DNA from: Vicinamibacterales bacterium
GTDB lineage: Bacteria; Acidobacteriota; Vicinamibacteria; Vicinamibacterales; 2-12-FULL-66-21
Assembly: GCA_035699745.1 (NCBI GenBank)
Contig: DASSPH010000067.1
Span: 1-64,000, forward strand
Direction: 5' to 3'
Length of the DNA: 64,000 nt
The position numbers and the translations under genes are program-made. Positions 1 to 64,000 of this stretch are shown one piece after another. The first letter of the stretch is position 1. Each line of letters opens with the position of its first letter. Under the pieces are notes generated by a model. The model ran no database searches, was not told the origin of the DNA, and saw nothing but the letters and a program-made list of their open reading frames with translations.

Positions 1-1002
1 CAGAACCTTCCAGGCCTGTCGGTGGCGGTCGGCGTCGGCGGAGAGATCGTCTGGGCCGAAGGGTTTGGCTGGGCGGACGTGGAGAAGCGCGTGCCCGTCA
101 CGCCAGGCATGCGCTTTCGAATCGGCCACACGTCCAAGGCGCTCACCTCGGCAGCCGTCGGCCTGCTCCTCGAGAAAGGGCGGCTGCACCTTGACGATCA
201 GATCCAGAAGTACGTGCCGGCGTTCCCGATCAAACAATGGCCGGTCACGCTGCGGCAGTTGATGGGACACGTGGCGGGGATCAGGCATTACCGCGGTGAA
301 GAAGATTCCGTTCCCACCGCGCACTGCGAGCGAGCCGTCGACGGATTGAAGAACTTCGCGGACGATCCGCTGCTGTTCGAGCCCGGCACGCAATACGGTT
401 ATTCGACGTACGGCTGGGTCCTCGTGAGCGCCGCCGTCGAGGCCGTGGCGAACCAGCCGCTCCCCGCGTTCATGGCGGCGCAGGTGTTCACCCCTTTGGG
501 CATGACGGCGACGTCGTTCGACTCCGCGACGTCACCGATCCCGGACCGGGTGACCTTCTACCAGCGGAGATTCACCGGCGACGCCGGCGAGGGAGTAGTG
601 CCGGCGGCGCGCGTCGACAACTCCTGCTTCGCCGGCGCCGGCGCCATCCTCTCGACCCCCTCCGATCTCGTGCGGTTCGGGACGGGGCTCAATCGCGGCA
701 AGCTGCTGCGCGCGGATACCGTCAGGAAGCTCCAGACACCTCAGGTGCTGAACGCGGGTACGGAAACCGAATACGGTCTCGGCTGGATGGTGGAGGAAGT
801 GACGCTGGCCGGCGAGCCCACCGTCATGGTGCACCACGCCAGCCGGAGCCTGAGAGGCGGCACCACGTCGTTCATGACATTTCCGGCCCGCGGCATCGTC
901 GTCGCGGCGACGGCGAACATCGCCAACGCGATCACGAGGGATATCGCGTTGAACATCGCGCAGGCGTTTGCCGAACAGGGGACAACTGCGACTGCCAGGT
1001 GA
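1..1002 (+). CDS. LACTB-like beta-lactamase-fold protein, 5' end cut, active-site Ser replaced
   Basis: The frame is open from base 1, so the true start lies upstream; 333 codons are visible. The sequence follows the serine beta-lactamase-like family of LACTB and penicillin-binding esterases: a strand-rich N-terminus, the GIRHY segment typical of LACTB, and a YST motif (nt 400-408) at the YxN position. The SxxK motif reads HTSK (His codon nt 127-129), so the nucleophilic serine is missing. The third motif (HxG) reads HAS (nt 835-843) and is also degenerate. The fold is well supported. Hydrolase activity is doubtful; a binding or scaffold role, or a shifted active site, is inferred. Confidence 0.85.
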   Translation, partial: QNLPGLSVAVGVGGEIVWAEGFGWADVEKRVPVTPGMRFRIGHTSKALTSAAVGLLLEKGRLHLDDQIQKYVPAFPIKQWPVTLRQLMGHVAGIRHYRGEEDSVPTAHCERAVDGLKNFADDPLLFEPGTQYGYSTYGWVLVSAAVEAVANQPLPAFMAAQVFTPLGMTATSFDSATSPIPDRVTFYQRRFTGDAGEGVVPAARVDNSCFAGAGAILSTPSDLVRFGTGLNRGKLLRADTVRKLQTPQVLNAGTETEYGLGWMVEEVTLAGEPTVMVHHASRSLRGGTTSFMTFPARGIVVAATANIANAITRDIALNIAQAFAEQGTTATAR

Positions 1003-1011
1003 TCGGTGCAG

Positions 1012-1977
1012 TCATTCCGGCCGGATGTAGCCTTTGTTGGTCCGCTTCGAGACGGTGTTGAAGAAGAAGAACACCTTCTCCATGTTCTCGGCTCCGCGGC
1101 GGATCCAGAACTCATGGTCCTTGCCGGGGACCTCCAGATATATGTGCTGCGCCCCGGCGCCCTGCAGCAGCATGGCCGCGCGCCGCGATGCCGCCACGTT
1201 CACGATGGAATCCTTCTCGCCGTGCATCAGGAGCGTGGCAAAGCTGCGATAGCGCTCGGCGTTCGCCGCGTCGCCGATCCCGCCCGCACCTGAGATCGGG
1301 GCGATGCCGGCCCAGATCTCGGGATGCTTCGCGCCGAGGTGGTAAGTCCCGGCGCCGCCCATCGAATGTCCCATCAGGTAGATGCGGTCGCTGTCGATCG
1401 CGTACCGCTGGCGAATCAACGTGAGCACCGTCATCGCGTCGAGCTCTGACAGCTCGCTCGGTCGTCCGGCTCGCACTCCCCACCATCCCGACAGGCTGAA
1501 ACCCATCGGCGCGACGACGATGAAGCCATGGCGCTCGGCGAAATCAGTGGTTCCGTCGAACAGCATCTGCATCAGCGGCGTGATGTTCAGCCCGTGCAGG
1601 TTCACGATCAGCGGCGCCGGTTTTGCCGGCGTGTAGCCAGACGGGACGAACAGCGCATACGGCATGTCTGCGTCCGCCTCGGCGAGGCGGTAGGTGCATT
1701 CGAGGATGCGCCGCTGGGAGGGGGTCAGACGCGGCTGCGCGGATCGCGGAATACCCTGGAAGCCGCGCGAAATGTCCGGCGGCGGGATGCCGGCGAGCGG
1801 CGACCCGTCGTGATTGACGTTCGGCGTGCCCGCGCTCGCGTCCGCGTGCGCCTGGGTGACGAACGCGCAGGTCTGGCCCGGCGCGAGCTGCGCCGGCGCC
1901 GCGGCCTGCGGAAACGCCGCCGCTGCCGGGAGCAGCAGCCAGGCTGCCGCCATCCAACTCGTGCGCCGATGAATCAT
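1012..1977 (-). CDS. Secreted alpha/beta-hydrolase esterase (PHB depolymerase/feruloyl-esterase-like)
   Basis: 321 aa with an N-terminal signal peptide (hydrophobic residues about 8-25, then Ala-rich). The nucleophile elbow GHSMGG places Ser205; Asp256 in HGEKDS and His288 in GKDHEF complete a catalytic triad in the usual order. The single-domain layout matches secreted polyhydroxybutyrate-depolymerase-like or prolyl-oligopeptidase-like esterases. Substrate cannot be read from sequence. It is transcribed divergently from the sulfatase across 124 bp, so the pair may share a control region. It stops a few bases after the end of the convergent upstream gene. Confidence 0.85.
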   Translation of the reverse strand: MIHRRTSWMAAAWLLLPAAAAFPQAAAPAQLAPGQTCAFVTQAHADASAGTPNVNHDGSPLAGIPPPDISRGFQGIPRSAQPRLTPSQRRILECTYRLAEADADMPYALFVPSGYTPAKPAPLIVNLHGLNITPLMQMLFDGTTDFAERHGFIVVAPMGFSLSGWWGVRAGRPSELSELDAMTVLTLIRQRYAIDSDRIYLMGHSMGGAGTYHLGAKHPEIWAGIAPISGAGGIGDAANAERYRSFATLLMHGEKDSIVNVAASRRAAMLLQGAGAQHIYLEVPGKDHEFWIRRGAENMEKVFFFFNTVSKRTNKGYIRPE

Positions 1978-2101
1978 GGTGGCCCGGGATTATCGCGCAA
2001 TCGGGCGCGCGGCGCAGCGGGCACACGGTCAATCACCTCGACCGCGCCGCCGCGGCCGCTTCGCGTATATCATCCGGCTGCGTTCCGAGGAAGGAGCACG
2101 G

Positions 2102-3658
2102 ATGCGATCGCTGGTGGCAGGTTTCGCGGTGACGGTTTCCATCCTGATCGTGTCGGCCGCGGCGCAGCAGCCGGCGCGCCCCTCGCGGCCGAACATCGTC
2201 TTCATCATGACCGACGATCACGCCGCCCATGCCATCGGCGCCTACGGATCGCGGATCAACCAGACGCCGCACCTCGACCGGTTGGCACGGGAAGGGGCGC
2301 TGCTGACCAACGTGTTCGCCACCAACTCCATCTGCACGCCGAGCCGCGCCGCGATCCTCACCGGCCAGTACTCGCATCTGAACGGCGTGACGATGTTCAA
2401 CCGGTTCGACAATTCGCGAACCACCGTGGCGCGGCTGCTCCAGCGGGCGGGGTATCACACGGGCATGATCGGCAAGTGGCACCTCGGCAGCGATCCTCAG
2501 GGCTTCGATCGCTGGGAGATCCTGCCGGGGCAGGGGGCGTACAAGGATCCGGTGCTCTACACCGAGACCGGCGAGAAGACCTACACCGGCCGCTACGTCA
2601 CCGACGTCATCACCGATCTCGCGCTGGCCTTCCTCGAGCAGCGGCCTCGGGACAAGCCGTTCTTCCTGATGATGCACCACAAGGCGCCGCACCGGCCGTG
2701 GCAGCCGGACGAGGCGTATGCCGCGCAGTTCGCGTCGCGCCGCATCCCCGAGCCGGTCACGCTCTGGGATCGCTATGACACACGGACGGACGCGCTCCAC
2801 GAAAATCAGCAGCGCGTCGCGGCGGATCTCACCAATCGCGACCTGAAGCGGCCGCCGCCGCCCGAGCTCGCCGGCGCCGAGCTGACGAAGTGGCTCGCGT
2901 CCAAGCCGTCGGAAGTCACGATCGTCCGCGACGGAAGGAGCGTGACGCTCACCGGCGACGCGCTCGTGCGCTGGAAGTACCAGCGCTACATGCAGGACTA
3001 CCTCGCGACCGTGCAGTCCGTCGACGACAGCATCGGGCGGGTGACCGCGTTTCTCGACAAGGGCGGCCTGGCGCGCAACACCATCGTCATCTACACCAGC
3101 GATCAGGGCTTCTTCCTTGGCGACCACGGGATGTTCGACAAGCGGTTCATGTACGAAGAGTCGATCCGCATGCCGTTCCTGGTCCGCTGGCCGGCGTCGA
3201 TCAAGCCGGGGACCAGAAGCGACGCCATCGCGCTCAACGTCGATTTCGCGCCGACGTTCCTCGATGCGGCGGCGCTTCCCCCCTCATCCGACATGCAGGG
3301 ACGCAGCCTGCTGCCCGTGCTCCGCGGGCGGACGCCGCGCGACTGGCGCACGTCGATGTACTACCGCTACTACCACGATCCCGGCGACCACAACACGCGG
3401 CAGCACTACGGCGTTCGCACGCTCACGCACAAGCTGATTTACTTCTGGACGAAGGATCAGTGGGAGCTGTTCGACCTGCGCACGGATCCGTACGAGCTGC
3501 ACAATCTCTATGGCGAGCCCGGGCAGGAAACGCTGACGGCGTCGCTCAAGAGCGAGCTGGCGCGATTGAAGCGCGAAGCGCGCGACGACGATCAGCTCGC
3601 CGATCGTCAGCTGCCGAACGGCGTGGACGGTCCGGTCGCGAAATTGCGAGGGAAATGA
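2102..3658 (+). CDS. Secreted sulfatase (Cys-type, formylglycine-dependent)
   Basis: 518 aa. The start is ATG 2102, set by the AAGGAG ribosome site at 2091-2096 and the signal peptide that follows; the frame is open further upstream but has no better start. Asp38-Asp39 in the FIMTDDH segment are the usual calcium ligands. The sulfatase signature CTPSR begins at Cys78, which would be converted to formylglycine by a sulfatase-modifying enzyme not seen in this window. Length and motifs fit family S1 arylsulfatases/heparan-sulfatase-like enzymes acting on sulfated glycans or sulfate esters in the periplasm. The substrate is unknown. It is followed at once by a long repeat cluster. Confidence 0.92.
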   Translation: MRSLVAGFAVTVSILIVSAAAQQPARPSRPNIVFIMTDDHAAHAIGAYGSRINQTPHLDRLAREGALLTNVFATNSICTPSRAAILTGQYSHLNGVTMFNRFDNSRTTVARLLQRAGYHTGMIGKWHLGSDPQGFDRWEILPGQGAYKDPVLYTETGEKTYTGRYVTDVITDLALAFLEQRPRDKPFFLMMHHKAPHRPWQPDEAYAAQFASRRIPEPVTLWDRYDTRTDALHENQQRVAADLTNRDLKRPPPPELAGAELTKWLASKPSEVTIVRDGRSVTLTGDALVRWKYQRYMQDYLATVQSVDDSIGRVTAFLDKGGLARNTIVIYTSDQGFFLGDHGMFDKRFMYEESIRMPFLVRWPASIKPGTRSDAIALNVDFAPTFLDAAALPPSSDMQGRSLLPVLRGRTPRDWRTSMYYRYYHDPGDHNTRQHYGVRTLTHKLIYFWTKDQWELFDLRTDPYELHNLYGEPGQETLTASLKSELARLKREARDDDQLADRQLPNGVDGPVAKLRGK

Positions 3659-4275
3659 GGCACGGAAGCGACTCGCTTCGCTCGCTATCGGGCTCAGGGC
3701 AGGGAAGCGACTCGCTTCCTTCCCTGCAGCCCCCTGCCCGACAGGGAGCGCAGCGACTCGCTTCCTTGCCCGCAGCCCGTTGCCCGACAGGGAAGCGACG
3801 CGACTCGCTTCGCTCGCTCTCGGGCTCAGGGCAGGGAAGCGACTCGCTTCGCTCGCCGTCGGGCACGGCGCCGAGGCCCTATCCGCGACAGGAAGCAACG
3901 CGACAGTCATCCTTGCTTAAGCTCCTTGCCCGACAGGGAGCGACGCGACTCGCTTCCTTGCCCGCAGCCCGTTGCCCGACAGGGAAGCCACGCGACTCGC
4001 TTCGCTCGCTCTCGGGCTCAGGGGAGGGAAGCGACTCGCTTCGCTCGCTCTCGGGCTCGGGCGAGGAAGCGACTCGCTTCGCTCGCTCTCAAGCTCGGGC
4101 AAGCAAGCGACTCGCTCCGCTCGCTATCGGGCTAAGGGCACGGAAGCGACTGCCCGCCAGGGAGCGCAGCGACTCGCTTCCTTGCCCGACAGGGAGCGCA
4201 GCGACTCGCTTCCCTGCCCGCAGCCCGTTGCCCGACAGGGAGCGAAGCGACTCTCCCTTCGTCCGCCGCCGCGCC
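3659..4275. repeat. Dense cluster of short imperfect inverted repeats (GAAGCGACTCGCTTC family)
   Basis: The 637 bp between the sulfatase and the transporter consist almost wholly of a mosaic of short units. The unit GACTCGCTTC occurs 11 times, often inside GAAGCGACTCGCTTC, a perfect 7-bp inverted repeat around one base. Alternating partners are TTGCCCGACAGGGA, CCCGCAGCCCGTTGCCCGACAGGG and GCTCGCTCTCGGGCTC. Because the units avoid stop codons, all frames on both strands stay open, giving false reading frames. A related but shorter cluster occurs at 45279-45412. No transposase, direct-repeat/spacer regularity or attachment site was seen. Function unknown. Confidence 0.9.
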
Positions 4276-4295
4276 GTCCGGATGAATCGCCCGCA

Positions 4296-5576
4296 ATGCG
4301 CGGCATACTACAGCCGGTGAGTCCGGCCGTCCTCTCGTTGCTCGCGCTCGTCGTCGCCCTCGGTCTGTCGATGACGTCGCGGATCAACGTCGGCTGGCTG
4401 GCGCTGTCGTTCGCCTGGCTGATCGGCGTCTATGCCGCGGATCTGCGCCCGGACGCGGTGATCGGCGGCTTTCCCGTCTCGCTCTTCATCACGCTCTCGG
4501 GTGTCACGCTGCTGTTCGCGGTGGCGGAGGCGAACGGCAGCCTCGAGGCGCTGGCCAATCGCGCGATGGCCCCGGCGCGCGGCCGCGCGCGCCTCATCCC
4601 GCTGCTGTTGTTCGCCATCGCCTGCGGCTTGTCGTCGGTCGGTCCCGGCGCGGTGTCGACCGTTGCGCTGCTCGCGCCGCTGGCGATGACGATGGGCGTG
4701 CGCGCGGGTCTGCCGCCGTTGGTGATCGCCCTGATGGTCGCCAACGGCGCCAACGCGGGTAACCTCTCGCCGTTCTCGGCGGTAGGGGTGATCGCCAACG
4801 GCGCGATGGCGAAGATCGGCCTGGGCGGTTTCGAGGGAAGAGTCTGGTTCGCCAACTTCGCCGCGCATGTGCTCGTCGCCGGCGCCGCATACGCCGCTCA
4901 TCTGTGGACCACGCGGTCGGCGCCGCCGGACGACGCTCGAGGCGCTGCGCCGATCGCGGCGCACGCGCCAATGCCGGCGGCGCAACGCTGGACGCTGCTG
5001 CTGATCGCCGCCTGGATCGCCGGCGTCATCGCGTTGAACCTGCACCTCGGCCTCTCCGCATTCGCCGCCGCTGCCATCATCCTGCTGACGACGCGGAGCG
5101 ACGAGTCCGCCGCCGTCAAACGCATGCCGTGGAGCATCATCATGATGGTCTGTGGCGTGTCGGTGCTGATCGCGCTGCTGGAGAAGACGGGCGGAATGGA
5201 CCTGTTCACCACGCTCCTGGCCCGCCTCGCGTCGCCGGCGACGCTGAACGGCGTGATCGCCTTCGTCACCGGCGGCATCTCCACCTACAGCAGCACCTCC
5301 GGGGTCGTCCTCCCCACATTTCTGCCGACGGCAGCGACGCTGGTCGAGCGGGTCGGCGGCGGCGATCCGCTCGCGGTCGCCTTGTCGATCAACGTCGGCT
5401 CCTCCCTGGTCGACGTGTCGCCACTGTCGACGATCGGCGCCCTGTGCGTGGCGGCGGCGGCGGACGCGGTCACCGGCCGCACGCTGTTCCGCGCGATGCT
5501 GCTGTGGGGCCTGGCGATGACGGTGGTCGGCGCCGTTTTCTGCGCGCTCTTCGCGCCGGTGCTCGCCGCGCGCTGA
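4296..5576 (+). CDS. MatC/SLC13-like dicarboxylate transporter
   Basis: 426 aa, strongly hydrophobic, about 10-12 membrane segments in two halves. The pattern of the first half (residues 15-150, with SSVGPGAVSTVALLAP and VANGANAGNLSPFS segments) resembles the MatC N-terminal domain; the C-terminal half repeats the hairpin with STYSSTSGVVLPTFLP. Such carriers move malonate, succinate or related organic anions, with sodium or proton coupling. ATG 4296 is chosen over the open frame extending into the repeat cluster; GTG 4317 is also possible. Nothing in the flanks reveals the substrate. Confidence 0.8.
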   Translation: MRGILQPVSPAVLSLLALVVALGLSMTSRINVGWLALSFAWLIGVYAADLRPDAVIGGFPVSLFITLSGVTLLFAVAEANGSLEALANRAMAPARGRARLIPLLLFAIACGLSSVGPGAVSTVALLAPLAMTMGVRAGLPPLVIALMVANGANAGNLSPFSAVGVIANGAMAKIGLGGFEGRVWFANFAAHVLVAGAAYAAHLWTTRSAPPDDARGAAPIAAHAPMPAAQRWTLLLIAAWIAGVIALNLHLGLSAFAAAAIILLTTRSDESAAVKRMPWSIIMMVCGVSVLIALLEKTGGMDLFTTLLARLASPATLNGVIAFVTGGISTYSSTSGVVLPTFLPTAATLVERVGGGDPLAVALSINVGSSLVDVSPLSTIGALCVAAAADAVTGRTLFRAMLLWGLAMTVVGAVFCALFAPVLAAR

Positions 5577-5617
5577 CCTGCTACCATTAGGGGCCCCCGG
5601 AACCACGAACCCACGTA

Positions 5618-7660
5618 ATGGTCCATCTGCGCAAGTTGTTGGCAGGCCTCGGCCTGGGCACGCTCGCGGCGCTGATCGTGCTCGGCGCCTCGGCGTCCGG
5701 CGATCTCCTCGACCGGGTCGAGCTCACCACCTACGACTGGCGGATGCGCCTTGCGGCGGATCCCGCCTCGGTCAACCAGGACATCGTCCTCGTCGAAATC
5801 AACGATCTGAGCATCCGCGAGCTGCAGACCGGCTACCGGATGCGCTGGCCCTGGCCGCGGGTCGCCATCGGGCTCGCGATCGACTTTCTCCATCGCGGCG
5901 GCGCGAAGGTGATCGCGGTCGACATCGCGTTCACCGAACACGACCAGGTTCTGAAGTACAGCTTCGACGATCCCAGCGACGAGTGGAGCGGTGCGCAGAG
6001 CGACGACAAGCTGGTGGAGTTCGCCCGCGCCTCGGGCAACGTGGTCATGCTGGCCGACGCCGTCTACGAGGGGATCGCGGATGCGAAGGTGAAGGACGCG
6101 CATCCCGCGAACTGGGCGGCGTCGCCGTACCGTATCGGCCCGCTCGCGGAGCCGCGCCCGCTGGTGCTCGCGCCGTATCAGGAGCTGACGGACGCGGCGG
6201 CCGCGCTCGGGCACAACCACCTGACGACGGATGACGACGGGCCGGCACGCCGGATGTCGCCGTTCATCGTCAGCGATGGCAAGGAACTGCCGTCGCTCGG
6301 CGTGGCGGCGGCGCTGCGCGCGGCGAACGTGGCGGCGTCCGAGGTGTTCGCCGAGGGGGAGTACCTGCGTCTTGGCAGCGCGCGCATGCCGCTGATCCGG
6401 AGGCGGATAGACGAACGCGATCAGTGGTCGATGCTGATCAACTACCGCGCCCCGGCGCTCGTCCGCAATCAAAGGGGGGAACTGGAGCCGCCCTACCGCT
6501 CTTACGAGTTCCGCGAGATTTTTGCCGCCGAGCAGGAGATCCAGAAAGGGCTGAAGCCGCGGCTCGATCCATCCGTGTTCAAGAACAAGATCGTGTTCAT
6601 CGGTCTGACCGCATCGGGCCTGCTCGACGTGTTCCGCACGCCGATGTCGACGTCGGGCTCCGGAGTGATGCCGGGCATCCAGCTGCATGCCAGCATCACC
6701 GACAGCATCCTGGCCAACCGCTTCATCCATCCCGCGTCCTCTGCCTCCCGCATCGCGTCCGTGCTGATCACCGCCGCGGCGATCGGCCTGCTCGCCGCGT
6801 TCCTGCCATTCGCCGCCGCGGCCGGCGCGTCGCTGGCGATCCTCGGCGGCTGGACGTTGTTCGCCGTCGCCGCCTTCAAGGGGGGGCAGTGGCTGAATCT
6901 CGTCCAGCCGGTCGCCGCCGGCGGCGCCGCGCTGTTCTTCGGGACCGCCTACCGGTACTTCGTCGAAGGGCGGGAGAAGCGCAAGGTCGCGAAGCTGTTC
7001 GGCCGGTACGTGTCGAAAGACGTCTACGCCCAGCTGATGGCGCACCCGGAACAGGCGGAGCTCGGCGGGGCGCGCCGCGAAATGACGGTCCTCTTCTCCG
7101 ACATCCGCGGCTTCACCTCCGTGACCGAGCGCGGCGACCCGGAGGAGCTGGTCGGCCAGTTGAACGAGTACTTCTCGCGGATGGTCGCGATCGTGTTCCG
7201 GAACAAGGGAACGGTCGATAAGTTCGTCGGCGACATGGTCATGGCGCTGTTCTCGGCGCCGCTGGACGATCCCGACCACGCCGAGAACGGCGTGAGGACG
7301 GCGATCGAGATGGTGCGCGAGCTGGCCGAGTTGAACAAGGCGTGGGCGGCGCGCGGCATGACGCAGCTCGATATCGGCATCGGCGTCAACTCCGGCGAGA
7401 TGATCGCCGGCAACATCGGCTCCTCGTCGATCATGAGCTACACCGTGATCGGCGACAACGTGAACCTGGGCGCGCGGCTGGAATCGCTGAACAAGGAATA
7501 CAAGTGCCGGATTATCATCAGTGACGCCACCCGCGCCCGGCTGAAGCAGCAGTACGACCTCCGCCCGCTCGGCGGCGTGGTCGTCAAAGGCAAGAGCAAG
7601 GCCGTCGAGATTTTCGAGGTGAAGGTTCCCGCTCCCCTTGTAGAGGTACAGACGACATGA
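5618..7660 (+). CDS. CHASE2-domain class III adenylate cyclase
   Basis: 680 aa. One N-terminal membrane segment, a CHASE2 sensor domain (about 35-380), three closely spaced membrane segments (about 385-450), then a class III nucleotide cyclase domain (about 485-650). All catalytic residues are present: metal-binding Asp495 and Asp539, substrate-specifying Lys535 and Thr609 (adenine-type), transition-state Asn616 and Arg620. It should make cAMP in the cytoplasm in response to an extracytoplasmic signal. Its stop overlaps the start of the next gene (ATGA), and a cyclic-nucleotide-binding channel follows two genes on, which suggests a local cAMP effector. Confidence 0.93.
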   Translation: MVHLRKLLAGLGLGTLAALIVLGASASGDLLDRVELTTYDWRMRLAADPASVNQDIVLVEINDLSIRELQTGYRMRWPWPRVAIGLAIDFLHRGGAKVIAVDIAFTEHDQVLKYSFDDPSDEWSGAQSDDKLVEFARASGNVVMLADAVYEGIADAKVKDAHPANWAASPYRIGPLAEPRPLVLAPYQELTDAAAALGHNHLTTDDDGPARRMSPFIVSDGKELPSLGVAAALRAANVAASEVFAEGEYLRLGSARMPLIRRRIDERDQWSMLINYRAPALVRNQRGELEPPYRSYEFREIFAAEQEIQKGLKPRLDPSVFKNKIVFIGLTASGLLDVFRTPMSTSGSGVMPGIQLHASITDSILANRFIHPASSASRIASVLITAAAIGLLAAFLPFAAAAGASLAILGGWTLFAVAAFKGGQWLNLVQPVAAGGAALFFGTAYRYFVEGREKRKVAKLFGRYVSKDVYAQLMAHPEQAELGGARREMTVLFSDIRGFTSVTERGDPEELVGQLNEYFSRMVAIVFRNKGTVDKFVGDMVMALFSAPLDDPDHAENGVRTAIEMVRELAELNKAWAARGMTQLDIGIGVNSGEMIAGNIGSSSIMSYTVIGDNVNLGARLESLNKEYKCRIIISDATRARLKQQYDLRPLGGVVVKGKSKAVEIFEVKVPAPLVEVQTT

Positions 7661-8790
7661 AGGCAGCAGCAATCGTTCTCGCGGCAGTGTTCGTGGCGGG
7701 CCTGGCGAGCCCGGCGCGCGCGCAGCTCGGTGGACTGGGCAAGCTCAAGAAGCTCGGCGACAAGGCTGTCGACACGAAGAACAAGGTCGACGATCTGAGC
7801 TTCTCCGAACAGGAGGAACGGCAGCTGGGCGAGCAGGTGAGCCTGCAGCTGCGGAACCGGTTCGGCGTGATGCAGGACGAGAAGGTCGCGAAGTACGTGA
7901 CGCTCCTCGGAACCATGCTTGCCCAGGCGAGCGCGAAGCCCGCGCTGGACTGGAAGTTCATCGTGCTCGACACCGAGGGCGTCAACGCGTTTGCCGCGCC
8001 CGGCGGCTTCGTGCACGTCACCCGCGGCCTGCTCGGCCTCGTCAAGAGCGAGGCGGAGCTCGCCGGCGTGCTGGGGCACGAACTGACGCACATAACGGCC
8101 AAGCACACCATTCGCGCCATCCAGAAATCGAAAACCGTTTCGCTCAGTGCGGACGCGGCCGGCAGCGGCGGCGGCATGCGCGGCGAGTTGATCAAGCGGG
8201 CGACCGAAGCCGCCTACAAGTCGATCCTGGAAGGGGACTTCAACCGCGACGACGAGCGCGAGTCCGATGAGGTCGGTGCGAAGCTCGCCAACAGCGTGGG
8301 ATACGCTCCCAACGGCATCGCCGAAGTCCTGAAGAAGATCCAGGCGCGCAACGGCTCGAGGCAGGATCGCAACGGCATGTTCGCCTCGCACCCGGCGATC
8401 AAGGACCGCATCGCCGACAACGAGAAGCAGATCAAGTCCGCGAAGCTCACCGCCACCGCCACCGGCGAAGCGCGCTACAAGCAGAACATCACGTTCGACG
8501 CCAGGCCGATTACCGAGGTCGCCACCGCCGAGGAAGGGGCCGCCGGTCTCGCCGCCGGCGACAAGAAGAAGGACGACGACAAGAAGGCGGAGGAGTCGAA
8601 GAAGAAGGGCGGGCTCGGCCTGAGCGCGATTACCGGAGGCAAACAGCAGGCGTCGACGCAGCAGGCGTCGTCGGCTGGCGCCCGCGGCGGCGTGCCGGAT
8701 CGCGACGCGAAGGGGGGACCGAACAAGAACGCGATCAACGTGCGCGTGACCGCCGCCGAGATCGAGGCGTTCAAGAAGGGGATCGCCTGA
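7657..8790 (+). CDS. Secreted M48-family metalloprotease
   Basis: 377 aa with signal peptide (residues 1-22, ending ARAQ). The zinc motif HELTH (His141, Glu142, His145) and the third ligand Glu202 in ESDEVG identify family M48 of the BepA/LoiP/Oma1-like periplasmic type; the preceding AFAAPGGFVHVTRGL segment is also typical. The C-terminal third (about 280-377) is rich in Lys, Glu, Gly and Ala and probably disordered. It is translationally coupled to the cyclase by a 4-bp ATGA overlap. A role in envelope protein quality control is known for the family; a link to cAMP signalling is inferred from position only. Confidence 0.9.
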   Translation: MKAAAIVLAAVFVAGLASPARAQLGGLGKLKKLGDKAVDTKNKVDDLSFSEQEERQLGEQVSLQLRNRFGVMQDEKVAKYVTLLGTMLAQASAKPALDWKFIVLDTEGVNAFAAPGGFVHVTRGLLGLVKSEAELAGVLGHELTHITAKHTIRAIQKSKTVSLSADAAGSGGGMRGELIKRATEAAYKSILEGDFNRDDERESDEVGAKLANSVGYAPNGIAEVLKKIQARNGSRQDRNGMFASHPAIKDRIADNEKQIKSAKLTATATGEARYKQNITFDARPITEVATAEEGAAGLAAGDKKKDDDKKAEESKKKGGLGLSAITGGKQQASTQQASSAGARGGVPDRDAKGGPNKNAINVRVTAAEIEAFKKGIA

Positions 8791-8837
8791 CGGCGCTTCA
8801 CACCAGCCATCTCATCCTGGGCATCACGGCGCTCGCC

Positions 8838-10238
8838 GTGGTGCTCGGGTTGATGAGCGTCACCGCCAACCGGCTGATCCGGCGGAAGCTCCGGCTGTCC
8901 GTCGTCCTGCTCGTCGTCTACATCGCCGTCGACGCGGCCGAGGCCCTGTATCCGTTCTCGGCGGACACGCTCGACCAGGTTCAGGCGTTCGGCCGCCTCG
9001 CGCTTGCCGCGGCGCTGATCAACGCCTTCGTCTTCCTGATCATCAACCCGCTGCGGCAGGATCGCGTGCCGGAGCGGTTTCCGACCATCCTTCAGGACGC
9101 GATCGTGATCGCGCTCGTCCTGCTCGCGTCGAGCTTCCTGAGCCAGCACCTGGTCACCACGTCGGCGGTCAGCGCCGTCGTCATCGGCTTCGCGCTGCAG
9201 GACACGCTGGGCAACGCGTTCGCCGGCCTGGCGATCCAGAGCGAGAAGCCGTTTCACGTCGGCCACTGGGTGAAGGTCGGGGATTTCGAGGGGCGGGTCA
9301 CCGAGGTGACCTGGCGGGCGACGAAGCTGCGGACCAAGCAGGGGAACTTCGCGATCCTGCCGAACAACATCGTCGCAAAGGAAGCGATCATCAACTTCTC
9401 GGAGCCGGCGCTGCCGCTGCGGCTCGAGGTGGAAGTCGGCGCGTCGTACAACGTGCCGCCGAACAAGGTGAAGGCGGCGATGATGGAGGCGCTGCGCCAC
9501 TGCTCGCGCGTGCTGCCCGCGCCGGCTCCGGACGTGGTGCTGGTGGCGTTCGACGCCTCGGCGATCACCTACCGCGCGCGCTTCTGGATCGACGACTACG
9601 CGGCGGACGAAGTGTCGCGCGACGAAGTGCGCACCGCGATCTACTACGCGTTCCAGCGCCACGACATCGAGATCCCGTACCCGATCCAGGTGCAGTACGA
9701 TCGAGCGTTCGAGCCCGCCGACGGCGCCGCCAGGCAGGCGGAACAGGAGCGGCTGCTCGGCGGCGTCGATCTGCTGGCGACGCTGCCGGCCGAGGCGCGG
9801 ACGCAGATCGCCGTCTCGGCGCCGATGGCGATCTACGGCAGCGGCGAGACGATCGTCCGGCAGGGGGACGAAGGGCAGTCGATGTTCGTCGTCCTCGACG
9901 GCGAAGTGCGCGTCGTGCTCGAGCCGAACCGCAACGAGGTCGCGCGGATCCGACGGGGCGGCTATTTCGGCGAGATGTCGCTGCTGACCGGCGACCCGCG
10001 GACGGCGACCGTGCTGGCGGCGGGAGACGTGACGGTGACGGAAATCGGCGCCGACCTGTTCCGGCGGGTGATCGCGGCGCATCCGGAGGCCCTCGAGAAG
10101 ATCGGGATGGCCGTGATGATGCGCCGCGCCGAGCTGGATCAGGTTCGATCGTCCGCCGCCGAAACGGCGACCGTCGAAACGAGCACGCTGCTGACCCGGA
10201 TGAAGCGGTTTCTCAGGATCACTCGATCACCGGACTGA
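8838..10238 (+). CDS. MscS-like channel with C-terminal cyclic-nucleotide-binding domain
   Basis: 466 aa from GTG 8838. Four N-terminal hydrophobic segments (to about residue 120), the MscS pore helix and beta domain (FALQDTLGNAFAGLAIQ, then KVGDFEGRVTEVTWR and ILPNNIVAKEA), and a CNB domain (about 325-430) with the phosphate-binding cassette GGYFGEMSLLTGDPRTATV. This is the bacterial cyclic-nucleotide-gated MscS architecture. The first membrane segment (LILGITALAVVLG) begins before 8838, so translation probably starts upstream, perhaps at the CTG at 8787 that overlaps the previous stop; no ATG/GTG/TTG fits. The cyclase two genes upstream could supply its ligand. Confidence 0.9.
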   Translation: MVLGLMSVTANRLIRRKLRLSVVLLVVYIAVDAAEALYPFSADTLDQVQAFGRLALAAALINAFVFLIINPLRQDRVPERFPTILQDAIVIALVLLASSFLSQHLVTTSAVSAVVIGFALQDTLGNAFAGLAIQSEKPFHVGHWVKVGDFEGRVTEVTWRATKLRTKQGNFAILPNNIVAKEAIINFSEPALPLRLEVEVGASYNVPPNKVKAAMMEALRHCSRVLPAPAPDVVLVAFDASAITYRARFWIDDYAADEVSRDEVRTAIYYAFQRHDIEIPYPIQVQYDRAFEPADGAARQAEQERLLGGVDLLATLPAEARTQIAVSAPMAIYGSGETIVRQGDEGQSMFVVLDGEVRVVLEPNRNEVARIRRGGYFGEMSLLTGDPRTATVLAAGDVTVTEIGADLFRRVIAAHPEALEKIGMAVMMRRAELDQVRSSAAETATVETSTLLTRMKRFLRITRSPD

Positions 10239-10937
10239 CCGAAAGGCCCGGTTGTAGCCCTCTTCGAATCCGCGGCGATACTCGATCCGGTAGGTGTCTC
10301 GCGAACCATACGCGCGGTCGTAGTCATGATCGCCGCTGCGGTACCAGCTGTGGCGCGAGACGTCGGGATAGCGACGCTTCTGCACGTCCTCCAGCCCCTT
10401 GCGATAGCCGTCGCTGGCGCCGTTCTGGAACGCGCCGTAGTTGCCGCGGCCGTAGCCGTATCCGCTGCCGTTCCCGTAGCCCCAGTTGCCGTTGCCGCGG
10501 TTGTTACCGTAGCCGCGATCGTTGCCGTAGCCGCGATCGTTGCCGTAGCCCGGATACTGCCCGTATTGCCCGCGCGAGTCGCGCTGATAGTAGCCCTCGC
10601 GATAGCCCTGGGCGAAGCCGCCGCGATAGTCGTCGCGGTAGCGCTCGCGGTCGCCATACGAGCGGTTGTAGCCGTTCGTCGCGTCGCGATAGTCGCGTTC
10701 GAGCTGGGCGTTGAACGGCTTGCGATCGCGGGCCGCCTGCTCGCCGCGCCGGAACCCGTCGCGGTAGCCGTTGTCGAAGGCGCCGCGCCGCGCGGTTCGA
10801 TACGGCGCCTGGTAGTCGCCGCCGGCATACCTCGGCGCCGTGCCGAGCCAGCCGCCGCTCTGGGCCGCTGCCGGCGCTCCACCGAGAAGCACCAGGGCCG
10901 CCGATATCGTCAGAAACCGTGCACGCGTTGTGACCAT
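10227..10937 (-). CDS. Secreted Gly/Tyr/Arg-rich repeat protein
   Basis: 236 aa with a signal peptide (about 1-26, GGAPAAAQ). The mature protein carries repeated GY-x-x-GF/GY-x-x-G elements (NGYRDGFRRG, GGFAQGYREG, RRGFEEGYNRAF) and a central low-complexity stretch of YGNDRG/YGNNRG units (about 125-165). It is basic and aromatic-rich. No catalytic motif is visible; a cell-surface or nucleic-acid/polyanion-binding role is conceivable but not shown. The repeats at DNA level (units of 18 bases, TTGCCGTAGCCGCGATCG type) could vary in copy number. The 3' end overlaps the convergent channel gene by 12 bp. Confidence 0.75.
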   Translation of the reverse strand: MVTTRARFLTISAALVLLGGAPAAAQSGGWLGTAPRYAGGDYQAPYRTARRGAFDNGYRDGFRRGEQAARDRKPFNAQLERDYRDATNGYNRSYGDRERYRDDYRGGFAQGYREGYYQRDSRGQYGQYPGYGNDRGYGNDRGYGNNRGNGNWGYGNGSGYGYGRGNYGAFQNGASDGYRKGLEDVQKRRYPDVSRHSWYRSGDHDYDRAYGSRDTYRIEYRRGFEEGYNRAFRSVR

Positions 10938-11048
10938 GGATCCGCTCCTTGCTGCACGCCTGTTCGAGCAAGAAGCACACCCGTGCCGATCGGAAAAAAA
11001 CGGCCGGAATTCCGCGGTCGCGCGCGGATCGTGATCTGCGGGGGACAG

Positions 11049-11549
11049 CTACTGCGACCAGATGAGGACACGCGAGCCGTCGTTGTCCTTCTGGTCCAGG
11101 ATCAGCGTCGGCCCGAACCGCTCGAGGTCTTCGACGGTCAGCCGCAGCTTGGCGAGATCGACGTTGCCGCCGCCGATGTCGAAGCGCGAGCCGCGGCCCT
11201 TCAACCGCAGCAGCCAGAACGGCACCTCGAGGCGGACCACCTTCTCGTCGTCGGAGTCGAAGGCGAGGATGGTGAGCGTCTGCGGCCGCTGCGTCCCGGC
11301 GGGGCGATCGGTGTTGGCGTGCAGGAAATTGCCGCGCTCGTCCAGCTCGATGAGCGGTTTCTGGTCGACGAAGCGCGCGCGGATCGACTGGAAGTCTGCG
11401 GAGGCGGTCGCGGCCGTCGTGCTGCGGACGTCGACGTGCGACTTGACGAACCACAGGCCGGCCGCCGCCATCGCGATCACCCCGAGGATCCCGAAGACGA
11501 CGACGCCGACGACGATCCAGACCCACGGTTTGACTTTCCCGGCCATCAA
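11049..11549 (-). CDS. Membrane-anchored protein of unknown function
   Basis: 166 aa (or 165 from the second Met). A single N-terminal membrane helix (residues about 9-33) with a short Lys-containing cytoplasmic start, then an extracytoplasmic domain of mixed strands (35-166) with no cysteine and no recognised motif. I do not recognise the family. It lies between the repeat protein and the TPR protein, all on the minus strand, with about 30 bp separating it from the TPR gene upstream, so it is likely co-transcribed with that gene. Confidence 0.7.
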   Translation of the reverse strand: MMAGKVKPWVWIVVGVVVFGILGVIAMAAAGLWFVKSHVDVRSTTAATASADFQSIRARFVDQKPLIELDERGNFLHANTDRPAGTQRPQTLTILAFDSDDEKVVRLEVPFWLLRLKGRGSRFDIGGGNVDLAKLRLTVEDLERFGPTLILDQKDNDGSRVLIWSQ

Positions 11550-11579
11550 TCCACCATCCAGGACGTGACGTGCCCCGCG

Positions 11580-12767
11580 CTACCGCATCTTACGCGCTTC
11601 CTCGACGCAGATCGGATCGTTCGCCTGACGGCAGATGGTCGCAGCCTGCGCCGCCATCCGCTGCACCTCGGGCTTGTCCCCCTTCTGCAGGGCGACGCGC
11701 GCCATCTCGAGATGCGCCCGCCCCTGGACCCACGCCGCCGCGCCCGGCGCCTGCGCCTGCCTGAGATCCGCGAGGGCGTCGTCGTGGCGGCCAAGCAGCA
11801 CCCGCGCGGCGCCGCGCTTGTAGTGCCAGAGCGCCTCCTCCCCGGGAATCCTGGCGCGCGTGTCCTTCGCGAGCAGCCCCAGTCCGTCGCTCAGGAGCGC
11901 CTCGGCTTCGGCGGCCTTGCCGGCGCGGGTCGCCGTGGCGCCGGCCTCCAGCAGCACCAGCCGGTTGCGCGGGTACCGCCGCCGAAGATTGCCCAGCACC
12001 CGCATCGCGTCGTCGTACCGGCGCTCGCGGTTATAAAGCAATACGAGAGCGAACTCGGCGTCCGTTCGATTCTCCCCGGCGGCCGCCGCCGTCTCCTCGA
12101 TCATCCGCATGCCCTTGTTCTTGTCGCCGCCGAAGCCGGCGACGTAGGCCATGACCCGCATCGGGAACGACAGCGTGGAGACGATGTACCGGTAGGTGCC
12201 GACGATCAGGCCGGCCTCGCGGCGCCTGGGGTCGAGCTCGAGGACGTGCTCCTGCACGTCGTAGCTCCGGCGGGCGGCGCGGAACCCGGCCATGAGCTTC
12301 CCTTCGACCGACGCAATGTAGGACGCCTGCAGTCCGACCGCGGTGCCCAGATCGAATTGCGCCTGCGCGTCCCCCGGCGAGGCGGCCACGCGCTTCTCGG
12401 CCAGTTCGATCGCCTTCGCCACCGCCTGCTTGAACTCGGTGTCGAGCTCCGCCGGCGGCTTCTTCATTTCGACCGACGACCGCGTGAAGCTGCCAAGGTA
12501 ATGATCGACGGTGACGGCCCCCCGCTGAAACAGGATGAGCAGCCACACCGCGGACGCGAGCGCGCGGTAATTGGCGGGATCGCCGGGATCGGCGGCGACA
12601 GCCTGCCGCAGCAGGCGGATCGCTTCGTGGTGGTCGAGGTTGTAGACGAGATCCGACGCCCGCTCGCGCAGCTCGCGCGACGATTGGGCGGCCTCCGCCG
12701 GCGGAACCCAGATCAGCGACGACAGCAGCAGCGCGGCGAGAACTGGCCGGCGTGCGCGCATGGGCAT
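11580..12767 (-). CDS. Secreted TPR-repeat protein
   Basis: 395 aa from ATG 12767 (ATG 12761, two codons later, is equally possible). A signal peptide (about 1-25, PPAEAAQ) is followed by alpha-helical repeats with TPR spacing: an N-terminal pair (about 30-80), helices around KAIELAEKRVAASPGDAQAQFDLG (about 125-160), and a C-terminal array (about 215-380) including NRERRYDDAMRVLGNLRRRYPRN and KRGAARVLLGRHDDALADL. It is probably a periplasmic protein-interaction scaffold. The frame is open upstream without a signal peptide, so the longer version is rejected. Confidence 0.8.
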   Translation of the reverse strand: MPMRARRPVLAALLLSSLIWVPPAEAAQSSRELRERASDLVYNLDHHEAIRLLRQAVAADPGDPANYRALASAVWLLILFQRGAVTVDHYLGSFTRSSVEMKKPPAELDTEFKQAVAKAIELAEKRVAASPGDAQAQFDLGTAVGLQASYIASVEGKLMAGFRAARRSYDVQEHVLELDPRRREAGLIVGTYRYIVSTLSFPMRVMAYVAGFGGDKNKGMRMIEETAAAAGENRTDAEFALVLLYNRERRYDDAMRVLGNLRRRYPRNRLVLLEAGATATRAGKAAEAEALLSDGLGLLAKDTRARIPGEEALWHYKRGAARVLLGRHDDALADLRQAQAPGAAAWVQGRAHLEMARVALQKGDKPEVQRMAAQAATICRQANDPICVEEARKMR

Positions 12768-12849
12768 ATGATAGCTGGGCTGCGACATGGACCTGCTCCC
12801 ATGGCAGTAAGGCGCCGACGAGGAGCCGGTCAGCTCAGGGAGGAGATGG

Positions 12850-13182
12850 ATGCCGAGAGGAAGACCGCGGAAGAACCCCCAGGATGTGCTGATTCGATCG
12901 GCGGAGCTGATTGGATGGGCGCTCGGCGGAATCGAGCGGGAGATCGTCGAGACGCGGAACAGACTTGCGGCGCTCACCGCGCAGGCGGCCGAGCTGCGGA
13001 GCCGCGTCGGATTGAAGGGCCCCGGACGTCCTGCCGCGGCACCGGCCGCAGCCGGCGCCGGCGAGGTTCCCCCGGTTACCGGCCGGAAGCGCCGCCGCCG
13101 GACCATGTCTCCGGAAGCGCGCAAGCGCCTCTCGGAGATGATGAAAAAGCGGTGGGCGGAGCGGAAGAAGGCGTCTAAGTAG
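12850..13182 (+). CDS. Small basic DNA-binding-like protein (AT-hook plus NUMOD-like tail)
   Basis: 110 aa, preceded by a good ribosome site (GGAGGAG about 7 bases before ATG 12850). It opens with GRPRK, an AT-hook core, followed by an amphipathic helix that may be coiled-coil (about 20-55), an Ala/Pro linker containing a second PGRP element, and a highly basic tail RKRRRRTMSPEARKRLSEMM followed by KKRWAERKK. The tail resembles the SPEARKRLSEAMKKRWAERK repeats seen in bacterial nucleoid-associated and NUMOD-type proteins. DNA binding is inferred from composition and motifs. It is a single gene between divergent and convergent neighbours. Confidence 0.75.
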   Translation: MPRGRPRKNPQDVLIRSAELIGWALGGIEREIVETRNRLAALTAQAAELRSRVGLKGPGRPAAAPAAAGAGEVPPVTGRKRRRRTMSPEARKRLSEMMKKRWAERKKASK

Positions 13183-13194
13183 TCTCCACCCGCG

Positions 13195-14172
13195 TCAGAG
13201 AACGAATCCTCGTCCGAGGCCGCGCTCCGAGGCCCGCTCGAACGCCAGGTGCGCCGCGGCCACGTCTTCGACGGCCATTCCCAGCGATTTGAAGATCGTG
13301 ATCTCGGCGGCGCTCTGTCGTCCGGCCGCACGGCCGCCGAAGACGTCGCCGAGCTCGGCGGCGATATGCGAGGCGTCGATCGCGCCTTCGTCGATGGGAA
13401 TCACCAGGTCGCCCGCTTCGGCGAGCGCTCCGGCGCGGGAATCGACGAACACACGCGCATCACGGACCAGCGCCGTTTCCATCTCGCGCTGATCCGGCCG
13501 GCAGGCGCCGACCGCGCAGATGTGCGCGCCGTCACGCACCCAGGCGCGGCGAAGCACCGGCTCGCGCGACGCGGTGACCAGGGCGATGACGTCCGCGCCG
13601 GTTGCTGCCGCTTCCGCCGAGTCGGCCGCGACCAGCCTGGCGCGGGCGTGGGCCGGCACGTCGTGCAGCAGCGCCGTCACGCGTCCCGCGTGGCGTCCCC
13701 ACACCCGGATCTCGTCGAACGATCGCACTCGTGCCAGCGCGTCGAGATGGCTGCGTGCCTGCACGCCGGATCCGAGGATGGCCAGCACGCGCGCATCCTC
13801 GCGCGCGAGATGCCTGGCGGACGCGGCCGAGACCGCGGCGGTGCGCGCCTCGGTTATGTAGCGGCCGTCGAGAATCGCGCTCAGCGCGCCGGTCTCGGGA
13901 TCGTGCAGCACGATGGTCGCGAGGTGCGACGGCAGGCCGCGTTCGGCGTTGGTGTGATACACCGACACGAGCTTGGTGCCGAGCGCCGCCGGTTCGGCGA
14001 TGGACGCCGGCATCACGCCATAGAACGCGCCGCGGCCGGCGTCGACGATGCTGCGCAACGGCTGGCGGACGGCGCCCGCCGAGAATCGATCGAGCGCGGT
14101 TTCCATCGCCGCGATCAGATCGTCCATCGAGAGAACGGCGCGAACGTCTTTTTCAGAGAGCAGGACGGGCAT
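13195..14172 (-). CDS. Ornithine cyclodeaminase/mu-crystallin family dehydrogenase
   Basis: 325 aa, the usual length of the family. The Rossmann nucleotide-binding motif GSGVQARSH (about 131-139) follows the conserved DGRYITEARTAA segment; the substrate-binding Lys sits in ALGTKLVSVYHTN. Members interconvert cyclic imines and amino acids with NAD(P) (ornithine cyclodeaminase, alanine dehydrogenase, ketimine reductase), so the exact reaction is open. It lies 52 bp downstream of the gamma-glutamyltransferase on the same strand, suggesting a two-gene amino-acid salvage operon. Confidence 0.88.
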   Translation of the reverse strand: MPVLLSEKDVRAVLSMDDLIAAMETALDRFSAGAVRQPLRSIVDAGRGAFYGVMPASIAEPAALGTKLVSVYHTNAERGLPSHLATIVLHDPETGALSAILDGRYITEARTAAVSAASARHLAREDARVLAILGSGVQARSHLDALARVRSFDEIRVWGRHAGRVTALLHDVPAHARARLVAADSAEAAATGADVIALVTASREPVLRRAWVRDGAHICAVGACRPDQREMETALVRDARVFVDSRAGALAEAGDLVIPIDEGAIDASHIAAELGDVFGGRAAGRQSAAEITIFKSLGMAVEDVAAAHLAFERASERGLGRGFVL

Positions 14173-14224
14173 CTCCGCCCGACGTTACCACACGCGAACT
14201 TCGCACCCGGACCTCGGCCCTCCG

Positions 14225-15913
14225 CTACCAGCCTGCCGCCATCCCGTCCTTGCGCGGATCGGATCCGCCCATCAGCACGCGCGTCTTCGGATCGATCATG
14301 ATCCCCTGAAAGCCGCCGAACACGCCGGGCGTTCGAACGAGCGTATGGCCGCGCGTCGCGAGGCCGTCGCGCGCCGCCTGGGTGAACGCCGACTCGAGCG
14401 CGAGGCCGGCGCCGCTGTGCCGGAACCGCGCCGCCTCGCCCGCGTCCTGGATGTTCATCCCGAAGTCGATCAGGTTGATGAGCACCTGCACGTGCCCCTG
14501 AGCCTGCATGTCGCCGCCCATGACGCCGAACGACACCCACGGCACGCCGTCCTTCGTCACCATCGCCGGCACCAGGGTGTGGAACGGCCGCTTGCCCGGC
14601 GCGAGCGCGTTCGGATGCGCCGCGTCGAGGGTGAACAGGTTGGCGCGGTTGTGCAGCACGATGCCGGTGCCGCCGGCGACGATGCCGGCCCCGAACGTCT
14701 CGTAAATCGACTGGATCAACGAGATGACGTTCCCCTCCGCGTCCGCCGCCGTCAGATAGATCGTGTCGCCGCGTCCGGCCGGCGCCTCGCCGCCCGCCGG
14801 CGTCGTCCGGCCGTCGATCGACAGCGGCTTGTAGTCTGACGCCTTGTCGCGGTTGATCTCCTTGCGGCGCTCGGCGGCGTACTCCTTCGACAGCATCTGC
14901 TGCACCGCCCTGGCCGGCGTGGTCGAGGGATCGCCGATCCACGCGCCGCGATCCGCAAAGGCGATCTTCTTGGCCTCGACGAGCAGGTGCAGGTATTCCG
15001 CCGAGTTGTGTCCGAGCGACTTGAGATCGAATCCTTCGAGGATGTTGAGCGTCTCGAGCGCGGCGATGCCCTGCGTATTGGGCGGCAGCTCGAACACTCG
15101 ATGGCCTCGATAGGTGGTCGAGAGCGGCTCGACCCAGTCCGAATGGTGGTCCGCCAGATCCTTCGCCGTCAGCAGGCCGTTGCGGCGCCGCATGTCCTCG
15201 GCAATCGCCCGCGCGATGTCCCCCTTGTAGAACGCGTCGCGTCCCTGCCTGGCGATCGTCTCGAGCGAGGCGGCGAGCGCCGGGTTCTTCATCACCGTCC
15301 CGGGCTCCGGCGCCTTGCCGTCGGTCAGGAACGCCGACGCGGCAGAGGAATCCCTGGCGAGCAGCCCTTCGACGCTCTTCCACTGATCGGCGATGATCTC
15401 GCTGACCGCATACCCCTCGCGCGCGTAGCGGATCGCCGGCTCCAGGGCCTGCGCCATCGTCCGCGTCCCGTGCTTCGACAGCAGCTCGTGCCAGCCGTCG
15501 ACCACGCCGGGGACGCTGACGGCGAGCTCGCCGCGCAGCGGGATGCGGTCGAGGCCGCGGCGCTTGAACTCGGCGAGCGTCGCCGCCCCCGGGGCGCGGC
15601 CGCTGGCGTTCAAGCCGTGGATCTTCTTGTCCTTCGCGCTGTAGACAATCGCGAACAGATCGCCGCCGATGCCGTTCATCGTCGGTTCGACGACGCTGAG
15701 TACCGCGGCTGCGGTGATTGCCGCGTCGATGGCGTTGCCGCCGGACTGCAGCACCCGGAGCCCGGCCGCCGTCGCCAGCGGCTGGCTGGTCGCGATCACC
15801 CCGTTCCGCGCCATCACTACCGATCGTGTCGAGCTCGGCTTGCCCGCCGGCCGATCGCCTGCCGTCTGCTGCATCAGGATGCCTGCCACCAGAAGCGCTG
15901 CTGGAACTCGCAT
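14225..15913 (-). CDS. ggt: Gamma-glutamyltransferase (GGT family)
   Basis: 562 aa with a short signal peptide (about 1-18). It hydrolyses or transfers gamma-glutamyl groups from glutathione and similar compounds in the periplasm. Self-cleavage is predicted before Thr384 (GRGD|TIYLTAADAEGN), which becomes the N-terminal nucleophile of the small subunit; this matches the Ntn-hydrolase pattern GDT-x-x-LT-x-x-DxxGN. The large subunit has the usual SQPLAT start and GGNAIDAA segments. Divergent from the aldehyde oxidoreductase gene; the 55-bp spacer holds two AAATTTC copies (15928-15934, 15944-15950). Confidence 0.93.
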   Translation of the reverse strand: MRVPAALLVAGILMQQTAGDRPAGKPSSTRSVVMARNGVIATSQPLATAAGLRVLQSGGNAIDAAITAAAVLSVVEPTMNGIGGDLFAIVYSAKDKKIHGLNASGRAPGAATLAEFKRRGLDRIPLRGELAVSVPGVVDGWHELLSKHGTRTMAQALEPAIRYAREGYAVSEIIADQWKSVEGLLARDSSAASAFLTDGKAPEPGTVMKNPALAASLETIARQGRDAFYKGDIARAIAEDMRRRNGLLTAKDLADHHSDWVEPLSTTYRGHRVFELPPNTQGIAALETLNILEGFDLKSLGHNSAEYLHLLVEAKKIAFADRGAWIGDPSTTPARAVQQMLSKEYAAERRKEINRDKASDYKPLSIDGRTTPAGGEAPAGRGDTIYLTAADAEGNVISLIQSIYETFGAGIVAGGTGIVLHNRANLFTLDAAHPNALAPGKRPFHTLVPAMVTKDGVPWVSFGVMGGDMQAQGHVQVLINLIDFGMNIQDAGEAARFRHSGAGLALESAFTQAARDGLATRGHTLVRTPGVFGGFQGIMIDPKTRVLMGGSDPRKDGMAAGW

Positions 15914-15955
15914 CCGCGGAGATTACCAAATTTCGCCATTCGCAAATTTCCCAAT

Positions 15956-15968
15956 TACACTGCAGAGA
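15956..15968 (+). promoter_or_regulatory. Candidate -10 element, leaderless-type start of AOR gene
   Basis: TACACT at 15956-15961 is followed by seven bases and then the ATG. Transcription starting about seven bases after a -10 element would put the start codon at the 5' end of the mRNA. No convincing -35 element is visible. Several genes in the window share this arrangement. Confidence 0.4.
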
Positions 15969-17918
15969 ATGTCTATCCGCGACAGAGTGGCACGGCTGGT
16001 CGCCGGCCTGCCGAACGCGCCGCAATACCCGACGCAGGGGGCGACGCTGTTCGTCGATCTGGAGCGCCGGGAGGTGCAGCGCGGTTTCACGCCGCTGCGC
16101 GTGGTCCGGTCGCTGCTCGCCGGGCGGGGCGCGAACATGTTCTACCTGCACCGCCTGCTCGACGAGTCGCTGTCGCCGCTGCATCCGGACGTGCCGCTCA
16201 TCTTCGGATCGGGGGTGCTCACCGGCATTGTGCCGAGCGCCGCCCGCGGCAACGCGACGTCGTGGTCGCCGGAGTCGGGTGTGCTGCTCGATTCCAACGC
16301 CGGCGACTACTTCCCGTCGTTCATCCGCATGAACGGCATCGATCACCTCGTGCTGTTCGGCGGCGCCGCCTCCTGGACGCTGCTGCACATCCGGAACGGG
16401 GAGGTCGCGTTCCTCGACGCCTCGCCCTACGTCGGGCTCGACAATATCGACATGCGCGAGCGCATTCCGAATGACTTCGGGGGTACCTGGACGCGCGATC
16501 TGGCGATGGTCAACATCACCCGCGCCGGCGAGAACCAGGTGCTGACCAGCGCGATCATGGGCGGCCCGAAGGCCTGCTACGCCCGCGGCGGACCGGGCGC
16601 CAAGATGGGATCGCTCAAGCTGAAAGCGATCCTGGTTCAGGGGCAGACCCGCGATTTCGAGACCGCCCAGCCCTACAAGGGGTACAACCGGACGATCGCG
16701 CAGAAGCTGCTCGACACCTCGGTCGTCAAGCACGCGCTCAAGACGACCGGCACGCCGTTCCTCTACCGGCCGAGCCGCATGCTCGGCGCCATGGGGACCA
16801 AGAACAACCAGCTCACCACCTGGACCGACCGGCTCGACGCCGAGCACATCACGCCGTACCGCCCGGGGATGACGGGCTGCTTCCGCTGCCCGGTGAACTG
16901 CCGCCCGCTGAACGATCTCCGGCAGCCGCAGGATCGCTACGGCGCCGGCGACGGCCCCGAGTACGTGACGCTGGGGAAATTCGGTCCGAACATCGGCGTC
17001 GATCGCATCGAGTCGGTGATCCGGCTGAACAACATCTGCAACGATCTCGGGTTCGACACCGCGTCCACCGGCTCCTCGATCGCCTGGGCGATGGAGTTGT
17101 TCCAGCGCGGCATCATCACCACACACCAGACCGGCGGTCTCGATCTGTCGTGGGGCAACGCCGAAGCGGTCGAGGAGCTGCTGTTCCTCGTCTCCCGGCG
17201 CGAAGGCTTCGGCAACGTCGTCGCGGACAGCACCCGCGCCGTCGAGCGCGGCCACTATCCGGGGGAGGCGCTGAAGTATCGGATGGCGGTCAAGGGACTG
17301 ATGCAGAGCGACCCGCACGACGCCAGGATTCTGAAGGCCTTCGCGCTGGGGCTGGCGGTGGCCACGCGCGGCATGGACCATCTGCGCAACCGCGTGACGC
17401 TCGAGATCAACGCGCGCATCAACGACGATCCGGCGTTCAAGGAGCGGCTCTACGGCGGCCCGGTGAGCGCGGCGCCGAACAGCTACGAGAACAAGGAGCG
17501 CGCCGTCCGCGTGTGCGAGAACACCTACGCGGTCGGCGACAGCGTCGGGATGTGCCGCTTCACGACGAAGCTGTTCAACAGTCCGTCGCTGCCGGGGCTG
17601 GAGGAGTTCGCAAATCAGGTCGGCAATGTCACCGGGCTCCAGTTCTCGACCGACGAGCTCAGCGCCGTGGGACACAACGTGATGGGGGTCGAGCGATTGA
17701 TCAACGGACGCCTTGGCGTGGGCCGGGCGCACGACACGCTGCCGGACCGGTGGTTCGACGAGCCCGTCACGGTGGGACAGTATGCGGGGGAGCGGATAGA
17801 CCGCGCGGAGTTCGACGCGATGCTCAGCCGGTTCTACGAGATTTCCGAGCTCGACGGGAACGGGCAGCCTGCGGGCGACTGGGGACAGGGTCTCCGTCAA
17901 TTGCTGGCTTCGCAATGA
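15969..17918 (+). CDS. Aldehyde:ferredoxin oxidoreductase family protein (tungsto/molybdopterin)
   Basis: 649 aa. N-terminal AOR domain (about 1-210), then the cofactor-binding helical domains. The [4Fe-4S] ligands follow the family pattern: Cys304-x2-Cys307-x3-Cys311 in GCFRCPVNC, and a distant Cys529 in VGMCRF. The GNIDMRERIP and ARGGPGAKMGSLKLKAI regions fit bis-pterin binding. Members oxidise aldehydes to acids, or reverse, passing electrons to ferredoxin. Metal (W or Mo) and substrate are not deducible. The MoaD-like gene 31 bp downstream strongly suggests the pterin cofactor is served locally. Start ATG 15969 is preferred; the open frame before it overlaps the divergent gene. Confidence 0.93.
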   Translation: MSIRDRVARLVAGLPNAPQYPTQGATLFVDLERREVQRGFTPLRVVRSLLAGRGANMFYLHRLLDESLSPLHPDVPLIFGSGVLTGIVPSAARGNATSWSPESGVLLDSNAGDYFPSFIRMNGIDHLVLFGGAASWTLLHIRNGEVAFLDASPYVGLDNIDMRERIPNDFGGTWTRDLAMVNITRAGENQVLTSAIMGGPKACYARGGPGAKMGSLKLKAILVQGQTRDFETAQPYKGYNRTIAQKLLDTSVVKHALKTTGTPFLYRPSRMLGAMGTKNNQLTTWTDRLDAEHITPYRPGMTGCFRCPVNCRPLNDLRQPQDRYGAGDGPEYVTLGKFGPNIGVDRIESVIRLNNICNDLGFDTASTGSSIAWAMELFQRGIITTHQTGGLDLSWGNAEAVEELLFLVSRREGFGNVVADSTRAVERGHYPGEALKYRMAVKGLMQSDPHDARILKAFALGLAVATRGMDHLRNRVTLEINARINDDPAFKERLYGGPVSAAPNSYENKERAVRVCENTYAVGDSVGMCRFTTKLFNSPSLPGLEEFANQVGNVTGLQFSTDELSAVGHNVMGVERLINGRLGVGRAHDTLPDRWFDEPVTVGQYAGERIDRAEFDAMLSRFYEISELDGNGQPAGDWGQGLRQLLASQ

Positions 17919-17949
17919 AGGCACAAATGCGAAGCCCTGGGGTGCGACC

Positions 17950-18201
17950 GTGATCACCGTGCGGCTGCCGGCAACGCTTCGGGTTGGCCCGAGCGACACC
18001 CTGACGTTCGAGCAGCCCCTTGGCACCGTTGCCGACCTCATCGACGCCATGGACGCCCGAATTCCCGGGTTCCGCGATCAGCTCGACGACTCGGTCTTCA
18101 ACTTCGCCGTGAACGACGAGATGCTGCTGCACCGCGCCCGCGAGCGGGCCCTGGCCGACGGCGACGTCGTCGAAATCATTCCGACCATCTCCGGCGGCTG
18201 A
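17950..18201 (+). CDS. MoaD/ThiS-like sulfur-carrier protein
   Basis: 83 aa beta-grasp protein ending in the Gly-Gly needed for thiocarboxylation (IIPTISGG). GTG start. MoaD supplies the dithiolene sulfur of the molybdopterin/tungstopterin cofactor with MoaE after activation by MoeB. Lying directly after the aldehyde oxidoreductase gene, it is probably a dedicated copy for that enzyme. No MoaE or MoeB is seen in this window. ThiS for thiamine synthesis is the alternative but context argues against it. Confidence 0.88.
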   Translation: MITVRLPATLRVGPSDTLTFEQPLGTVADLIDAMDARIPGFRDQLDDSVFNFAVNDEMLLHRARERALADGDVVEIIPTISGG

Positions 18202-18275
18202 CCCTTCGGGCCGATAACTCTTCCGGTGAGCCTGTCGCCCGTGCCAAGGTGTGCAGAATCGTGAAGGGAGACCCG

Positions 18276-19604
18276 GTGTCCGCGGCCAGCGTCCTGCGGG
18301 AGCAGATCCTGTCGCTCGTGCGGCAGTACCACGAGGCGCAGTTCCCCGTACGTCCGTTCGCCCCCGGACACGACCTCGCGCACTACGCCGGACGGGTGTT
18401 CGACGCCGAGGAGTTGTGCCACCTCGTCGACTCGAGCCTGGACTTCTTTCTCACCGCGAACCGCTACGCGGAACGCTTCGAAGCCGAGTTCTCGGACTAC
18501 CTCGGCCTGTCGGACGCGCTGCTGGTGAACTCGGGATCGTCGGCTAACCTCGTCGCGGTCACATCGCTGACCTCGCCGAAGCTGGGAGAGCGGCGGCTGA
18601 AGCCGGGCGACGAGGTGCTCACCGTCGCGGCCGGTTTTCCGACGACGCTCGCGCCGATCCTGCAGAACAGCCTCGTGCCCGTGTTCGTCGACGTCAACCT
18701 TGGCGATTACACCGCGGACCCGAACCGCCTCGCCGATGCCATCGGGCCGAAGACGCGCGCCATCGTGATGGCGCACACGCTCGGCGTGCCGTTCGACCTC
18801 GACGCGGTCGGCGAGCTGGCGAAGAAGCACGATCTGTGGCTGATCGAGGACAACTGCGACGCGCTCGGCTCGCGCTACCGCGACCGGCTCACCGGCACGT
18901 TCGGCCACCTGGGAACCATGTCGTTCTATCCGGCGCATCACATCACGATGGGCGAGGGCGGCTGCGTGGTGACGAACGACGAGCGGCTGGCGCGCATCGC
19001 GCGCTCGTTCCGCGACTGGGGCCGCGACTGCTACTGCGCCGGAGGGGAGAGCAACACCTGCGGCACGCGCTTCAGCCAGCAGTTCGGCACCCTGCCGCAC
19101 GGCTTCGACCACAAGTACGTGTACAGCCATGTCGGCTACAACCTGAAGGTCACCGACATGCAGGCGGCGATCGGCTGCGCGCAGCTGCAGAAGCTGGACA
19201 CGTTCATCGCCCGGCGGCGCGCCAACTTCGACTGGCTGCTGAACGCCTTGCGTCCGTATGAGGATCGCCTGCTGCTCCCGCGCGCGACGCCGCATTCGGC
19301 GCCGTCGTGGTTCGGCTTTGCGATCACCGTCCGCGACGGGGCCGGCTTCACGCGCGCCGAGCTGGTGCGATTCCTCGAAGCGAACAGGATCGAGACGCGC
19401 AGCCTGTTTGCCGGCAACCTGCTGCGGCATCCGGCATTCACCGGCATTCCGCATCGCGTGGTCGGCGGTCTGGCGAATACCGACACGGTGATGCACCAGA
19501 CCTTCTTCGTTGGCGTGTATCCCGGCCTCGACCGCGCGCGGCTGGAGCACATGGCATCGGCGTTCGCGCGGTTCATGCGCGGCGAGCGCGCGGGAGGCCT
19601 GTGA
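18276..19604 (+). CDS. rfbH: CDP-4-keto-6-deoxyglucose 3-dehydrase E1 (RfbH/AscC-type)
   Basis: 442 aa, DegT/DnrJ aminotransferase fold. The PLP lysine is replaced by His221 (SFYPAHHITMGEGG), the hallmark of this PMP-dependent dehydrase. The [2Fe-2S] ligands fit the E1 pattern exactly: Cys194-x57-Cys252-x1-Cys254-x7-Cys262. The enzyme removes the C3 hydroxyl of CDP-4-keto-6-deoxyglucose, giving a 3,6-dideoxy-4-ketosugar after electron input from E3. GTG 18276 is chosen because AGGGAG sits 5 bases upstream; GTG 18249 or 18261 would give slightly longer proteins. First gene of the nucleotide-sugar operon. Confidence 0.94.
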   Translation: MSAASVLREQILSLVRQYHEAQFPVRPFAPGHDLAHYAGRVFDAEELCHLVDSSLDFFLTANRYAERFEAEFSDYLGLSDALLVNSGSSANLVAVTSLTSPKLGERRLKPGDEVLTVAAGFPTTLAPILQNSLVPVFVDVNLGDYTADPNRLADAIGPKTRAIVMAHTLGVPFDLDAVGELAKKHDLWLIEDNCDALGSRYRDRLTGTFGHLGTMSFYPAHHITMGEGGCVVTNDERLARIARSFRDWGRDCYCAGGESNTCGTRFSQQFGTLPHGFDHKYVYSHVGYNLKVTDMQAAIGCAQLQKLDTFIARRRANFDWLLNALRPYEDRLLLPRATPHSAPSWFGFAITVRDGAGFTRAELVRFLEANRIETRSLFAGNLLRHPAFTGIPHRVVGGLANTDTVMHQTFFVGVYPGLDRARLEHMASAFARFMRGERAGGL

Positions 19605-19607
19605 GCG

Positions 19608-20345
19608 ATGGCCGTCGCGCAGAAGCTGCAATGCGCGGTCGAGCGCATCGTCGACCACGGCGAGCACGTGTATACGCTCGTCCTGCGGCCGGACCGTCCG
19701 GCGCCGCGCTTCCGCGCCGGGCAGTTCCTGCACCTCGCGCTCGATCCGTACGATCCGACCGGCTTCTGGCCCGAGTCCCGCGTGTTCTCGATCGCCAGCT
19801 CGCCGGACGACCGCTCCGCGGTACGGGTCACTTACGCGGTGCACGGGCAGTTCACCGCGCGGATGGAGTCGGAGATCCGGGAGGGGGGCCGCGTCTGGAT
19901 CAAGATGCCGTACGGCGATTTCGTGATCGACAGTCCCGGAGACGTGGTGCTGTTCGCCGGCGGGACCGGCATCTCCGCCTTCACCGCCTATCTCGAAGCG
20001 TTGTCGCCGCCGGCGAGCGATCGGTCGTACGTGCTCGGCTACGGCGCGAGGACGGCGGAGTTGCTGATCTACAAGGACGTCGTGGACCGGTCGGCGGCGC
20101 GCGTGCCGGCGCTGGACGTGACCTGGTTCGTCGAGACCGGAGCGATTCCGTCTTCGCGGATCGGCGACCCGACGCGCTGGCTTCCCGGGCGCGTGTCGGT
20201 AGCGGCACTGTGGACGCAGATCCGGCGTCCGCGGGAGAGCGACTTCTACATATCGGGCCCGCCCGCGATGCTCGCGGCCGTTGCGGCGGACCTGCGGGCG
20301 CGCCAGGTCGCGCCGGAGGCGATCCACATTGACGCCTGGGAATAG
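19608..20345 (+). CDS. Flavin reductase, E3-like electron donor lacking the ferredoxin domain
   Basis: 245 aa ferredoxin-NADP reductase fold: an FAD domain with RVFSIASSP (RxYS-type motif, about 64-72) and an NAD(P) domain with [11 protein letters not shown] (about 112-122) and ISGPPAML near the end. The classical E3 (AscD/DdhD) has an N-terminal plant-type [2Fe-2S] ferredoxin domain of about 90 residues; this protein starts directly at the flavin domain, so that domain is absent. It begins 4 bp after the E1 stop and is very likely its partner, either passing electrons straight to the E1 cluster or through a separate ferredoxin. Confidence 0.85.
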
Positions 20346-21324
20346 CGCGGCGTCGACCTTCTGGCGGGACCGTCCGGTGCTGGTCACCGGGGCGACCGGC
20401 TTGCTGGGGTCGTGGCTGGTGCGCCAGCTGCTGGCCGCGGACGCGGACGTGGTGGCCCTGGTGCGCGACTGGGTGCCGCGCTCCGAACTGGCGTCGAGCG
20501 GTCTGCTCGAGCGCGTCCGCGTCGTCCGCGGCGACGTTCGCGACCAGGAGACGATGGAGCGCGCGCTCGGCGAGTACGAGATCGCGACGGTCTTTCACCT
20601 CGCGGCGCAGACCATCGTCGGCGTCGCCAACCGGAATCCGGTCTCGACGCTCGACACCAACATCCGCGGCACCTGGGCGGTGCTGGAGGCGTGCCGCCGC
20701 ACGCCCACCGTCGAGCAGGTGATCACCGCCTCGTCCGACAAGGCGTACGGCGATCAGGAGCAGCTGCCGTATCGCGAGGACGCGCCCGTTCTCGGGCGGC
20801 ATCCCTACGACGTGAGCAAGTCGTGCGCCGATCTGCTGTCGCAGATGTACGCCAGGACCTACCGGCTGCCGGTCTGCGTCACGCGCTGCGGCAACTTCTA
20901 TGGCGGCGGCGATCTGAACTGGAATCGCCTGGTCCCCGGCACGATTCGATCGGTGCTTCGCAACGAGCGTCCGATCATCCGATCGGACGGCCGCTACACG
21001 CGCGACTACATCTACGTGGAAGACGGCGCCCGCGCCTACATGACGCTTGCGGAACAGCTGGCGATCAAGCCGAAGCTCGCCGGCGAGGTGTTCAACTTCT
21101 CGTACGAGCGCCGCATGACGGTGCTCGAGCTGGTCGATCGCCTGCTCGAGGTGATGGGCTCGTCACTGCGGCCCGACGTTCGCAACGAGGCCTCGAACGA
21201 GATCCGGGACCAGTACCTCGACGCGAGCAAGGCCAAGGCGCTGCTCGGGTGGGCGCCCGCGTTCGCCTTCGAGACCAGCCTGCGCGAGACGGTGAATTGG
21301 TACAAGAGGTACTTCGGTGGCTGA
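20329..21324 (+). CDS. rfbG: CDP-glucose 4,6-dehydratase-like NAD-dependent enzyme
   Basis: 331 aa extended SDR. The start is TTG 20329, with GGAGG at 20315-20319, inside the 3' end of the reductase gene. The Rossmann motif GATGLLG (about 20-26), active-site YDVSK (Tyr and Lys) and SDKAYGD are all present, as is the [17 protein letters not shown] segment typical of RfbG. It should convert CDP-glucose to CDP-4-keto-6-deoxyglucose, the substrate of RfbH. Upstream extension to 20281 is possible but would give an Arg-rich N-terminus unlike the family. Confidence 0.9.
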
Positions 21325-22096
21325 CGCGCGCATTCCGGTGGTGATCCTCTGCGGCGGCGCCGGCACGCGGCTCTCCGAGCAGACCGAGATCCGCCCCAAG
21401 CCGCTGGTCGAGATCGGAGGCCGTCCGATCCTCTGGCACATCATGAAGCACTACTCGCGCTACGGCTTCAACGAGTTCGTGCTCGCGCTGGGCTACAAGG
21501 GGGATCAGATCAAGCGGTACTTCCTCGGGTATCACGCGGTGTGGCAGGACATCACGGTGAACCTTGGCGACGGCAGCGTGACGTCGCTCAACAACAACCA
21601 GGAGCCATGGAAGGTCCACCTCGTCGACACCGGGGAGTCGACGCTGACCGGCGGACGACTGCGGCAGTTGCGGCCGCTGATCGGCGGCGGCACGTTCATG
21701 CTGACCTACGGCGACGGCGTCGGCGACGTGCCGCTCGACGCGCTCCTCGCGTTCCATCGCTCGCGCAAGGGGCTGGTCACGCTGACCGCGGTGCGGCCGC
21801 CGGCGAGGTTCGGCGCGCTCGAGTTCGACGGCGATCGCATCCGCCACTTCAAGGAGAAGTCGACGCTGCACGAGGGCTGGATCAACGGCGGCTTCTTCGT
21901 GGTCGAGCCGGCGGCGCTGGACTACATCCACGACGACGTCATGTGGGAGCACGCGCCGATGGAGGCGCTCGCCGCCGCCGGCCATCTGGTCGCCTATCGC
22001 CACGAGCAGTTCTGGCAGTGCATGGACACGCTGCGCGATCTTCGCTACCTCGAATCACTCTGGGACGCCGGGAAGGCGCCGTGGAAGACCTGGTAG
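21317..22096 (+). CDS. rfbF: Glucose-1-phosphate cytidylyltransferase
   Basis: 259 aa, full length for the family. The nucleotidyltransferase signature [25 protein letters not shown] is at residues about 11-35, and the YGDGVGDV motif binds metal and sugar phosphate. It makes CDP-glucose from CTP and glucose 1-phosphate and so feeds the next two steps (RfbG, RfbH). GTG start, overlapping the dehydratase stop by 8 bp. This is the most secure functional anchor for calling the cluster a CDP-sugar pathway. Confidence 0.95.
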
Positions 22097-23133
22097 AGGA
22101 CCTCGATGGCGTGCTGGCGCAGACCGGCGGGCTGTGGAACGACCTCCGCGGCGCGCGCATCCTGGTTACCGGCGGCACCGGATTCTTCGGCTGCTGGATG
22201 CTGGAGACGCTGCTGCGCGCGAACGATCGGCTCGGCGTCGGCGCGTCGGCAGTGGTCGTGACCCGCGATCCGCGCGGCTTCATCAGCAAGGCGCCGCGGC
22301 TCGCCTCGCATCCCGCGGTGACGCTCCAGGAGGGGGACATCCGCACCTGGTCGTGGCGCGGCGGGTCGGTGTCGCACGTCATTCACGCCGGCACCGACAC
22401 GCGCCCGCCCGCCACCCATGCGGATCGGCTCCGCGTGTTCGACTCGATCGTCGAAGGCACGCGGCGGACGCTCGACATCGCGGTGCGCGCCGGGGCCGTC
22501 CGGTTTCTCATGGCGAGCACCGGCGCGGTGTACGGCCGGCAGCCGCCGAACGTGTCGCACGTGACCGAAGACTTCCCCGGCGCGCCTGACCCGGTCTCGC
22601 CGCAGGCTGCCGGCGCCGAAGCCAAGCGCGCCGCCGAGATGCTGTGCGCGCTGCATGCCGAGGGGGCGCTGCATCCGACGATCGCTCGATGCTTCGCCTT
22701 CGTCGGCCCCTATCTGCCGCTCGAGGGGCACCTCGCGATGAGCGGGTTCCTGGCGGCGGCGCTCGACGGCCGGCCAATCGAGATCCTCGGGGACGGCACC
22801 CCGGTGCGCTCGTACATGTACGCGTCCGATCTGGCGGCGTGGCTGTGGACCATCCTGCTGCGCGGCGAGCGCGGCCGCGCCTACAACGTCGGCTCGGAGC
22901 ACGCCGTCTCGATCGCCGACGCCGCCCGCGCCGTGGCCAGGATCGCCGGCAGCGCCGGCGGCGTGACGATCGCGAAGCACGCGCCGGTCGGGCCGGCGGA
23001 ACGCTACGTGCCCTCCACCGAGCGGGCGCGAACCGAACTGGGAGTGACGATGACGGTGGACTTCGACGAGGCGCTGCGGCGGACGGTCGCCTGGCACCGC
23101 GCGCGCCGCGGATCGCATCATGGCGCCCACTGA
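22081..23133 (+). CDS. NAD-dependent epimerase/dehydratase family protein, active-site Tyr absent
   Basis: 350 aa from GTG 22081, overlapping the cytidylyltransferase by 16 bp. Extended SDR fold with GGTGFFG near residue 28 and MASTGAVYG supplying the active-site Ser/Thr. The catalytic YxxxK position reads GAEAK in QAAGAEAKRAAEML, so the general-acid Tyr is replaced by Gly while the Lys remains. The C-terminal half with GDGTPVRSYMYASDLAAWLW is normal. A reductase or epimerase acting on the CDP-ketosugar would be expected from context, but the missing Tyr means either another residue serves or the protein does different chemistry. Confidence 0.85.
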   Translation: MEDLVEDLDGVLAQTGGLWNDLRGARILVTGGTGFFGCWMLETLLRANDRLGVGASAVVVTRDPRGFISKAPRLASHPAVTLQEGDIRTWSWRGGSVSHVIHAGTDTRPPATHADRLRVFDSIVEGTRRTLDIAVRAGAVRFLMASTGAVYGRQPPNVSHVTEDFPGAPDPVSPQAAGAEAKRAAEMLCALHAEGALHPTIARCFAFVGPYLPLEGHLAMSGFLAAALDGRPIEILGDGTPVRSYMYASDLAAWLWTILLRGERGRAYNVGSEHAVSIADAARAVARIAGSAGGVTIAKHAPVGPAERYVPSTERARTELGVTMTVDFDEALRRTVAWHRARRGSHHGAH

Positions 23134-25435
23134 GCGGGCGCTCCGGATCGGAGCGCGGACGATCGGCCACGACGAGCCCTGCTACGTGATCGCCGAAGTC
23201 GGCATCAATCACAACGGCGACCTGGCGATCGCCAAACAGCTCGTCGACGCCGCGATCGACGCCGGCGCCGACGCGGTCAAGTTCCAGAAACGCAAGCTGC
23301 GCGAGACCTACCGCGAGGAAATCGTCGATCAGCCGCGGCACGGCGAGCAGGGGCTGCAGTACATCGTGCCGCTGTTGATCGAGTTCGAGCTGTCGGACGA
23401 TCAGTTCCGTGAGCTGTTTGGCTACTGCGAGAGCCGCGGCATCACCGCGATGTGCACGCCGTGGGATCGCGCCAGCGTCGATTTCCTCGAGACCTGCGAC
23501 CTCGCGGCCTACAAGATCGGCTCGCCGGACCTGACCAACTTCCCGCTCATCGAATACGTGGCCGCGACACGCAAGCCGATGCTCCTCTCGACCGGCATGT
23601 CGACCGAGGAGGAGGTCCGGCGAACGCTGGCGTTCCTCGAGCAGTGCGGCGCGGAGTACGCGCTCTTCCACTGCGTCAGCACCTACCCGGCCGCCGCCGA
23701 GGAGATCAACCTCCGCTTCATGGAACGCCTCCGCGAATGGTCGGGGCGTCCCGTCGGCTACTCCGGCCACGACACCGGCACGGCGATTTCGCTGGCCGCG
23801 GTCGCGATGGGCGCGCGGATGCTCGAGCGGCACCTGACCCTCGACCGGACGATGCGCGGGCCCGATCACAAGGCCAGCCTGGAGCCGCCGCAGTTCGCCG
23901 AACAGGTGCGGGCGGTGCGCGAGGTCGAGCTCTCGCTCGGCGTGCCGCACCGCTGGATCACGCGCGGCGAGACCCTCAACCGGCGCGTGCTCGGCAAGAG
24001 CCTGGTCGCGGCGGCCGACATTCCGGCGAACACGCCGATCTCGCGCGCGATGCTGACGAGCAAGAGCCCCGGTCTGGGCCTGTCGCCGCAGTTCGTCGAC
24101 AAGCTCGTCGGCCGCCGGCTGCCGCGGCCGATCGCCCGGGACGAGATGTTCCGGCACTCGGACATCGAAGAGGCGGTGGCCGGACGCGAGTCGGCCGCGA
24201 TCGACATCGGCGCGCCGTGGGGCATCGTCGCCCGGTTCACCGATTTTGCCCCGCTGGAAGACGCCTTCGTGCCCCTGGGCATGAGCTTCGTCGAGTTCCA
24301 CGTCAGCGATCGGGATCTCGACGCCGGCGCCGCCGCCTACCACGGTGGTCCGAAGCCGTTCGGCTTCGTCGTCCACGCGCCCGAGTACTGCCACGACACG
24401 CTGATCGATCTCTGCGCCGCGGACCCGGCGCAGCGCGAGCTGTCCACGCAGCGCATCCAGAAGACGATCGACCTCGCCCGGGACCTCGCCCCGCTGTTCC
24501 AGTGGGACCGGGCGCTGTTTCCACACGGACCGAAGATCGTCATGCACGTCGGCGGCATGTCGCCGAAGCCGGGCGGCTACGACGTCGATGCCGCCAGCGC
24601 GCGTCTGCTCGGCGCGCTCGAGAAGCTCGACACCACTGGCGTCGACCTGCTGCTCGAGAACCTGCCGCCGTATCCCTGGTACTTCGGCGGGCGCTGGTTC
24701 GGCCACGTGCTCTGCGACCCCGAGAACACGGTCCGCCTGGTCCGCGAGTCCGGTCTCGGCCTCTGTTTCGACACGTCGCACGCGGCGCTCGAATGCGCGA
24801 AGAGCGACGTCAGCCTCTTCGAGTTCGGCAAGGCGGTCGCGCCGTACGTCCGGCACCTGCACGTGTCGGACGGCGCCGGCACCTCCGGCGAAGGGCTGCA
24901 GATCGGCGACGGCTCGATCAACTTCGTCGCGCTGCTCTCGGTGCTGCTCGAGACGAAGCCGACCGTCATCCCGGAGATCTGGATGGGGCATCACGAGAAC
25001 GGGCTGGCCTTCCGCACCGCGCTCGAGCGCCTCACGGAGGTCCGCTGGGCGACGACGGTGCTCGGGCGCGGCAGCGATCGCCGCACGCGTCCGGATCTGC
25101 GCGCGCTGACGGTCACCGCCGACGCGACGATCTTCACGACGCTGCGGGTCATCGACACCAACCGCCACGGCATTGCCTTCGTGATCGACCACGACCGCCG
25201 CGTCGTCGGGGTGGTGACCGACGGCGACATCCGCCACGCGTTCGTCCGCGGCATCAACCTGCACGACGAGGTGACGCAGGCGATGACGCGGACGTTCGTC
25301 CACGGCGAGGCGGGGATGTCCGCGGCGCAGCTCCGCGAGCGGCTGCCCGGGCGGACGCGGGTGATGCCGATCCTCGACGCCGCCGGACGGCTGGTGGACT
25401 ATGCCAGCCTCGAGACGCTGGGTGACAAGCCGTGA
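23120..25435 (+). CDS. NeuB-type synthase / SAF / TIM-barrel isomerase-like / CBS fusion protein
   Basis: 771 aa with four parts in order: a NeuB/SpsE sialic-acid-synthase domain (about 15-265; IAEVGINHNGD, VKFQKRK, STGMST, GYSGHDTG), an antifreeze-like SAF domain (about 290-350), a xylose-isomerase/AP-endonuclease-2 TIM barrel (about 370-630; LLLENLPPYPW, FDTSHAALE, HVSDGAGTSGEGLQIGDG), and a C-terminal CBS pair (about 640-771). NeuB enzymes join phosphoenolpyruvate to a hexosamine-like aldose to give nonulosonic acids. The TIM barrel may isomerise or bind the sugar; the CBS pair suggests nucleotide control. No CMP-sugar synthetase is in the window. Confidence 0.88.
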   Translation: MAPTERALRIGARTIGHDEPCYVIAEVGINHNGDLAIAKQLVDAAIDAGADAVKFQKRKLRETYREEIVDQPRHGEQGLQYIVPLLIEFELSDDQFRELFGYCESRGITAMCTPWDRASVDFLETCDLAAYKIGSPDLTNFPLIEYVAATRKPMLLSTGMSTEEEVRRTLAFLEQCGAEYALFHCVSTYPAAAEEINLRFMERLREWSGRPVGYSGHDTGTAISLAAVAMGARMLERHLTLDRTMRGPDHKASLEPPQFAEQVRAVREVELSLGVPHRWITRGETLNRRVLGKSLVAAADIPANTPISRAMLTSKSPGLGLSPQFVDKLVGRRLPRPIARDEMFRHSDIEEAVAGRESAAIDIGAPWGIVARFTDFAPLEDAFVPLGMSFVEFHVSDRDLDAGAAAYHGGPKPFGFVVHAPEYCHDTLIDLCAADPAQRELSTQRIQKTIDLARDLAPLFQWDRALFPHGPKIVMHVGGMSPKPGGYDVDAASARLLGALEKLDTTGVDLLLENLPPYPWYFGGRWFGHVLCDPENTVRLVRESGLGLCFDTSHAALECAKSDVSLFEFGKAVAPYVRHLHVSDGAGTSGEGLQIGDGSINFVALLSVLLETKPTVIPEIWMGHHENGLAFRTALERLTEVRWATTVLGRGSDRRTRPDLRALTVTADATIFTTLRVIDTNRHGIAFVIDHDRRVVGVVTDGDIRHAFVRGINLHDEVTQAMTRTFVHGEAGMSAAQLRERLPGRTRVMPILDAAGRLVDYASLETLGDKP

Positions 25436-27243
25436 GCGTGAAGCTGTCCGACTGGGTGTTCCGCTTCCTCGCCGGCGAGGGGGTCCGCCACGTGTTCATG
25501 CTCACGGGCGGCGGCGCGATGCACCTGAATGATTCGGTCGGCGCCTCCGACGACATCGAGTACATCTGCACGTCGCACGAGCAGGCGGCGGCGATGGCGG
25601 CGGAATCCTACGCCAAGGTCACCGGCGGCCTCGGCGTGTGCCTGGTCACCGCCGGCCCGGGCGGAACGAACGCCATCACCGGCGTCGCCGGAGCCTGGCT
25701 CGACTCGACGCCGATGCTCGTGCTGTCGGGGCAGGCGAAGCGCGCCGATCTGAAGGGCGCGACCGGCGTGCGCCAGATGGGCGTGCAGGAAGTCGACATC
25801 GTCTCGATGGTGACGCCGGTTACGAAGTACGCGGTCACCGTGATGGACCCGAACGAGATCCGGTTTCACATGGAGAAGGCGGTGCACCTGGCGCTGACGG
25901 GGCGCCCGGGACCCGTCTGGATCGACCTGCCGCTCGACGTCCAGGGGGCGATCGTCGACGAGTCGTCGCTGCACGGCTTCGATCCGGCGGACGAACCGCT
26001 CCGCGGCCTGGCGCCGGCGGACAAGATCGCGGCATCCGTGCAGCGCGCCATCGAGCTGCTCGACGCGGCCGAGCGGCCGGTGGTGCTCGTCGGCAACGGC
26101 GTTCGGCTCGGCGGCGCGCGCGAAGAGATGCGGCGGCTGATCGATCGTCTCGGCGTCCCCGTGCTCACGACGTGGCCGGCGCACGACATGGTGCCGGACG
26201 ATCATCCGCTGATGGCCGGCCGGCCGGGGCCGCTGGCGCCGCGCGGCGCCAACTTCACGCTGCAGAACTCGGACTGGCTGCTGTCGCTCGGCGCGCGGCT
26301 CGACCTGGTCGTCACCGGCTACTCGCCGCAGCACTTCGCGCGCGCCGCCCGCAAGATCATGGTGGACATCGACGCCGCGGAGCTGCGGAAGATGGGCGGG
26401 GCGATCCAGGAGCCGGTCTGCGCCGATGCGAAGACGTTCATCCTGGAGATGCTGCGGCAGATCGATCGCGTGAAGCCGCGCGATCGGTCCGGCTGGGATC
26501 GCCGGTGGCGCGGCTGGCGGGGAAAGTACCCGGTGGTCCTGCCGGAATACCGGAACCTGCCCGCCGGCGTCAGCACCTACGTGCTCGCCGAGGCGATCGG
26601 CGAAGCGTCGGCGCCCGACGACGTGATCGTGTCCGGCAGCTCCGGCGCGGGCATCGAGATCTTCTGTCTCGCCGTGCGCCTCAAGGAAGGACAGCGTCTG
26701 TTCCTCACCACGGCGCTCGGGGCGATGGGCAACGGCCTGCCGGGCGTGATCGGCGCGTGCGTCGCGAACCGCCGGCGCCGCACGATCAGCGTGGACGGCG
26801 ATGGCGGGCTGCAGCTGAACATCCAGGAGCTGGAGACGGCGCGCCGCCTCGGGCTGCCGATCAAGCTGTTCGTGCTGAACAACGACGGGTACGCGTCGAT
26901 CCGGACGTCGCAATCGCGATACTTCGGCCGGCTGACCGGGGCGGATGCCAGCAGCGGCATCACCCTGCCGGAGCTGCGCGGCGTGGTGGAAGCGTACGGC
27001 CTCCCCTACGCGCGTATCGACACCGATCGCGGTCTGGCGGCGCGCGTGCGCGAGCTGCTGGACGCCCCCGGACCGATCGTCGTCGAAGTGATGACGCCGC
27101 GCGAAGAACCGCGGGCGCCGAGCATGTCGTCGATGCGGAAGGCGGATGGCTCGATGGTCTCGAAGCCGCTGGAGGACCTCTGGCCGTTCCTGCCGCGGGA
27201 CGAGTTCCTCTCCAACATGATCGTTCCGCCGATCGAGGAATGA
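25432..27243 (+). CDS. ThDP-dependent acetolactate-synthase-like carboligase
   Basis: 603 aa, three-domain ThDP enzyme. The activating Glu lies in SHEQAAAMAAESYAK (about residue 46), the central domain spans about 190-340, and the ThDP/Mg motif is DGDGGLQLNIQELE running to FVLNNDGY (about 460-490). The overall pattern is IlvB-like, but it is embedded in a CDP-sugar operon rather than a branched-chain amino-acid one. YerE of Yersinia is a ThDP enzyme that adds a two-carbon unit from pyruvate to C4 of CDP-3,6-dideoxy-4-ketoglucose; a similar role here is an inference. GTG start inside the previous gene's stop. Confidence 0.9.
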   Translation: MSVKLSDWVFRFLAGEGVRHVFMLTGGGAMHLNDSVGASDDIEYICTSHEQAAAMAAESYAKVTGGLGVCLVTAGPGGTNAITGVAGAWLDSTPMLVLSGQAKRADLKGATGVRQMGVQEVDIVSMVTPVTKYAVTVMDPNEIRFHMEKAVHLALTGRPGPVWIDLPLDVQGAIVDESSLHGFDPADEPLRGLAPADKIAASVQRAIELLDAAERPVVLVGNGVRLGGAREEMRRLIDRLGVPVLTTWPAHDMVPDDHPLMAGRPGPLAPRGANFTLQNSDWLLSLGARLDLVVTGYSPQHFARAARKIMVDIDAAELRKMGGAIQEPVCADAKTFILEMLRQIDRVKPRDRSGWDRRWRGWRGKYPVVLPEYRNLPAGVSTYVLAEAIGEASAPDDVIVSGSSGAGIEIFCLAVRLKEGQRLFLTTALGAMGNGLPGVIGACVANRRRRTISVDGDGGLQLNIQELETARRLGLPIKLFVLNNDGYASIRTSQSRYFGRLTGADASSGITLPELRGVVEAYGLPYARIDTDRGLAARVRELLDAPGPIVVEVMTPREEPRAPSMSSMRKADGSMVSKPLEDLWPFLPRDEFLSNMIVPPIEE

Positions 27244-28221
27244 GTGCGCATTCTGATTGCCGGCCTCGGCGCGATCGGGCAGCGGCACGCCCGCAACCTG
27301 CGCGCCATCCTTGGCGATCGCCTGGAGCTGCTCGCCTACCGGCAGCGGCGGCTGCGGCACGTGATCACGGAGGGGCTGCGGCGTGACGCCTCGCGCGACG
27401 TCGAGTCGGACCTGGGCATCCGCGCCTTCGAGGATCTCGACGCGGCGCTGGCCGCGCGTCCCGACGCGGTGTTCGTGTGCACGCCGTCGAGTCAGCACGT
27501 CGACGTCGCGCGGCGTGCCGCCGACGCGGGGTGTCATCTCTTCATCGAGAAGCCGGTGTCGCACACGCTCGACGGTCTCGATCGACTGCAGGCGGCCGTC
27601 GGCGCGAAGCGCCTCGTCGCGCTCGTCGGCTGCCAGTGGCGCTTTCATCCGGGCATTCGTGCGTTACGGGAGACGCTCGGCAGCGGAAGGATGGGTCCAC
27701 CGGTGATGGCCAGCATCGAGTACCGGGAGTACCTGCCCGACTGGCACCCGTACGAGGACTACCGCACGTCGTACGCCGCCCGCGCCGATCTCGGCGGCGG
27801 CGTCGTGCTGACGCAGATCCACGACTACGATCTCGCGTGGTGGCTGCTCGGGCCGTTTGCGCGCGTGACGGCGAGCGGCGGGCATCTGAGCGCCCTGGAG
27901 ATCGACGTGGAAGACACGGTGGATGCTCTCCTGGAAGGGGGCGCATGCCCGGTGCACGTGAACCAGACGTTCGCCGCCGGGCCGCCGGTCCGGCGGATCT
28001 CGATCGCCTGCGACAAGGGGACGCTCGAATCCGACCTGCTCGCCCCCGTCGAGGGCTTCGTCCGCAACGACCTGTTTCTCGCTGAGGCGCGTCACTTCCT
28101 GGCTTGTATCGAGGGACGCGAGCGGCCGGCGACGCCGCTGCGCGACGGGATCGCCGTGCTGCGGTTGGCTGTCGCGGTGAAGAGCTCGATGCGCAGCGGG
28201 CGCACGGTGGAGGTCAGGTGA
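27244..28221 (+). CDS. Gfo/Idh/MocA-family oxidoreductase
   Basis: 325 aa. N-terminal Rossmann motif GLGAIGQRHARNL (residues 7-19), the conserved EKPVSHT segment (about 102) that carries the catalytic Lys, and the C-terminal alpha/beta domain. Family members oxidise or reduce sugars and sugar nucleotides with NAD(P). GTG start immediately follows the ThDP gene's stop. It probably acts on a ketosugar in this pathway, but which carbon is unknown. Confidence 0.9.
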   Translation: MRILIAGLGAIGQRHARNLRAILGDRLELLAYRQRRLRHVITEGLRRDASRDVESDLGIRAFEDLDAALAARPDAVFVCTPSSQHVDVARRAADAGCHLFIEKPVSHTLDGLDRLQAAVGAKRLVALVGCQWRFHPGIRALRETLGSGRMGPPVMASIEYREYLPDWHPYEDYRTSYAARADLGGGVVLTQIHDYDLAWWLLGPFARVTASGGHLSALEIDVEDTVDALLEGGACPVHVNQTFAAGPPVRRISIACDKGTLESDLLAPVEGFVRNDLFLAEARHFLACIEGRERPATPLRDGIAVLRLAVAVKSSMRSGRTVEVR

Positions 28222-29042
28222 AGCCGGGGGCCGATTTCTCGCTGGAGGGGCGCGTCGCCATCATCACCGGAGGGGCCGGCCTCCTCGGCGTCCGCCACGG
28301 TGAAGCCATTGCCGCCGCCGGCGGGATCGCGGTTCTCGCGGATCTTCGCGCCGCCGACGCCGAATCGCGCGCCGGCGGGATTGCCGCCGCCACCGGCGGC
28401 ACGGCGCTCGGGCTGGCATGCGACGTCACGCGAGCGGAGTCGATAGAGGGGCTGCTGCAGTCGGTGACGTCGCGCTTCGGCCGCGTCGACATCCTCGTCA
28501 ACAACGCGGCAAACAATCCGAAAGTCGAAGCGCCGGGGCAGGCGTTCTCGCGCCTCGAGAACTTTCCCCTCGATCAATGGGAGGCGGACCTGGCGGTCGG
28601 CCTCACCGGTCCGTTCCTGTGCGCCAGGATCATCGGGACCGCGCTCGCCCGCCAGGGGCGCGGCGTCATCGTCAACATCTCCTCCGAGTACGGTGTCATC
28701 GCCCCGGATCAGCGGCTCTACCTGAAGGACGGTGTGCCGGCGGATCGACAACCGGTGAAACCGGTCAGCTACACGGTCGTCAAGGCGGGGCTGCACGGAC
28801 TGACGATCTACCTGGCGACGTACTGGGCGGCGGCGGGCGTCCGGGTGAACACGATCACGCTCGGCGGCGTCGAGAGCGGCCAGCCGCCCGACTTCATCGC
28901 GCGCGCTGCCGGCAGGATCCCGATGGGCCGGATGGCCCGTCCGCACGATTTCCAGGGCGCGCTGGTCTATCTTTGCTCCGACGCCGCGGCGTTCGTCACC
29001 GGCGCCAACCTGGTGGTCGACGGAGGAAAGACGATTTGGTGA
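28218..29042 (+). CDS. Short-chain dehydrogenase/reductase
   Basis: 274 aa classical SDR. GGAGLLG (about 18-24) for NAD(P), NNAAN at about residue 95, catalytic Ser in NISSEYG, and the active-site YTVVK. GTG 28218 overlaps the previous stop by 4 bp and gives the expected length; the frame extends upstream only as a shadow. Likely a ketoreductase of the sugar pathway. In yersiniose synthesis a reductase (YerF) acts after the carboligase; this gene or the upstream extended SDR could fill that step, by inference. Confidence 0.9.
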   Translation: MKPGADFSLEGRVAIITGGAGLLGVRHGEAIAAAGGIAVLADLRAADAESRAGGIAAATGGTALGLACDVTRAESIEGLLQSVTSRFGRVDILVNNAANNPKVEAPGQAFSRLENFPLDQWEADLAVGLTGPFLCARIIGTALARQGRGVIVNISSEYGVIAPDQRLYLKDGVPADRQPVKPVSYTVVKAGLHGLTIYLATYWAAAGVRVNTITLGGVESGQPPDFIARAAGRIPMGRMARPHDFQGALVYLCSDAAAFVTGANLVVDGGKTIW

Positions 29043-30232
29043 CGACCGCCCGGACGGAGCTCGACGCGCTGCTGTCGCGGCACGTCGCGACCCAGCAGCA
29101 GGCGGAGCGCCGCGAGTTCGATCGCCTGTCGGGCGGCAGGCCCGTCGTCCTCATGGGCGCGGGCGGGCTCGGCCGCCGCACGCTCGCCGGCCTGCGCCGG
29201 CACGGCGTCGAGCCGCTGGCGTTCGTCGACAACGGGCCGGGCAGGCACGGCACCACGGTCGAGGGGGTGCGGGTGCTCTCCGCGGCTGCGGCAGCGCGGG
29301 AGTTCGGGCGCACCGCGGCGTTCGTGGTGACGATCTGGGGTGCGCACAACCGCCACCGTTTCGCCCAGTCCCGCGACCAGCTTCGCGGGCTCGGCTGCGA
29401 CGTCGTCTTTCCCTTTCCGCCGTTGTTCTGGAAGTACGCCGACGCACTGCTGCCGTTCTACCTGCAGGACCTGCCGTCGCACGTGCTGCAGCAGCGCGAA
29501 GAGGTGCGCCGGGCGTTCGACGTCTGGGAGGACGGCGCGTCGCGTGCGGAGTACGTGTCGCAGGTACGCTTCCGTCTCGACGCCGACTTCGACGGGCTGG
29601 CGCGTCCCGTCGACCACCCGCAGTACTTTCCGCCCGACCTGTTCGCCTGGCGCGACGACGAGTGGATTGTGGACGGCGGCGCCTACGACGGCGACACGGT
29701 GCGGACGCTGTCGCAGCTGTACGGCAGCCGATTCGGCCACCTGCTGGCGGTCGAACCCGACCCGGGAAACTTCGCCCGGCTGCAGGCCGTCGTCGAGCAG
29801 CTGCCGCCAGACGTTCGCGCCCGCGTGGATTGCCGCCAGGTGGCGCTCGGCGCCGAAGCGCGGACGCTCTATCTCGATGCCACGGGAACAGCGGCGAGCG
29901 CGGCGCGCACGGACGCGGCTGCCGGCGCCGTGGCCGTGCAGGCGGAGACGATCGATGCGCTCGTCGGGCAGGAGCGGCCGACGTTCATCAAGCTCGACAT
30001 CGAGGGGTTCGAAGTCGAGGCGCTGCACGGCGCGCGCGGCACCATCCGCCGCCACGATCCGATTCTCGCGGTCTGCGTCTACCACGTACAGGATCACCTC
30101 TGGAAGATCCCGTTGATGCTGCGCAGCTGGCGCGACGATTACGCCTACTTCCTGCGTCCGCACAACGAAGAGGGGTGGGATCTGGTGTGCTACGGGATCC
30201 CCCGCGCGCGCCTGGCGAGGAGCACGCGATGA
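29039..30232 (+). CDS. FkbM-family methyltransferase with N-terminal nucleotide-fold domain
   Basis: 397 aa from GTG 29039 (4-bp overlap with the SDR). Residues about 35-110 form a small Rossmann-like domain (VVLMGAGGLGRRTLAGL) of the type found at the N-terminus of sugar-modifying enzymes. The C-terminal SAM-dependent FkbM methyltransferase domain (about 205-380) has VDGGAYDGDT as SAM motif I and FIKLDIEGFEVEALHGA as the family signature. FkbM enzymes usually O-methylate sugars or polyketides, so a methylated sugar product is likely. Confidence 0.88.
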   Translation: MTTARTELDALLSRHVATQQQAERREFDRLSGGRPVVLMGAGGLGRRTLAGLRRHGVEPLAFVDNGPGRHGTTVEGVRVLSAAAAAREFGRTAAFVVTIWGAHNRHRFAQSRDQLRGLGCDVVFPFPPLFWKYADALLPFYLQDLPSHVLQQREEVRRAFDVWEDGASRAEYVSQVRFRLDADFDGLARPVDHPQYFPPDLFAWRDDEWIVDGGAYDGDTVRTLSQLYGSRFGHLLAVEPDPGNFARLQAVVEQLPPDVRARVDCRQVALGAEARTLYLDATGTAASAARTDAAAGAVAVQAETIDALVGQERPTFIKLDIEGFEVEALHGARGTIRRHDPILAVCVYHVQDHLWKIPLMLRSWRDDYAYFLRPHNEEGWDLVCYGIPRARLARSTR

Positions 30233-31422
30233 GCGACGCCCCGCACCGCGACTGCCCGGTGTGCGGCTCGCCGGATCGGCGCGTCGTCTTTCGGCAGGAG
30301 TTCGCCGCGGTCGAGCAGGCGACGCCGATCACCGGCTACGACGTGGCGGTGTGCGAGCGCTGCGGCGCCGCCTACGCGGACGGCATCCCCGGCCAGGCGG
30401 CGTTCGATCGCTACTATCGCGAGATGTCGAAGTACGAGTACGCGCAGCGCGGCGGGGAAGAATCCGAGTACGACGCCCGGCGTCTCGCGGTGATCGCCGA
30501 CGTCGTCGCGCCCCGCCTCCCGTCGCGTGACGCGCGGGTCCTCGACGTCGGCTGCGCCAGCGGGCGGCTGCTCGCGAACCTGCGCGAGCGCGGCTTCCCG
30601 AACGTGACCGGCCTCGATCCGTCGCCGGCGTGCGCCGCCACGGCGGCGAGGCTCTACTCGATTCCGGTGCGCACGACGACGCTGGCCGGGATCGCCGCGT
30701 CAGGCGAGCGCTTCGACGTCGTCATCATGGTCGGCGTGCTCGAGCACCTGCGCGATCTGGAGAGCGCCTTCGCGCAGGTGCGCGCGCTGCTCGAGCCCTC
30801 GGGTCTGTTCTACGTCGAAGTGCCGGACGTCACCGCGTTCGCGGACTGGCCCAACGCGCCGTACCAGGACTTCAGCACGGAGCACATCAACTTCTTCTCG
30901 CCGGTCTCGCTGCGCAACCTGATGCGGCGCCACGGGTTCGCCGAGGCGTTCCTCGAGCAGAACCATCGCGAGCAGAGCTACCGGACCGTGATGTCGAACA
31001 TCTCCGCCTTCTACCGCAGGGAGGAAGAGATGCCGCAGCACATCGAGTTCGACGCCGATACCGCCCTCGGCCTCGACCGCTACCTGGCGGCGTGCGCCGC
31101 GGACGAGCGCCGCCTGCACGAGAAGATCGACGCCGTCGTGGACGCGAAACAGCCGATCCTGGTGTGGGGCGTCGGCACGCACACCAGCCGGCTCATGGCG
31201 ACCAGCCGCCTCGCCGAGGCCGACATCGTGGCGTTCGTCGAATCGAACTCGCGCTATCACGGCAAGCTGCTGCACGGCCGGCCGATCGTGGCGCCGGAAG
31301 CGCTGCGCGAGAGACGGGAGCCGGTGCTCATCAGCTCGCGCGTGTTCCAGCAGGAGATCGCCGACCAGATCCGCACCGCGCTGGGCTGCGCGAACGAGCT
31401 GATCCTTCTCTACAATGTCTGA
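30229..31422 (+). CDS. Three-domain SAM methyltransferase (sugar C-methyltransferase-like)
   Basis: 397 aa from ATG 30229. A zinc-binding N-terminus (CPVC, residues 9-12, and CERC, about 43-46), a class I methyltransferase core (VLDVGCASGRLLANL at about 103, MVGVLEHLRD), and a C-terminal Rossmann-like domain (LVWGVGTHTSRLM, about 305). This arrangement matches sugar C-methyltransferases of the TylC3/NovU type, which methylate keto-deoxysugar nucleotides at C3. The C-methyltransferase assignment is by domain layout. ATGA overlap with the preceding gene. Confidence 0.85.
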   Translation: MSDAPHRDCPVCGSPDRRVVFRQEFAAVEQATPITGYDVAVCERCGAAYADGIPGQAAFDRYYREMSKYEYAQRGGEESEYDARRLAVIADVVAPRLPSRDARVLDVGCASGRLLANLRERGFPNVTGLDPSPACAATAARLYSIPVRTTTLAGIAASGERFDVVIMVGVLEHLRDLESAFAQVRALLEPSGLFYVEVPDVTAFADWPNAPYQDFSTEHINFFSPVSLRNLMRRHGFAEAFLEQNHREQSYRTVMSNISAFYRREEEMPQHIEFDADTALGLDRYLAACAADERRLHEKIDAVVDAKQPILVWGVGTHTSRLMATSRLAEADIVAFVESNSRYHGKLLHGRPIVAPEALRERREPVLISSRVFQQEIADQIRTALGCANELILLYNV

Positions 31423-32371
31423 CATCCCGCTCGTCACCGTTCTCACCCCCTGCTACAACGAAGCCGAGAACGTCCGCACGCTCTACGAGCGCGTCCGCGC
31501 GGTGTTCGCCCCCCTGCGCGAATACCGCTACGAGCACCTGTTCATCGACAACGCGTCCACCGACGCGACGGTCGCGATCCTGCGCGAGATTGCCGCGGCC
31601 GACCGGAACGTCAAGGTGATCGTCAACACGCGCAACTTCGGCCACGTGCGTTCGCCGTACCACGCGCTGCTCCAGTGCCGCGGCGACGCCGTCATCGGGA
31701 TGGCGGCGGACCTGCAGGATCCTCCCGAGATGATCCCCGCCTTCCTCGGCAAGTGGCGAGAGGGCTACAAGGTCGTGCTCGGCATCAAGGAGCAGGCCGA
31801 GGAATCGGCGTTGATGTCGGCGATCCGCCGCGCCGGCTACAAGGTGATCGACCGGTTGTCCGAGGTCAAACAGGTCCGCAACAGCACCGGGTTCGGCCTC
31901 TACGACAAGGCGTTCGTCTCGGTGCTGCGGCGGCTGCCCGATCCCTACCCGTACTTCCGCGGCATCGTGGCGGAGCTCGGCTTCCGCTATGCGACCGTGC
32001 CGTACAAACAGCCGGTCAGGAAGCGCGGCCTGACCAAGAACAATCTCTACACGCTGTACGACCTGGGCATGCAGGGGATCGTCAACCACTCCCGCATTCC
32101 GCTCCGCGTCGCGACGATCCTCGGCTTCGTCAGCTCGGTCATCACGCTGCTCGTGGCGCTGGTCTACTTCGTGATGAAGATGCTGTTCTGGTACAACCTG
32201 CCGATCGGCGTGGCGCCGGTGATCATCGGGCTGTTCTGCGTCGCGTCGGTGCAGCTGTTCTTTCTCGGCGTGCTGGGCGAGTACGTGGGCTCGATCTACA
32301 CGCAGGTGCGCAACCGTCCGCTGGTGGTCGAAGAGGAGCGCATCAACTTCGATGACGATCCCGCGGACTGA
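31415..32371 (+). CDS. GT2 glycosyltransferase with two C-terminal membrane segments
   Basis: 318 aa. GT-A domain of family 2 with TPCYNEAENV, FIDNASTDAT and MAADLQDPPE (DxD-like Asp-Gln-Asp). Two membrane helices (about 230-255 and 265-290) follow. This is the ArnC/GtrB/dolichyl-phosphate-mannose-synthase layout, which transfers a sugar onto undecaprenyl phosphate at the inner membrane. It is therefore the likely step that takes the CDP-sugar operon's product to a lipid carrier. ATG start overlaps the methyltransferase by 8 bp. Confidence 0.92.
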   Translation: MSDIPLVTVLTPCYNEAENVRTLYERVRAVFAPLREYRYEHLFIDNASTDATVAILREIAAADRNVKVIVNTRNFGHVRSPYHALLQCRGDAVIGMAADLQDPPEMIPAFLGKWREGYKVVLGIKEQAEESALMSAIRRAGYKVIDRLSEVKQVRNSTGFGLYDKAFVSVLRRLPDPYPYFRGIVAELGFRYATVPYKQPVRKRGLTKNNLYTLYDLGMQGIVNHSRIPLRVATILGFVSSVITLLVALVYFVMKMLFWYNLPIGVAPVIIGLFCVASVQLFFLGVLGEYVGSIYTQVRNRPLVVEEERINFDDDPAD

Positions 32372-33350
32372 CGCGCGGGTCCGAACCATCACCGTCGGCA
32401 TCGCGGTCGCGCTCGCGGCCGTCCTGCTCTACTTCTCGCTTCGCGGCATCCAGTGGCGCGAGGTCGGGCGGATCGTGGCTGGCGCGTCAGCCCCGCGCCT
32501 GGCGCTGGTCCTCGGCATCGCCTCGCTCGCGCTGCTGCTGCGCGCCGTGCGCTGGCACGTGCTCCTGAAACGCCCGCCGGAAGACGGTCACCGTCCGCTC
32601 GCCGTTCCCGCGGTGTTCTGGGCGACCGCCGCCGGCTACTTCGGCAACAACTTCCTGCCGGCGCGCGCCGGCGAGCTGGTGCGGACGATGATGATCAGCG
32701 CACGGAGCGGCCTCGAGCTGCCGTACGTGCTCGCCACCGCGCTGTCGGAGCGCGTCAGCGACGCCGTCGTGCTCGTGCTGATCGCCGCCACCGTGCTGCT
32801 GACGATGCCCGCGCCGCCGGGCTGGCTCGCGGGCGCGATCCGGCCGTTCGGCGCTGCCGCCCTGATCGCCGCCGCAGCCATCGCGCTGCTTCCGCTGTTC
32901 GCCGCCCCACTCCAGTCGGCGGTGCGCGGCATCCCGCTGCCCGAGCGTTTCCGCACGGCGCTCTCGTCGGCACTCGAGAACGCACTGCACGGCATGCGCG
33001 CGCTCCACGATCCCCGGCGGCTCGTGCCCTTCGCCGCCCTCACCGCGGTGATCTGGACGCTCGACGCCGCCGGCGTGGTGGTCGGCGCGTCGGCGCTCGG
33101 TCTGGATGCGCCGTTCCCGATCGCGTTCCTGCTGATCGCCGCGCTGGGCTTGAGCAGCGCGCTCCCGTCGACGCCTGGATACGTCGGCATCTATCAGTTC
33201 GTCGCCGTCAGCGTGCTGACGCCGTTCGGCTTCAGCCGCAACGACGCGATCGCCTACATCCTGGTCGCCCAGGCGCTGAACTACGCGGTGATTGGATTCT
33301 GGGGGGCGATCGGACTGCTGCGGTACCGGCGCGAGCGCAGCACCGCGTAG
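32352..33350 (+). CDS. Lysylphosphatidylglycerol-synthase-TM / AglD-type flippase-like membrane protein
   Basis: 332 aa with about 8 membrane segments. The pattern (LRAVRWHVLL, NNFLPARAGELVR, LSSALPSTPGYVGIYQF) is that of the UPF0104/LPG_synthase_TM family. Members without a soluble domain are often found beside polyprenyl-phosphate glycosyltransferases and are thought to flip or assist lipid-linked sugars. It overlaps the GT2 gene by 20 bp and ends the operon, converging with the YfhO gene (70-bp 3' overlap). Confidence 0.88.
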   Translation: MTIPRTDARVRTITVGIAVALAAVLLYFSLRGIQWREVGRIVAGASAPRLALVLGIASLALLLRAVRWHVLLKRPPEDGHRPLAVPAVFWATAAGYFGNNFLPARAGELVRTMMISARSGLELPYVLATALSERVSDAVVLVLIAATVLLTMPAPPGWLAGAIRPFGAAALIAAAAIALLPLFAAPLQSAVRGIPLPERFRTALSSALENALHGMRALHDPRRLVPFAALTAVIWTLDAAGVVVGASALGLDAPFPIAFLLIAALGLSSALPSTPGYVGIYQFVAVSVLTPFGFSRNDAIAYILVAQALNYAVIGFWGAIGLLRYRRERSTA

Positions 33351-35590
33351 CCTGCCGCCGCCGCCCACAGCAGCAGCAGCGCAATCGACGCGACCGTGAT
33401 CCTGATGCCGGTCGCGACGCCGGGCGCGTCGTAGGTGAATCGCACTTCGTGGCGCCCCGCCGAGACTGGCACGGCGCGAACGGAAAGATTGGCGCGAATC
33501 ACCGGCGCCGGAGCACCGTCGACGGTCGCGCTCCAGCCCGGGTAGTAGGTGTCGGCGAGGAGCAGATAACCGAACTGCGGTGCGTCCACCGAAACGGTCA
33601 GCGTCCGCTGGCTCTCGTGGGTGATGACGGCCCGGTCCGGCCACGTCTGCGCCGTCGGCGGTGGACCGTCCGAGATGACGAAACCAGGTTCGTGGAGGAG
33701 GATCTCCGCATCAGGGTCGAACGTGCCGTCCAGCAGCCGGGCGGCGGCCGCGCCGTCGCTCATGCCGCGCCCGTTCGGCACGAAGCGCACTCGCGCGGTG
33801 CCCTTCACACGGTAGACGAACGAATTGCCGTCGCGGCCGACATACTGCAGGTCGGTGCCGCGTTGCGGGAGCGAGCTCAGCACGTGCGTGACTCCGTAGC
33901 CCTTGAGCAGGCCGGCGAATCCGGGGTGCAGCAGCAGCGCCTGTTGCGAAGGATCGACGAGCGACATGCGCGTCGCCAGCGAGTCCTCGCGGTTGTGATC
34001 GCCCCAGACGTCCGTGTACCAGCGCGGCGCGATGCCGGCGTAGCAGTCGGCGGACGGAATGCCCCAGAAGCCCCCGCCGGTATTCGGCTGCAGGACGCCG
34101 CGCAACGTGAAGTACGGAGTGACGTCGGACCACCCTTTCGCGGCCACGAAGGCGCCGCGATGCAGCTCGCGCTGGCGCGGCGTGAAGGTCCTCGGCTGCG
34201 GCGTGTCGGCGAGAATCATCTTCGCCGTTGCCGGCGGCGCCAGCCACTCCTGCGCCGGGACCATCGGGTTCTGCCGGGGCTGGTGATACCAGAGATCGAC
34301 TGCGGTCAGCGCGCAGATCGCGGCTGCGATCCAGATCGGGGCGCGTGACACAGCGGACACGCGTTCCTGCAGGTCCGCGCGCAGCCGCGTCAATCCGATC
34401 GCGCCGAGCACCGCGAGCCCCAGCTCGACGACGATGAGGAAGCGCGTGGGGAAGCGGAACATCTTGAGCCCCGGGATCAGCAGATAGGCGATCTTGAAGA
34501 CCGGTGTCGCCGCGCCGAGCACGAACAGGTAGGCCAGCACCGTCATGCCGGCGAGGAACAGGACGACGGGCATCCGGCGCTGGCGCACGGCGCCGTAGAT
34601 CGCGAGCAGGAACGTCAACGCGCCGACGTAGCCGTAGTCTTCCCAGAAGAACGGCGGCCCCTTGTAACTGTTATCCGAGATGTCGCCGTTGACGTAGGGA
34701 AGCAGGAACGTGAGGATGTTCGGCGGCCAGTAGGCCAGGCGTGTGGCCCACTGATAGCCCTGCTGCACTTCGGCCGCCCGATCGGAGATGCTCCCGAGCG
34801 CCGACATCGGCAGCAGCACGAACGCGCCTGCGCCGGCGCCGAGCACCACCGCGGCGCCGAGGCCGCCCAGCAGGACCAGCCACTGCCGCGGCGAGGCGTA
34901 CTGCATGCGCCCCTGCAGCGCGCGGAAGAGCGCGAACGATCCGTAGACGAGCGCGCAGATGTAGGCGGATTGCGGAAATCCGGAGAGCACCTGCTGCGCG
35001 AACACCAGGCCGAACAGCGCCGTCGCGAGCGAGCGGCGTCCGCCCTCGCCCGGTCTCTCCGTGTCGGGCTTCGGCGCGACGAGCGCCCGATCGATCAACA
35101 ACAGGCCGACGGGCAGCCACACGATCGTCGAGACGATCGCCAGGTGCTTGAGCTGGCAGGCAATGTAGCCGGAACCGGCGAAGGCGAGACCGGCGAGCAC
35201 CGCGCCGACGCGATCGGCGCCGAACCGCCGGGCGAGCCCGTAGGCGCCGTGCGCGGCGACGAGCAGCAGCGCGATCACGAGAAGATCGAGCGCTGCGGCC
35301 GGCGGCAGGAGCGCGAATGCCCCGAGCCCGATGGGATCCGCCGACGATCCGGCGAGCGGCAGGCCCGAGCACAACTGAGCCGTCCACACCGGGAGCTCGC
35401 CGCGGCGTACCAATTGTCCTACGAGTACCCGGCCGGGAAGTTCCCCGTTGAAGATGTCGGAGGCGAAATAGTCGTCGGTAACGTAAATGACGGAGAAGGT
35501 GAGCAGGCGCCAGTAAGGCAGCAGGGCGCCGAGTGTCAGGAGCGTTCGCGCCGACAGGTCCTGGCGGCGCGGCCGCCACGGAAACGTCAC
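33281..35590 (-). CDS. YfhO-type large membrane protein (putative GT-C glycosyltransferase)
   Basis: 769 aa. About 12 membrane helices (to about residue 430) with an early acidic extracytoplasmic loop (TDDYFASDIFNGELPG), a soluble extracytoplasmic domain (about 440-730), and a final membrane helix near the C-terminus. This is the bacterial YfhO family, in which YfhO of Gram-positives adds sugars to cell-wall polymers using lipid-linked donors. It faces the CDP-sugar operon and may use its lipid-linked product, which is inferred from position. Confidence 0.85.
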   Translation of the reverse strand: MTFPWRPRRQDLSARTLLTLGALLPYWRLLTFSVIYVTDDYFASDIFNGELPGRVLVGQLVRRGELPVWTAQLCSGLPLAGSSADPIGLGAFALLPPAAALDLLVIALLLVAAHGAYGLARRFGADRVGAVLAGLAFAGSGYIACQLKHLAIVSTIVWLPVGLLLIDRALVAPKPDTERPGEGGRRSLATALFGLVFAQQVLSGFPQSAYICALVYGSFALFRALQGRMQYASPRQWLVLLGGLGAAVVLGAGAGAFVLLPMSALGSISDRAAEVQQGYQWATRLAYWPPNILTFLLPYVNGDISDNSYKGPPFFWEDYGYVGALTFLLAIYGAVRQRRMPVVLFLAGMTVLAYLFVLGAATPVFKIAYLLIPGLKMFRFPTRFLIVVELGLAVLGAIGLTRLRADLQERVSAVSRAPIWIAAAICALTAVDLWYHQPRQNPMVPAQEWLAPPATAKMILADTPQPRTFTPRQRELHRGAFVAAKGWSDVTPYFTLRGVLQPNTGGGFWGIPSADCYAGIAPRWYTDVWGDHNREDSLATRMSLVDPSQQALLLHPGFAGLLKGYGVTHVLSSLPQRGTDLQYVGRDGNSFVYRVKGTARVRFVPNGRGMSDGAAAARLLDGTFDPDAEILLHEPGFVISDGPPPTAQTWPDRAVITHESQRTLTVSVDAPQFGYLLLADTYYPGWSATVDGAPAPVIRANLSVRAVPVSAGRHEVRFTYDAPGVATGIRITVASIALLLLWAAAAGYAVLRSRRYRSSPIAPQNPITA

Positions 35591-35653
35591 GGCTACAGAC
35601 TAAACCGATCCCGGCGAAGGTCCGTCTAACTCGGAGAAAGGACGGACACGAAC

Positions 35654-35743
35654 ATGCGGTACATGGACTGGGACATCTCGAGCAATGCCGAACGCCTGGT
35701 GGCGATCCTCCTGGCGGTGACGGTCGTCATCGCGCTGGTCTAG
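35654..35743 (+). CDS. Candidate 29-aa membrane peptide
   Basis: ATG 35654 to TAG 35741-35743. The peptide has a short charged N-terminal part (MRYMDWDISSNAERL) followed by one hydrophobic helix to the C-terminus (VAILLAVTVVIALV), the usual layout of bacterial small transmembrane proteins. A GGAGAAAGGA stretch lies upstream but its spacing is long. It fills the 163-bp gap between the divergent YfhO gene and the convergent VWFA gene. Coding is plausible but unproven. Confidence 0.4.
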   Translation: MRYMDWDISSNAERLVAILLAVTVVIALV

Positions 35744-35754
35744 ATCCGACGGCC

Positions 35755-36654
35755 TCACTTCGTTCCCACTGAGGCCGCGGCGACGTAACTCTTTCGCGCG
35801 CGGGCATTCATCCCGCTCTTCTTCACGCGCACTTCGAGCTTGTGGACCTTGCCGTCCAGCGCCTGTGGCGAGAACCCCAGGACGTACTGGCTGTGCAGTT
35901 CCTGCGCGACCCGCGTGAAGGTCTCGCCGAGGTCGGCGGTTTTCTTCAGTTCGAAGAAGCCGCCGCCGGTATCTTCGGCGAGCTTCTTCAGCCCGCGATC
36001 CGGCGCGCTGCGCACGCGCTGCTGCCCGTTGAAGTACTCGTTCACGAGCCCCACCGCGTACACCATCACGTCCTTCTCGCGGGCGCGGTCCATCACCCGC
36101 CCGAGCCCGACCTTGCTCGCCGTGTCGTCCCCGTCGGTGAACACCAGCACGACCTTCCGGCCCGTCTCCGGCTCGAGCTGCGTCAGGCTTTCGTCGACCG
36201 CGTCGTAGAGGCGCGTCGGGTACCCGAAGTCCAGCTCGTGCTTCAGCAGGTAGATCAGCCGATCCCGATCGTCGATGAACGTCCCGGGATGGAACTTGAT
36301 CTTGTCGCTGAACTCGCCGACCTGCGCCTTGTCGTCCGGCAGGAGACGGATGAGGAACTGCTCGGCTCCATCCTTCACGAAGCTGAGGATCCCCGTCATG
36401 CTGCCGCTGGTGTCGATCATCACCGTGGTGGTGATCGGCACCGGCTTGTTCTCGAAGACGTTGATCGCCTGGGGCTTGCCGTTGTCGAGGATCTCGAAGT
36501 CGTCGATGGTCAGATCCGGGACGAGACGGCGCTCCGTATCGGTGACGGTCACGTAGACCGGGACTGAGGCGGTGGAGACCTTGATGGTCTGGTTCTGGGC
36601 CGCAATCGGCGCGGTCAGCGCCAGCGCGGTGAGGACAGGGATGATCCGTCGCAT
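35755..36654 (-). CDS. Secreted VWFA-domain protein, acidobacterial type
   Basis: 299 aa with signal peptide (about 1-19, TAPIAAQ). A short strand-rich domain ([30 protein letters not shown], abbreviated here by its ends) is followed by a von Willebrand A domain with a complete MIDAS: DTSGSM (about residue 80), a central Thr, and VFTDGDD. This layout, VWFA with the preceding DDF-x-x-xDNG segment, is characteristic of acidobacterial secreted proteins. Probably metal-dependent adhesion or complex assembly outside the cell; partner unknown. Divergent from cstA. Confidence 0.9.
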
Positions 36655-36714
36655 GTGTAACTCTGGAAAACCGGGCAGGTGGCTCCTCCATGATACCCCG
36701 CCGCCGGCATCGAC

Positions 36715-36728
36715 TAGAATCGCCGGCG
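36715..36728 (+). promoter_or_regulatory. Candidate -10 element of cstA, near-leaderless
   Basis: TAGAAT at 36715-36720 lies 8 bases before the ATG. The -35 region (GATACC, 17 bases upstream) is weak. The spacing would give an mRNA with almost no 5' leader. Confidence 0.4.
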
Positions 36729-38537
36729 ATGCGGGCCCTTTACGTCATTCTGCCCATCCTCGGGATCCTCGCCATCGCCTACCGCTACTACAGCGCGTTC
36801 ATCGCCGCGCGGGTGATGTGCCTCGACGACCGCCGGCCGACGCCGGCGCACGTCCGCCCCGACGGGCACAACTACCACGTGACGACGCGCTGGGTGCTGT
36901 TCGGGCACCACTTCGCCGCCATCGCCGGCGCCGGCCCCCTGATCGGCCCGGTGCTCGCCGCACAGTTCGGCTACGCCCCCGGGCTCATCTGGCTGGTTGG
37001 CGGCGTCTGTCTGGCCGGCGCCGTGCACGACATGATCATCCTCTGGGCGTCGACACGCCGCGGCGGCGCGTCGCTCGCCGACATCGCCCGCTCGGAGATC
37101 GGCCCCGTCGCCGGAACCACCGCCGCCCTCGCCATCCTCTTCATCGTCATCATCGCGCTTGCCGGCCTCGGCCTGGCGGTGGTCAACGCTCTCGAGCACA
37201 GCGCGTGGGGCACCTTCACGATCGGGATGTCGATCCCGCTCGCGCTCTTCGTCGGCTGGTACATGTACCGCCTCCGGCCCGGAAAGATCACCGAAGCCAC
37301 GATCATCGGCGTGGCCGGGCTGCTGCTGTGCGTGGTCCTCGGCAAACCGCTGGCCGGCTCCTCCCTCGGGCACTACTTCGAGTTCACCCGCACGCAATTG
37401 ATCGTGCTGATGGCCGGGTACGGATTCATCGCGTCCGTGCTGCCGGTGTGGCTGCTGCTCGCGCCGCGCGACTACCTCAGCTCGTTCATGAAGATCGGCA
37501 CCATCGGGCTGCTGATCCTCGGCGTCATCGTCGTCAACCCGGTGCTGGAGATGCCCGCGTTCTCGCAGTTCGTCGGCGGCGGCGGACCGATCGTTCCCGG
37601 CCCCCTCTTCCCGTTCGCGTTCATCACCATCGCGTGCGGCGCGATCTCCGGGTTCCACTCGCTGATCTCGTCGGGGACGACGCCGAAGATGGTGGACAAG
37701 GAATCCGACATCCGGCCGATCGGCTACGGCGCGATGCTCATGGAGGGACTCGTCGGGATCGTGTCGATCATCGCCGCCAGCGCGATGCATCCGGGCGACT
37801 ACTTCGCCATCAACACCCCGCCCGCGGTGTTCGCCCAGCTCGGGCTCCAGGTGACGAACCTGCCGGCGCTCGAGGCCGCCGTGCAGGAGACCGTCGCCGG
37901 CCGCACCGGCGGCGCGGTGTCGCTCGCCATCGGCATGGCGCAGATCTTCGCCGGCCTGCCCGGCATGCGCCAGCTCGTCGACTACTGGTACCACTTCGCG
38001 ATCATGTTCGAGGCGCTGTTCATCCTCACCACGATCGACGCCGGCACGCGCGTGGCGCGGTTCCTCGTCGGCGAGTTCCTCGGCCGCGCCTACACGCCCT
38101 TCTCGCGCCACGACTGGCTGCCCGGCGCGGTGGTCTCGACCCTGCTGGTGGTCGGCGCCTGGGCCTACTTCATCTGGGCCGGCAGCATCTCCACCATCTG
38201 GCCGATGTTCGGCATCGCCAACCAGCTGCTCGCCGCGGTTGCGCTGGCGGTGGGCACGACGGTGATCATCAACGCCGGCCGCGCCCGCTATGCGTGGGTG
38301 ACGATCGCGCCGCTGGCGTTCGTCTCGATCACCACGCTCACCGCGGGCGCGCTGAGCGTGCGCGACAACTTCTACCCGATGGCGGTCGGCCCGGATCCCG
38401 CCAGGCACTTCCAGGGGTATCTGAACTCGACCCTGACGATCGTGATGATGGCGTGCGTGATCGTGATCCTGTCGAGCGCCGTGCTGCGGTGGGTGAGGGT
38501 GTTGAACGGGACGCTGAAGCCCGCGGAGGCAGTGTAG
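36729..38537 (+). CDS. cstA: Carbon starvation protein CstA, peptide/pyruvate transporter
   Basis: 602 aa with about 16 membrane segments and the full CstA pattern: [22 protein letters not shown] near the N-terminus, [23 protein letters not shown], and [20 protein letters not shown] in the middle. CstA proteins take up pyruvate and peptides under carbon limitation. Its N-terminus (MRALYVI) fits a start at ATG 36729. The next gene starts directly after its stop, so the two are co-transcribed. Confidence 0.95.
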
Positions 38538-38999
38538 ATGGACGAGAAGCGGCTCTTTACCGGGTTCTGGAACAAGGAATCGAAGACGACGCACAAGGTG
38601 CTGGCGCGGATCCCGGACGGATCCGATTACCGGCCGGATCCGAAGTCGCGGACAGCCAAGGAAATCGCCTGGCAGATCGTCTGCGAGGAGGGCATGCTCA
38701 TCGACGCGCTGGAGACCGGCAAGGCCGAATGGGCCCCGCAGCCCGCCCCGGCGACGATGCAGGAGCTGGTCGACGCGTACGAGAAACAGAGCGCCGCCAT
38801 CGAAACGCGGCTCGCGGCGCTGCCTGACGCGAAGTGGACCGGCGCCCTCGAGTTCTTCGGCCAGCAGCGTCCGGCCGCGCCCATGGCATGGAGCTTCCTC
38901 TTCGACATCGTCCACCACCGCGGCCAGATCACGACGTATCTCCGCCCCATGGGCTCGAAGGTGCCGCAGATCTACGGCCCGAGCGGCGACGAACCCTAG
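38538..38999 (+). CDS. DinB/YfiT-superfamily four-helix-bundle protein
   Basis: 153 aa. Helical throughout with the metal-binding His positions of the DinB fold: one in the second helix region is replaced by Glu/Cys surroundings (EIAWQIVCEEGML) and the C-terminal HHRGQ motif is intact. The family includes bacillithiol and mycothiol transferases and uncharacterised stress proteins. The ATG abuts the cstA stop codon (TAGATG), so it is translated from the cstA message. Substrate unknown. Confidence 0.85.
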   Translation: MDEKRLFTGFWNKESKTTHKVLARIPDGSDYRPDPKSRTAKEIAWQIVCEEGMLIDALETGKAEWAPQPAPATMQELVDAYEKQSAAIETRLAALPDAKWTGALEFFGQQRPAAPMAWSFLFDIVHHRGQITTYLRPMGSKVPQIYGPSGDEP

Positions 39000-39003
39000 A
39001 GCT

Positions 39004-39066
39004 GGGATCGGGGATCGGGGATCAGGGATTAGGGATCGGGGATTAGGGATTAGGGATTGGGGATTA
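39004..39066. repeat. Nine tandem GGGATYR heptamers
   Basis: Nine head-to-tail copies of GGGAT(T/C)(A/G) run without gaps from 39004 to 39066. The last copy supplies the TAA stop codon of the convergent SGNH-hydrolase gene. This microsatellite fills the whole gap between two convergent genes. Confidence 0.92.
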
Positions 39067-39720
39067 TGGGTGGAGGGCGCGCAGAATCGCCGGTGCGATG
39101 GCGTCCGCCATCCTGCGATAGCCTGCTGCGTCCGGGTGCAACTGATCCGGTGAGCTCGCCAGCATGTCGGGATTGTCCGCGGCCGCGACGGCTGCGCGCG
39201 TGTCGACGACGGTCACTGGCGGATCCCCTTGTCCGGCGCGCCCGCGGATCCAGTCGTTGATCGCCTTCATCCGCGCGTTCTGATCGGGGGTCGCGGTGTT
39301 GTAGGGAATGATCGTGCCGGCGACGACCCGGATGCCCGCGGCATGGGCGCGCCGGTACATCGACTGCAGCTGATCGATGACGTGTTGGGCGGGACGCCCC
39401 TGATACACGTCGTTCACTCCGGCGACGATGACGACGACCCGAGGCTTCTGCGCGAGGACGTCCGCGTCGAACCGCGCGGCAATCTGATCGCTGCGCTGCG
39501 CGTTGATCCCCTGATTCACGACCTCCCACTCGGGATGCGCGCGCATCAGCCAGTAGGCGTACTGGCTGGTCTCGTCGCCGCTGCCGCCCGGCGGCGCCTC
39601 GCGCGGCGACTTGAACGCCGGCGTCCCCGCCGTCGTCGAGTCCCCCATCGCGACGATCCGGACGCGCGAGACCTGCGTCATGTGCGGCAGCAAGGCGGCA
39701 ATCAGCAGCAGGACGATCAC
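39064..39720 (-). CDS. SGNH/GDSL-family esterase
   Basis: 218 aa from GTG 39720. A hydrophobic N-terminus serves as signal or anchor. Block I GDST (Ser about residue 28), the Gly block (about 70), block III GVND (about 100) and block V DQLHPD (about 192) make a complete SGNH active site, as in lysophospholipase/TesA and carbohydrate esterases. The start codon sits in an 8-bp tandem repeat and overlaps the stop of the upstream dipeptidase-fusion gene (GTGA), giving translational coupling. Confidence 0.88.
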
Positions 39721-39744
39721 CCGATCACCCGATCACCCGACGAC
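39713..39744. repeat. 8-bp tandem repeat GATCACCC at a gene junction
   Basis: Three perfect copies of GATCACCC and one variant (GACGACCC) span the stop of the M19-fusion gene and the start of the SGNH gene. Eight is not a multiple of three. Removing one unit would join the two reading frames without a stop. Confidence 0.85.
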
Positions 39745-41681
39745 CCGCTGACTTCGATCTCGTCGACCAGCAGCTTGAGGATCAGCTCGTACTGCCGCGC
39801 CTTGCCGCCGGCGAGTCCGTCGCGCGCGCGATCCGCGGCGTTGCGGCCGTCACGGTCCCGCGCCGTCGGATCGCCGCCGGCGGCGAGCAGCAGGCGAACG
39901 ATCTCGGCGTTCCCCGCTTCCGCCGCGCGCATCACCAGGGTGACGCGATGCTCGTCTGCGCCCCTCGCGTCCGCCCCCGCGGCGAGCAGCGCGCGCACCG
40001 CGTTCTCGTCTCCGGCCATGACTGCCGCCGCCAGCTTGTCGTCCCCCTTGACGTACTTCTGCGTGCCGGCGATCTGATCGATCTTCGCTTCGAAGTCCTT
40101 CAGCTTCTGCGGGCCGGCCACGTAATCCAGCACCCTCTTGCTGCGCCCTCCGGCTGACAGCGTCGTGAACACGGTCGGGTGATCGGTCATGAGCGACCGG
40201 TATTCGTCCTGCAGGTCGAAGAAGCCCTCGTCCTGCATCTCCTGGGCGAGCGCGCGGACGGCGGCAGGATCGATCTTCCACGTGTGATTGCCGGTCACCT
40301 TCACGTGCTGGCGCCCGTTGTAGGTGACAGTCCCGTCGTCGCGAAGCGTGACGGTGTACACGGGGCAGAAGCCGAAACAGGCGGTCCGCTCGAGCGTGAT
40401 GGCGATCGGCGCCTGCACCGGCACGGACTGCGCCGCGGCCGGCGCGGCCGGGAAGAGCGCGACGGACGGTCCGCGCTGTTTCTGCAGACGGGCCGAGACC
40501 TTCTCGACCTCGCTCATGACGCGCAGCACGTTCCGGCCGAGGATCTTCCGCAGGTCGGCATCGCTGTACCCGCGGCGCATCAGCTCCGCGGTCAGCGCGG
40601 GGTACGCCGACACGTTGTCGAGGTTCTTGACCGTCTGCGTAATCCCGTCGAAGTCGCCGCCGACGCCGATGTGATCGACGCCCGCGATCTTGCGGATGTG
40701 ATCGACGTGGTCCGCCACTTCCGCGATCGTCGCTTCGGGCGCGGGATTCGACGCCGTCCACTGCGCCATGGCGCTCTTCACGAGATCCGGCTGGTTGCCG
40801 GTCGTCTTCGAGATCTTCTCTTGCTCCGCCGTCTGCCGCCTGTTCCACTCGTTCACTTTCGGCGAGACGAAACCGGGCACGAACGTGACCATGACGACCC
40901 CGCCGTTCTTCGGCATCTGCTTCAGGATCTCGTCGGGCACGTTGCGCGGATGGTCGTTGAGCGCGCGCGCGTCCGAGTGCGAAAAGATCACCGGCGCCTG
41001 GGTGACGCGCAGCGCGTCGGCCATGGTCTCGGGGGAGACGTGGCTCAGATCGACCAGCATTCCCAGCCAGTTCATCTCGCGCACGACCTCTTCGCCGAAC
41101 GGCGACAGCCCGTTGCTCTTCGGCGTGTCGGTCGCCGAGTCGGCCCACGGCGTGTTGAGCGAGTGGGTGATCGTCATGTAGCGCGCGCCGAGGCGATAGA
41201 ACATCCGCAGGTTGGCGAGCGAGTTGTCGATCGAGTGGCCGCCTTCCATGCCGATCAGCGACGCGATCCGGCCGGCCTTCCGGATCCGGGTGACGTCGGC
41301 GGCCGTCGACGCCAGCTCGAACGTGTCGGGGTACTTGCGCACCATGCGATGGACGATGTCGATCTGCTCGAGCGTGGCCGTGACGGCGCTCTGTCCCTGG
41401 AGCGTCGCGGGGACGTAGACCGACCAGAACTGTCCGCCGACGCCGCCCGCTTTCAGGCGCGGGATGTCGGTCATGATCGACGGCTGCGAGACGCGGATGT
41501 CGAGCTTGTCGAGATCGCGCGCGGGATCGTGCTCGCGCAGGGCCCACGGGTAATCGTTGTGGCCGTCGATGACCGGCGCCTGCCGGTGCAGCGCGCGGGC
41601 GCGCTCGATCGGGTTCGACTGGGCCGGGAGAGAAGGCATCGCGAGCACCGCCAGCAGGGAAAGGCCGAGCATACGGAACAT
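39717..41681 (-). CDS. M19 membrane-dipeptidase fused to DUF6438-like and ankyrin domains
   Basis: 654 aa with signal peptide (1-20). The M19 dipeptidase domain (about 25-390) has the zinc ligands HND (IDGHNDYP), [15 protein letters not shown] and VDLSHVS, and matches renal-dipeptidase-type enzymes that cleave dipeptides with D- or L-residues at the C-terminus. A Cys-containing strand domain (about 430-530, [12 protein letters not shown]) resembles DUF6438. Two to three ankyrin repeats (about 545-640; [36 protein letters not shown]) end the protein. The combination is unusual; each part is clear by itself. Confidence 0.88.
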
Positions 41682-41734
41682 GGCTCAATGTTAGGGCGAA
41701 TGGACCGGCGACAGAAATGCGACAGAAACCCGAC

Positions 41735-41763
41735 TTGACCGGTCGGACTTCCGCTAATAGACT
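41735..41763 (+). promoter_or_regulatory. Sigma-70-type promoter of the FTR1 gene with overlapping palindrome
   Basis: TTGACC (41735-41740), 17 bases, then TAGACT (41758-41763). The -35 element overlaps the palindrome GACCGGTC (41737-41744), and two GCGACAGAAA copies lie just upstream (41708-41717, 41719-41728). These could bind a repressor or activator of iron uptake. Confidence 0.55.
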
Positions 41764-41775
41764 TTGAAAACAGTC

Positions 41776-42546
41776 ATGTTCCAGGCGTTCGTCATCACCT
41801 TGCGTGAAGGCCTCGAAGCCTTCCTGATCATTGCCATCAGTCTCGCCTACCTCCGCAAGACCGGGCGCCGGGAGCTGATCCCGGCGATTCATTGGGGAAT
41901 CGGCGCCTCCATCCTGCTGAGCATCGGCGCCGGGCTGCTGTTGGCGCAGGCGCGGAACCAGGCGCTCTGGGAGGGGATCCTCGGCATCGTCGCCGCGGTG
42001 CTCGTCGCGTCGTTGACGGTGCACATGTGGCGGGCGGGGCGTCACATGAAGCGCGAGATCGAAGGACGGCTGGCCGCCTCATCCGTTCGCGTCGGCCGCG
42101 CGGCGTTCTGGGGCGTGTTCGGCTTCACGCTGCTGATGATCACCCGTGAAGGCATGGAGACCGCCATGCTGATGAACGCGCTGATCTTCCAGATGCACGC
42201 GATGGACATCGTCGCGGGCGCCGCCGCCGGGACGCTGATCTCGGCGTTCATCGCGTATCTGTGGTCGCGGTACGGCCACCGCATCAATCTCGGCCGCTTC
42301 TTCCAGGTCACCGCGGTGTTCCTGCTCGTCTTCGTGGTGCAGCTCCTGATCTACGGCTTCCACGAGCTTGCGGAAGCCAACGTGCTGCCGAACAGCGAAG
42401 CGCTGCACTGGGCCACGGAACCGTACGGGCCCGACGGCGCCTACGGTCAGTACCTAACCTACCTGCTCGTCGCGATGCCGCTCGGCTGGCTCGCGCTCTC
42501 GACGATCTTCAAGCGCAATCCCCGCTCGCAATCGCAGGCGGCCTGA
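41776..42546 (+). CDS. FTR1-family high-affinity iron permease
   Basis: 256 aa, seven membrane segments. Two REGLE-type iron-binding motifs are present: REGLEA in the first helix (about residues 10-15) and REGMETA in the fourth (about 125-131). This is the core pattern of FTR1/EfeU ferrous/ferric permeases. ATG 41776 is chosen because the promoter -10 element covers the earlier TTG 41764. No EfeO or EfeB partner lies next to it, so the electron or ferroxidase partner is elsewhere or absent. Confidence 0.92.
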   Translation: MFQAFVITLREGLEAFLIIAISLAYLRKTGRRELIPAIHWGIGASILLSIGAGLLLAQARNQALWEGILGIVAAVLVASLTVHMWRAGRHMKREIEGRLAASSVRVGRAAFWGVFGFTLLMITREGMETAMLMNALIFQMHAMDIVAGAAAGTLISAFIAYLWSRYGHRINLGRFFQVTAVFLLVFVVQLLIYGFHELAEANVLPNSEALHWATEPYGPDGAYGQYLTYLLVAMPLGWLALSTIFKRNPRSQSQAA

Positions 42547-42584
42547 GCGCCGCCTGGCGGCGTCCGGCGGACCGCCGCCGGAAA

Positions 42585-42596
42585 TAGAATGTCCGG
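42585..42596 (+). promoter_or_regulatory. Candidate -10 element, leaderless-type start of OsmC gene
   Basis: TAGAAT at 42585-42590 is followed by six bases and the ATG, an arrangement expected for a leaderless message. No clear -35 element. Confidence 0.45.
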
Positions 42597-43001
42597 ATGA
42601 AGGCTCCGACGACCGTCGAGATCGTGTGGGAACGTGACCTCGTGTTCGCCGGCCACTCGGCCGCGGCCTCGATGGTTCTCGATAGCGCGGGGGAGGCGGG
42701 TCCCTCTCCCGTACAGGCGCTGGTGTTCGCGCTGGCCGGCTGCATGGGGATGGACCTCGTCCACATCCTCCGCAAGGCGCGCCTCGACCTGCGCGGGCTC
42801 CGCGTCGCCGTCGTCGCGGAGCGGGCGCAGGACAATCCGCATCGCGTGACGGCAGTCACGCTGGACTTCACGGTCACGGGCGCCGTGCCGAAGGACCAGG
42901 TGCAGCGCGCCATCGATCTGTCCCACGACAAATACTGCTCGGTCTGGCACTCGATGCGGGAAGACATCGCGTTCGAGAGCCGCTTTTCCGTGGCCCCATG
43001 A
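42597..43001 (+). CDS. OsmC/Ohr-family protein
   Basis: 134 aa. The two redox cysteines of the family are present: LAGCMGMD (about residue 45) and DKYCSV (about 114). The length and the CMGMDLVHILRKAR helix fit the YhfA-like branch of OsmC proteins, peroxide-reducing or of unknown substrate. Stop overlaps the next start by 4 bp (ATGA), so it is co-transcribed with the acyltransferase-like membrane gene. Confidence 0.9.
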   Translation: MKAPTTVEIVWERDLVFAGHSAAASMVLDSAGEAGPSPVQALVFALAGCMGMDLVHILRKARLDLRGLRVAVVAERAQDNPHRVTAVTLDFTVTGAVPKDQVQRAIDLSHDKYCSVWHSMREDIAFESRFSVAP

Positions 43002-44101
43002 CGTCCCCCGCCACCCGGCGGTCTTACCTGGACGTCCTGCGCGGCATCGCCGTGCTGATCATGATCGAGGCGCATGTGATCGACGCGTGGACGCGCGCCG
43101 CCGATCGCGGCTCGCGGGCCTTCGGTCAGTCGCTGATTCTCGGCGGCTTCGGTGCGCCGCTGTTCCTGTTTCTCGCCGGCATCGGAGTCGTCCTGTCCGC
43201 CGGATCGAAAGCGCGCCGCAGCGGCGATCCCGCGGCCGCCTCGCGCGCCGTGCAGAAGCGCGGCCTGCAGATCTTCGCGCTCGCCTTCCTCTTCCGCCTG
43301 CAGTCCTACGTCCTCGGCGGTTTCACTGCGCCGGCCTGGACGATGCTGAAGGTGGACATCCTCAACATCATGGGACCGGCAATGATCGCGGCGGCGGCGC
43401 TGTGGGCGCTGGCGCGCGGTCCGGTGCGCCGCGGCGCCGCTTACACGGCGGCGGCGATCGCGCTGGTGTTCCTGACGCCGGCGATCCGCGACATCGCCGC
43501 CCTCGCCGTCCTGCCGGATCCCGTCGAGGCCTATCTGCGGCCGATCCCGGGTCTGAACAACTTCACGTTCTTTCCATGGGTGGCGTTCGTGATGGCCGGG
43601 GCGGCCGTCGGCGTGATTCTCGAGGCCGCCGGCACTGCGGCCGCGGATCGCCGGGTCAACGTCGCCCTGGGGCTGACGGGGGCGGCGCTCGCGTGGATTG
43701 CCTACGAAGCGTCGTTTCTGCCGCCGCTCGACCCGCGATCGCGCTTCTGGACGACCTCGGCGAGCTTCTTCTTCCTGCGCCTGGGTCTGATGGTGGCGGC
43801 GCTCGGGGCTGCCTGGCTGTGGGAACAGCGGCCGACGGCGGGGCGGCGGTGGAGCCCGCTGCAACTGCTCGGGCGCACGTCGCTGTTCATCTACTGGGTG
43901 CACGTGGAGCTCGTCTACGGGCTGATTTCACGTCCGCTTCACGGCGCGTTTTCGCTGCCGGCGGCGTGGGCGGCGCTGGCGGCGTTCTGGGCGGCGATGA
44001 TCTGGCTGGCGGCGCAGAAGCAGCGGCTGTGGGATAAGTACGTGCAGCGGCGGCGTTTACACGGGAAGCTCAGCGAGAAGGTTCTAGCCTTGATGTTCTA
44101 G
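42998..44101 (+). CDS. Heparan-alpha-glucosaminide N-acetyltransferase-like membrane protein
   Basis: 367 aa, about 10 membrane segments. The N-terminal pattern YLDVLRGIAVLIMIEAHVIDAW with a conserved His and the GAPLFLFLAGIGVVLS segment are typical of the DUF1624/HGSNAT-like acyltransferase family. Members pass acetyl or other acyl groups across the membrane to sugars. The substrate here is unknown. A proline-poor basic C-terminal tail faces the cytoplasm. Coupled to OsmC by a 4-bp overlap. Confidence 0.82.
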   Translation: MTSPATRRSYLDVLRGIAVLIMIEAHVIDAWTRAADRGSRAFGQSLILGGFGAPLFLFLAGIGVVLSAGSKARRSGDPAAASRAVQKRGLQIFALAFLFRLQSYVLGGFTAPAWTMLKVDILNIMGPAMIAAAALWALARGPVRRGAAYTAAAIALVFLTPAIRDIAALAVLPDPVEAYLRPIPGLNNFTFFPWVAFVMAGAAVGVILEAAGTAAADRRVNVALGLTGAALAWIAYEASFLPPLDPRSRFWTTSASFFFLRLGLMVAALGAAWLWEQRPTAGRRWSPLQLLGRTSLFIYWVHVELVYGLISRPLHGAFSLPAAWAALAAFWAAMIWLAAQKQRLWDKYVQRRRLHGKLSEKVLALMF

Positions 44102-44118
44102 CGCCGACACAATATAAA
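44090..44118 (+). promoter_or_regulatory. Sigma-70-type promoter of the DGQHR gene
   Basis: TTGATG (44090-44095), 17 bases, then TATAAA (44113-44118). The start of transcription would fall near 44125, a few bases before the GGAGG ribosome site at 44128-44132. It overlaps the end of the preceding gene, so the DGQHR gene has its own promoter. Confidence 0.7.
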
Positions 44119-44136
44119 CATGCTACTGGAGGCCCA

Positions 44137-45273
44137 TTGATCAGCGTCGCCGCCATCCGGATGCAGCAGTTCGGGGTGCAGTTCTACCAGGCATCACTCT
44201 CGGCCAACGACATCGACAAGCTCGTCCGGTTCGAGGTCCTCGACTACGGGGAACAGGGGCAGCCGGTCCGCGGCGGACGCAAGAAGAGCGCGGCGCCGTC
44301 GAAGGTGAACTGGGACCTGCTCGAACGGCGGATCGCCTCCAGCGACAAGGCGTATCAGCGCGCGATCATCCGCCGCAAGATCGACGAGCTGGTCGCGTAC
44401 TACGAGCAGTGCCGGCAGGCGCGCGATCTACCGTCGATCGCCGGCGCCGTGATCATCTCGTGCGACGAGACGCTGAAGTTCGAGCCGGTCGAGAACGGAT
44501 CGCCGCTCGGCACGCTGAAGGTGCCGGAGCGCGAGGGGATCCTGCGCGCGATCGACGGCCAGCACCGGCTGCTCGCGCTGCACGCCGACATCGATCGGTT
44601 CGGCGACGAAAGCTTCACCGTGCCGGCGATCATCTTCGATCGCCTTCCCGAGGATCACGTCGTCCAGATGTTCGTCACCATCAACGCGAAGCACACGCGG
44701 CTGAACGCCTCGCACCTGGTGTCGCTGTCGGGACGGCAGTTGTACCGCGACGAGAACCTCGCGGCGGCGCACGACGTGATGCGGGCGCTGAACGATCGCG
44801 AAGACTCACCGCTCTACGGCGAGATCAAGCTGCTCGGCGTCGGCAGCGGGCGCGTCGCGCAGGCGCCGCTGGCGCAGGAGCTGAAGAAGCTGTTCGCGTC
44901 GGAGGCGTTCGGGCCGGGCAAGAAGGGCGAGGCGTTCCGCGAGGAGTCGAAGAAGTTCTTCGTCAACTACCTGAAGCAGGTGGCGCAGGTGTTCGGCGCG
45001 GCGTGGACCGGCCGCAAGTACAGCATCAAGTCGGCGAGCGCGCTGCGCGCGTTCATCCGGGTGGCGCCGGACGTCGTCCGGCGCCTGGATCAGGAGCACG
45101 CCGACCGCACGGACTTCCGCGCCATCGGCCGCGTCATCTCCCCGTGGGGCCGGCGGATCGGCGATCTCCGCTTCGAGACCGAGGGGGCGTGGAAACGCGC
45201 GGGGACTACCGTCGACTCGCTGTCGAAGGAGCTGCGGCTGGCGCTGCAGTACCCGGAGGGAGCTTCGGTGTAG
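44137..45273 (+). CDS. DGQHR-domain (DndB-like) protein
   Basis: 378 aa from TTG 44137, placed by the GGAGG site five bases upstream. The signature IDGQHRLLAL lies at about residues 137-146, followed by FVTINAKHTRLNASHL (about 190-206), both characteristic of DGQHR/DndB family proteins. DndB regulates phosphorothioate DNA modification; other DGQHR proteins occur in phage-defence and mobile loci. No dndA, C, D or E gene is in the window, so this is an orphan with unknown role. It is flanked by a repeat cluster and a candidate small RNA. Confidence 0.9.
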   Translation: MISVAAIRMQQFGVQFYQASLSANDIDKLVRFEVLDYGEQGQPVRGGRKKSAAPSKVNWDLLERRIASSDKAYQRAIIRRKIDELVAYYEQCRQARDLPSIAGAVIISCDETLKFEPVENGSPLGTLKVPEREGILRAIDGQHRLLALHADIDRFGDESFTVPAIIFDRLPEDHVVQMFVTINAKHTRLNASHLVSLSGRQLYRDENLAAAHDVMRALNDREDSPLYGEIKLLGVGSGRVAQAPLAQELKKLFASEAFGPGKKGEAFREESKKFFVNYLKQVAQVFGAAWTGRKYSIKSASALRAFIRVAPDVVRRLDQEHADRTDFRAIGRVISPWGRRIGDLRFETEGAWKRAGTTVDSLSKELRLALQYPEGASV

Positions 45274-45278
45274 TCGCT

Positions 45279-45412
45279 TCGCTCCCTGTCGGGCAGGGAC
45301 AGGGACAGTCGCTTCGCTCCCCGTCGGGCAGAGTGGAAGGGGGCTCGCTTCGCTCGCTGTCGGGCAGGGTGGAAGGGGGGCTCGCTTCGCTCGCTGTTGG
45401 GCAGAGTGGAAT
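45279..45412 (+). repeat. Second cluster of TCGCTTCGCTC-type repeats
   Basis: Four copies of TCGCTTCGCTCSCTGTCGGGCAG-like units (third base positions vary) in head-to-tail order, separated by GGGACAGGGACAG or AGTGGAAGGGGGC spacers. The units share TCGCTTCGCTC and TCGGGC with the cluster at 3659-4275. The following bases (45412-45471) hold more degenerate GAGCG-rich sequence and no gene. Confidence 0.85.
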
Positions 45413-45471
45413 CGGGCGGAGCGGAACGGAGCGAGCGGCGTAGCGCGAGCGTAGTGGAGCGTAGCCAGGGG

Positions 45472-45528
45472 GTCCGGGGGAAGCGCGACGTGCTCGGTAA
45501 CCCTGCGCGTCGCGATATTCCCCCGGAC
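45472..45528. other. Large inverted repeat, two-step stem
   Basis: Arms GTCCGGGGGAA (45472-45482) and TTCCCCCGGAC (45518-45528) pair over 11 bp, with an inner stem CGCGAC (45484-45489) against GTCGCG (45509-45514). It lies directly beyond the minus-strand terminator. It may end or protect the DGQHR transcript, or be the trace of a mobile element; it lacks a U-run on the plus strand. Confidence 0.7.
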
Positions 45529-45561
45529 AAAAAAAGGGGCGCCGAAGAAATTCGGCGCCCC
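45529..45561 (-). terminator. Intrinsic terminator of a minus-strand RNA
   Basis: On the minus strand, an 11-bp perfect stem GGGGCGCCGAA / TTCGGCGCCCC (plus-strand coordinates 45536-45546 and 45551-45561) with a four-base loop, followed by seven consecutive U (45535-45529). This is a textbook Rho-independent terminator. No protein gene precedes it on this strand for hundreds of bases. Confidence 0.92.
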
Positions 45562-45632
45562 ACGGATTTGCAAACGACCCGGCTCCCCAGCAACTCACGG
45601 CTCCCTGCCGTAAATATTCAGGCCGTCTGCAC
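45529..45632 (-). ncRNA. Candidate sigma-54-dependent small RNA, about 105 nt
   Basis: The RNA is bounded by a -24/-12 promoter (45658-45643) and a strong intrinsic terminator, both on the minus strand; the start is placed 12 bases past the -12 element, near 45632. It has no coding frame with a ribosome site. Predicted folds: a small hairpin ACGGC-AGGGA-GCCGU (45611-45597) with an exposed AGGGA loop, a second GGGGAGC element, and the terminator stem. Free-standing RNA is the simplest reading because no gene lies between promoter and terminator. It does not match any family I recognise. Confidence 0.65.
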
Positions 45633-45642
45633 CCTCCTATTG

Positions 45643-45658
45643 AGCAAGGGGCGTACCG
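45643..45658 (-). promoter_or_regulatory. Sigma-54-type (-24/-12) promoter
   Basis: Minus-strand sequence CGGTACGCCCCTTGCT matches the sigma-54 consensus TGGCACGNNNNTTGCW with GG and GC exactly ten bases apart. The -24 GG pairs with plus-strand 45656-45657 and the -12 GC with 45644-45645. It points at the small-RNA region. Confidence 0.72.
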
Positions 45659-45701
45659 CTGTTTTTTCAAGCATTTCGAGGGACGGCGCCCCGGGCGGAC
45701 C

Positions 45702-45715
45702 GACAGTTTTGGGAC
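45702..45715 (-). promoter_or_regulatory. Candidate activator site GTCCCAAAACTGTC
   Basis: Minus-strand GTCCCAAAACTGTC lies about 45-60 bp upstream of the small-RNA -24 element, a usual place for a sigma-54 activator site. The same motif (GTCCCAAANCTG) recurs twice near the other sigma-54-type promoter. A second CAAAACTGT copy lies 10 bases further upstream. Confidence 0.55.
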
Positions 45716-45781
45716 GTTCGATTACAGTTTTGTCTTGCTGCGCTTCTGACCCTGGCGTTCAGCGTTCCGGCGGCCGCCGCG

Positions 45782-48013
45782 ATGGGGTCCCGCGGCGCGC
45801 CGCAAGGGATCAAATCCGGCTCTGAGCCGGCTCTGGCGTCGCTCGCCGGACAGGTGGTGGACGCGCGGACCGGGGCGCCGCTCGAGCACGTGCGCGTCGC
45901 CGTGGAGGGCGGCGGCACGGCGCTCACCGACCGCGAGGGGCGGTTCCGGATCGAGGGGCTGGCGCCGGGAACGCACCGTCTCCAGGCGTCCGTGGTCGGC
46001 TATGCGGTGTTCCGCGGCGAGGTCCGCGCCGGCGAGGCCGCTCCGTTGATCATCCGCCTCAGCGAAGGGACGTCCGCCTACAGCGAGACGGTCACGGTCG
46101 GCGCCGATGTCTTCCGCGGCCCGCCCGACCCCGTGCCCTCGGCGTCGATCATCGGGAGCGCCGAGCTGCTCAACCTGCGCGGCGTGCTGGCGGACGATCC
46201 GCTGCGCGCCGTGCAGGTGCTCCCCGGCGTGGCGACCGGTGACGACCTCCGAAGCGAGTTCACCGTCCGCGGCAGCGACTTCCGCCACATCACCTTCACC
46301 GTCGACGGCTTCGCGACGCCCTACCTGCTGCACGCGGTGCGCGGCGTCGAGGATCGCGGCCCCACCGGCTCGGTCGCGATGATCAACAGCGACGTCCTCG
46401 AGGACGTCACGCTCCTGAACGGCGGGTATCCGCAGTACTTCACCGGCCACACCGGCGCCGAGGTGGACTTCCGGCTCCGCGAGGGCTCGCGCGAGCGGCG
46501 GATCTTCCGGGTCGCGGTCAGCGGCACCAGTGCGTCCGCGGTGGCGGAAGGTCCGCTCGGCGCGCGGCGCGGATCGTGGCTGGTCTCGGCGCGGCAGTCG
46601 TATCTCGATGCGATCGTGCATCGGCTGACCGAGCGCGCCGTCAGCTTCGGGTTCAGTGACGCGCAGGCCAAGCTGGCCTACGATGTGTCGCCGCGCCACC
46701 ACCTCGATCTCACCGCGCTCACCGGGCGATCGCGGTTCGCCAACGATCCGGATCAGCGGGAGATCGACGACATCCACGTGGGGCGCAACGCCTCCGTCGT
46801 CGGCGTCGCCGGCTGGCGCGTGACCACCGCGCGCGCCGTGCTGTGGCAGCGGCTCCTGGCGGCGGACAACCGCTTCCGCAACGAGAACACCAGCGGCGTC
46901 GAGCTGGACGACGGGCGTGACCGGCAGCTCGCGTATCGCGCGGACCTGACGGTCGAGGCCGCGCCGCACGTCGGACTCAGCGCCGGCGCCCAGGCGGAGC
47001 GGCGCGACAACCGCCGCGTCCGGCGGCGGCTCGCCGCCAACCGCGTGTCGCTGCTGCAGCTCGACGACTATTCGGGGGACGGACTGATGACGGGCGGATT
47101 CGTGTCCGCGCGATGGACGCCGTCGCCGTCGTTCACGCTCGCGCCCGGCGTTCGCGCGGATCGCTGGGGATTGACGGCACAGACCTCCGCATCGCCGTGG
47201 CTGCAGTCGGAATGGCGCGCGAGCCGCACGCTGCGCCTCCGCGCGAGTGCCGGCCGGTACGTGCAGTTCGCGGACTTCGAGAACGTCCTCGGGATCTCCG
47301 CCGGGCCGGGCCTTCGCCCGGAACGGGCCCTGCAGTTCGACGCCGGGATCGAACAGCGCCTCGCCGACGACCTCCGCGTCTCCGTGACGCTCTACGACCG
47401 CGAGGAACGCGGCATGCTGCGGCGGCCCGGATCCGAGACTCGCGTCAGCGGCACGCGCGTCGTCCGCGGCGCAGCGGACGCGCGCTACGACAATCGCCTG
47501 GACGGGTTCGCGCGGGGCGTCGAACTCTCGCTGCAGCGGTCCGCGCCCGGCCGCGGCATCTCGGGCTGGCTGTCGTACGCATTCGCGAAGAACCGCTACC
47601 GCGATACCGTGTCGGGCGAGAGCTTCTGGGGTGATTCGGATCAGCGGCATACCGTGAACGCCTATGCCATGTATCGCCACTCCGACCGGGCGAGCTTCGT
47701 CGCGAAGCTCCGCGTCGGCAGCAACTTCCCGATCACTGGCTACTATGCCGAGCAGGACGGCAGGTACGTCGTCAGCGACCGGCGCAACACGGCGCGGCTG
47801 CCGGCGTACGCCCGGCTCGATCTGCGCGCGAACCGGACGTTCACGTGGTCGCGGCACCGCCTGACGCTGTTTGCCGAGGTGATCAACGTCATGAACCGCG
47901 ACAACGTGCGCTTCGATCCTCCCGGCGTGAACACGGCGACGCGCGCGACCGGCAGGCCGTTCGATTCGATGCTGCCGATCGTGCCGTCGGTGGGCGTGTT
48001 GATCGAGTTTTGA
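45782..48013 (+). CDS. TonB-dependent receptor with carboxypeptidase-like regulatory domain
   Basis: 743 aa from ATG 45782. An N-terminal Ig-like carboxypeptidase regulatory domain (about 20-100; GQVVDARTGAPLEHVRVAVEG), a plug domain (about 115-235; VRGSDFRHITFTVDGF), then a long beta-barrel ending in an aromatic residue (GVLIEF). It should import a large nutrient across the outer membrane. No signal peptide follows ATG 45782, but the in-frame codons 45716-45781 read like one (CLAALLTLAFSVPAAAA) and lack any ATG, GTG or TTG. The real start is therefore uncertain: a rare start codon or a one-base frameshift upstream. Confidence 0.88.
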   Translation: MGSRGAPQGIKSGSEPALASLAGQVVDARTGAPLEHVRVAVEGGGTALTDREGRFRIEGLAPGTHRLQASVVGYAVFRGEVRAGEAAPLIIRLSEGTSAYSETVTVGADVFRGPPDPVPSASIIGSAELLNLRGVLADDPLRAVQVLPGVATGDDLRSEFTVRGSDFRHITFTVDGFATPYLLHAVRGVEDRGPTGSVAMINSDVLEDVTLLNGGYPQYFTGHTGAEVDFRLREGSRERRIFRVAVSGTSASAVAEGPLGARRGSWLVSARQSYLDAIVHRLTERAVSFGFSDAQAKLAYDVSPRHHLDLTALTGRSRFANDPDQREIDDIHVGRNASVVGVAGWRVTTARAVLWQRLLAADNRFRNENTSGVELDDGRDRQLAYRADLTVEAAPHVGLSAGAQAERRDNRRVRRRLAANRVSLLQLDDYSGDGLMTGGFVSARWTPSPSFTLAPGVRADRWGLTAQTSASPWLQSEWRASRTLRLRASAGRYVQFADFENVLGISAGPGLRPERALQFDAGIEQRLADDLRVSVTLYDREERGMLRRPGSETRVSGTRVVRGAADARYDNRLDGFARGVELSLQRSAPGRGISGWLSYAFAKNRYRDTVSGESFWGDSDQRHTVNAYAMYRHSDRASFVAKLRVGSNFPITGYYAEQDGRYVVSDRRNTARLPAYARLDLRANRTFTWSRHRLTLFAEVINVMNRDNVRFDPPGVNTATRATGRPFDSMLPIVPSVGVLIEF

Positions 48014-48050
48014 GCCCGGCGTCCGGCGTCCGGTGTGCGAGGTCCGATAG

Positions 48051-49505
48051 ATGCGGATAGTTGCGACTGGCGTACTCTCACTGGCGCTCGCGCTGCAGCC
48101 GGCGGATCTCCGGCGCGGTGTGACGGACTATGTGGCGGGACACGAGAAGCAGATCGTCGCCGAGCTGCTCGAGCTGCTCGCCATCCCGAATGTCGCCGCC
48201 GATCGGCCCAACATCCGGCGCAACGCGGAACACCTGCGCGCACTGCTGACGCGCCACGGACTGAAAGGGGAGATCCTCGAAACCGGCGGGAACCCGCTCG
48301 TCTACGGGGCGCTCGACACGCCCGGCGCCGCGCGCACGGTGCTCTTCTACTGCCACTACGACGGGCAGCCGGTGGATCCGTCGAAATGGAACCAGCCGGA
48401 TCCGTTCACGCCGGTGATCCGCGGTGAAGGGCGCGACGCGCGCATCTATGCGCGCTCGGCGTCCGACGACAAGTCGCCGATCGTCGCATTGCTGGCGGCA
48501 CTGGACGCGCTGAAGGCGGCGGGCCTCGCGCCCACCGCGAACGTACGCGTCATCCTCGACGGCGAAGAGGAGGCCAGCTCGCCGAGCCTCGTACCGGCGA
48601 TCGCGCGCTACCGCGACAGGCTGCGCGCCGACGTGATGGTCATCCTCGACGGTCCGGCGCACTCGAGCGGCCGTCCGACGCTCGTCTACGGCGCGCGCGG
48701 CGTGGCGACGCTCGATCTGACCGTGTTCGGCCCGAAGAGCGGCGTGCACAGCGGCAACTACGGGAACTGGATTCCGAATCCCGCGATGCGCCTGTCCGCG
48801 CTGCTGGCGACGCTGAAAGACGACGACGGGCGGGTGCGGGTGGCGGGCTACTACGACGCCGTCGCGCCGCTCACCGCGGAGGAGCGCGCCATGCTGGACG
48901 CGGTGCCGGAAGACGGCCCGCGCATGCTCGAGACGTTCGGCGTCGCCGCCCCGGAGCGTGCCTATCCCAGGCTCCAGGATGCGCTGCAGCATCCGACGCT
49001 GAACGTCCGCGGCCTCGCCAGCGCGTTCGTCGGCGCGGGCGCGCGAACCATCGTGCCGGATCGCGCCACCGCGGCGATCGATCTCCGTCTCGTGAAGGAA
49101 ACGCCGGCCGACGACCTGATCGCCAAGCTGCGCCGGCACATCGAGCAGCAGGGTTTCCATCTCGTGGATGGCGAGCCCGACGCCGCCGCGCGGGCGAAGT
49201 ACGGCAAGCTGGCGCGATTGACCCTGACCGGGCCGGTGATGAACGCGTTCCGGACGCCGACGTCGGATCCCGAGGCCCGTGCGGTGCTCGCGTCGATGAC
49301 GCGCACCTTCGGATCGCCGCCCGTGCAGTTGCGCACGCTCGGGGGCAGCGTGCCGATCGCCCCCTTCATCGAAGCGCTGGGATTTCCCGCGCTGCTCGTG
49401 CCGATCGTGAACTTCGACAACAACCAGCACGAGGAGAACGAGAACCTTCGCCTCGGCGCGCTTTTCGACGGCATCGTCACGATCGCCGCGGTACTCCGCA
49501 TGTGA
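48051..49505 (+). CDS. Secreted M20-family metallopeptidase
   Basis: 484 aa with signal peptide (about 1-18). M20/ArgE/DapE/CPG2 fold: first zinc His in YCHYDGQPVDP (about 101), bridging Asp in SASDDKSP (about 141), catalytic Glu pair in DGEEEASSPS (about 170), and the late His in NQHEENENLR (about 463). The dimerisation domain spans about 215-340. It is a carboxypeptidase or dipeptidase of the M20A/C type; substrate not known. It begins the run M20-pxpA-MFS-duplicated protein. Confidence 0.92.
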   Translation: MRIVATGVLSLALALQPADLRRGVTDYVAGHEKQIVAELLELLAIPNVAADRPNIRRNAEHLRALLTRHGLKGEILETGGNPLVYGALDTPGAARTVLFYCHYDGQPVDPSKWNQPDPFTPVIRGEGRDARIYARSASDDKSPIVALLAALDALKAAGLAPTANVRVILDGEEEASSPSLVPAIARYRDRLRADVMVILDGPAHSSGRPTLVYGARGVATLDLTVFGPKSGVHSGNYGNWIPNPAMRLSALLATLKDDDGRVRVAGYYDAVAPLTAEERAMLDAVPEDGPRMLETFGVAAPERAYPRLQDALQHPTLNVRGLASAFVGAGARTIVPDRATAAIDLRLVKETPADDLIAKLRRHIEQQGFHLVDGEPDAAARAKYGKLARLTLTGPVMNAFRTPTSDPEARAVLASMTRTFGSPPVQLRTLGGSVPIAPFIEALGFPALLVPIVNFDNNQHEENENLRLGALFDGIVTIAAVLRM

Positions 49506-49522
49506 CAGGCGAAGCCCCTCGG

Positions 49523-50287
49523 ATGAGAATCGACCTCAATTGCGACATGGGCGAGTCGTTCGGCCTCTGGACCATGGGGGCCGACGATCGCGTGATGCCG
49601 CACATCACGTCGGCGAACGTCGCCTGCGGCGCGCACGCCGGCGACCCGCTGGTCATGCGCCGCACCGTCCGGCTCGCGAGCGCGGCGAACGTCGCGATTG
49701 GCGCCCATCCAGGATTCGCCGATCTCCAGGGCTTCGGACGCCGCGAGATGACCGTCGATCCCGCCGAGCTGGAGGCGTCGCTCATCGCGCAGATCGGCGC
49801 GCTGGCCGCAATCGCCCGCGCCGAAGGGGTTGGCCTGCAGCACGTGAAGCCGCACGGGGCGCTCTACAACATGGCGGCGCGCGATCGGGCGCTCTCCGAC
49901 GCGATCGCGCGTGCCATCGCCGCCGTCGATCGCTCGCTCATCCTGTTCGGACTGCCGAACTCGCCGATCCTCGAGGCCGGCCGCGCCGCCGGACTCCGCA
50001 CCGCGGGAGAAGGGTTCGCCGATCGCGCCTACGAGCCCGACGGATCGCTCACCCCGCGGTCGCGCAGCGGCGCCGTCATCCACGACGTCGACGCCGTCGT
50101 TTCCCGGGCAGTCAGGATGGCGCTCGACGGGATCGTTCTGACGCCCGCCGGGGCGGAGGTTCCGCTGCATGTCGACACCATCTGCGTGCACGGCGATACG
50201 CCCGGCGCGGCGGAGCTCGCCCAGCGCATCCACGACGCGCTCGAACGGCGCGGCGTCACGGTGTCGCCAGTCGGAGCCTGGCTGTGA
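49523..50287 (+). CDS. pxpA: 5-oxoprolinase subunit A (LamB/YcsF family)
   Basis: 254 aa from ATG 49523 (GTG 49502 adds seven codons and overlaps the M20 stop). The pattern MRIDLNCDMGESFGLW and ACGAHAGDP, and HVKPHGALYN in the middle, are diagnostic of PxpA. PxpA works with PxpB and PxpC to hydrolyse 5-oxoproline to glutamate with ATP. PxpB and PxpC are not adjacent here; an MFS carrier follows instead. The gamma-glutamyltransferase far upstream could feed the same route, but that is only suggestive. Confidence 0.93.
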   Translation: MRIDLNCDMGESFGLWTMGADDRVMPHITSANVACGAHAGDPLVMRRTVRLASAANVAIGAHPGFADLQGFGRREMTVDPAELEASLIAQIGALAAIARAEGVGLQHVKPHGALYNMAARDRALSDAIARAIAAVDRSLILFGLPNSPILEAGRAAGLRTAGEGFADRAYEPDGSLTPRSRSGAVIHDVDAVVSRAVRMALDGIVLTPAGAEVPLHVDTICVHGDTPGAAELAQRIHDALERRGVTVSPVGAWL

Positions 50288-51501
50288 AGTGGTGGCGCGA
50301 GGCGGATACGGCGGCGCGGCGGGCGTTGATCGCCGGCATGCTCGGGTGGATGCTCGACGCCTTCGACGTCATGCTGTTCGCCCTCGTGCTGCCAGCGGTC
50401 AGCGCCGACCTCGGACTGACCAAGGCGGAAGGCGGCGTTCTCGGCTCGGTGATGCTCGTCGCCGCCGCGGTCGGCGGCGTCGGCTTCGGCTGGATCGCCG
50501 ATCGCTTCGGCCGCACGCGCGGCCTGATGCTGAGCGTCGCGCTCTACTCCGTCTTCACGTTCGCCTGCGGCTTCGCGACCAGTCTCTGGCAGTTCGTCCT
50601 GTTCCGCATCTTCCTCGGGTTCGGGATGGGCGGGGTGTGGACCAGCGGCGCGGCGCTCGTCTCCGAATCCTGGCCGTCGCACAGCCGCGGCCGGGCGCTC
50701 GGTTTCATGCAGAGCGGCTGGGCGATCGGCTATGCCGCGGCGGTGCTGGTGAGCGGCTACGTGCAGCCGCGCTTCGGCTGGCGCGCCGTCTTCTTCCTCG
50801 GCATCCTGCCCGCATTCTTCACCCTCTGGGTGCAGCGGCGGGTGACGGAGCCGGCGATCTGGACGGCGGCGTCGCGCGCGAAGACCGCGGCTCCCGCGAT
50901 CGGCGCGATCTTCACGAGCGGCATCGGCGGCCTGACGGTGATCCTCACGCTGATGAACACCTGCACGCTGTTCGCCTGGTGGGGGTTCAACCTGTGGCTG
51001 CCCAGCTACCTGAAATCTCCCGTCGCCCAGGGGGGCGCGGCGCTCACCGGCGCAGCGACGACCGGTTACCTGTTCGTGATGCAGGCCGGGATGTGGGTGG
51101 GCTACGTCACCTACGGCGTGATCAGCGATCGGATCGGACGCAAGACCGCGTACGTGATGTATCTGCTCACCGCGGCGGTGCTGCTCGCCGTCTACGTCAC
51201 GGTGCGCAATCCGACGCTGCTGCTCGTGCTCGGTCCCTGCGTCGCCTTTGCCGCGACCGGGTACTTCTCCGGCTTCGGAGCCGTGACCGCCGAGATCTAC
51301 CCGACATCGATCCGCGCCACCGCACAGGGCTTTACCTACAACATCGGCCGTCTCGTCAGCGCCGCGGCGCCGTATCTCGTCGGCACCCTCGCCGATACCC
51401 GCGGCTTCGGCCAGGCCCTGCTGGTGTGCTCCGCGGCGTTCGTGCTCGCCGCGGTGATGTGGATCTGGATCCCCGAAACGAAAGGACGCGCGTTGAAGTG
51501 A
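50284..51501 (+). CDS. MFS transporter (sugar/organic-acid:proton symporter type)
   Basis: 405 aa, 12 membrane segments. The family motifs GWIADRFGRTRGL (between TM2 and TM3) and ISDRIGRK (between TM8 and TM9) are present; GWMLDAFDVMLFALVLP in TM1 with its Asp pair is typical of aromatic-acid and metabolite:H+ symporters. GTG 50284 overlaps the pxpA stop by 4 bp, so it may import 5-oxoproline or a precursor; this is inferred from coupling. Confidence 0.9.
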   Translation: MKWWREADTAARRALIAGMLGWMLDAFDVMLFALVLPAVSADLGLTKAEGGVLGSVMLVAAAVGGVGFGWIADRFGRTRGLMLSVALYSVFTFACGFATSLWQFVLFRIFLGFGMGGVWTSGAALVSESWPSHSRGRALGFMQSGWAIGYAAAVLVSGYVQPRFGWRAVFFLGILPAFFTLWVQRRVTEPAIWTAASRAKTAAPAIGAIFTSGIGGLTVILTLMNTCTLFAWWGFNLWLPSYLKSPVAQGGAALTGAATTGYLFVMQAGMWVGYVTYGVISDRIGRKTAYVMYLLTAAVLLAVYVTVRNPTLLLVLGPCVAFAATGYFSGFGAVTAEIYPTSIRATAQGFTYNIGRLVSAAAPYLVGTLADTRGFGQALLVCSAAFVLAAVMWIWIPETKGRALK

Positions 51502-52697
51502 TGCCCCGCTCTCTTGCGCTCACCGCCGTGTGTCTGTTCGCCGCCGGATCGGCGTCGGCACAGAACCTCGACTCGTACGTCCGTTACGAACTGCTCGCAC
51601 CGCAGACCGCTCGCGTCCGCGTCACGCTCGACGCGACCATCAGCAAGGCGGGCGCGACGTCTTTCTCCGATGTGATCCGCGTCGGGCAGGAGCTCACCGA
51701 TATCGTGGCAACCGATCTCGCCACCGGCGATGCGTTGAAAGTCGAACAGAAGGTCAAGGGTGCGGTCAGCGTGCTCCTGAAACGCGCCGTCCCCGAAGGT
51801 GGGGAGGCGCGGGTGCGTCTGCAGGCGAGTTACGCCAACCCTTCGGAGTACCACAGCTCGGGCGACGCGCTCGAGTTCCATCGAACTGATCTGCCGCCGC
51901 GCGGCGCCATCGTTCTGCCCGCGGGGTACGAGATCCTGGCGTCGGACATGCCCGTGCAGGTGCTCGAACAGGCGGACGGGCGCATTGCCGCGAGCTTCAT
52001 GCAGACACGCAGGTTCAGCATGTACATCAGAGCGCGGCGTATGACCGGACGGCCGGCGCCCTCCGTCGCTCCGTCAACACCGCCGCCGACGCCACCGATC
52101 GCCGATGCGCCGCCACGCGAATTGCCGATGAACCAGATTCGCGTCGCCGAGCGCGCCATCCAGGACCGCACGATCGTCTACTTCCTGAAGGAACCCGAAA
52201 CGCACGCGTTCGCGCTCTATCACGACTACACTGCCGCCCGAGAAGGCGAGCACCAGTACGTGAACGTGGTGCGCGCCGGCAGCACCGTGTCGGATCCCTC
52301 CGCGAAGAACCTCGACACCGGCGAGGCGCTGAAGACGCGCACGCTGACCGGCGCCGACATCGCCCGTGAGAAGATCGACATCCCGGATCGCGTCGAGCCG
52401 CACACCCAGGTCGTGCTCATTCCGTTTCCACCGGTGAAGAAGGGCACGTCGGTGCGGCTGCGGATCTCGGAAACCTACACGGACCCGGCGCGCTACGCGC
52501 TCGTCGACGGACAACTGATGTGGCATCGCAGCTTCGGCCGTCCGCGCAACGACATGGTGCTGCCGGCCGGCTGGTATCTGACGACCAGCTCCATCCCTGC
52601 AGCGATCACGCAGGAGAGCGACGGCCGGATCCGGTTGTCGTTCTGGAATCCGCGTCCCGACACGCTCGACGTCCTCGTCCGGGCGCGCCGCCGCTGA
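51501..52697 (+). CDS. Secreted protein with two homologous domains, unknown function
   Basis: 398 aa with signal peptide (about 1-20, GSASAQ). The mature protein consists of two copies of the same domain of about 160 residues, joined by a Pro-rich linker (about 185-205). Matching pairs include VRVTLDA/FALYHDY, VATDLATGDALK/SAKNLDTGEALK, YANPSEYHSSGDALEFHRT/YTDPARYALVDGQLMWHRS, IVLPAGYEILAS/MVLPAGWYLTTS and VRARRR-type ends. Likely beta-sandwich. I do not recognise the family. The start overlaps the MFS stop by one base. Confidence 0.85.
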   Translation: MPRSLALTAVCLFAAGSASAQNLDSYVRYELLAPQTARVRVTLDATISKAGATSFSDVIRVGQELTDIVATDLATGDALKVEQKVKGAVSVLLKRAVPEGGEARVRLQASYANPSEYHSSGDALEFHRTDLPPRGAIVLPAGYEILASDMPVQVLEQADGRIAASFMQTRRFSMYIRARRMTGRPAPSVAPSTPPPTPPIADAPPRELPMNQIRVAERAIQDRTIVYFLKEPETHAFALYHDYTAAREGEHQYVNVVRAGSTVSDPSAKNLDTGEALKTRTLTGADIAREKIDIPDRVEPHTQVVLIPFPPVKKGTSVRLRISETYTDPARYALVDGQLMWHRSFGRPRNDMVLPAGWYLTTSSIPAAITQESDGRIRLSFWNPRPDTLDVLVRARRR

Positions 52698-52919
52698 TTA
52701 CGTTTTGGTGATGTGGGTGACGACGCCGACGACGTAATGGAGATCGACGCGATCGCCTGCCTCCAGGCTGCGCGGAATCGACTCCTTGCCGACGCGGGCG
52801 ATGCGGACCTGCCCCTGCGGGTCGTCGGGGTCGGTGTAATACACGTCGAGGGAAATCTGCCCGTGGATGCTGATGGGCTGGATCTTCTGAACGATCGCCG
52901 GTTTCGACCCCTTCAGCAT
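52698..52919 (-). CDS. Small cytoplasmic protein of unknown function
   Basis: 73 aa, strand-rich, no signal or membrane segment: MLKGSKPAIVQK then a domain with DVYYTDPDDPQGQVRIARVGKES and VGVVTHI. It abuts the end of the convergent duplicated-protein gene (no spacer) and is divergent from the LolA-like gene across about 98 bp. Composition and codon use look coding. Function unknown. Confidence 0.7.
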   Translation of the reverse strand: MLKGSKPAIVQKIQPISIHGQISLDVYYTDPDDPQGQVRIARVGKESIPRSLEAGDRVDLHYVVGVVTHITKT

Positions 52920-53017
52920 GCCGTCAGTATAGCCCTCCGCCTGTGCTGGCGCCCGGCCCGCCAGGCGCGGAATGCGCTACACTGAGACAGCTTCCCCGCC
53001 TGCTCAGGAGTTCCTGC

Positions 53018-53785
53018 ATGATTCTTCGTTCTGCCGCTCTTGCGGTGCTGTTCGCCGCGCCGTTCTACGTTCAGGCGCCCGCCCAGAAACCGGAGCCGGC
53101 CGCCGCCGCGCTGCCCGATGGCCGCGAGATCGTCAACCGGCACATCAAGGAGATCGGCGGACGCGAGGCCGTGCTCAGCCACACGTCGCTGCAGGTGAAG
53201 GGGACGCTGAGCGTGCCGGCGTCCGGCATCTCCGGTCCGATCGAGATCTCCGCCGCCGCCAACCCCGATCGCGTCATCGTCAAGACGTCGGTCGCCGGCA
53301 TCGGCGACATCATGGAAGGTTTCGACGGCTCGCACGCCTGGTCGCTCACACCCATGACCGGCCCGATGCTGAAGGTCAACAAGGAGCTGACGCAGGCGAA
53401 GCTCGATGCGGATTTCTACAGCGAGCTGCGCGATCCGAAGAAGTATCCCTCGATCAAGACCGTCGAGAAGACGACGTTCGACGGCCGGCCGTGCTACAAG
53501 GTCCAGCTGCAGCGCATCGACGGCAGCGAGGATTACGATTTCTACGACGCGTCCACCGGCCTCCGCGCCGGCAGCATCAACACCCGCGAAACGGCGATGG
53601 GCACGATGACCGTCACCACCGTGACCGGCGGCTACAAGAAGTTCGGCAACCTGCTCGTCGCGACCGCGCAGAGTCAGAAGGTGATGGGGGTCGAGCAGAC
53701 GATCACCGTGACGTCCGTCGAGTTCGACAAGGTCGATCCGGCGGCGTTCACCCCGCCGGACGCCATCAAGGCGCTGATCAAGTGA
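53018..53785 (+). CDS. Secreted LolA/DUF620-like protein
   Basis: 255 aa from ATG 53018, set by AGGAG seven bases upstream and the signal peptide (about 1-22). The mature protein is strand-rich with repeated half-barrel features (VKGTLSVPASGISGPIEIS, GFDGSHAWSLTPMTGP, FDGRPCYKVQLQRIDG) like periplasmic lipoprotein-carrier/LolA-fold proteins used to bind hydrophobic ligands. Coupled by 4 bp to the S41 protease gene downstream, a pairing seen in secreted proteolytic systems. Confidence 0.78.
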   Translation: MILRSAALAVLFAAPFYVQAPAQKPEPAAAALPDGREIVNRHIKEIGGREAVLSHTSLQVKGTLSVPASGISGPIEISAAANPDRVIVKTSVAGIGDIMEGFDGSHAWSLTPMTGPMLKVNKELTQAKLDADFYSELRDPKKYPSIKTVEKTTFDGRPCYKVQLQRIDGSEDYDFYDASTGLRAGSINTRETAMGTMTVTTVTGGYKKFGNLLVATAQSQKVMGVEQTITVTSVEFDKVDPAAFTPPDAIKALIK

Positions 53786-55113
53786 CAGTGCGGCGCGTCG
53801 CAGCATCCTCGCTGATCGTCGCGCTCGTCCTCGGCTGGCGCGCCGTCTCGGCCGAGGTCTACAAGGCCGCGGAGACCTTCGACGCCGTGTGGACCATCGT
53901 GCGCGACAGCCATTTCGATCCGAAATTCGATCGCGCCAACTGGGATCGCGTCGGCGAGGAGCTGCGTCCCAGGGCCAGGAGCGCCAGGACCGCCGGCGAG
54001 CTTCGCGCCGTGCTCGCCGACATGCTCGGCCGGCTCGGCCTGTCGCATTTCGCGGTGATCCCGAGCACGCCCGATTCACCCGGCGATCGCACCAATCTCA
54101 GCGGGCATCCCGGGTTCGACATCCGTCTGATCGAGAAGCAGATCGTCGTCACCGACGTGGATCGCGACGCGGCGGCCGCAGGCGTGAAGCGCGGCTGGAT
54201 CGTGCAGTCGATCGGCGGCATCGACACCGCGGGCATGCTTCAGACGATCACGGAGTCCACCTCGCCGCAGGTCGCCCAGGTGGAAGCCTGGCGCCTCGCG
54301 GTGACGCGGCTGCGGGGGCCGGCCAGTGCGCCGGTCGAGATCACGTTCCTCGACGGCTCCGGCGCGCCGGTGAAGAAGACCATCACCCGCCGCTTCGATA
54401 CGGGCGAACCCGTGACGGTCGGCAGCCTGCCGACGATGTACGTCCGCGTCACCTCGTCGGAGGCGTCGACGCCGCGCGGCGGCAAGGCCGGCGTGATCGG
54501 ATTCAACGTCTGGATGACCGCGGTCGATCGCGATTTCCAGATTGCCGTCGACAGGTTTCGGTCGGCGGACGGCATCGTGATCGATCTCCGCGGCAACCCC
54601 GGGGGGCTCGCCGGGATGATCATGGGGCTCGCCGGCCACTTCCTCGCCGAACGCGCCACGCTCGGCGTGATGACGACGAAAGACACGGCGCAGCCGCTCC
54701 GGTTCAACGCCAACCCGCGGCTGGTCAGCGCGGCCGGACGGCGCGTCGAGCCATACGGCGGGCCGCTCGCGATCCTCGTCGACGGTCTGACCGGCAGCGC
54801 GTCGGAGTGCTTCAGCGGCGGCATGCAGTCGCTCGGGCGCGCCCGCGTGTTCGGCCAGACGTCGATGGGCCGCGCCCTGCCGGCGTTGTTCGACAAGCTG
54901 CCGAACGGCGACGTGCTGATCCACGCGTGGGGGGATTTCGTCACCGGCACGGGCGTGCGGGTGGAGGGACGCGGCGTCGTCCCCGACGAGCCGGTGGCGC
55001 TGACGCGGGCGGCCCTGCTGGAGGAGCGGGATCCGGTGCTGGAGCGCGCGCTCGCCTGGATCGACGCCGCTCGAACGGGCGCGGCTGCGGGCCGCAACCC
55101 CCGGCAGCCATAG
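53782..55113 (+). CDS. S41-family serine protease (C-terminal processing peptidase-like), general-base Lys replaced
   Basis: 443 aa with signal peptide (about 1-24). N-terminal helical region, a PDZ domain (about 105-200), and the S41 protease domain (about 225-410; IVIDLRGNPGG). The nucleophile is Ser339 in GSASECF. In Prc-type enzymes the general base Lys lies 25 residues later; here residue 364 is Arg (GQTSMGRALP). The substitution resembles tricorn-like S41 members that use a different dyad. Protease activity is likely but its mechanism is uncertain. GTG start overlaps the previous gene. Confidence 0.87.
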   Translation: MTVRRVAASSLIVALVLGWRAVSAEVYKAAETFDAVWTIVRDSHFDPKFDRANWDRVGEELRPRARSARTAGELRAVLADMLGRLGLSHFAVIPSTPDSPGDRTNLSGHPGFDIRLIEKQIVVTDVDRDAAAAGVKRGWIVQSIGGIDTAGMLQTITESTSPQVAQVEAWRLAVTRLRGPASAPVEITFLDGSGAPVKKTITRRFDTGEPVTVGSLPTMYVRVTSSEASTPRGGKAGVIGFNVWMTAVDRDFQIAVDRFRSADGIVIDLRGNPGGLAGMIMGLAGHFLAERATLGVMTTKDTAQPLRFNANPRLVSAAGRRVEPYGGPLAILVDGLTGSASECFSGGMQSLGRARVFGQTSMGRALPALFDKLPNGDVLIHAWGDFVTGTGVRVEGRGVVPDEPVALTRAALLEERDPVLERALAWIDAARTGAAAGRNPRQP

Positions 55114-55131
55114 GAGTTAATCGTCGCACGG

Positions 55132-55161
55132 TTGCGCTCTGGGGGGCGCGTCTGCTAGACT
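55132..55161 (+). promoter_or_regulatory. Sigma-70-type promoter before the RG-rich gene
   Basis: TTGCGC (55132-55137), 18 bases, then TAGACT (55156-55161). A GGGGGAAG ribosome site precedes ATG 55225, leaving a leader of about 55 nt. Confidence 0.5.
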
Positions 55162-55224
55162 CTAGGTACCTGCAACGCGTCTATCCCAGCCCACCTTCAG
55201 GAACAATTCGGGGGAAGTAGAGTA

Positions 55225-55920
55225 ATGGAGCAGCGCCGGCTGCGTCTCGGTGACATTCTGGACGACTACTGTCCGCGCGAGCGGCGCGTGACCAATCACG
55301 CCGTCGTCGCGATGATCGAGGAAGACGTCAAGCAGACGCGCTGCACGACGTGCGACGCCGAACACGTCTACAAGGGCGGCCAGGCGCCGCGGCGCCGAAA
55401 GCCGCAGTCGACCGGCGCTCTCTACAAGGAAGTTCTCGCCGGCATCGAGGAGCCCGGCGCGAGGCCGCGGGGCGCGGCACCACATCGTGAGCCCGAACAC
55501 TTCGTGGAGCCCGACGACATGACCGATTCCGACAACTCGCCCGAGTCCCCCGTTCCCGCTGTTCTCGGCGACGCCGACCTGCCCGAGGACGACGACAGTC
55601 AGGCGCGCCTGCTGCCGCCCGAGCCCGACGAAGCCTCGATGCACCGGCCGCTGATCCGCGCGCAGCTGCCTCGCCCGGAAGGATTCAAGATCGAGCGCCA
55701 GGCGCCCGAGTTCACCATCCGGCAGAACAACAACGCGCGCGGCGGCTTCCGCGGACGGGGAGCCGGCGGCAGCGGGAACGGCAACGGCAACGCCGGTCAT
55801 CGCTTCGGCCGCGGGCCGCATCGCGGCGGCGGATCGGGCCGTGGTCCCAACCAGGGCTTCGGGCGCGGCGGCGGCAGCGGACAGTCCCGGCCCGGCGGCC
55901 CGCGCAAGCGCGGACGATAG
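55225..55920 (+). CDS. Zinc-ribbon-like protein with RG-rich tail, probable RNA-associated
   Basis: 231 aa. A compact N-terminal domain (about 1-60) has Cys16 (DYCPRERRVTNH), His21-like residues and CTTCDAEH (about 40-47), a possible zinc site. A charged linker follows, and the last 65 residues are Gly/Arg/Asn repeats (GRGAGGSGNGNGNAGHRFGRG, RGGGSGRG), like RGG boxes of RNA-binding proteins. Bacterial RGG tails occur on cold-shock/DEAD-box and ribosome-associated proteins. RNA binding is inferred from composition only. It is a single gene upstream of fabI. Confidence 0.78.
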   Translation: MEQRRLRLGDILDDYCPRERRVTNHAVVAMIEEDVKQTRCTTCDAEHVYKGGQAPRRRKPQSTGALYKEVLAGIEEPGARPRGAAPHREPEHFVEPDDMTDSDNSPESPVPAVLGDADLPEDDDSQARLLPPEPDEASMHRPLIRAQLPRPEGFKIERQAPEFTIRQNNNARGGFRGRGAGGSGNGNGNAGHRFGRGPHRGGGSGRGPNQGFGRGGGSGQSRPGGPRKRGR

Positions 55921-55980
55921 ACCGCCACCGGCGGTCCGCTGCGACTCGCGGCCGGCTTCCCGCTTTCCGCCGGAAGCTGA

Positions 55981-55993
55981 TACCTTCTCGTTG
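55981..55993 (+). promoter_or_regulatory. Candidate -10 element, leaderless-type start of fabI
   Basis: TACCTT at 55981-55986 with a TTCCCG 18 bases upstream (55957-55962), and seven bases before ATG 55994. Confidence 0.4.
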
Positions 55994-56767
55994 ATGTCTT
56001 CTCTGTCCGGAAAAACAGGCCTGATTGTCGGCGTGGCCAACAAGCGCTCGATCGCGTGGGCGGTGGCGCAGGCGGCGGCCGGCGCCGGCGCGCGGCTGGC
56101 GCTGACCTACCAGGGGGAGCGTCTCGAGGAGAACGTCCGCGATCTCTCCGCCGGCCTCGCCGATCCGCTCATCCTCCCGCTCGACGTCACCGACGACGGC
56201 CAGATCGCCGGCGTGTTCGAGGAGATCGACCGCTCGTTCGGCGGCCTCGACTTCGTCGTGCACGGCGCCGCGTACGCGCCGCGCGAGGAGCTGTCGAATC
56301 CGTTCGTGCAGACGACGCGCGAGGGGTTCCGCATGGCGCTGGACGTCAGCGCCTACTCGCTCATCGCGCTGGCGCGCGGCGCGCTGCCGTTGATGGAGAA
56401 GCGCGGCGGCGGCAGCATCCTGACCTTCACCTATCTCGGCAGCGACCGCGTGTTCCCGAACTACAACGTGATGGGCGTCGCCAAGGCCGCGCTCGAGTCG
56501 ACGGTGCGGTATCTCGCCGCCGACCTCGGTCCGAAGAACATCCGCGTCAACGCCGTCTCGGCGGGGCCGATCAAGACGCTCGCCGCCTCCGGGATCGGCG
56601 GTTTCTCGACGATCCTCCAGGTCTACCGCGATCGGGCGCCGCTCAGGCGCACGGTCGACACCTCCGAGGTCGCCGCCGCCGCGATGTTCCTGCTGACCGA
56701 CGCCGGCCGCGCGGTGACGGCGGAGGTCCTCATGGTCGACGGCGGCTTCCATGGCACGGGCATGTGA
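55994..56767 (+). CDS. fabI: Enoyl-[acyl-carrier-protein] reductase, NADH type
   Basis: 257 aa. FabI subfamily of SDR enzymes: VGVANKRSIAWAVA at the N-terminus for NADH binding, and the active site Tyr-x6-Lys in NYNVMGVAKAALE (the Tyr also in FTYLGSDR at about 148). The IKTLAASGIGGF loop near the C-terminus is the substrate-flap of this subfamily. It catalyses the last reduction of each round of fatty-acid elongation and is a known antibacterial target. Start by family length; the frame before it overlaps the RG-rich gene. Confidence 0.95.
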   Translation: MSSLSGKTGLIVGVANKRSIAWAVAQAAAGAGARLALTYQGERLEENVRDLSAGLADPLILPLDVTDDGQIAGVFEEIDRSFGGLDFVVHGAAYAPREELSNPFVQTTREGFRMALDVSAYSLIALARGALPLMEKRGGGSILTFTYLGSDRVFPNYNVMGVAKAALESTVRYLAADLGPKNIRVNAVSAGPIKTLAASGIGGFSTILQVYRDRAPLRRTVDTSEVAAAAMFLLTDAGRAVTAEVLMVDGGFHGTGM

Positions 56768-57035
56768 GGTCCTGCTGCTCGTCGTCCTGCTCGCCGGCTG
56801 CGGCGCGGCGACGAGCGGCACGCGCGACGATCAGACGATCGCGACGCGCGTGAAGATCGCCCTGCTCAACGATCCGCGCGTCGGGCCGCAGCGGCTCGAC
56901 GCCCGCGTCTCCCGCGGCGTCGTCACGATCAGCGGCACCGTGAAATCGCAGTCGGACGCCGACGCGGCGATCGCCGCTGCGCGCAAGGTGCGGGGCGCGC
57001 GCGGCGTCAAGTCGGAACTCACAATCGTCCCCTGA
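56751..57035 (+). CDS. BON-domain lipoprotein
   Basis: 94 aa. Signal peptide with a lipobox LAGC (residues about 14-17), so it is anchored in the periplasm, followed by one BON domain (about 30-92; IATRVKIALLNDPRV, SRGVVTISGTVKSQSDADAAI). BON domains bind phospholipid or polymers and stabilise the envelope. The start lies inside the end of fabI, overlapping by 17 bp in another frame. Confidence 0.88.
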   Translation: MARACEVLLLVVLLAGCGAATSGTRDDQTIATRVKIALLNDPRVGPQRLDARVSRGVVTISGTVKSQSDADAAIAAARKVRGARGVKSELTIVP

Positions 57036-57046
57036 CCGAAGCGACC

Positions 57047-57730
57047 GTGCGGCTGCAGTCGAATTTCCTCGCCACCCCCACGACGCGGATCGTGCGTGTG
57101 GCACTCGACGGCGCCGCGTTCTCGTACCGCGCCGGGCAGTCGGCGTCGATTGCCGTGCAGCCGGACGATCCGGGTACGCCGTACTCCATTGCCTCCGCTC
57201 CCTCCGAGACCGCGGCGACGGGCTGGGTCGAGTTCCTCGTCAAAGTGGACGGCAGCAACAGATTCGGGGCGCGGGTGTCGCAGCTCGAGCCGGGCATTCC
57301 GCTCGTCGTCAGCCGGGCCGCCGGCCGCTTCCTCGTTCCGGAGACGGCGCCGCACCACCCGCTGCTGTTCATCGCCGGCGGCACCGGCATCGCGCCGCTG
57401 CGATCGATGATCCTCGAGTGTGTGAACAGCGGGCGGCGGGGCGGGATGGCCCTGGTGTACTCGGCGCGCACGCCGGAGGAGTTCGCCTATCTCGACGAGC
57501 TGCGCGCGCTGGACGAGGCCGGCACGCTCGCGCTCACCCTGACGCTCACCGGCGACGCGCAGGACTGGCGCCACGCGCGCGGACGCGCCGGCGATCGCCA
57601 CCTCGCCGAACTCGCCACGCCGAAGACGATGGCGTTCATCTGCGGCCCGCCGTCGATGGTGGTCGACATTCCGCAGGCGTTGATGCGCCTCGGCGTCCCG
57701 CGGGAGCAGATCAAGACCGAAGACTGGTAG
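57047..57730 (+). CDS. Ferredoxin-NADP reductase-fold flavoprotein
   Basis: 227 aa from GTG 57047. FAD domain with PYSIASAPSET (about 45-55) and NAD(P) domain with GGTGIAPLRSMI (about 107-118), ending in CGPPSMV and a C-terminal Glu-Asp-Trp. It lacks a ferredoxin domain, so it is a stand-alone reductase like Fre or the small phenol-hydroxylase reductases. It probably reduces a flavin, an iron-sulfur protein or an oxygenase. Follows the BON gene by 11 bp, so co-transcribed with the fabI group. Confidence 0.88.
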   Translation: MRLQSNFLATPTTRIVRVALDGAAFSYRAGQSASIAVQPDDPGTPYSIASAPSETAATGWVEFLVKVDGSNRFGARVSQLEPGIPLVVSRAAGRFLVPETAPHHPLLFIAGGTGIAPLRSMILECVNSGRRGGMALVYSARTPEEFAYLDELRALDEAGTLALTLTLTGDAQDWRHARGRAGDRHLAELATPKTMAFICGPPSMVVDIPQALMRLGVPREQIKTEDW

Positions 57731-57751
57731 CTGGTAGCCGGTGGCCGGTAG

Positions 57752-60247
57752 CTAGATAATCCCGGCGACCGCGCGCTGGATGTCCAGATCGGTCAGCTCG
57801 GAATAGCCGCCGCCCGGGGCCGCCGGGCCGCCCGGATGATCCCGGTGCGGGCGCCGCTTGCGCCCCGACTTGTCCTGATACATGCGGCTGTCTGCCGTCG
57901 CGAGCAGCGCCTCGTACGATTCGCCGTCCTGCGGAAACACCGCCGATCCGATCGAGATGCCGAGCTGCAGGCGCTTGCCCGGCCGCGCCTCGAAGTAGAC
58001 CTCGTCGATCGCCGTCTGCAGCTCCTGGCGCTTGTGCTCCGCCTCGTCGGCGCTGCAGCCCGACAGCACGACGATGAATTCGTCGCCGGCGTAGCGGACG
58101 CAGATGTCGTAGGGGCGGATCGCGGCGCGCAGCACGCGCGCCACCTCGCACAACGCCCGGTCGCCGACGTGGTGGCCGTGGTTGTCGTTGATCTCCTTGA
58201 AGTGGTCGAGGTCCATGACCATCAGCGAGACCTCGGCCTTCAAGCGCTCGGCGCGCGCCAGCTCGCGCGTGAGGTGCATGAACAGGAAGCGCGTGTTGGG
58301 CAGCCCGGTGAGCGGGTCGGTCAGCGAGTCTTCCTGCGTCTGCTCGAACAGCATCGAGTTGTTGATGACGGCGGCGGCCTGTTCGGACACGCGGTCGAGC
58401 AGCCGGCGGTGATCGTCCCGGTAGAACGCCGCCTCCGTGTGATAGACGGACAGAGTACCGATGAAGCGCTCGCTGAACATCAGCGGGCAGACCAGCGCCG
58501 ATTGCAGGCTGGTGGACAGCTGGGTCAGCCCCGCGGCGTCGAGATCGGCGCTCGGCCGGGCGTTGACCAGCGGACGGCGGTTGCGCGCCACCCAGCCGGT
58601 GAGCCCTTCGCCGCTGTGCACGGTGATCTGCTGAATGACGTCGGCGTCGGTGCCGGTCGCAAACCGGCAGCGCAGCGTTTCCGTTTCCTCGTCGTAGAGG
58701 AACAGCGCGACGCACGCGAACGGCACCAGGTTGGTGAGCTTCGCCGAGATGAGCGCCATCGTGTCGGAGACGCCCAGGCTGGTGCCCATCGCCTGGGCGA
58801 TCTCGTAGAGCGCGTAAATCTCGCGGTGCGCCAGCGCGATGTCCTCGAAGACGTTCTTCTTCGACACCTCGGGAGCCAGGCCGGTCGCCGGCTGCGCTTC
58901 CGGCGTGCCGTCTTCCTGCTCCTCCCGCCGCACGCTCTGGTCGAGCGTGCGCGCCTCCTGCTGCAGCGCCGGCAGCAGATCGGTGAACATCGCGACGACC
59001 TGCGGGTCGAGCCCCTTGCCCGCCTCCTGCTGCAGCAGCGCCAGCGCCGCTTCCGAGGTCATCGCCTTGTGGTAGGGACGCTCCGCCATCAGCGCGTCGA
59101 AGTAGTCGACGACCGACAGGATGCGCGCGCCGAGCGGAATCTCTTCACCCTTCAGCCCGGCCGGGTATCCCTTGCCGTCCCAGCGCTCGTGGTGGCTCAG
59201 GATCAGCGGCGCCACCGGATACGGGAACGGGACGGAGCTGACGATGTCGGCGCCGACTTTCGGATGGGCGCGGATCTTCTGGAATTCCTCGGGCGTGAGC
59301 GGCCCCGGCTTCGAGAGAATGTGCTCGGGCACCGCCAGCTTGCCGATGTCGTGCAGCAGCGCCGCGGTCTTCACGCCCTGAATCTCGTTCTCGCTCATGC
59401 CGAGCCCGCGCGCCAGCGCGGCGGCATAGAGCTGCACGCGGCGGATGTGGAGCTGCGAGGTCTGGTCTTTCGCGTCGATCGCGAGCGCCAGCGCCTCGAT
59501 GGTCGCCAGGTGCAGGTCCGCCATCTCCTGCGTGTGGCGGCGCTCGTCCTCGACGCGGCCGAGATAGACCTTGTAGGTGTGATACGTCAGATAGAGCGGC
59601 GCGGCGAGCAGCGGCAGCAGCGTGACCAGCTGCTGCTGCAGGCTCATGATGTACGACACGCCTGCGGCCGCGCCGGCGCCGACGAAATAGCTCGGCGCGC
59701 TCCACAGGAAATTCTCGTTCCACACCTTCATCAGCGGCTGCTTCACCGACAAGGCGATGGCGGTCGCGACCGTCAGGGTGTTGAACAGGAAGTACACCGT
59801 CGCGGCGCCGACCAGCGGCTTGGCGATGTCGATCGTCGAAACGTTCCCGGGCGATCCGCCGAGCCACTTGTACGCCACGCCCGCCGCCTGCACCGTGACG
59901 ATCAGGCACGCCATGCTGAAGAGCGTGCGGTGGATCGGGTTGCGCTCCTTGATGCGGAACGTGCACTGGCTGAAGGCGCTCGCCGCCGCCACCAGCATCG
60001 TCTCGTTCGGGCCAAGCAGCAGCAGCGCCGCGAAGTCGACCGCGTACGACACGGACATCGTCGACGACCGCCGCGCCAGCGGCAGGTTCACCTTGAACAC
60101 CGAGGTGACCGACGACAACAGCAGCAGCGCCAGGAACAGCCACGCGCTGTGGTGGAATTCCTTCGGGAAGAACGCCGCGAGCAGTCCGGCGCCGAGCCCG
60201 ATGATCGAGCAGACGTAGATCCGCGCGGCGAGCGGGAGGGCCTTCAT
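57752..60247 (-). CDS. Membrane HD-GYP / GAF / GGDEF cyclic-di-GMP enzyme
   Basis: 831 aa. An N-terminal seven-to-eight-helix membrane sensor (to about 220), an HD-GYP phosphodiesterase domain (about 260-450; H299-D300, HHERWDGKGYP at 352-362), a GAF domain (about 495-640) and a GGDEF cyclase domain (about 660-800). The cyclase site is AGDEF (720-724; Asp722), a variant that is often active, with an RPYD inhibition site five residues before it. Both synthesis and breakdown of c-di-GMP are therefore possible. Its start overlaps the subtilase stop by 4 bp. Confidence 0.93.
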   Translation of the reverse strand: MKALPLAARIYVCSIIGLGAGLLAAFFPKEFHHSAWLFLALLLLSSVTSVFKVNLPLARRSSTMSVSYAVDFAALLLLGPNETMLVAAASAFSQCTFRIKERNPIHRTLFSMACLIVTVQAAGVAYKWLGGSPGNVSTIDIAKPLVGAATVYFLFNTLTVATAIALSVKQPLMKVWNENFLWSAPSYFVGAGAAAGVSYIMSLQQQLVTLLPLLAAPLYLTYHTYKVYLGRVEDERRHTQEMADLHLATIEALALAIDAKDQTSQLHIRRVQLYAAALARGLGMSENEIQGVKTAALLHDIGKLAVPEHILSKPGPLTPEEFQKIRAHPKVGADIVSSVPFPYPVAPLILSHHERWDGKGYPAGLKGEEIPLGARILSVVDYFDALMAERPYHKAMTSEAALALLQQEAGKGLDPQVVAMFTDLLPALQQEARTLDQSVRREEQEDGTPEAQPATGLAPEVSKKNVFEDIALAHREIYALYEIAQAMGTSLGVSDTMALISAKLTNLVPFACVALFLYDEETETLRCRFATGTDADVIQQITVHSGEGLTGWVARNRRPLVNARPSADLDAAGLTQLSTSLQSALVCPLMFSERFIGTLSVYHTEAAFYRDDHRRLLDRVSEQAAAVINNSMLFEQTQEDSLTDPLTGLPNTRFLFMHLTRELARAERLKAEVSLMVMDLDHFKEINDNHGHHVGDRALCEVARVLRAAIRPYDICVRYAGDEFIVVLSGCSADEAEHKRQELQTAIDEVYFEARPGKRLQLGISIGSAVFPQDGESYEALLATADSRMYQDKSGRKRRPHRDHPGGPAAPGGGYSELTDLDIQRAVAGII

Positions 60248-61749
60248 CGCGGCTCCTCCTCCGGCAGCACGCGGGGACGGCGGCCCGCCGGGGCGCGCCA
60301 GAGCACGTCTGCGGGCGCCTCGGCGGCGCTCCAGACCATCCGGTCGGCGGCAACGCGGTCGACTGCCTCGGCCGGAACGGCAGGCGCGGCGTATCGCGGA
60401 ACCGCCGCGCCGCTCGCAACCGCCTGCGCCATCTCGACGGCGGCGCGCGCGTCGAGGAATCCCGCCCCCTGCGTCATCGCGTCGTACTCGGCGTGCGGTT
60501 CGGCGGTGACCTGCAGGATCGCCTTGACGTGCTCCGGCGTCAGCGCCGGATTGGCCTGCAGCATCAGCGCGATCGTCGCGCTGACCACCGGCGCCGCCAT
60601 GCTGGTGCCGCTCAGCGACAGGTAGGGCTGCGCCGCCGTGGGCACCGTCCCCCAGAGCCGCATCGCCGGCTTCGTGTTCCACAGCGTGCTGCCCGGCTCC
60701 GCGATCGATTCGATGCCGACGCCAGGGGCGACCAGGTCCGGCTTCGCCTGCAGGTCGATCGCCGTCGGGCCGCGCGAGCTGAACGCCGCGACCATGTCGT
60801 CCGACCGGCCGATGGTGCCGTTGTGGCTCGAGGCCCCGACGGCGATCACCCACGGCGCGTTCGCCGGCGCGCCGACGCCGCCGGGCTGCGCGCTGCCCTC
60901 GGCGGAGCGGCCGAGATTTCCCGCCGCCGAGACGACGACGATCCCGGCGTCGACGGCGCGTTTCGCCGCGAGGGTGAGCGGGTCGGTGGCGTATGACTCG
61001 TACACGCCGGCCGCGACCGAGAGGTTGATGACGCGGATGCCGAGCGTGTCCCGGTTCGCGATGGCGTAATCGATGGCGGCGATGACGTTGCTGATGTAGC
61101 CCTGGCCGTTGGCGTCGAGCACTTTCTCGACCAGCAGCGTCGCGCCGGGGGCGACGCCGCGGCGCCGCCCTTCGGAGTCGTGGCCGTCGCCGGCGATGAT
61201 CCCGGCGACGTGGGTGCCGTGGCCGTAGTCGTCGTAGGCGGCGGGCTGGAAATTCACGAAATCGGCGAAGCGCGCGACCCGGCGGCTGCCGAGATCGTCG
61301 TGCCAGTTGGCGACGCCGGAGTCGATGATGGCGATGCCGATCCCGGTGCCGTCGACACCGAGCTGCTCGCGTACCCACGTGGCGCCGACGGCCGCGCCGG
61401 TGCGCTCGAGCGTGCCGTAGATGCGGCGATCGAGGCTGACGCTCTGCACACCGGGGAGGCGTGCCAGGGCCGGCAGCGCGGCGTTGGGGACGTACGCCAC
61501 CTGGCCGCCGACAGAGAGCAGGCGGCGTCCCGACAGCCCGCGAAGCCGGCGAATCGCGAGGTCGGTGGCGGCGGGGGAGACGCGCGGATCGAGGCGGAGG
61601 ATGACGCGCGAGCTGCCGGCGGCGCGGGCGCGGTCGCGCAGCTCGCGATCGAGGCGCGGCGCGACGTCGGCGGGCGCAGAGGCCGACACGGCCGGCGCCT
61701 GCACGAGCGCGGCTAACAGGGCGCTGAGAACGGCGAGCTGTCGGAGCAT
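60244..61749 (-). CDS. Secreted subtilisin-like (S8) serine protease
   Basis: 501 aa from ATG 61749. Signal peptide (about 1-25, APAVSASAP), a propeptide-like region (about 26-115), and a subtilase domain with catalytic Asp143 (IAIIDSGV), His180 (GHGTHVAGI) and Ser383 (LSGTSMAAPV). The Asn oxyanion region reads VSAAGNLGR. The C-terminal end (about 430-501) is Ala/Pro-rich. It is the first gene after the sigma-54-type promoter at 61809-61824 and is coupled to the c-di-GMP protein gene downstream. Confidence 0.93.
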   Translation of the reverse strand: MLRQLAVLSALLAALVQAPAVSASAPADVAPRLDRELRDRARAAGSSRVILRLDPRVSPAATDLAIRRLRGLSGRRLLSVGGQVAYVPNAALPALARLPGVQSVSLDRRIYGTLERTGAAVGATWVREQLGVDGTGIGIAIIDSGVANWHDDLGSRRVARFADFVNFQPAAYDDYGHGTHVAGIIAGDGHDSEGRRRGVAPGATLLVEKVLDANGQGYISNVIAAIDYAIANRDTLGIRVINLSVAAGVYESYATDPLTLAAKRAVDAGIVVVSAAGNLGRSAEGSAQPGGVGAPANAPWVIAVGASSHNGTIGRSDDMVAAFSSRGPTAIDLQAKPDLVAPGVGIESIAEPGSTLWNTKPAMRLWGTVPTAAQPYLSLSGTSMAAPVVSATIALMLQANPALTPEHVKAILQVTAEPHAEYDAMTQGAGFLDARAAVEMAQAVASGAAVPRYAAPAVPAEAVDRVAADRMVWSAAEAPADVLWRAPAGRRPRVLPEEEPR

Positions 61750-61808
61750 TCGCAGGGTTGGTTTCGAAACCGGCTTGCCTCGCCACAGGGAAAGGCGCTG
61801 AGCCGGAC

Positions 61809-61824
61809 TGCAAGGCGGCTGCCG
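61809..61824 (-). promoter_or_regulatory. Sigma-54-type (-24/-12) promoter of the subtilase operon
   Basis: Minus-strand CGGCAGCCGCCTTGCA; GG at plus-strand 61822-61823 and GC at 61810-61811 are ten bases apart, with GGCA and TTGCA matching the consensus. It lies about 60 bp before the subtilase ATG, giving a leader near 50 nt. Confidence 0.68.
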
Positions 61825-61828
61825 ATTG

Positions 61829-61963
61829 TCCAGCTTTGGGACTGTTTTACAAAGCCCATTGTCCCAACGACTTACACGGCTCTTCACACCGCTGCATTAA
61901 AGATGCGGCGGCGAGGGCGCACACCCCATGTGCCTTTCTGAGACACGGCGTCCCAAACCTGTG
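61829..61963. promoter_or_regulatory. Cluster of GTCCCAAANCTG activator-type sites
   Basis: Three sites: minus-strand GTCCCAAAGCTG (61842-61831), plus-strand GTCCCAA (61861-61867) forming an inverted pair with the first, and plus-strand GTCCCAAACCTGTG (61950-61963). The last lies about 130 bp upstream of the -24 element, a usual enhancer distance; the first is very close to it. The intergenic stretch 61750-62009 holds no gene. Confidence 0.6.
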
Positions 61964-62009
61964 GCTAAGTCCTTTCAATTCAGGCACGTATCCCGTGTGC
62001 CGTTCTGGA

Positions 62010-63347
62010 CTACCCGTCGCTTCGGTTTGTTCTGTTTCGGGACGGCGGCGGCGCCTCTTCGAGGCCGTATTCGACGATTTTCCGGTACAGCGTGCCGCGG
62101 CTGATCTCCAGAACCGCGGCGGCCTGTTTCTTGTTCCAGTTGACGCTCTCGAGCACGCGGGAGATGTGCGCCCGCTCCGCGTCGGCCAGCGAGGGCAGGC
62201 GCTCGCGCGAGGACTCCGCCGGCGCCTCGGTGGCGTGCAGGAACTCGATGTCGGTTCCGCGGATCACGCGGCCGGGGGAGGACAACGCGGCCCGGGAGAC
62301 CGTGCTCTCCAGCTCGCGGATGTTCCCGGGCCAGTGATAGTTCATCATCATCTCGGCGGCTTCCTTGGAGAACGACTTGCCGTCGAGCGGCAGGCCGTTG
62401 GCGGCGCAGTAGCGCGCCAGGAAGCGCTGCGCCAGGACCGGGATGTCCGAGGTGCGCTCGCGCAGCGAGGGCAGGCGGATCGAGAACGCGTTGACGCGGT
62501 AGTAGAGATCCTCGCGGAAGCGCGTGTCGCGGACGAACTGTTCGAGCGGCCGGTTGGTCGCGGAGATCAGCCGGAAGTTCACCTCGATCGAGGTGTTGCC
62601 GCCGAGCCGCTCGAAGCGCCGCTCCTCGAGCACGCGCAGCAGCTTGGCCTGCGCCATCAGCGACATGTCGCCGATCTCGTCGAGGAACAGCGTGCCGTTG
62701 TTGGCGAGTTCGAGCCGCCCCGGCTTGCGATCGTGCGCCCCGGTGAACGCGCCCTTCTCGTAGCCGAAGATCTCCGACTCGAACAGCGTGTCGGGCAGCG
62801 CGGCGCAGTTCACCGCCTGGAAGCGGTGCGTGCCGCGGCGGCTCAGCTCGTGGATCATGCGCGCCACGAGCTCCTTGCCGGATCCCGTCGGCCCGAGGAT
62901 CAGCACCGAGATGTCGGACTTCGCGGCGGTGCGGATCCACTCGAAGATGACCAGCATCTTCTCGTCGCGGCCGATCATCTCGCGGAAGCGCTGCACCGCC
63001 GGCGATCGGTCTTCGGTGCTCACCGTGGCGCGGCGCTCGAGGAACTGGTCGAGCAGATCGCGCAGCACGCCGTGCTCGGGCTCGACCACCCCGTACTTCG
63101 GCGCGCCCGGTCCCGGGATCTTCTTGGTGATGCCGAACGCGACCAGCTCGCGGACGCAGTTCTCGACGTCGAGCCGCATCCGGCCGAACGTCTGCATCAG
63201 CGCTTCGACGTCGAAGGTCTCCTCCGGCCGCGCGCACATGAAGCGCAGGATCGCGGCCCGCAGCGGCGACTGCACCAGCGACTGGAACTTCGCGGTGACG
63301 TCGGCGGCGTCGGCCCGCCGCGTCAGCAGGTTGTCCGGATTAGACAT
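62010..63347 (-). CDS. Sigma-54-dependent transcriptional activator with N-terminal winged-helix-like domain
   Basis: 445 aa. The N-terminus (about 20-95; SPLRAAILRFMCARPEE) looks like a winged helix rather than a receiver or GAF domain. The AAA+ core (about 125-360) has Walker A GPTGSGKE (Lys158), the sigma-54 contact loop GAFTGA (199-204), and Walker B LFLDEIGDM. A Fis-type helix-turn-helix (about 405-430; NKKQAAAVLEISRGTLYRKI) binds enhancers. It lies directly upstream of the sigma-54-type promoter of the subtilase operon and is the obvious candidate to drive it. Confidence 0.95.
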   Translation of the reverse strand: MSNPDNLLTRRADAADVTAKFQSLVQSPLRAAILRFMCARPEETFDVEALMQTFGRMRLDVENCVRELVAFGITKKIPGPGAPKYGVVEPEHGVLRDLLDQFLERRATVSTEDRSPAVQRFREMIGRDEKMLVIFEWIRTAAKSDISVLILGPTGSGKELVARMIHELSRRGTHRFQAVNCAALPDTLFESEIFGYEKGAFTGAHDRKPGRLELANNGTLFLDEIGDMSLMAQAKLLRVLEERRFERLGGNTSIEVNFRLISATNRPLEQFVRDTRFREDLYYRVNAFSIRLPSLRERTSDIPVLAQRFLARYCAANGLPLDGKSFSKEAAEMMMNYHWPGNIRELESTVSRAALSSPGRVIRGTDIEFLHATEAPAESSRERLPSLADAERAHISRVLESVNWNKKQAAAVLEISRGTLYRKIVEYGLEEAPPPSRNRTNRSDG

Positions 63348-63765
63348 GCTTCGCCTGGCGGTTCGGGCCGTAGTACTCGCTCTGGTACCTGTTGATCAAC
63401 CGCTTCATTTCCACCGCGTCGCGCTTCCGGTGCCCGTAGCAGCGGACCGGCTCCGATCCGCCGCTGGTCTCGATCACCACGTTCGCGAAGAACAGGTTGG
63501 TGTCCACTTCCACCGACGCGACGTGCGCCATGTGGATCGATTGTTCGCGCCGCCCCACCCACTGCGGCGTGTAGTGCACGACGCTGTCGGGCAGGATCGC
63601 CACCTGCGTCGGGAACAGGTGATTGCCGCGGCTCCACCGGCTGGCGCGGAACACGTGCGCCCCCGGCATCCGCCGTCCTCGCATCACGATCGCCACCGCC
63701 AACCCTGCCGCGAGCGCGACCGCGGCGACGACAACCCAGACCCACAGAGCATTCGTGTCATTCAT
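63340..63765 (-). CDS. Small membrane protein with PH-like domain
   Basis: 141 aa: one N-terminal membrane helix (about 8-28), then a basic strand-rich domain (about 40-125) with VAILPDSVVHYTPQWVGRREQSIHMAHVASVEVD-type sequence (positions about 58-90), like bacterial PH domains. Its 3' end overlaps the start of the sigma-54 activator by 8 bp, so the two are translationally coupled. A sensory or anchoring link to the activator is inferred. Confidence 0.75.
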   Translation of the reverse strand: MNDTNALWVWVVVAAVALAAGLAVAIVMRGRRMPGAHVFRASRWSRGNHLFPTQVAILPDSVVHYTPQWVGRREQSIHMAHVASVEVDTNLFFANVVIETSGGSEPVRCYGHRKRDAVEMKRLINRYQSEYYGPNRQAKHV

Positions 63766-63848
63766 TGGCGCTCGCAGACCGGTCGGAGAGGCCTAACAGT
63801 CGCTCCGCCGCCCGGCCGGTGTCAAGCGTCTTATCGGTTCGTTGATGC

Positions 63849-63860
63849 TATTCTTCCAGA
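63849..63860 (+). promoter_or_regulatory. Candidate -10 element before a leaderless-type start
   Basis: TATTCT at 63849-63854 with six bases before ATG 63861. No clear -35. Confidence 0.4.
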
Positions 63861-64000
63861 ATGCCGCACCGCCCTTCGACAAATGCTCAGGGCGCCCCGA
63901 GCAACGCCGAGGGGCGGGCGCCCGGTTCGCCGGGACGCGGACCTGGTCAGTACCTCCAGGGCAGGCAAATCCGCTACTACCGTCCCCGCGGCAGCGCCGA
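63861..64000 (+). CDS. Start of a gene cut by the window end
   Basis: Frame open from ATG 63861 to the end of the window (46 codons). The visible part is polar and rich in Pro, Gly, Arg and Ser (MPHRPSTNAQ, then GRGPGQYLQGRQIRYYRPRG), with no signal peptide. Codon use looks coding. No function can be named from so short a piece. Divergent from the PH-like membrane gene. Confidence 0.55.
   Translation, partial: MPHRPSTNAQGAPSNAEGRAPGSPGRGPGQYLQGRQIRYYRPRGSA

Follow-up and report, generated by a model that had tools for sequence, protein, structure and literature searches.

On the minus strand of a 64-kb window, the whole stretch of Vicinamibacterales DNA that was analysed, a sigma-54 promoter and an intrinsic terminator flank a short segment without a protein gene. 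The questions raised by this locus are whether the segment specifies a regulatory RNA and, if so, what switches it on and how it would act. The comparisons below indicate that the window does contain a conserved gene for an RNA of about 104 nt (45529..45632, minus strand), which matches a covariance model of its relatives and for which a regulatory role is likely.

The promoter, GGTACGCCCCTTGCT (45643..45657, minus strand), is the sole full match to GGYAYR-N4-TTGCW in the window, where shuffling gives an expectation of 0.22. Counting from its C taken as -12 places the predicted +1 near 45632 and thus gives the RNA its length of about 104 nt. The intrinsic terminator (45529..45561, minus strand), identified by a terminator scan and seen in homologues, consists of an 11-bp stem, a 4-nt loop and a tract of seven U. 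Terminators of this kind are expected by chance at 1.7 per 4 kb; among the homologues, a terminator hairpin with at least four T in eight positions is found in 41 of 51, and one with at least five T in 30, against 2 in shuffles. No homologue has a closed reading frame of more than 28 codons inside the RNA, and in many of them no frame exceeds 7. The sequence-only reading had described a minus-strand -24/-12 promoter, a perfect 11-bp stem terminator with seven U and, between them, an RNA of about 105 nt with no protein gene; its coordinates and parts were correct, with the promoter at 45657-45643 and the terminator, as described, at 45561-45529, and the length and the lack of a coded protein held up. 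A sigma-54 site scoring at least 8/10 is located 10-17 nt before the first stem of the RNA in 45 of 51 homologues. Three others (L068, L069 and L072) have GGCACG or GGCATG followed by four bases and TTGG, a form missed by the promoter scan, and in five (L024, L040, L060, L065 and L074) there is no clear activator motif or promoter. The near-fixed place of the predicted promoter before the RNA is a feature of sigma-54-dependent, enhancer-activated, free-standing small RNAs.

The fold of the RNA has a predicted energy of -61.6 kcal/mol, compared with -39.3 for shuffles (z -6.5), and takes the form of a three-way junction followed by the terminator. Stem P1 (13 bp, starting from about +2) is made from a 5' arm at 45619..45631 and a 3' arm at 45569..45581; hairpin P2 (9 bp; 45593..45615) has a variable loop, AGGGA in this case; and hairpin P3 (45582..45591) has the sequence GCU-GGGG-AGC, all on the minus strand. 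In an alignment of 48 distinct homologues, which was fitted to the covariance model, 94.8% of cells are in standard pairs (98% in the P2 stem), and 13 of 20 pairs have changed on both sides, with 100 such cells against 26.5 in shuffles. In control alignments slid out of register the paired fraction drops to 29-50%. An independent MAFFT alignment of 30 sequences, used in trimmed form (the untrimmed one, with terminators, misaligned P1), gives a similar picture, with 95.0% paired and 11 pairs changed on both sides in 54 cells, against 17.8. P1 contributes most of the covariation (9 of 10 modelled pairs), and P2 a smaller share (4 of 7). The P3 hairpin, GCU-G(3-6)-AGC-C, is nearly invariant, so covariation is uninformative about it. 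Its loop is made of G only, three to six of them, in 51 of 51 homologues, whilst the P2 loop occurs in 23 forms. P2 is thus likely to be a structural element and P3 the working part of the molecule. The combination of a conserved structure, no coded protein and a terminator of its own, albeit one whose U-tract is weak in the homologues of some families, is what would be expected of a free-standing small RNA.

The RNA seems to be a property of one bacterial order. BLAST recovered the element from 11 of the 12 family genomes and from 39 of the 193 in the class. With a covariance model, built first on 30 sequences and later on 52, it was detected in 100 of the 162 genomes representing the order Vicinamibacterales (about 60%), a count that depends on assembly quality, some assemblies being fragmented; elsewhere in the class the model gave marginal matches only. 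The first model, run on 396 genomes of the phylum, likewise gave only marginal matches outside the order (E 0.002-0.01), which are weak and were treated as chance. The window RNA itself scores 71.8 bits (E 2.7e-17) against a model of which it is part, and all these E-values are rough because the models were short-calibrated. A collection-wide scan for an exact core pattern, which covered the TGCGGC form only and is therefore an under-count, gave at least 5 matches, all in records of Acidobacteria or Vicinamibacterales metagenome-assembled genomes. Most genomes have one copy, and no further copies were found within the source genome. One genome of family f15 (G189) has two copies 335 bp apart (L067 1501-1556 and 1836-1891), and another (G094) has a second, weaker copy at a separate locus (L086 and L108).

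Searches of Rfam 15 with the window and 20 homologous loci gave no match at the gathering threshold. The best sub-threshold match was to suhB, at 22.8 bits against 41, and the weak suhB/mmgR and CsrC matches were discounted as resting largely or wholly on the terminator. The RNA can thus be placed, provisionally, as a new family of a kind already described, the free-standing small RNAs activated through sigma-54 and an enhancer. The expectation that no known family would match was borne out in this way, and the comparisons proposed with it gave clear answers: a covariance search of relatives recovers the RNA widely in its order, compensatory changes are abundant, and stem, promoter and spacing, whose lack of conservation would have told against a gene, are all conserved.

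What might activate such a promoter is suggested by the sequence upstream. CAAAACTGT occurs there twice, 21 bp apart (45732-45703), a tandem absent from 100 shuffles. Motif discovery in the upstream regions of the homologues produced aCAaAttTGTAAt, with a log-likelihood gain of 323 at width 18 compared with 82-86 for shuffled sequence; the consensus of the site is ACARAnnYGTAAT. A putative distal activator (enhancer) site, ACAAAACTGTAAT (45721..45733, minus strand), matches this motif, and a putative proximal site, CCAAAACTGTC (45702..45712, minus strand), centred 21 bp from it, contains the second CAAAACTGT copy. The sequence-only reading had noted one candidate site about 50 bp upstream; that site is present, but it is the nearer of two. 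In relatives, too, a second, weaker copy of the motif is usual about 20-22 bp past the first. The distances from the distal site to the -24 element, pooled over the RNA promoters and the kinase promoters described below and drawn from related genomes that are not independent, are 51-52, 61-64, 71-76, 84-87, 91-95, 106 and 117 bp, with none at 53-60, 65-70, 77-83 or 88-90 bp. These distances appear to follow the helical period, and tandem, helically phased sites are typical of promoters served by an enhancer-binding protein. The RNA would therefore possess the upstream element characteristic of sigma-54 small RNAs.

The same site provides a candidate for the activator. A strict pattern of activator motif plus promoter has 34 matches in the 162 genomes and none in the reversed control. 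Where the genes around a site were inspected, the site mostly stood before the RNA or before an operon that encodes a PAS/HisKA kinase and a receiver-AAA+-Fis response regulator. In the source genome the pattern occurs in exactly two places, before the RNA and before this operon (C83:40965-41061). The operon spans positions 38338-40961 of contig C83, unlinked to the RNA gene, and by its domains encodes the histidine kinase (39750-40961) and the response regulator (38338-39732). Among the 30 best kinase orthologues, a sigma-54 promoter together with the activator motif is present in 25 (24 at 10/10 and one at 9/10), and none reaches 9/10 in the reversed-sequence control. Across genomes, 91 have both RNA and kinase, 9 the RNA with no kinase detected, 33 the kinase only and 29 neither (Fisher p 7e-8, a value inflated by common descent). 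A looser activator pattern, used to look for more regulon members, was noisy, with control matches in one genome.

By domains the response regulator is of the NtrC type. Against NCBI curated models it falls below every named NtrC-type cut-off compared (LuxO, GlrR, NtrC, AtoC and ZraR), the best being AtoC at 488 against 714 bits, followed by NtrC at 437 against 558.6, LuxO at 351 against 800 and GlrR at 336 against 763. The shared site points to this regulator as the probable binding protein upstream of both transcription units. Since the operon itself is preceded by the activator site and a sigma-54 promoter, the predicted arrangement is a two-component system that activates itself and also drives the RNA. 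The kinase operon is likely to be the wider part of the arrangement, with the RNA as one of its predicted outputs. Families f3, f5, f9 and f10 keep the kinase without a detectable RNA, and at one f3 locus (L163) the promoter and activator site are also kept; the RNA may have been lost or have diverged in these families. Elsewhere the activator site and promoter precede a pilM-like gene (L165, in G126) and, in two genomes of different families (L153 in G007 and L160 in G062), genes for secreted fibronectin-type proteins, which are hints of a cell-surface regulon.

A free-standing sigma-54 small RNA gene switched on by one dedicated two-component system is thus very probably what this locus represents. 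The gene, its structure, its promoter, the shared activator site and the association with the two-component operon emerge from comparison of genomes, and transcription in vivo is to be expected from them. On receipt of a stimulus the kinase would phosphorylate the response regulator, which would bind the two tandem dyads 21 bp apart and loop to the -24/-12 promoter. Through sigma-54 RNA polymerase the regulator would fire its own operon, in positive feedback, as well as the RNA. The transcript would start directly with P1, fold into a three-way junction that displays the G-loop hairpin P3, and end at the terminator. It would probably act in trans, and the most likely mode of action is for the G-run of P3 to pair with C-rich stretches of target mRNAs. 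This pairing step is the weakest of the mechanism, because the 12-nt P3 complement, sought as a target site in the source genome, occurs at the RNA locus only, and because pairing of the RNA with the kinase leader is not above that of shuffled sequence; we put it forward tentatively, as falling a little short of probable.

Several known systems use a similar logic. The myxobacterial Pxr is an RNA of about 108 nt with its own predicted sigma-54 promoter and an upstream enhancer region; it is linked to an NtrC-like response regulator, PxrR, and a kinase, PxrK, and folds into three separate stem-loops, the first of which is essential and has a C-rich loop (PMC5568312, PMC5684412). The two systems are alike in RNA size, sigma-54 promoter, enhancer region and the pairing of an NtrC-type regulator with a kinase. 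However, Pxr adjoins pxrR whereas the Vicinamibacterales RNA and its regulator are unlinked, and the three stem-loops of Pxr, compared here by description, contrast with a three-way junction bearing a G-only loop. In Vibrio, the Qrr RNAs are also sigma-54 RNAs, activated by the phosphorylated form of LuxO, an NtrC-family response regulator, and the two RNA copies of some Vicinamibacterales genomes recall the Qrr arrangement; sequence and fold are unrelated to those of Qrr, there is no Rfam match, and the regulator falls short of the LuxO model, as given above. In the Enterobacteria, GlmY is a small RNA under two-component, sigma-54 control by GlrR/QseF, and again neither the Rfam model nor the GlrR model is matched. 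CrcZ of Pseudomonas is a sigma-54 RNA under the NtrC-type regulator CbrB. It too has no Rfam match here, and it differs in that the Vicinamibacterales RNA has one G-loop hairpin and no repeated sequestration sites. By its logic the new circuit would seem closest to LuxO-Qrr, with PxrK/PxrR-Pxr closer in size and partners.

CrcZ is also the model for the main rival to mRNA pairing, in which the G-run hairpin P3 or the junction titrates an RNA-binding protein other than CsrA, with the upstream control unchanged. A closed, hardly varying hairpin on a rigid junction is what a protein ligand would be expected to present, and the failure to find the target complement beyond the RNA locus in the source genome also fits. 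However, known sponges carry repeated sites and this RNA has one invariant hairpin, the loop varies from 3 to 6 G, and there is no candidate protein; such a role is conceivable but on balance unlikely. What would distinguish the RNA is an exposed G-only loop of 3-6 G on a covarying junction, made as the dedicated output of a predicted self-activating sigma-54 switch, and that this loop recognises C-rich sites or a protein in a novel mode is an idea that we entertain with considerable reserve.

A very improbable reading is that the element acts in cis, as a leader, attenuator or riboswitch of a neighbour or as an antisense RNA to the convergent gene for a DGQHR/DndB-domain protein (44137-45273 in the window, identified by domain matches). 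The RNA adjoins the 3' end of a DGQHR-domain gene in 28 of 41 regions compared, and some families have a LamB/YcsF gene downstream of the RNA in the same direction. However, families differ in how the DGQHR gene is placed relative to the RNA (convergent, or upstream and co-directional), and the gene was not detected in genomes such as G186-G190, which keep the RNA; in the window a strong terminator ends the RNA and the next gene is convergent. Such variation in which genes adjoin the RNA, and in their direction, makes a cis role unlikely, and a functional link between the RNA and the DGQHR gene was rejected, the synteny being conserved but not obligatory. The DGQHR/DndB-domain protein is 75-92% identical across the order, with the RNA at the 3' end of its gene in many families, on either strand; it scores far below the cut-offs of the phosphorothioation relatives DGQHR_dnd_1 and DpdB. 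Between the end of this gene and the RNA terminator are four imperfect 35-37-bp tandem repeats (45268-45412; TCGCTTCGCTCCCTGTCGGGCAGG...). Directly after the U-tract a long imperfect hairpin was read by eye (45475-45531; GTCCGGGGGAA ... TTCCCCCGGAC), which may serve as a terminator for the convergent gene or else be a REP-like element.

Sequestration of CsrA/RsmA, in the manner of CsrB or RsmZ with GGA shown in hairpin loops, is scarcely credible. Both loops have GGA or GGGA in the source family and there is the weak CsrC match, confined to the terminator; but the P2-loop GGA is lost in most other families, leaving one GGA with its A paired, and CsrA is absent from the complete source genome and from 30 of the 40 genomes searched, the source included. 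A chance pairing of promoter-like and terminator-like sequence can be dismissed as having virtually no likelihood, since one such promoter match per window is not rare alone (20 of 100 shuffles have at least one) but many families share the conserved set of promoter, spacing, covarying stem, G-loop hairpin and activator site, and this conservation of the whole arrangement excludes a chance origin of its parts.

A search of the open-licence literature joining sigma-54, small RNA and Acidobacteria found nothing relevant. The sigma-54 small RNA and its predicted two-component switch would represent a new RNA family for which structure, promoter and activator site are defined and a regulator is probable, and which occurs in about 60% of genomes from this common soil order. 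In both Vibrio and Myxococcus, changes of lifestyle are governed by two-component systems that have a small RNA as a main output. Another case, apparently an independent one, would help to explain why the two-component/small-RNA circuit recurs, and through its activator site the remainder of the regulon could be mapped.
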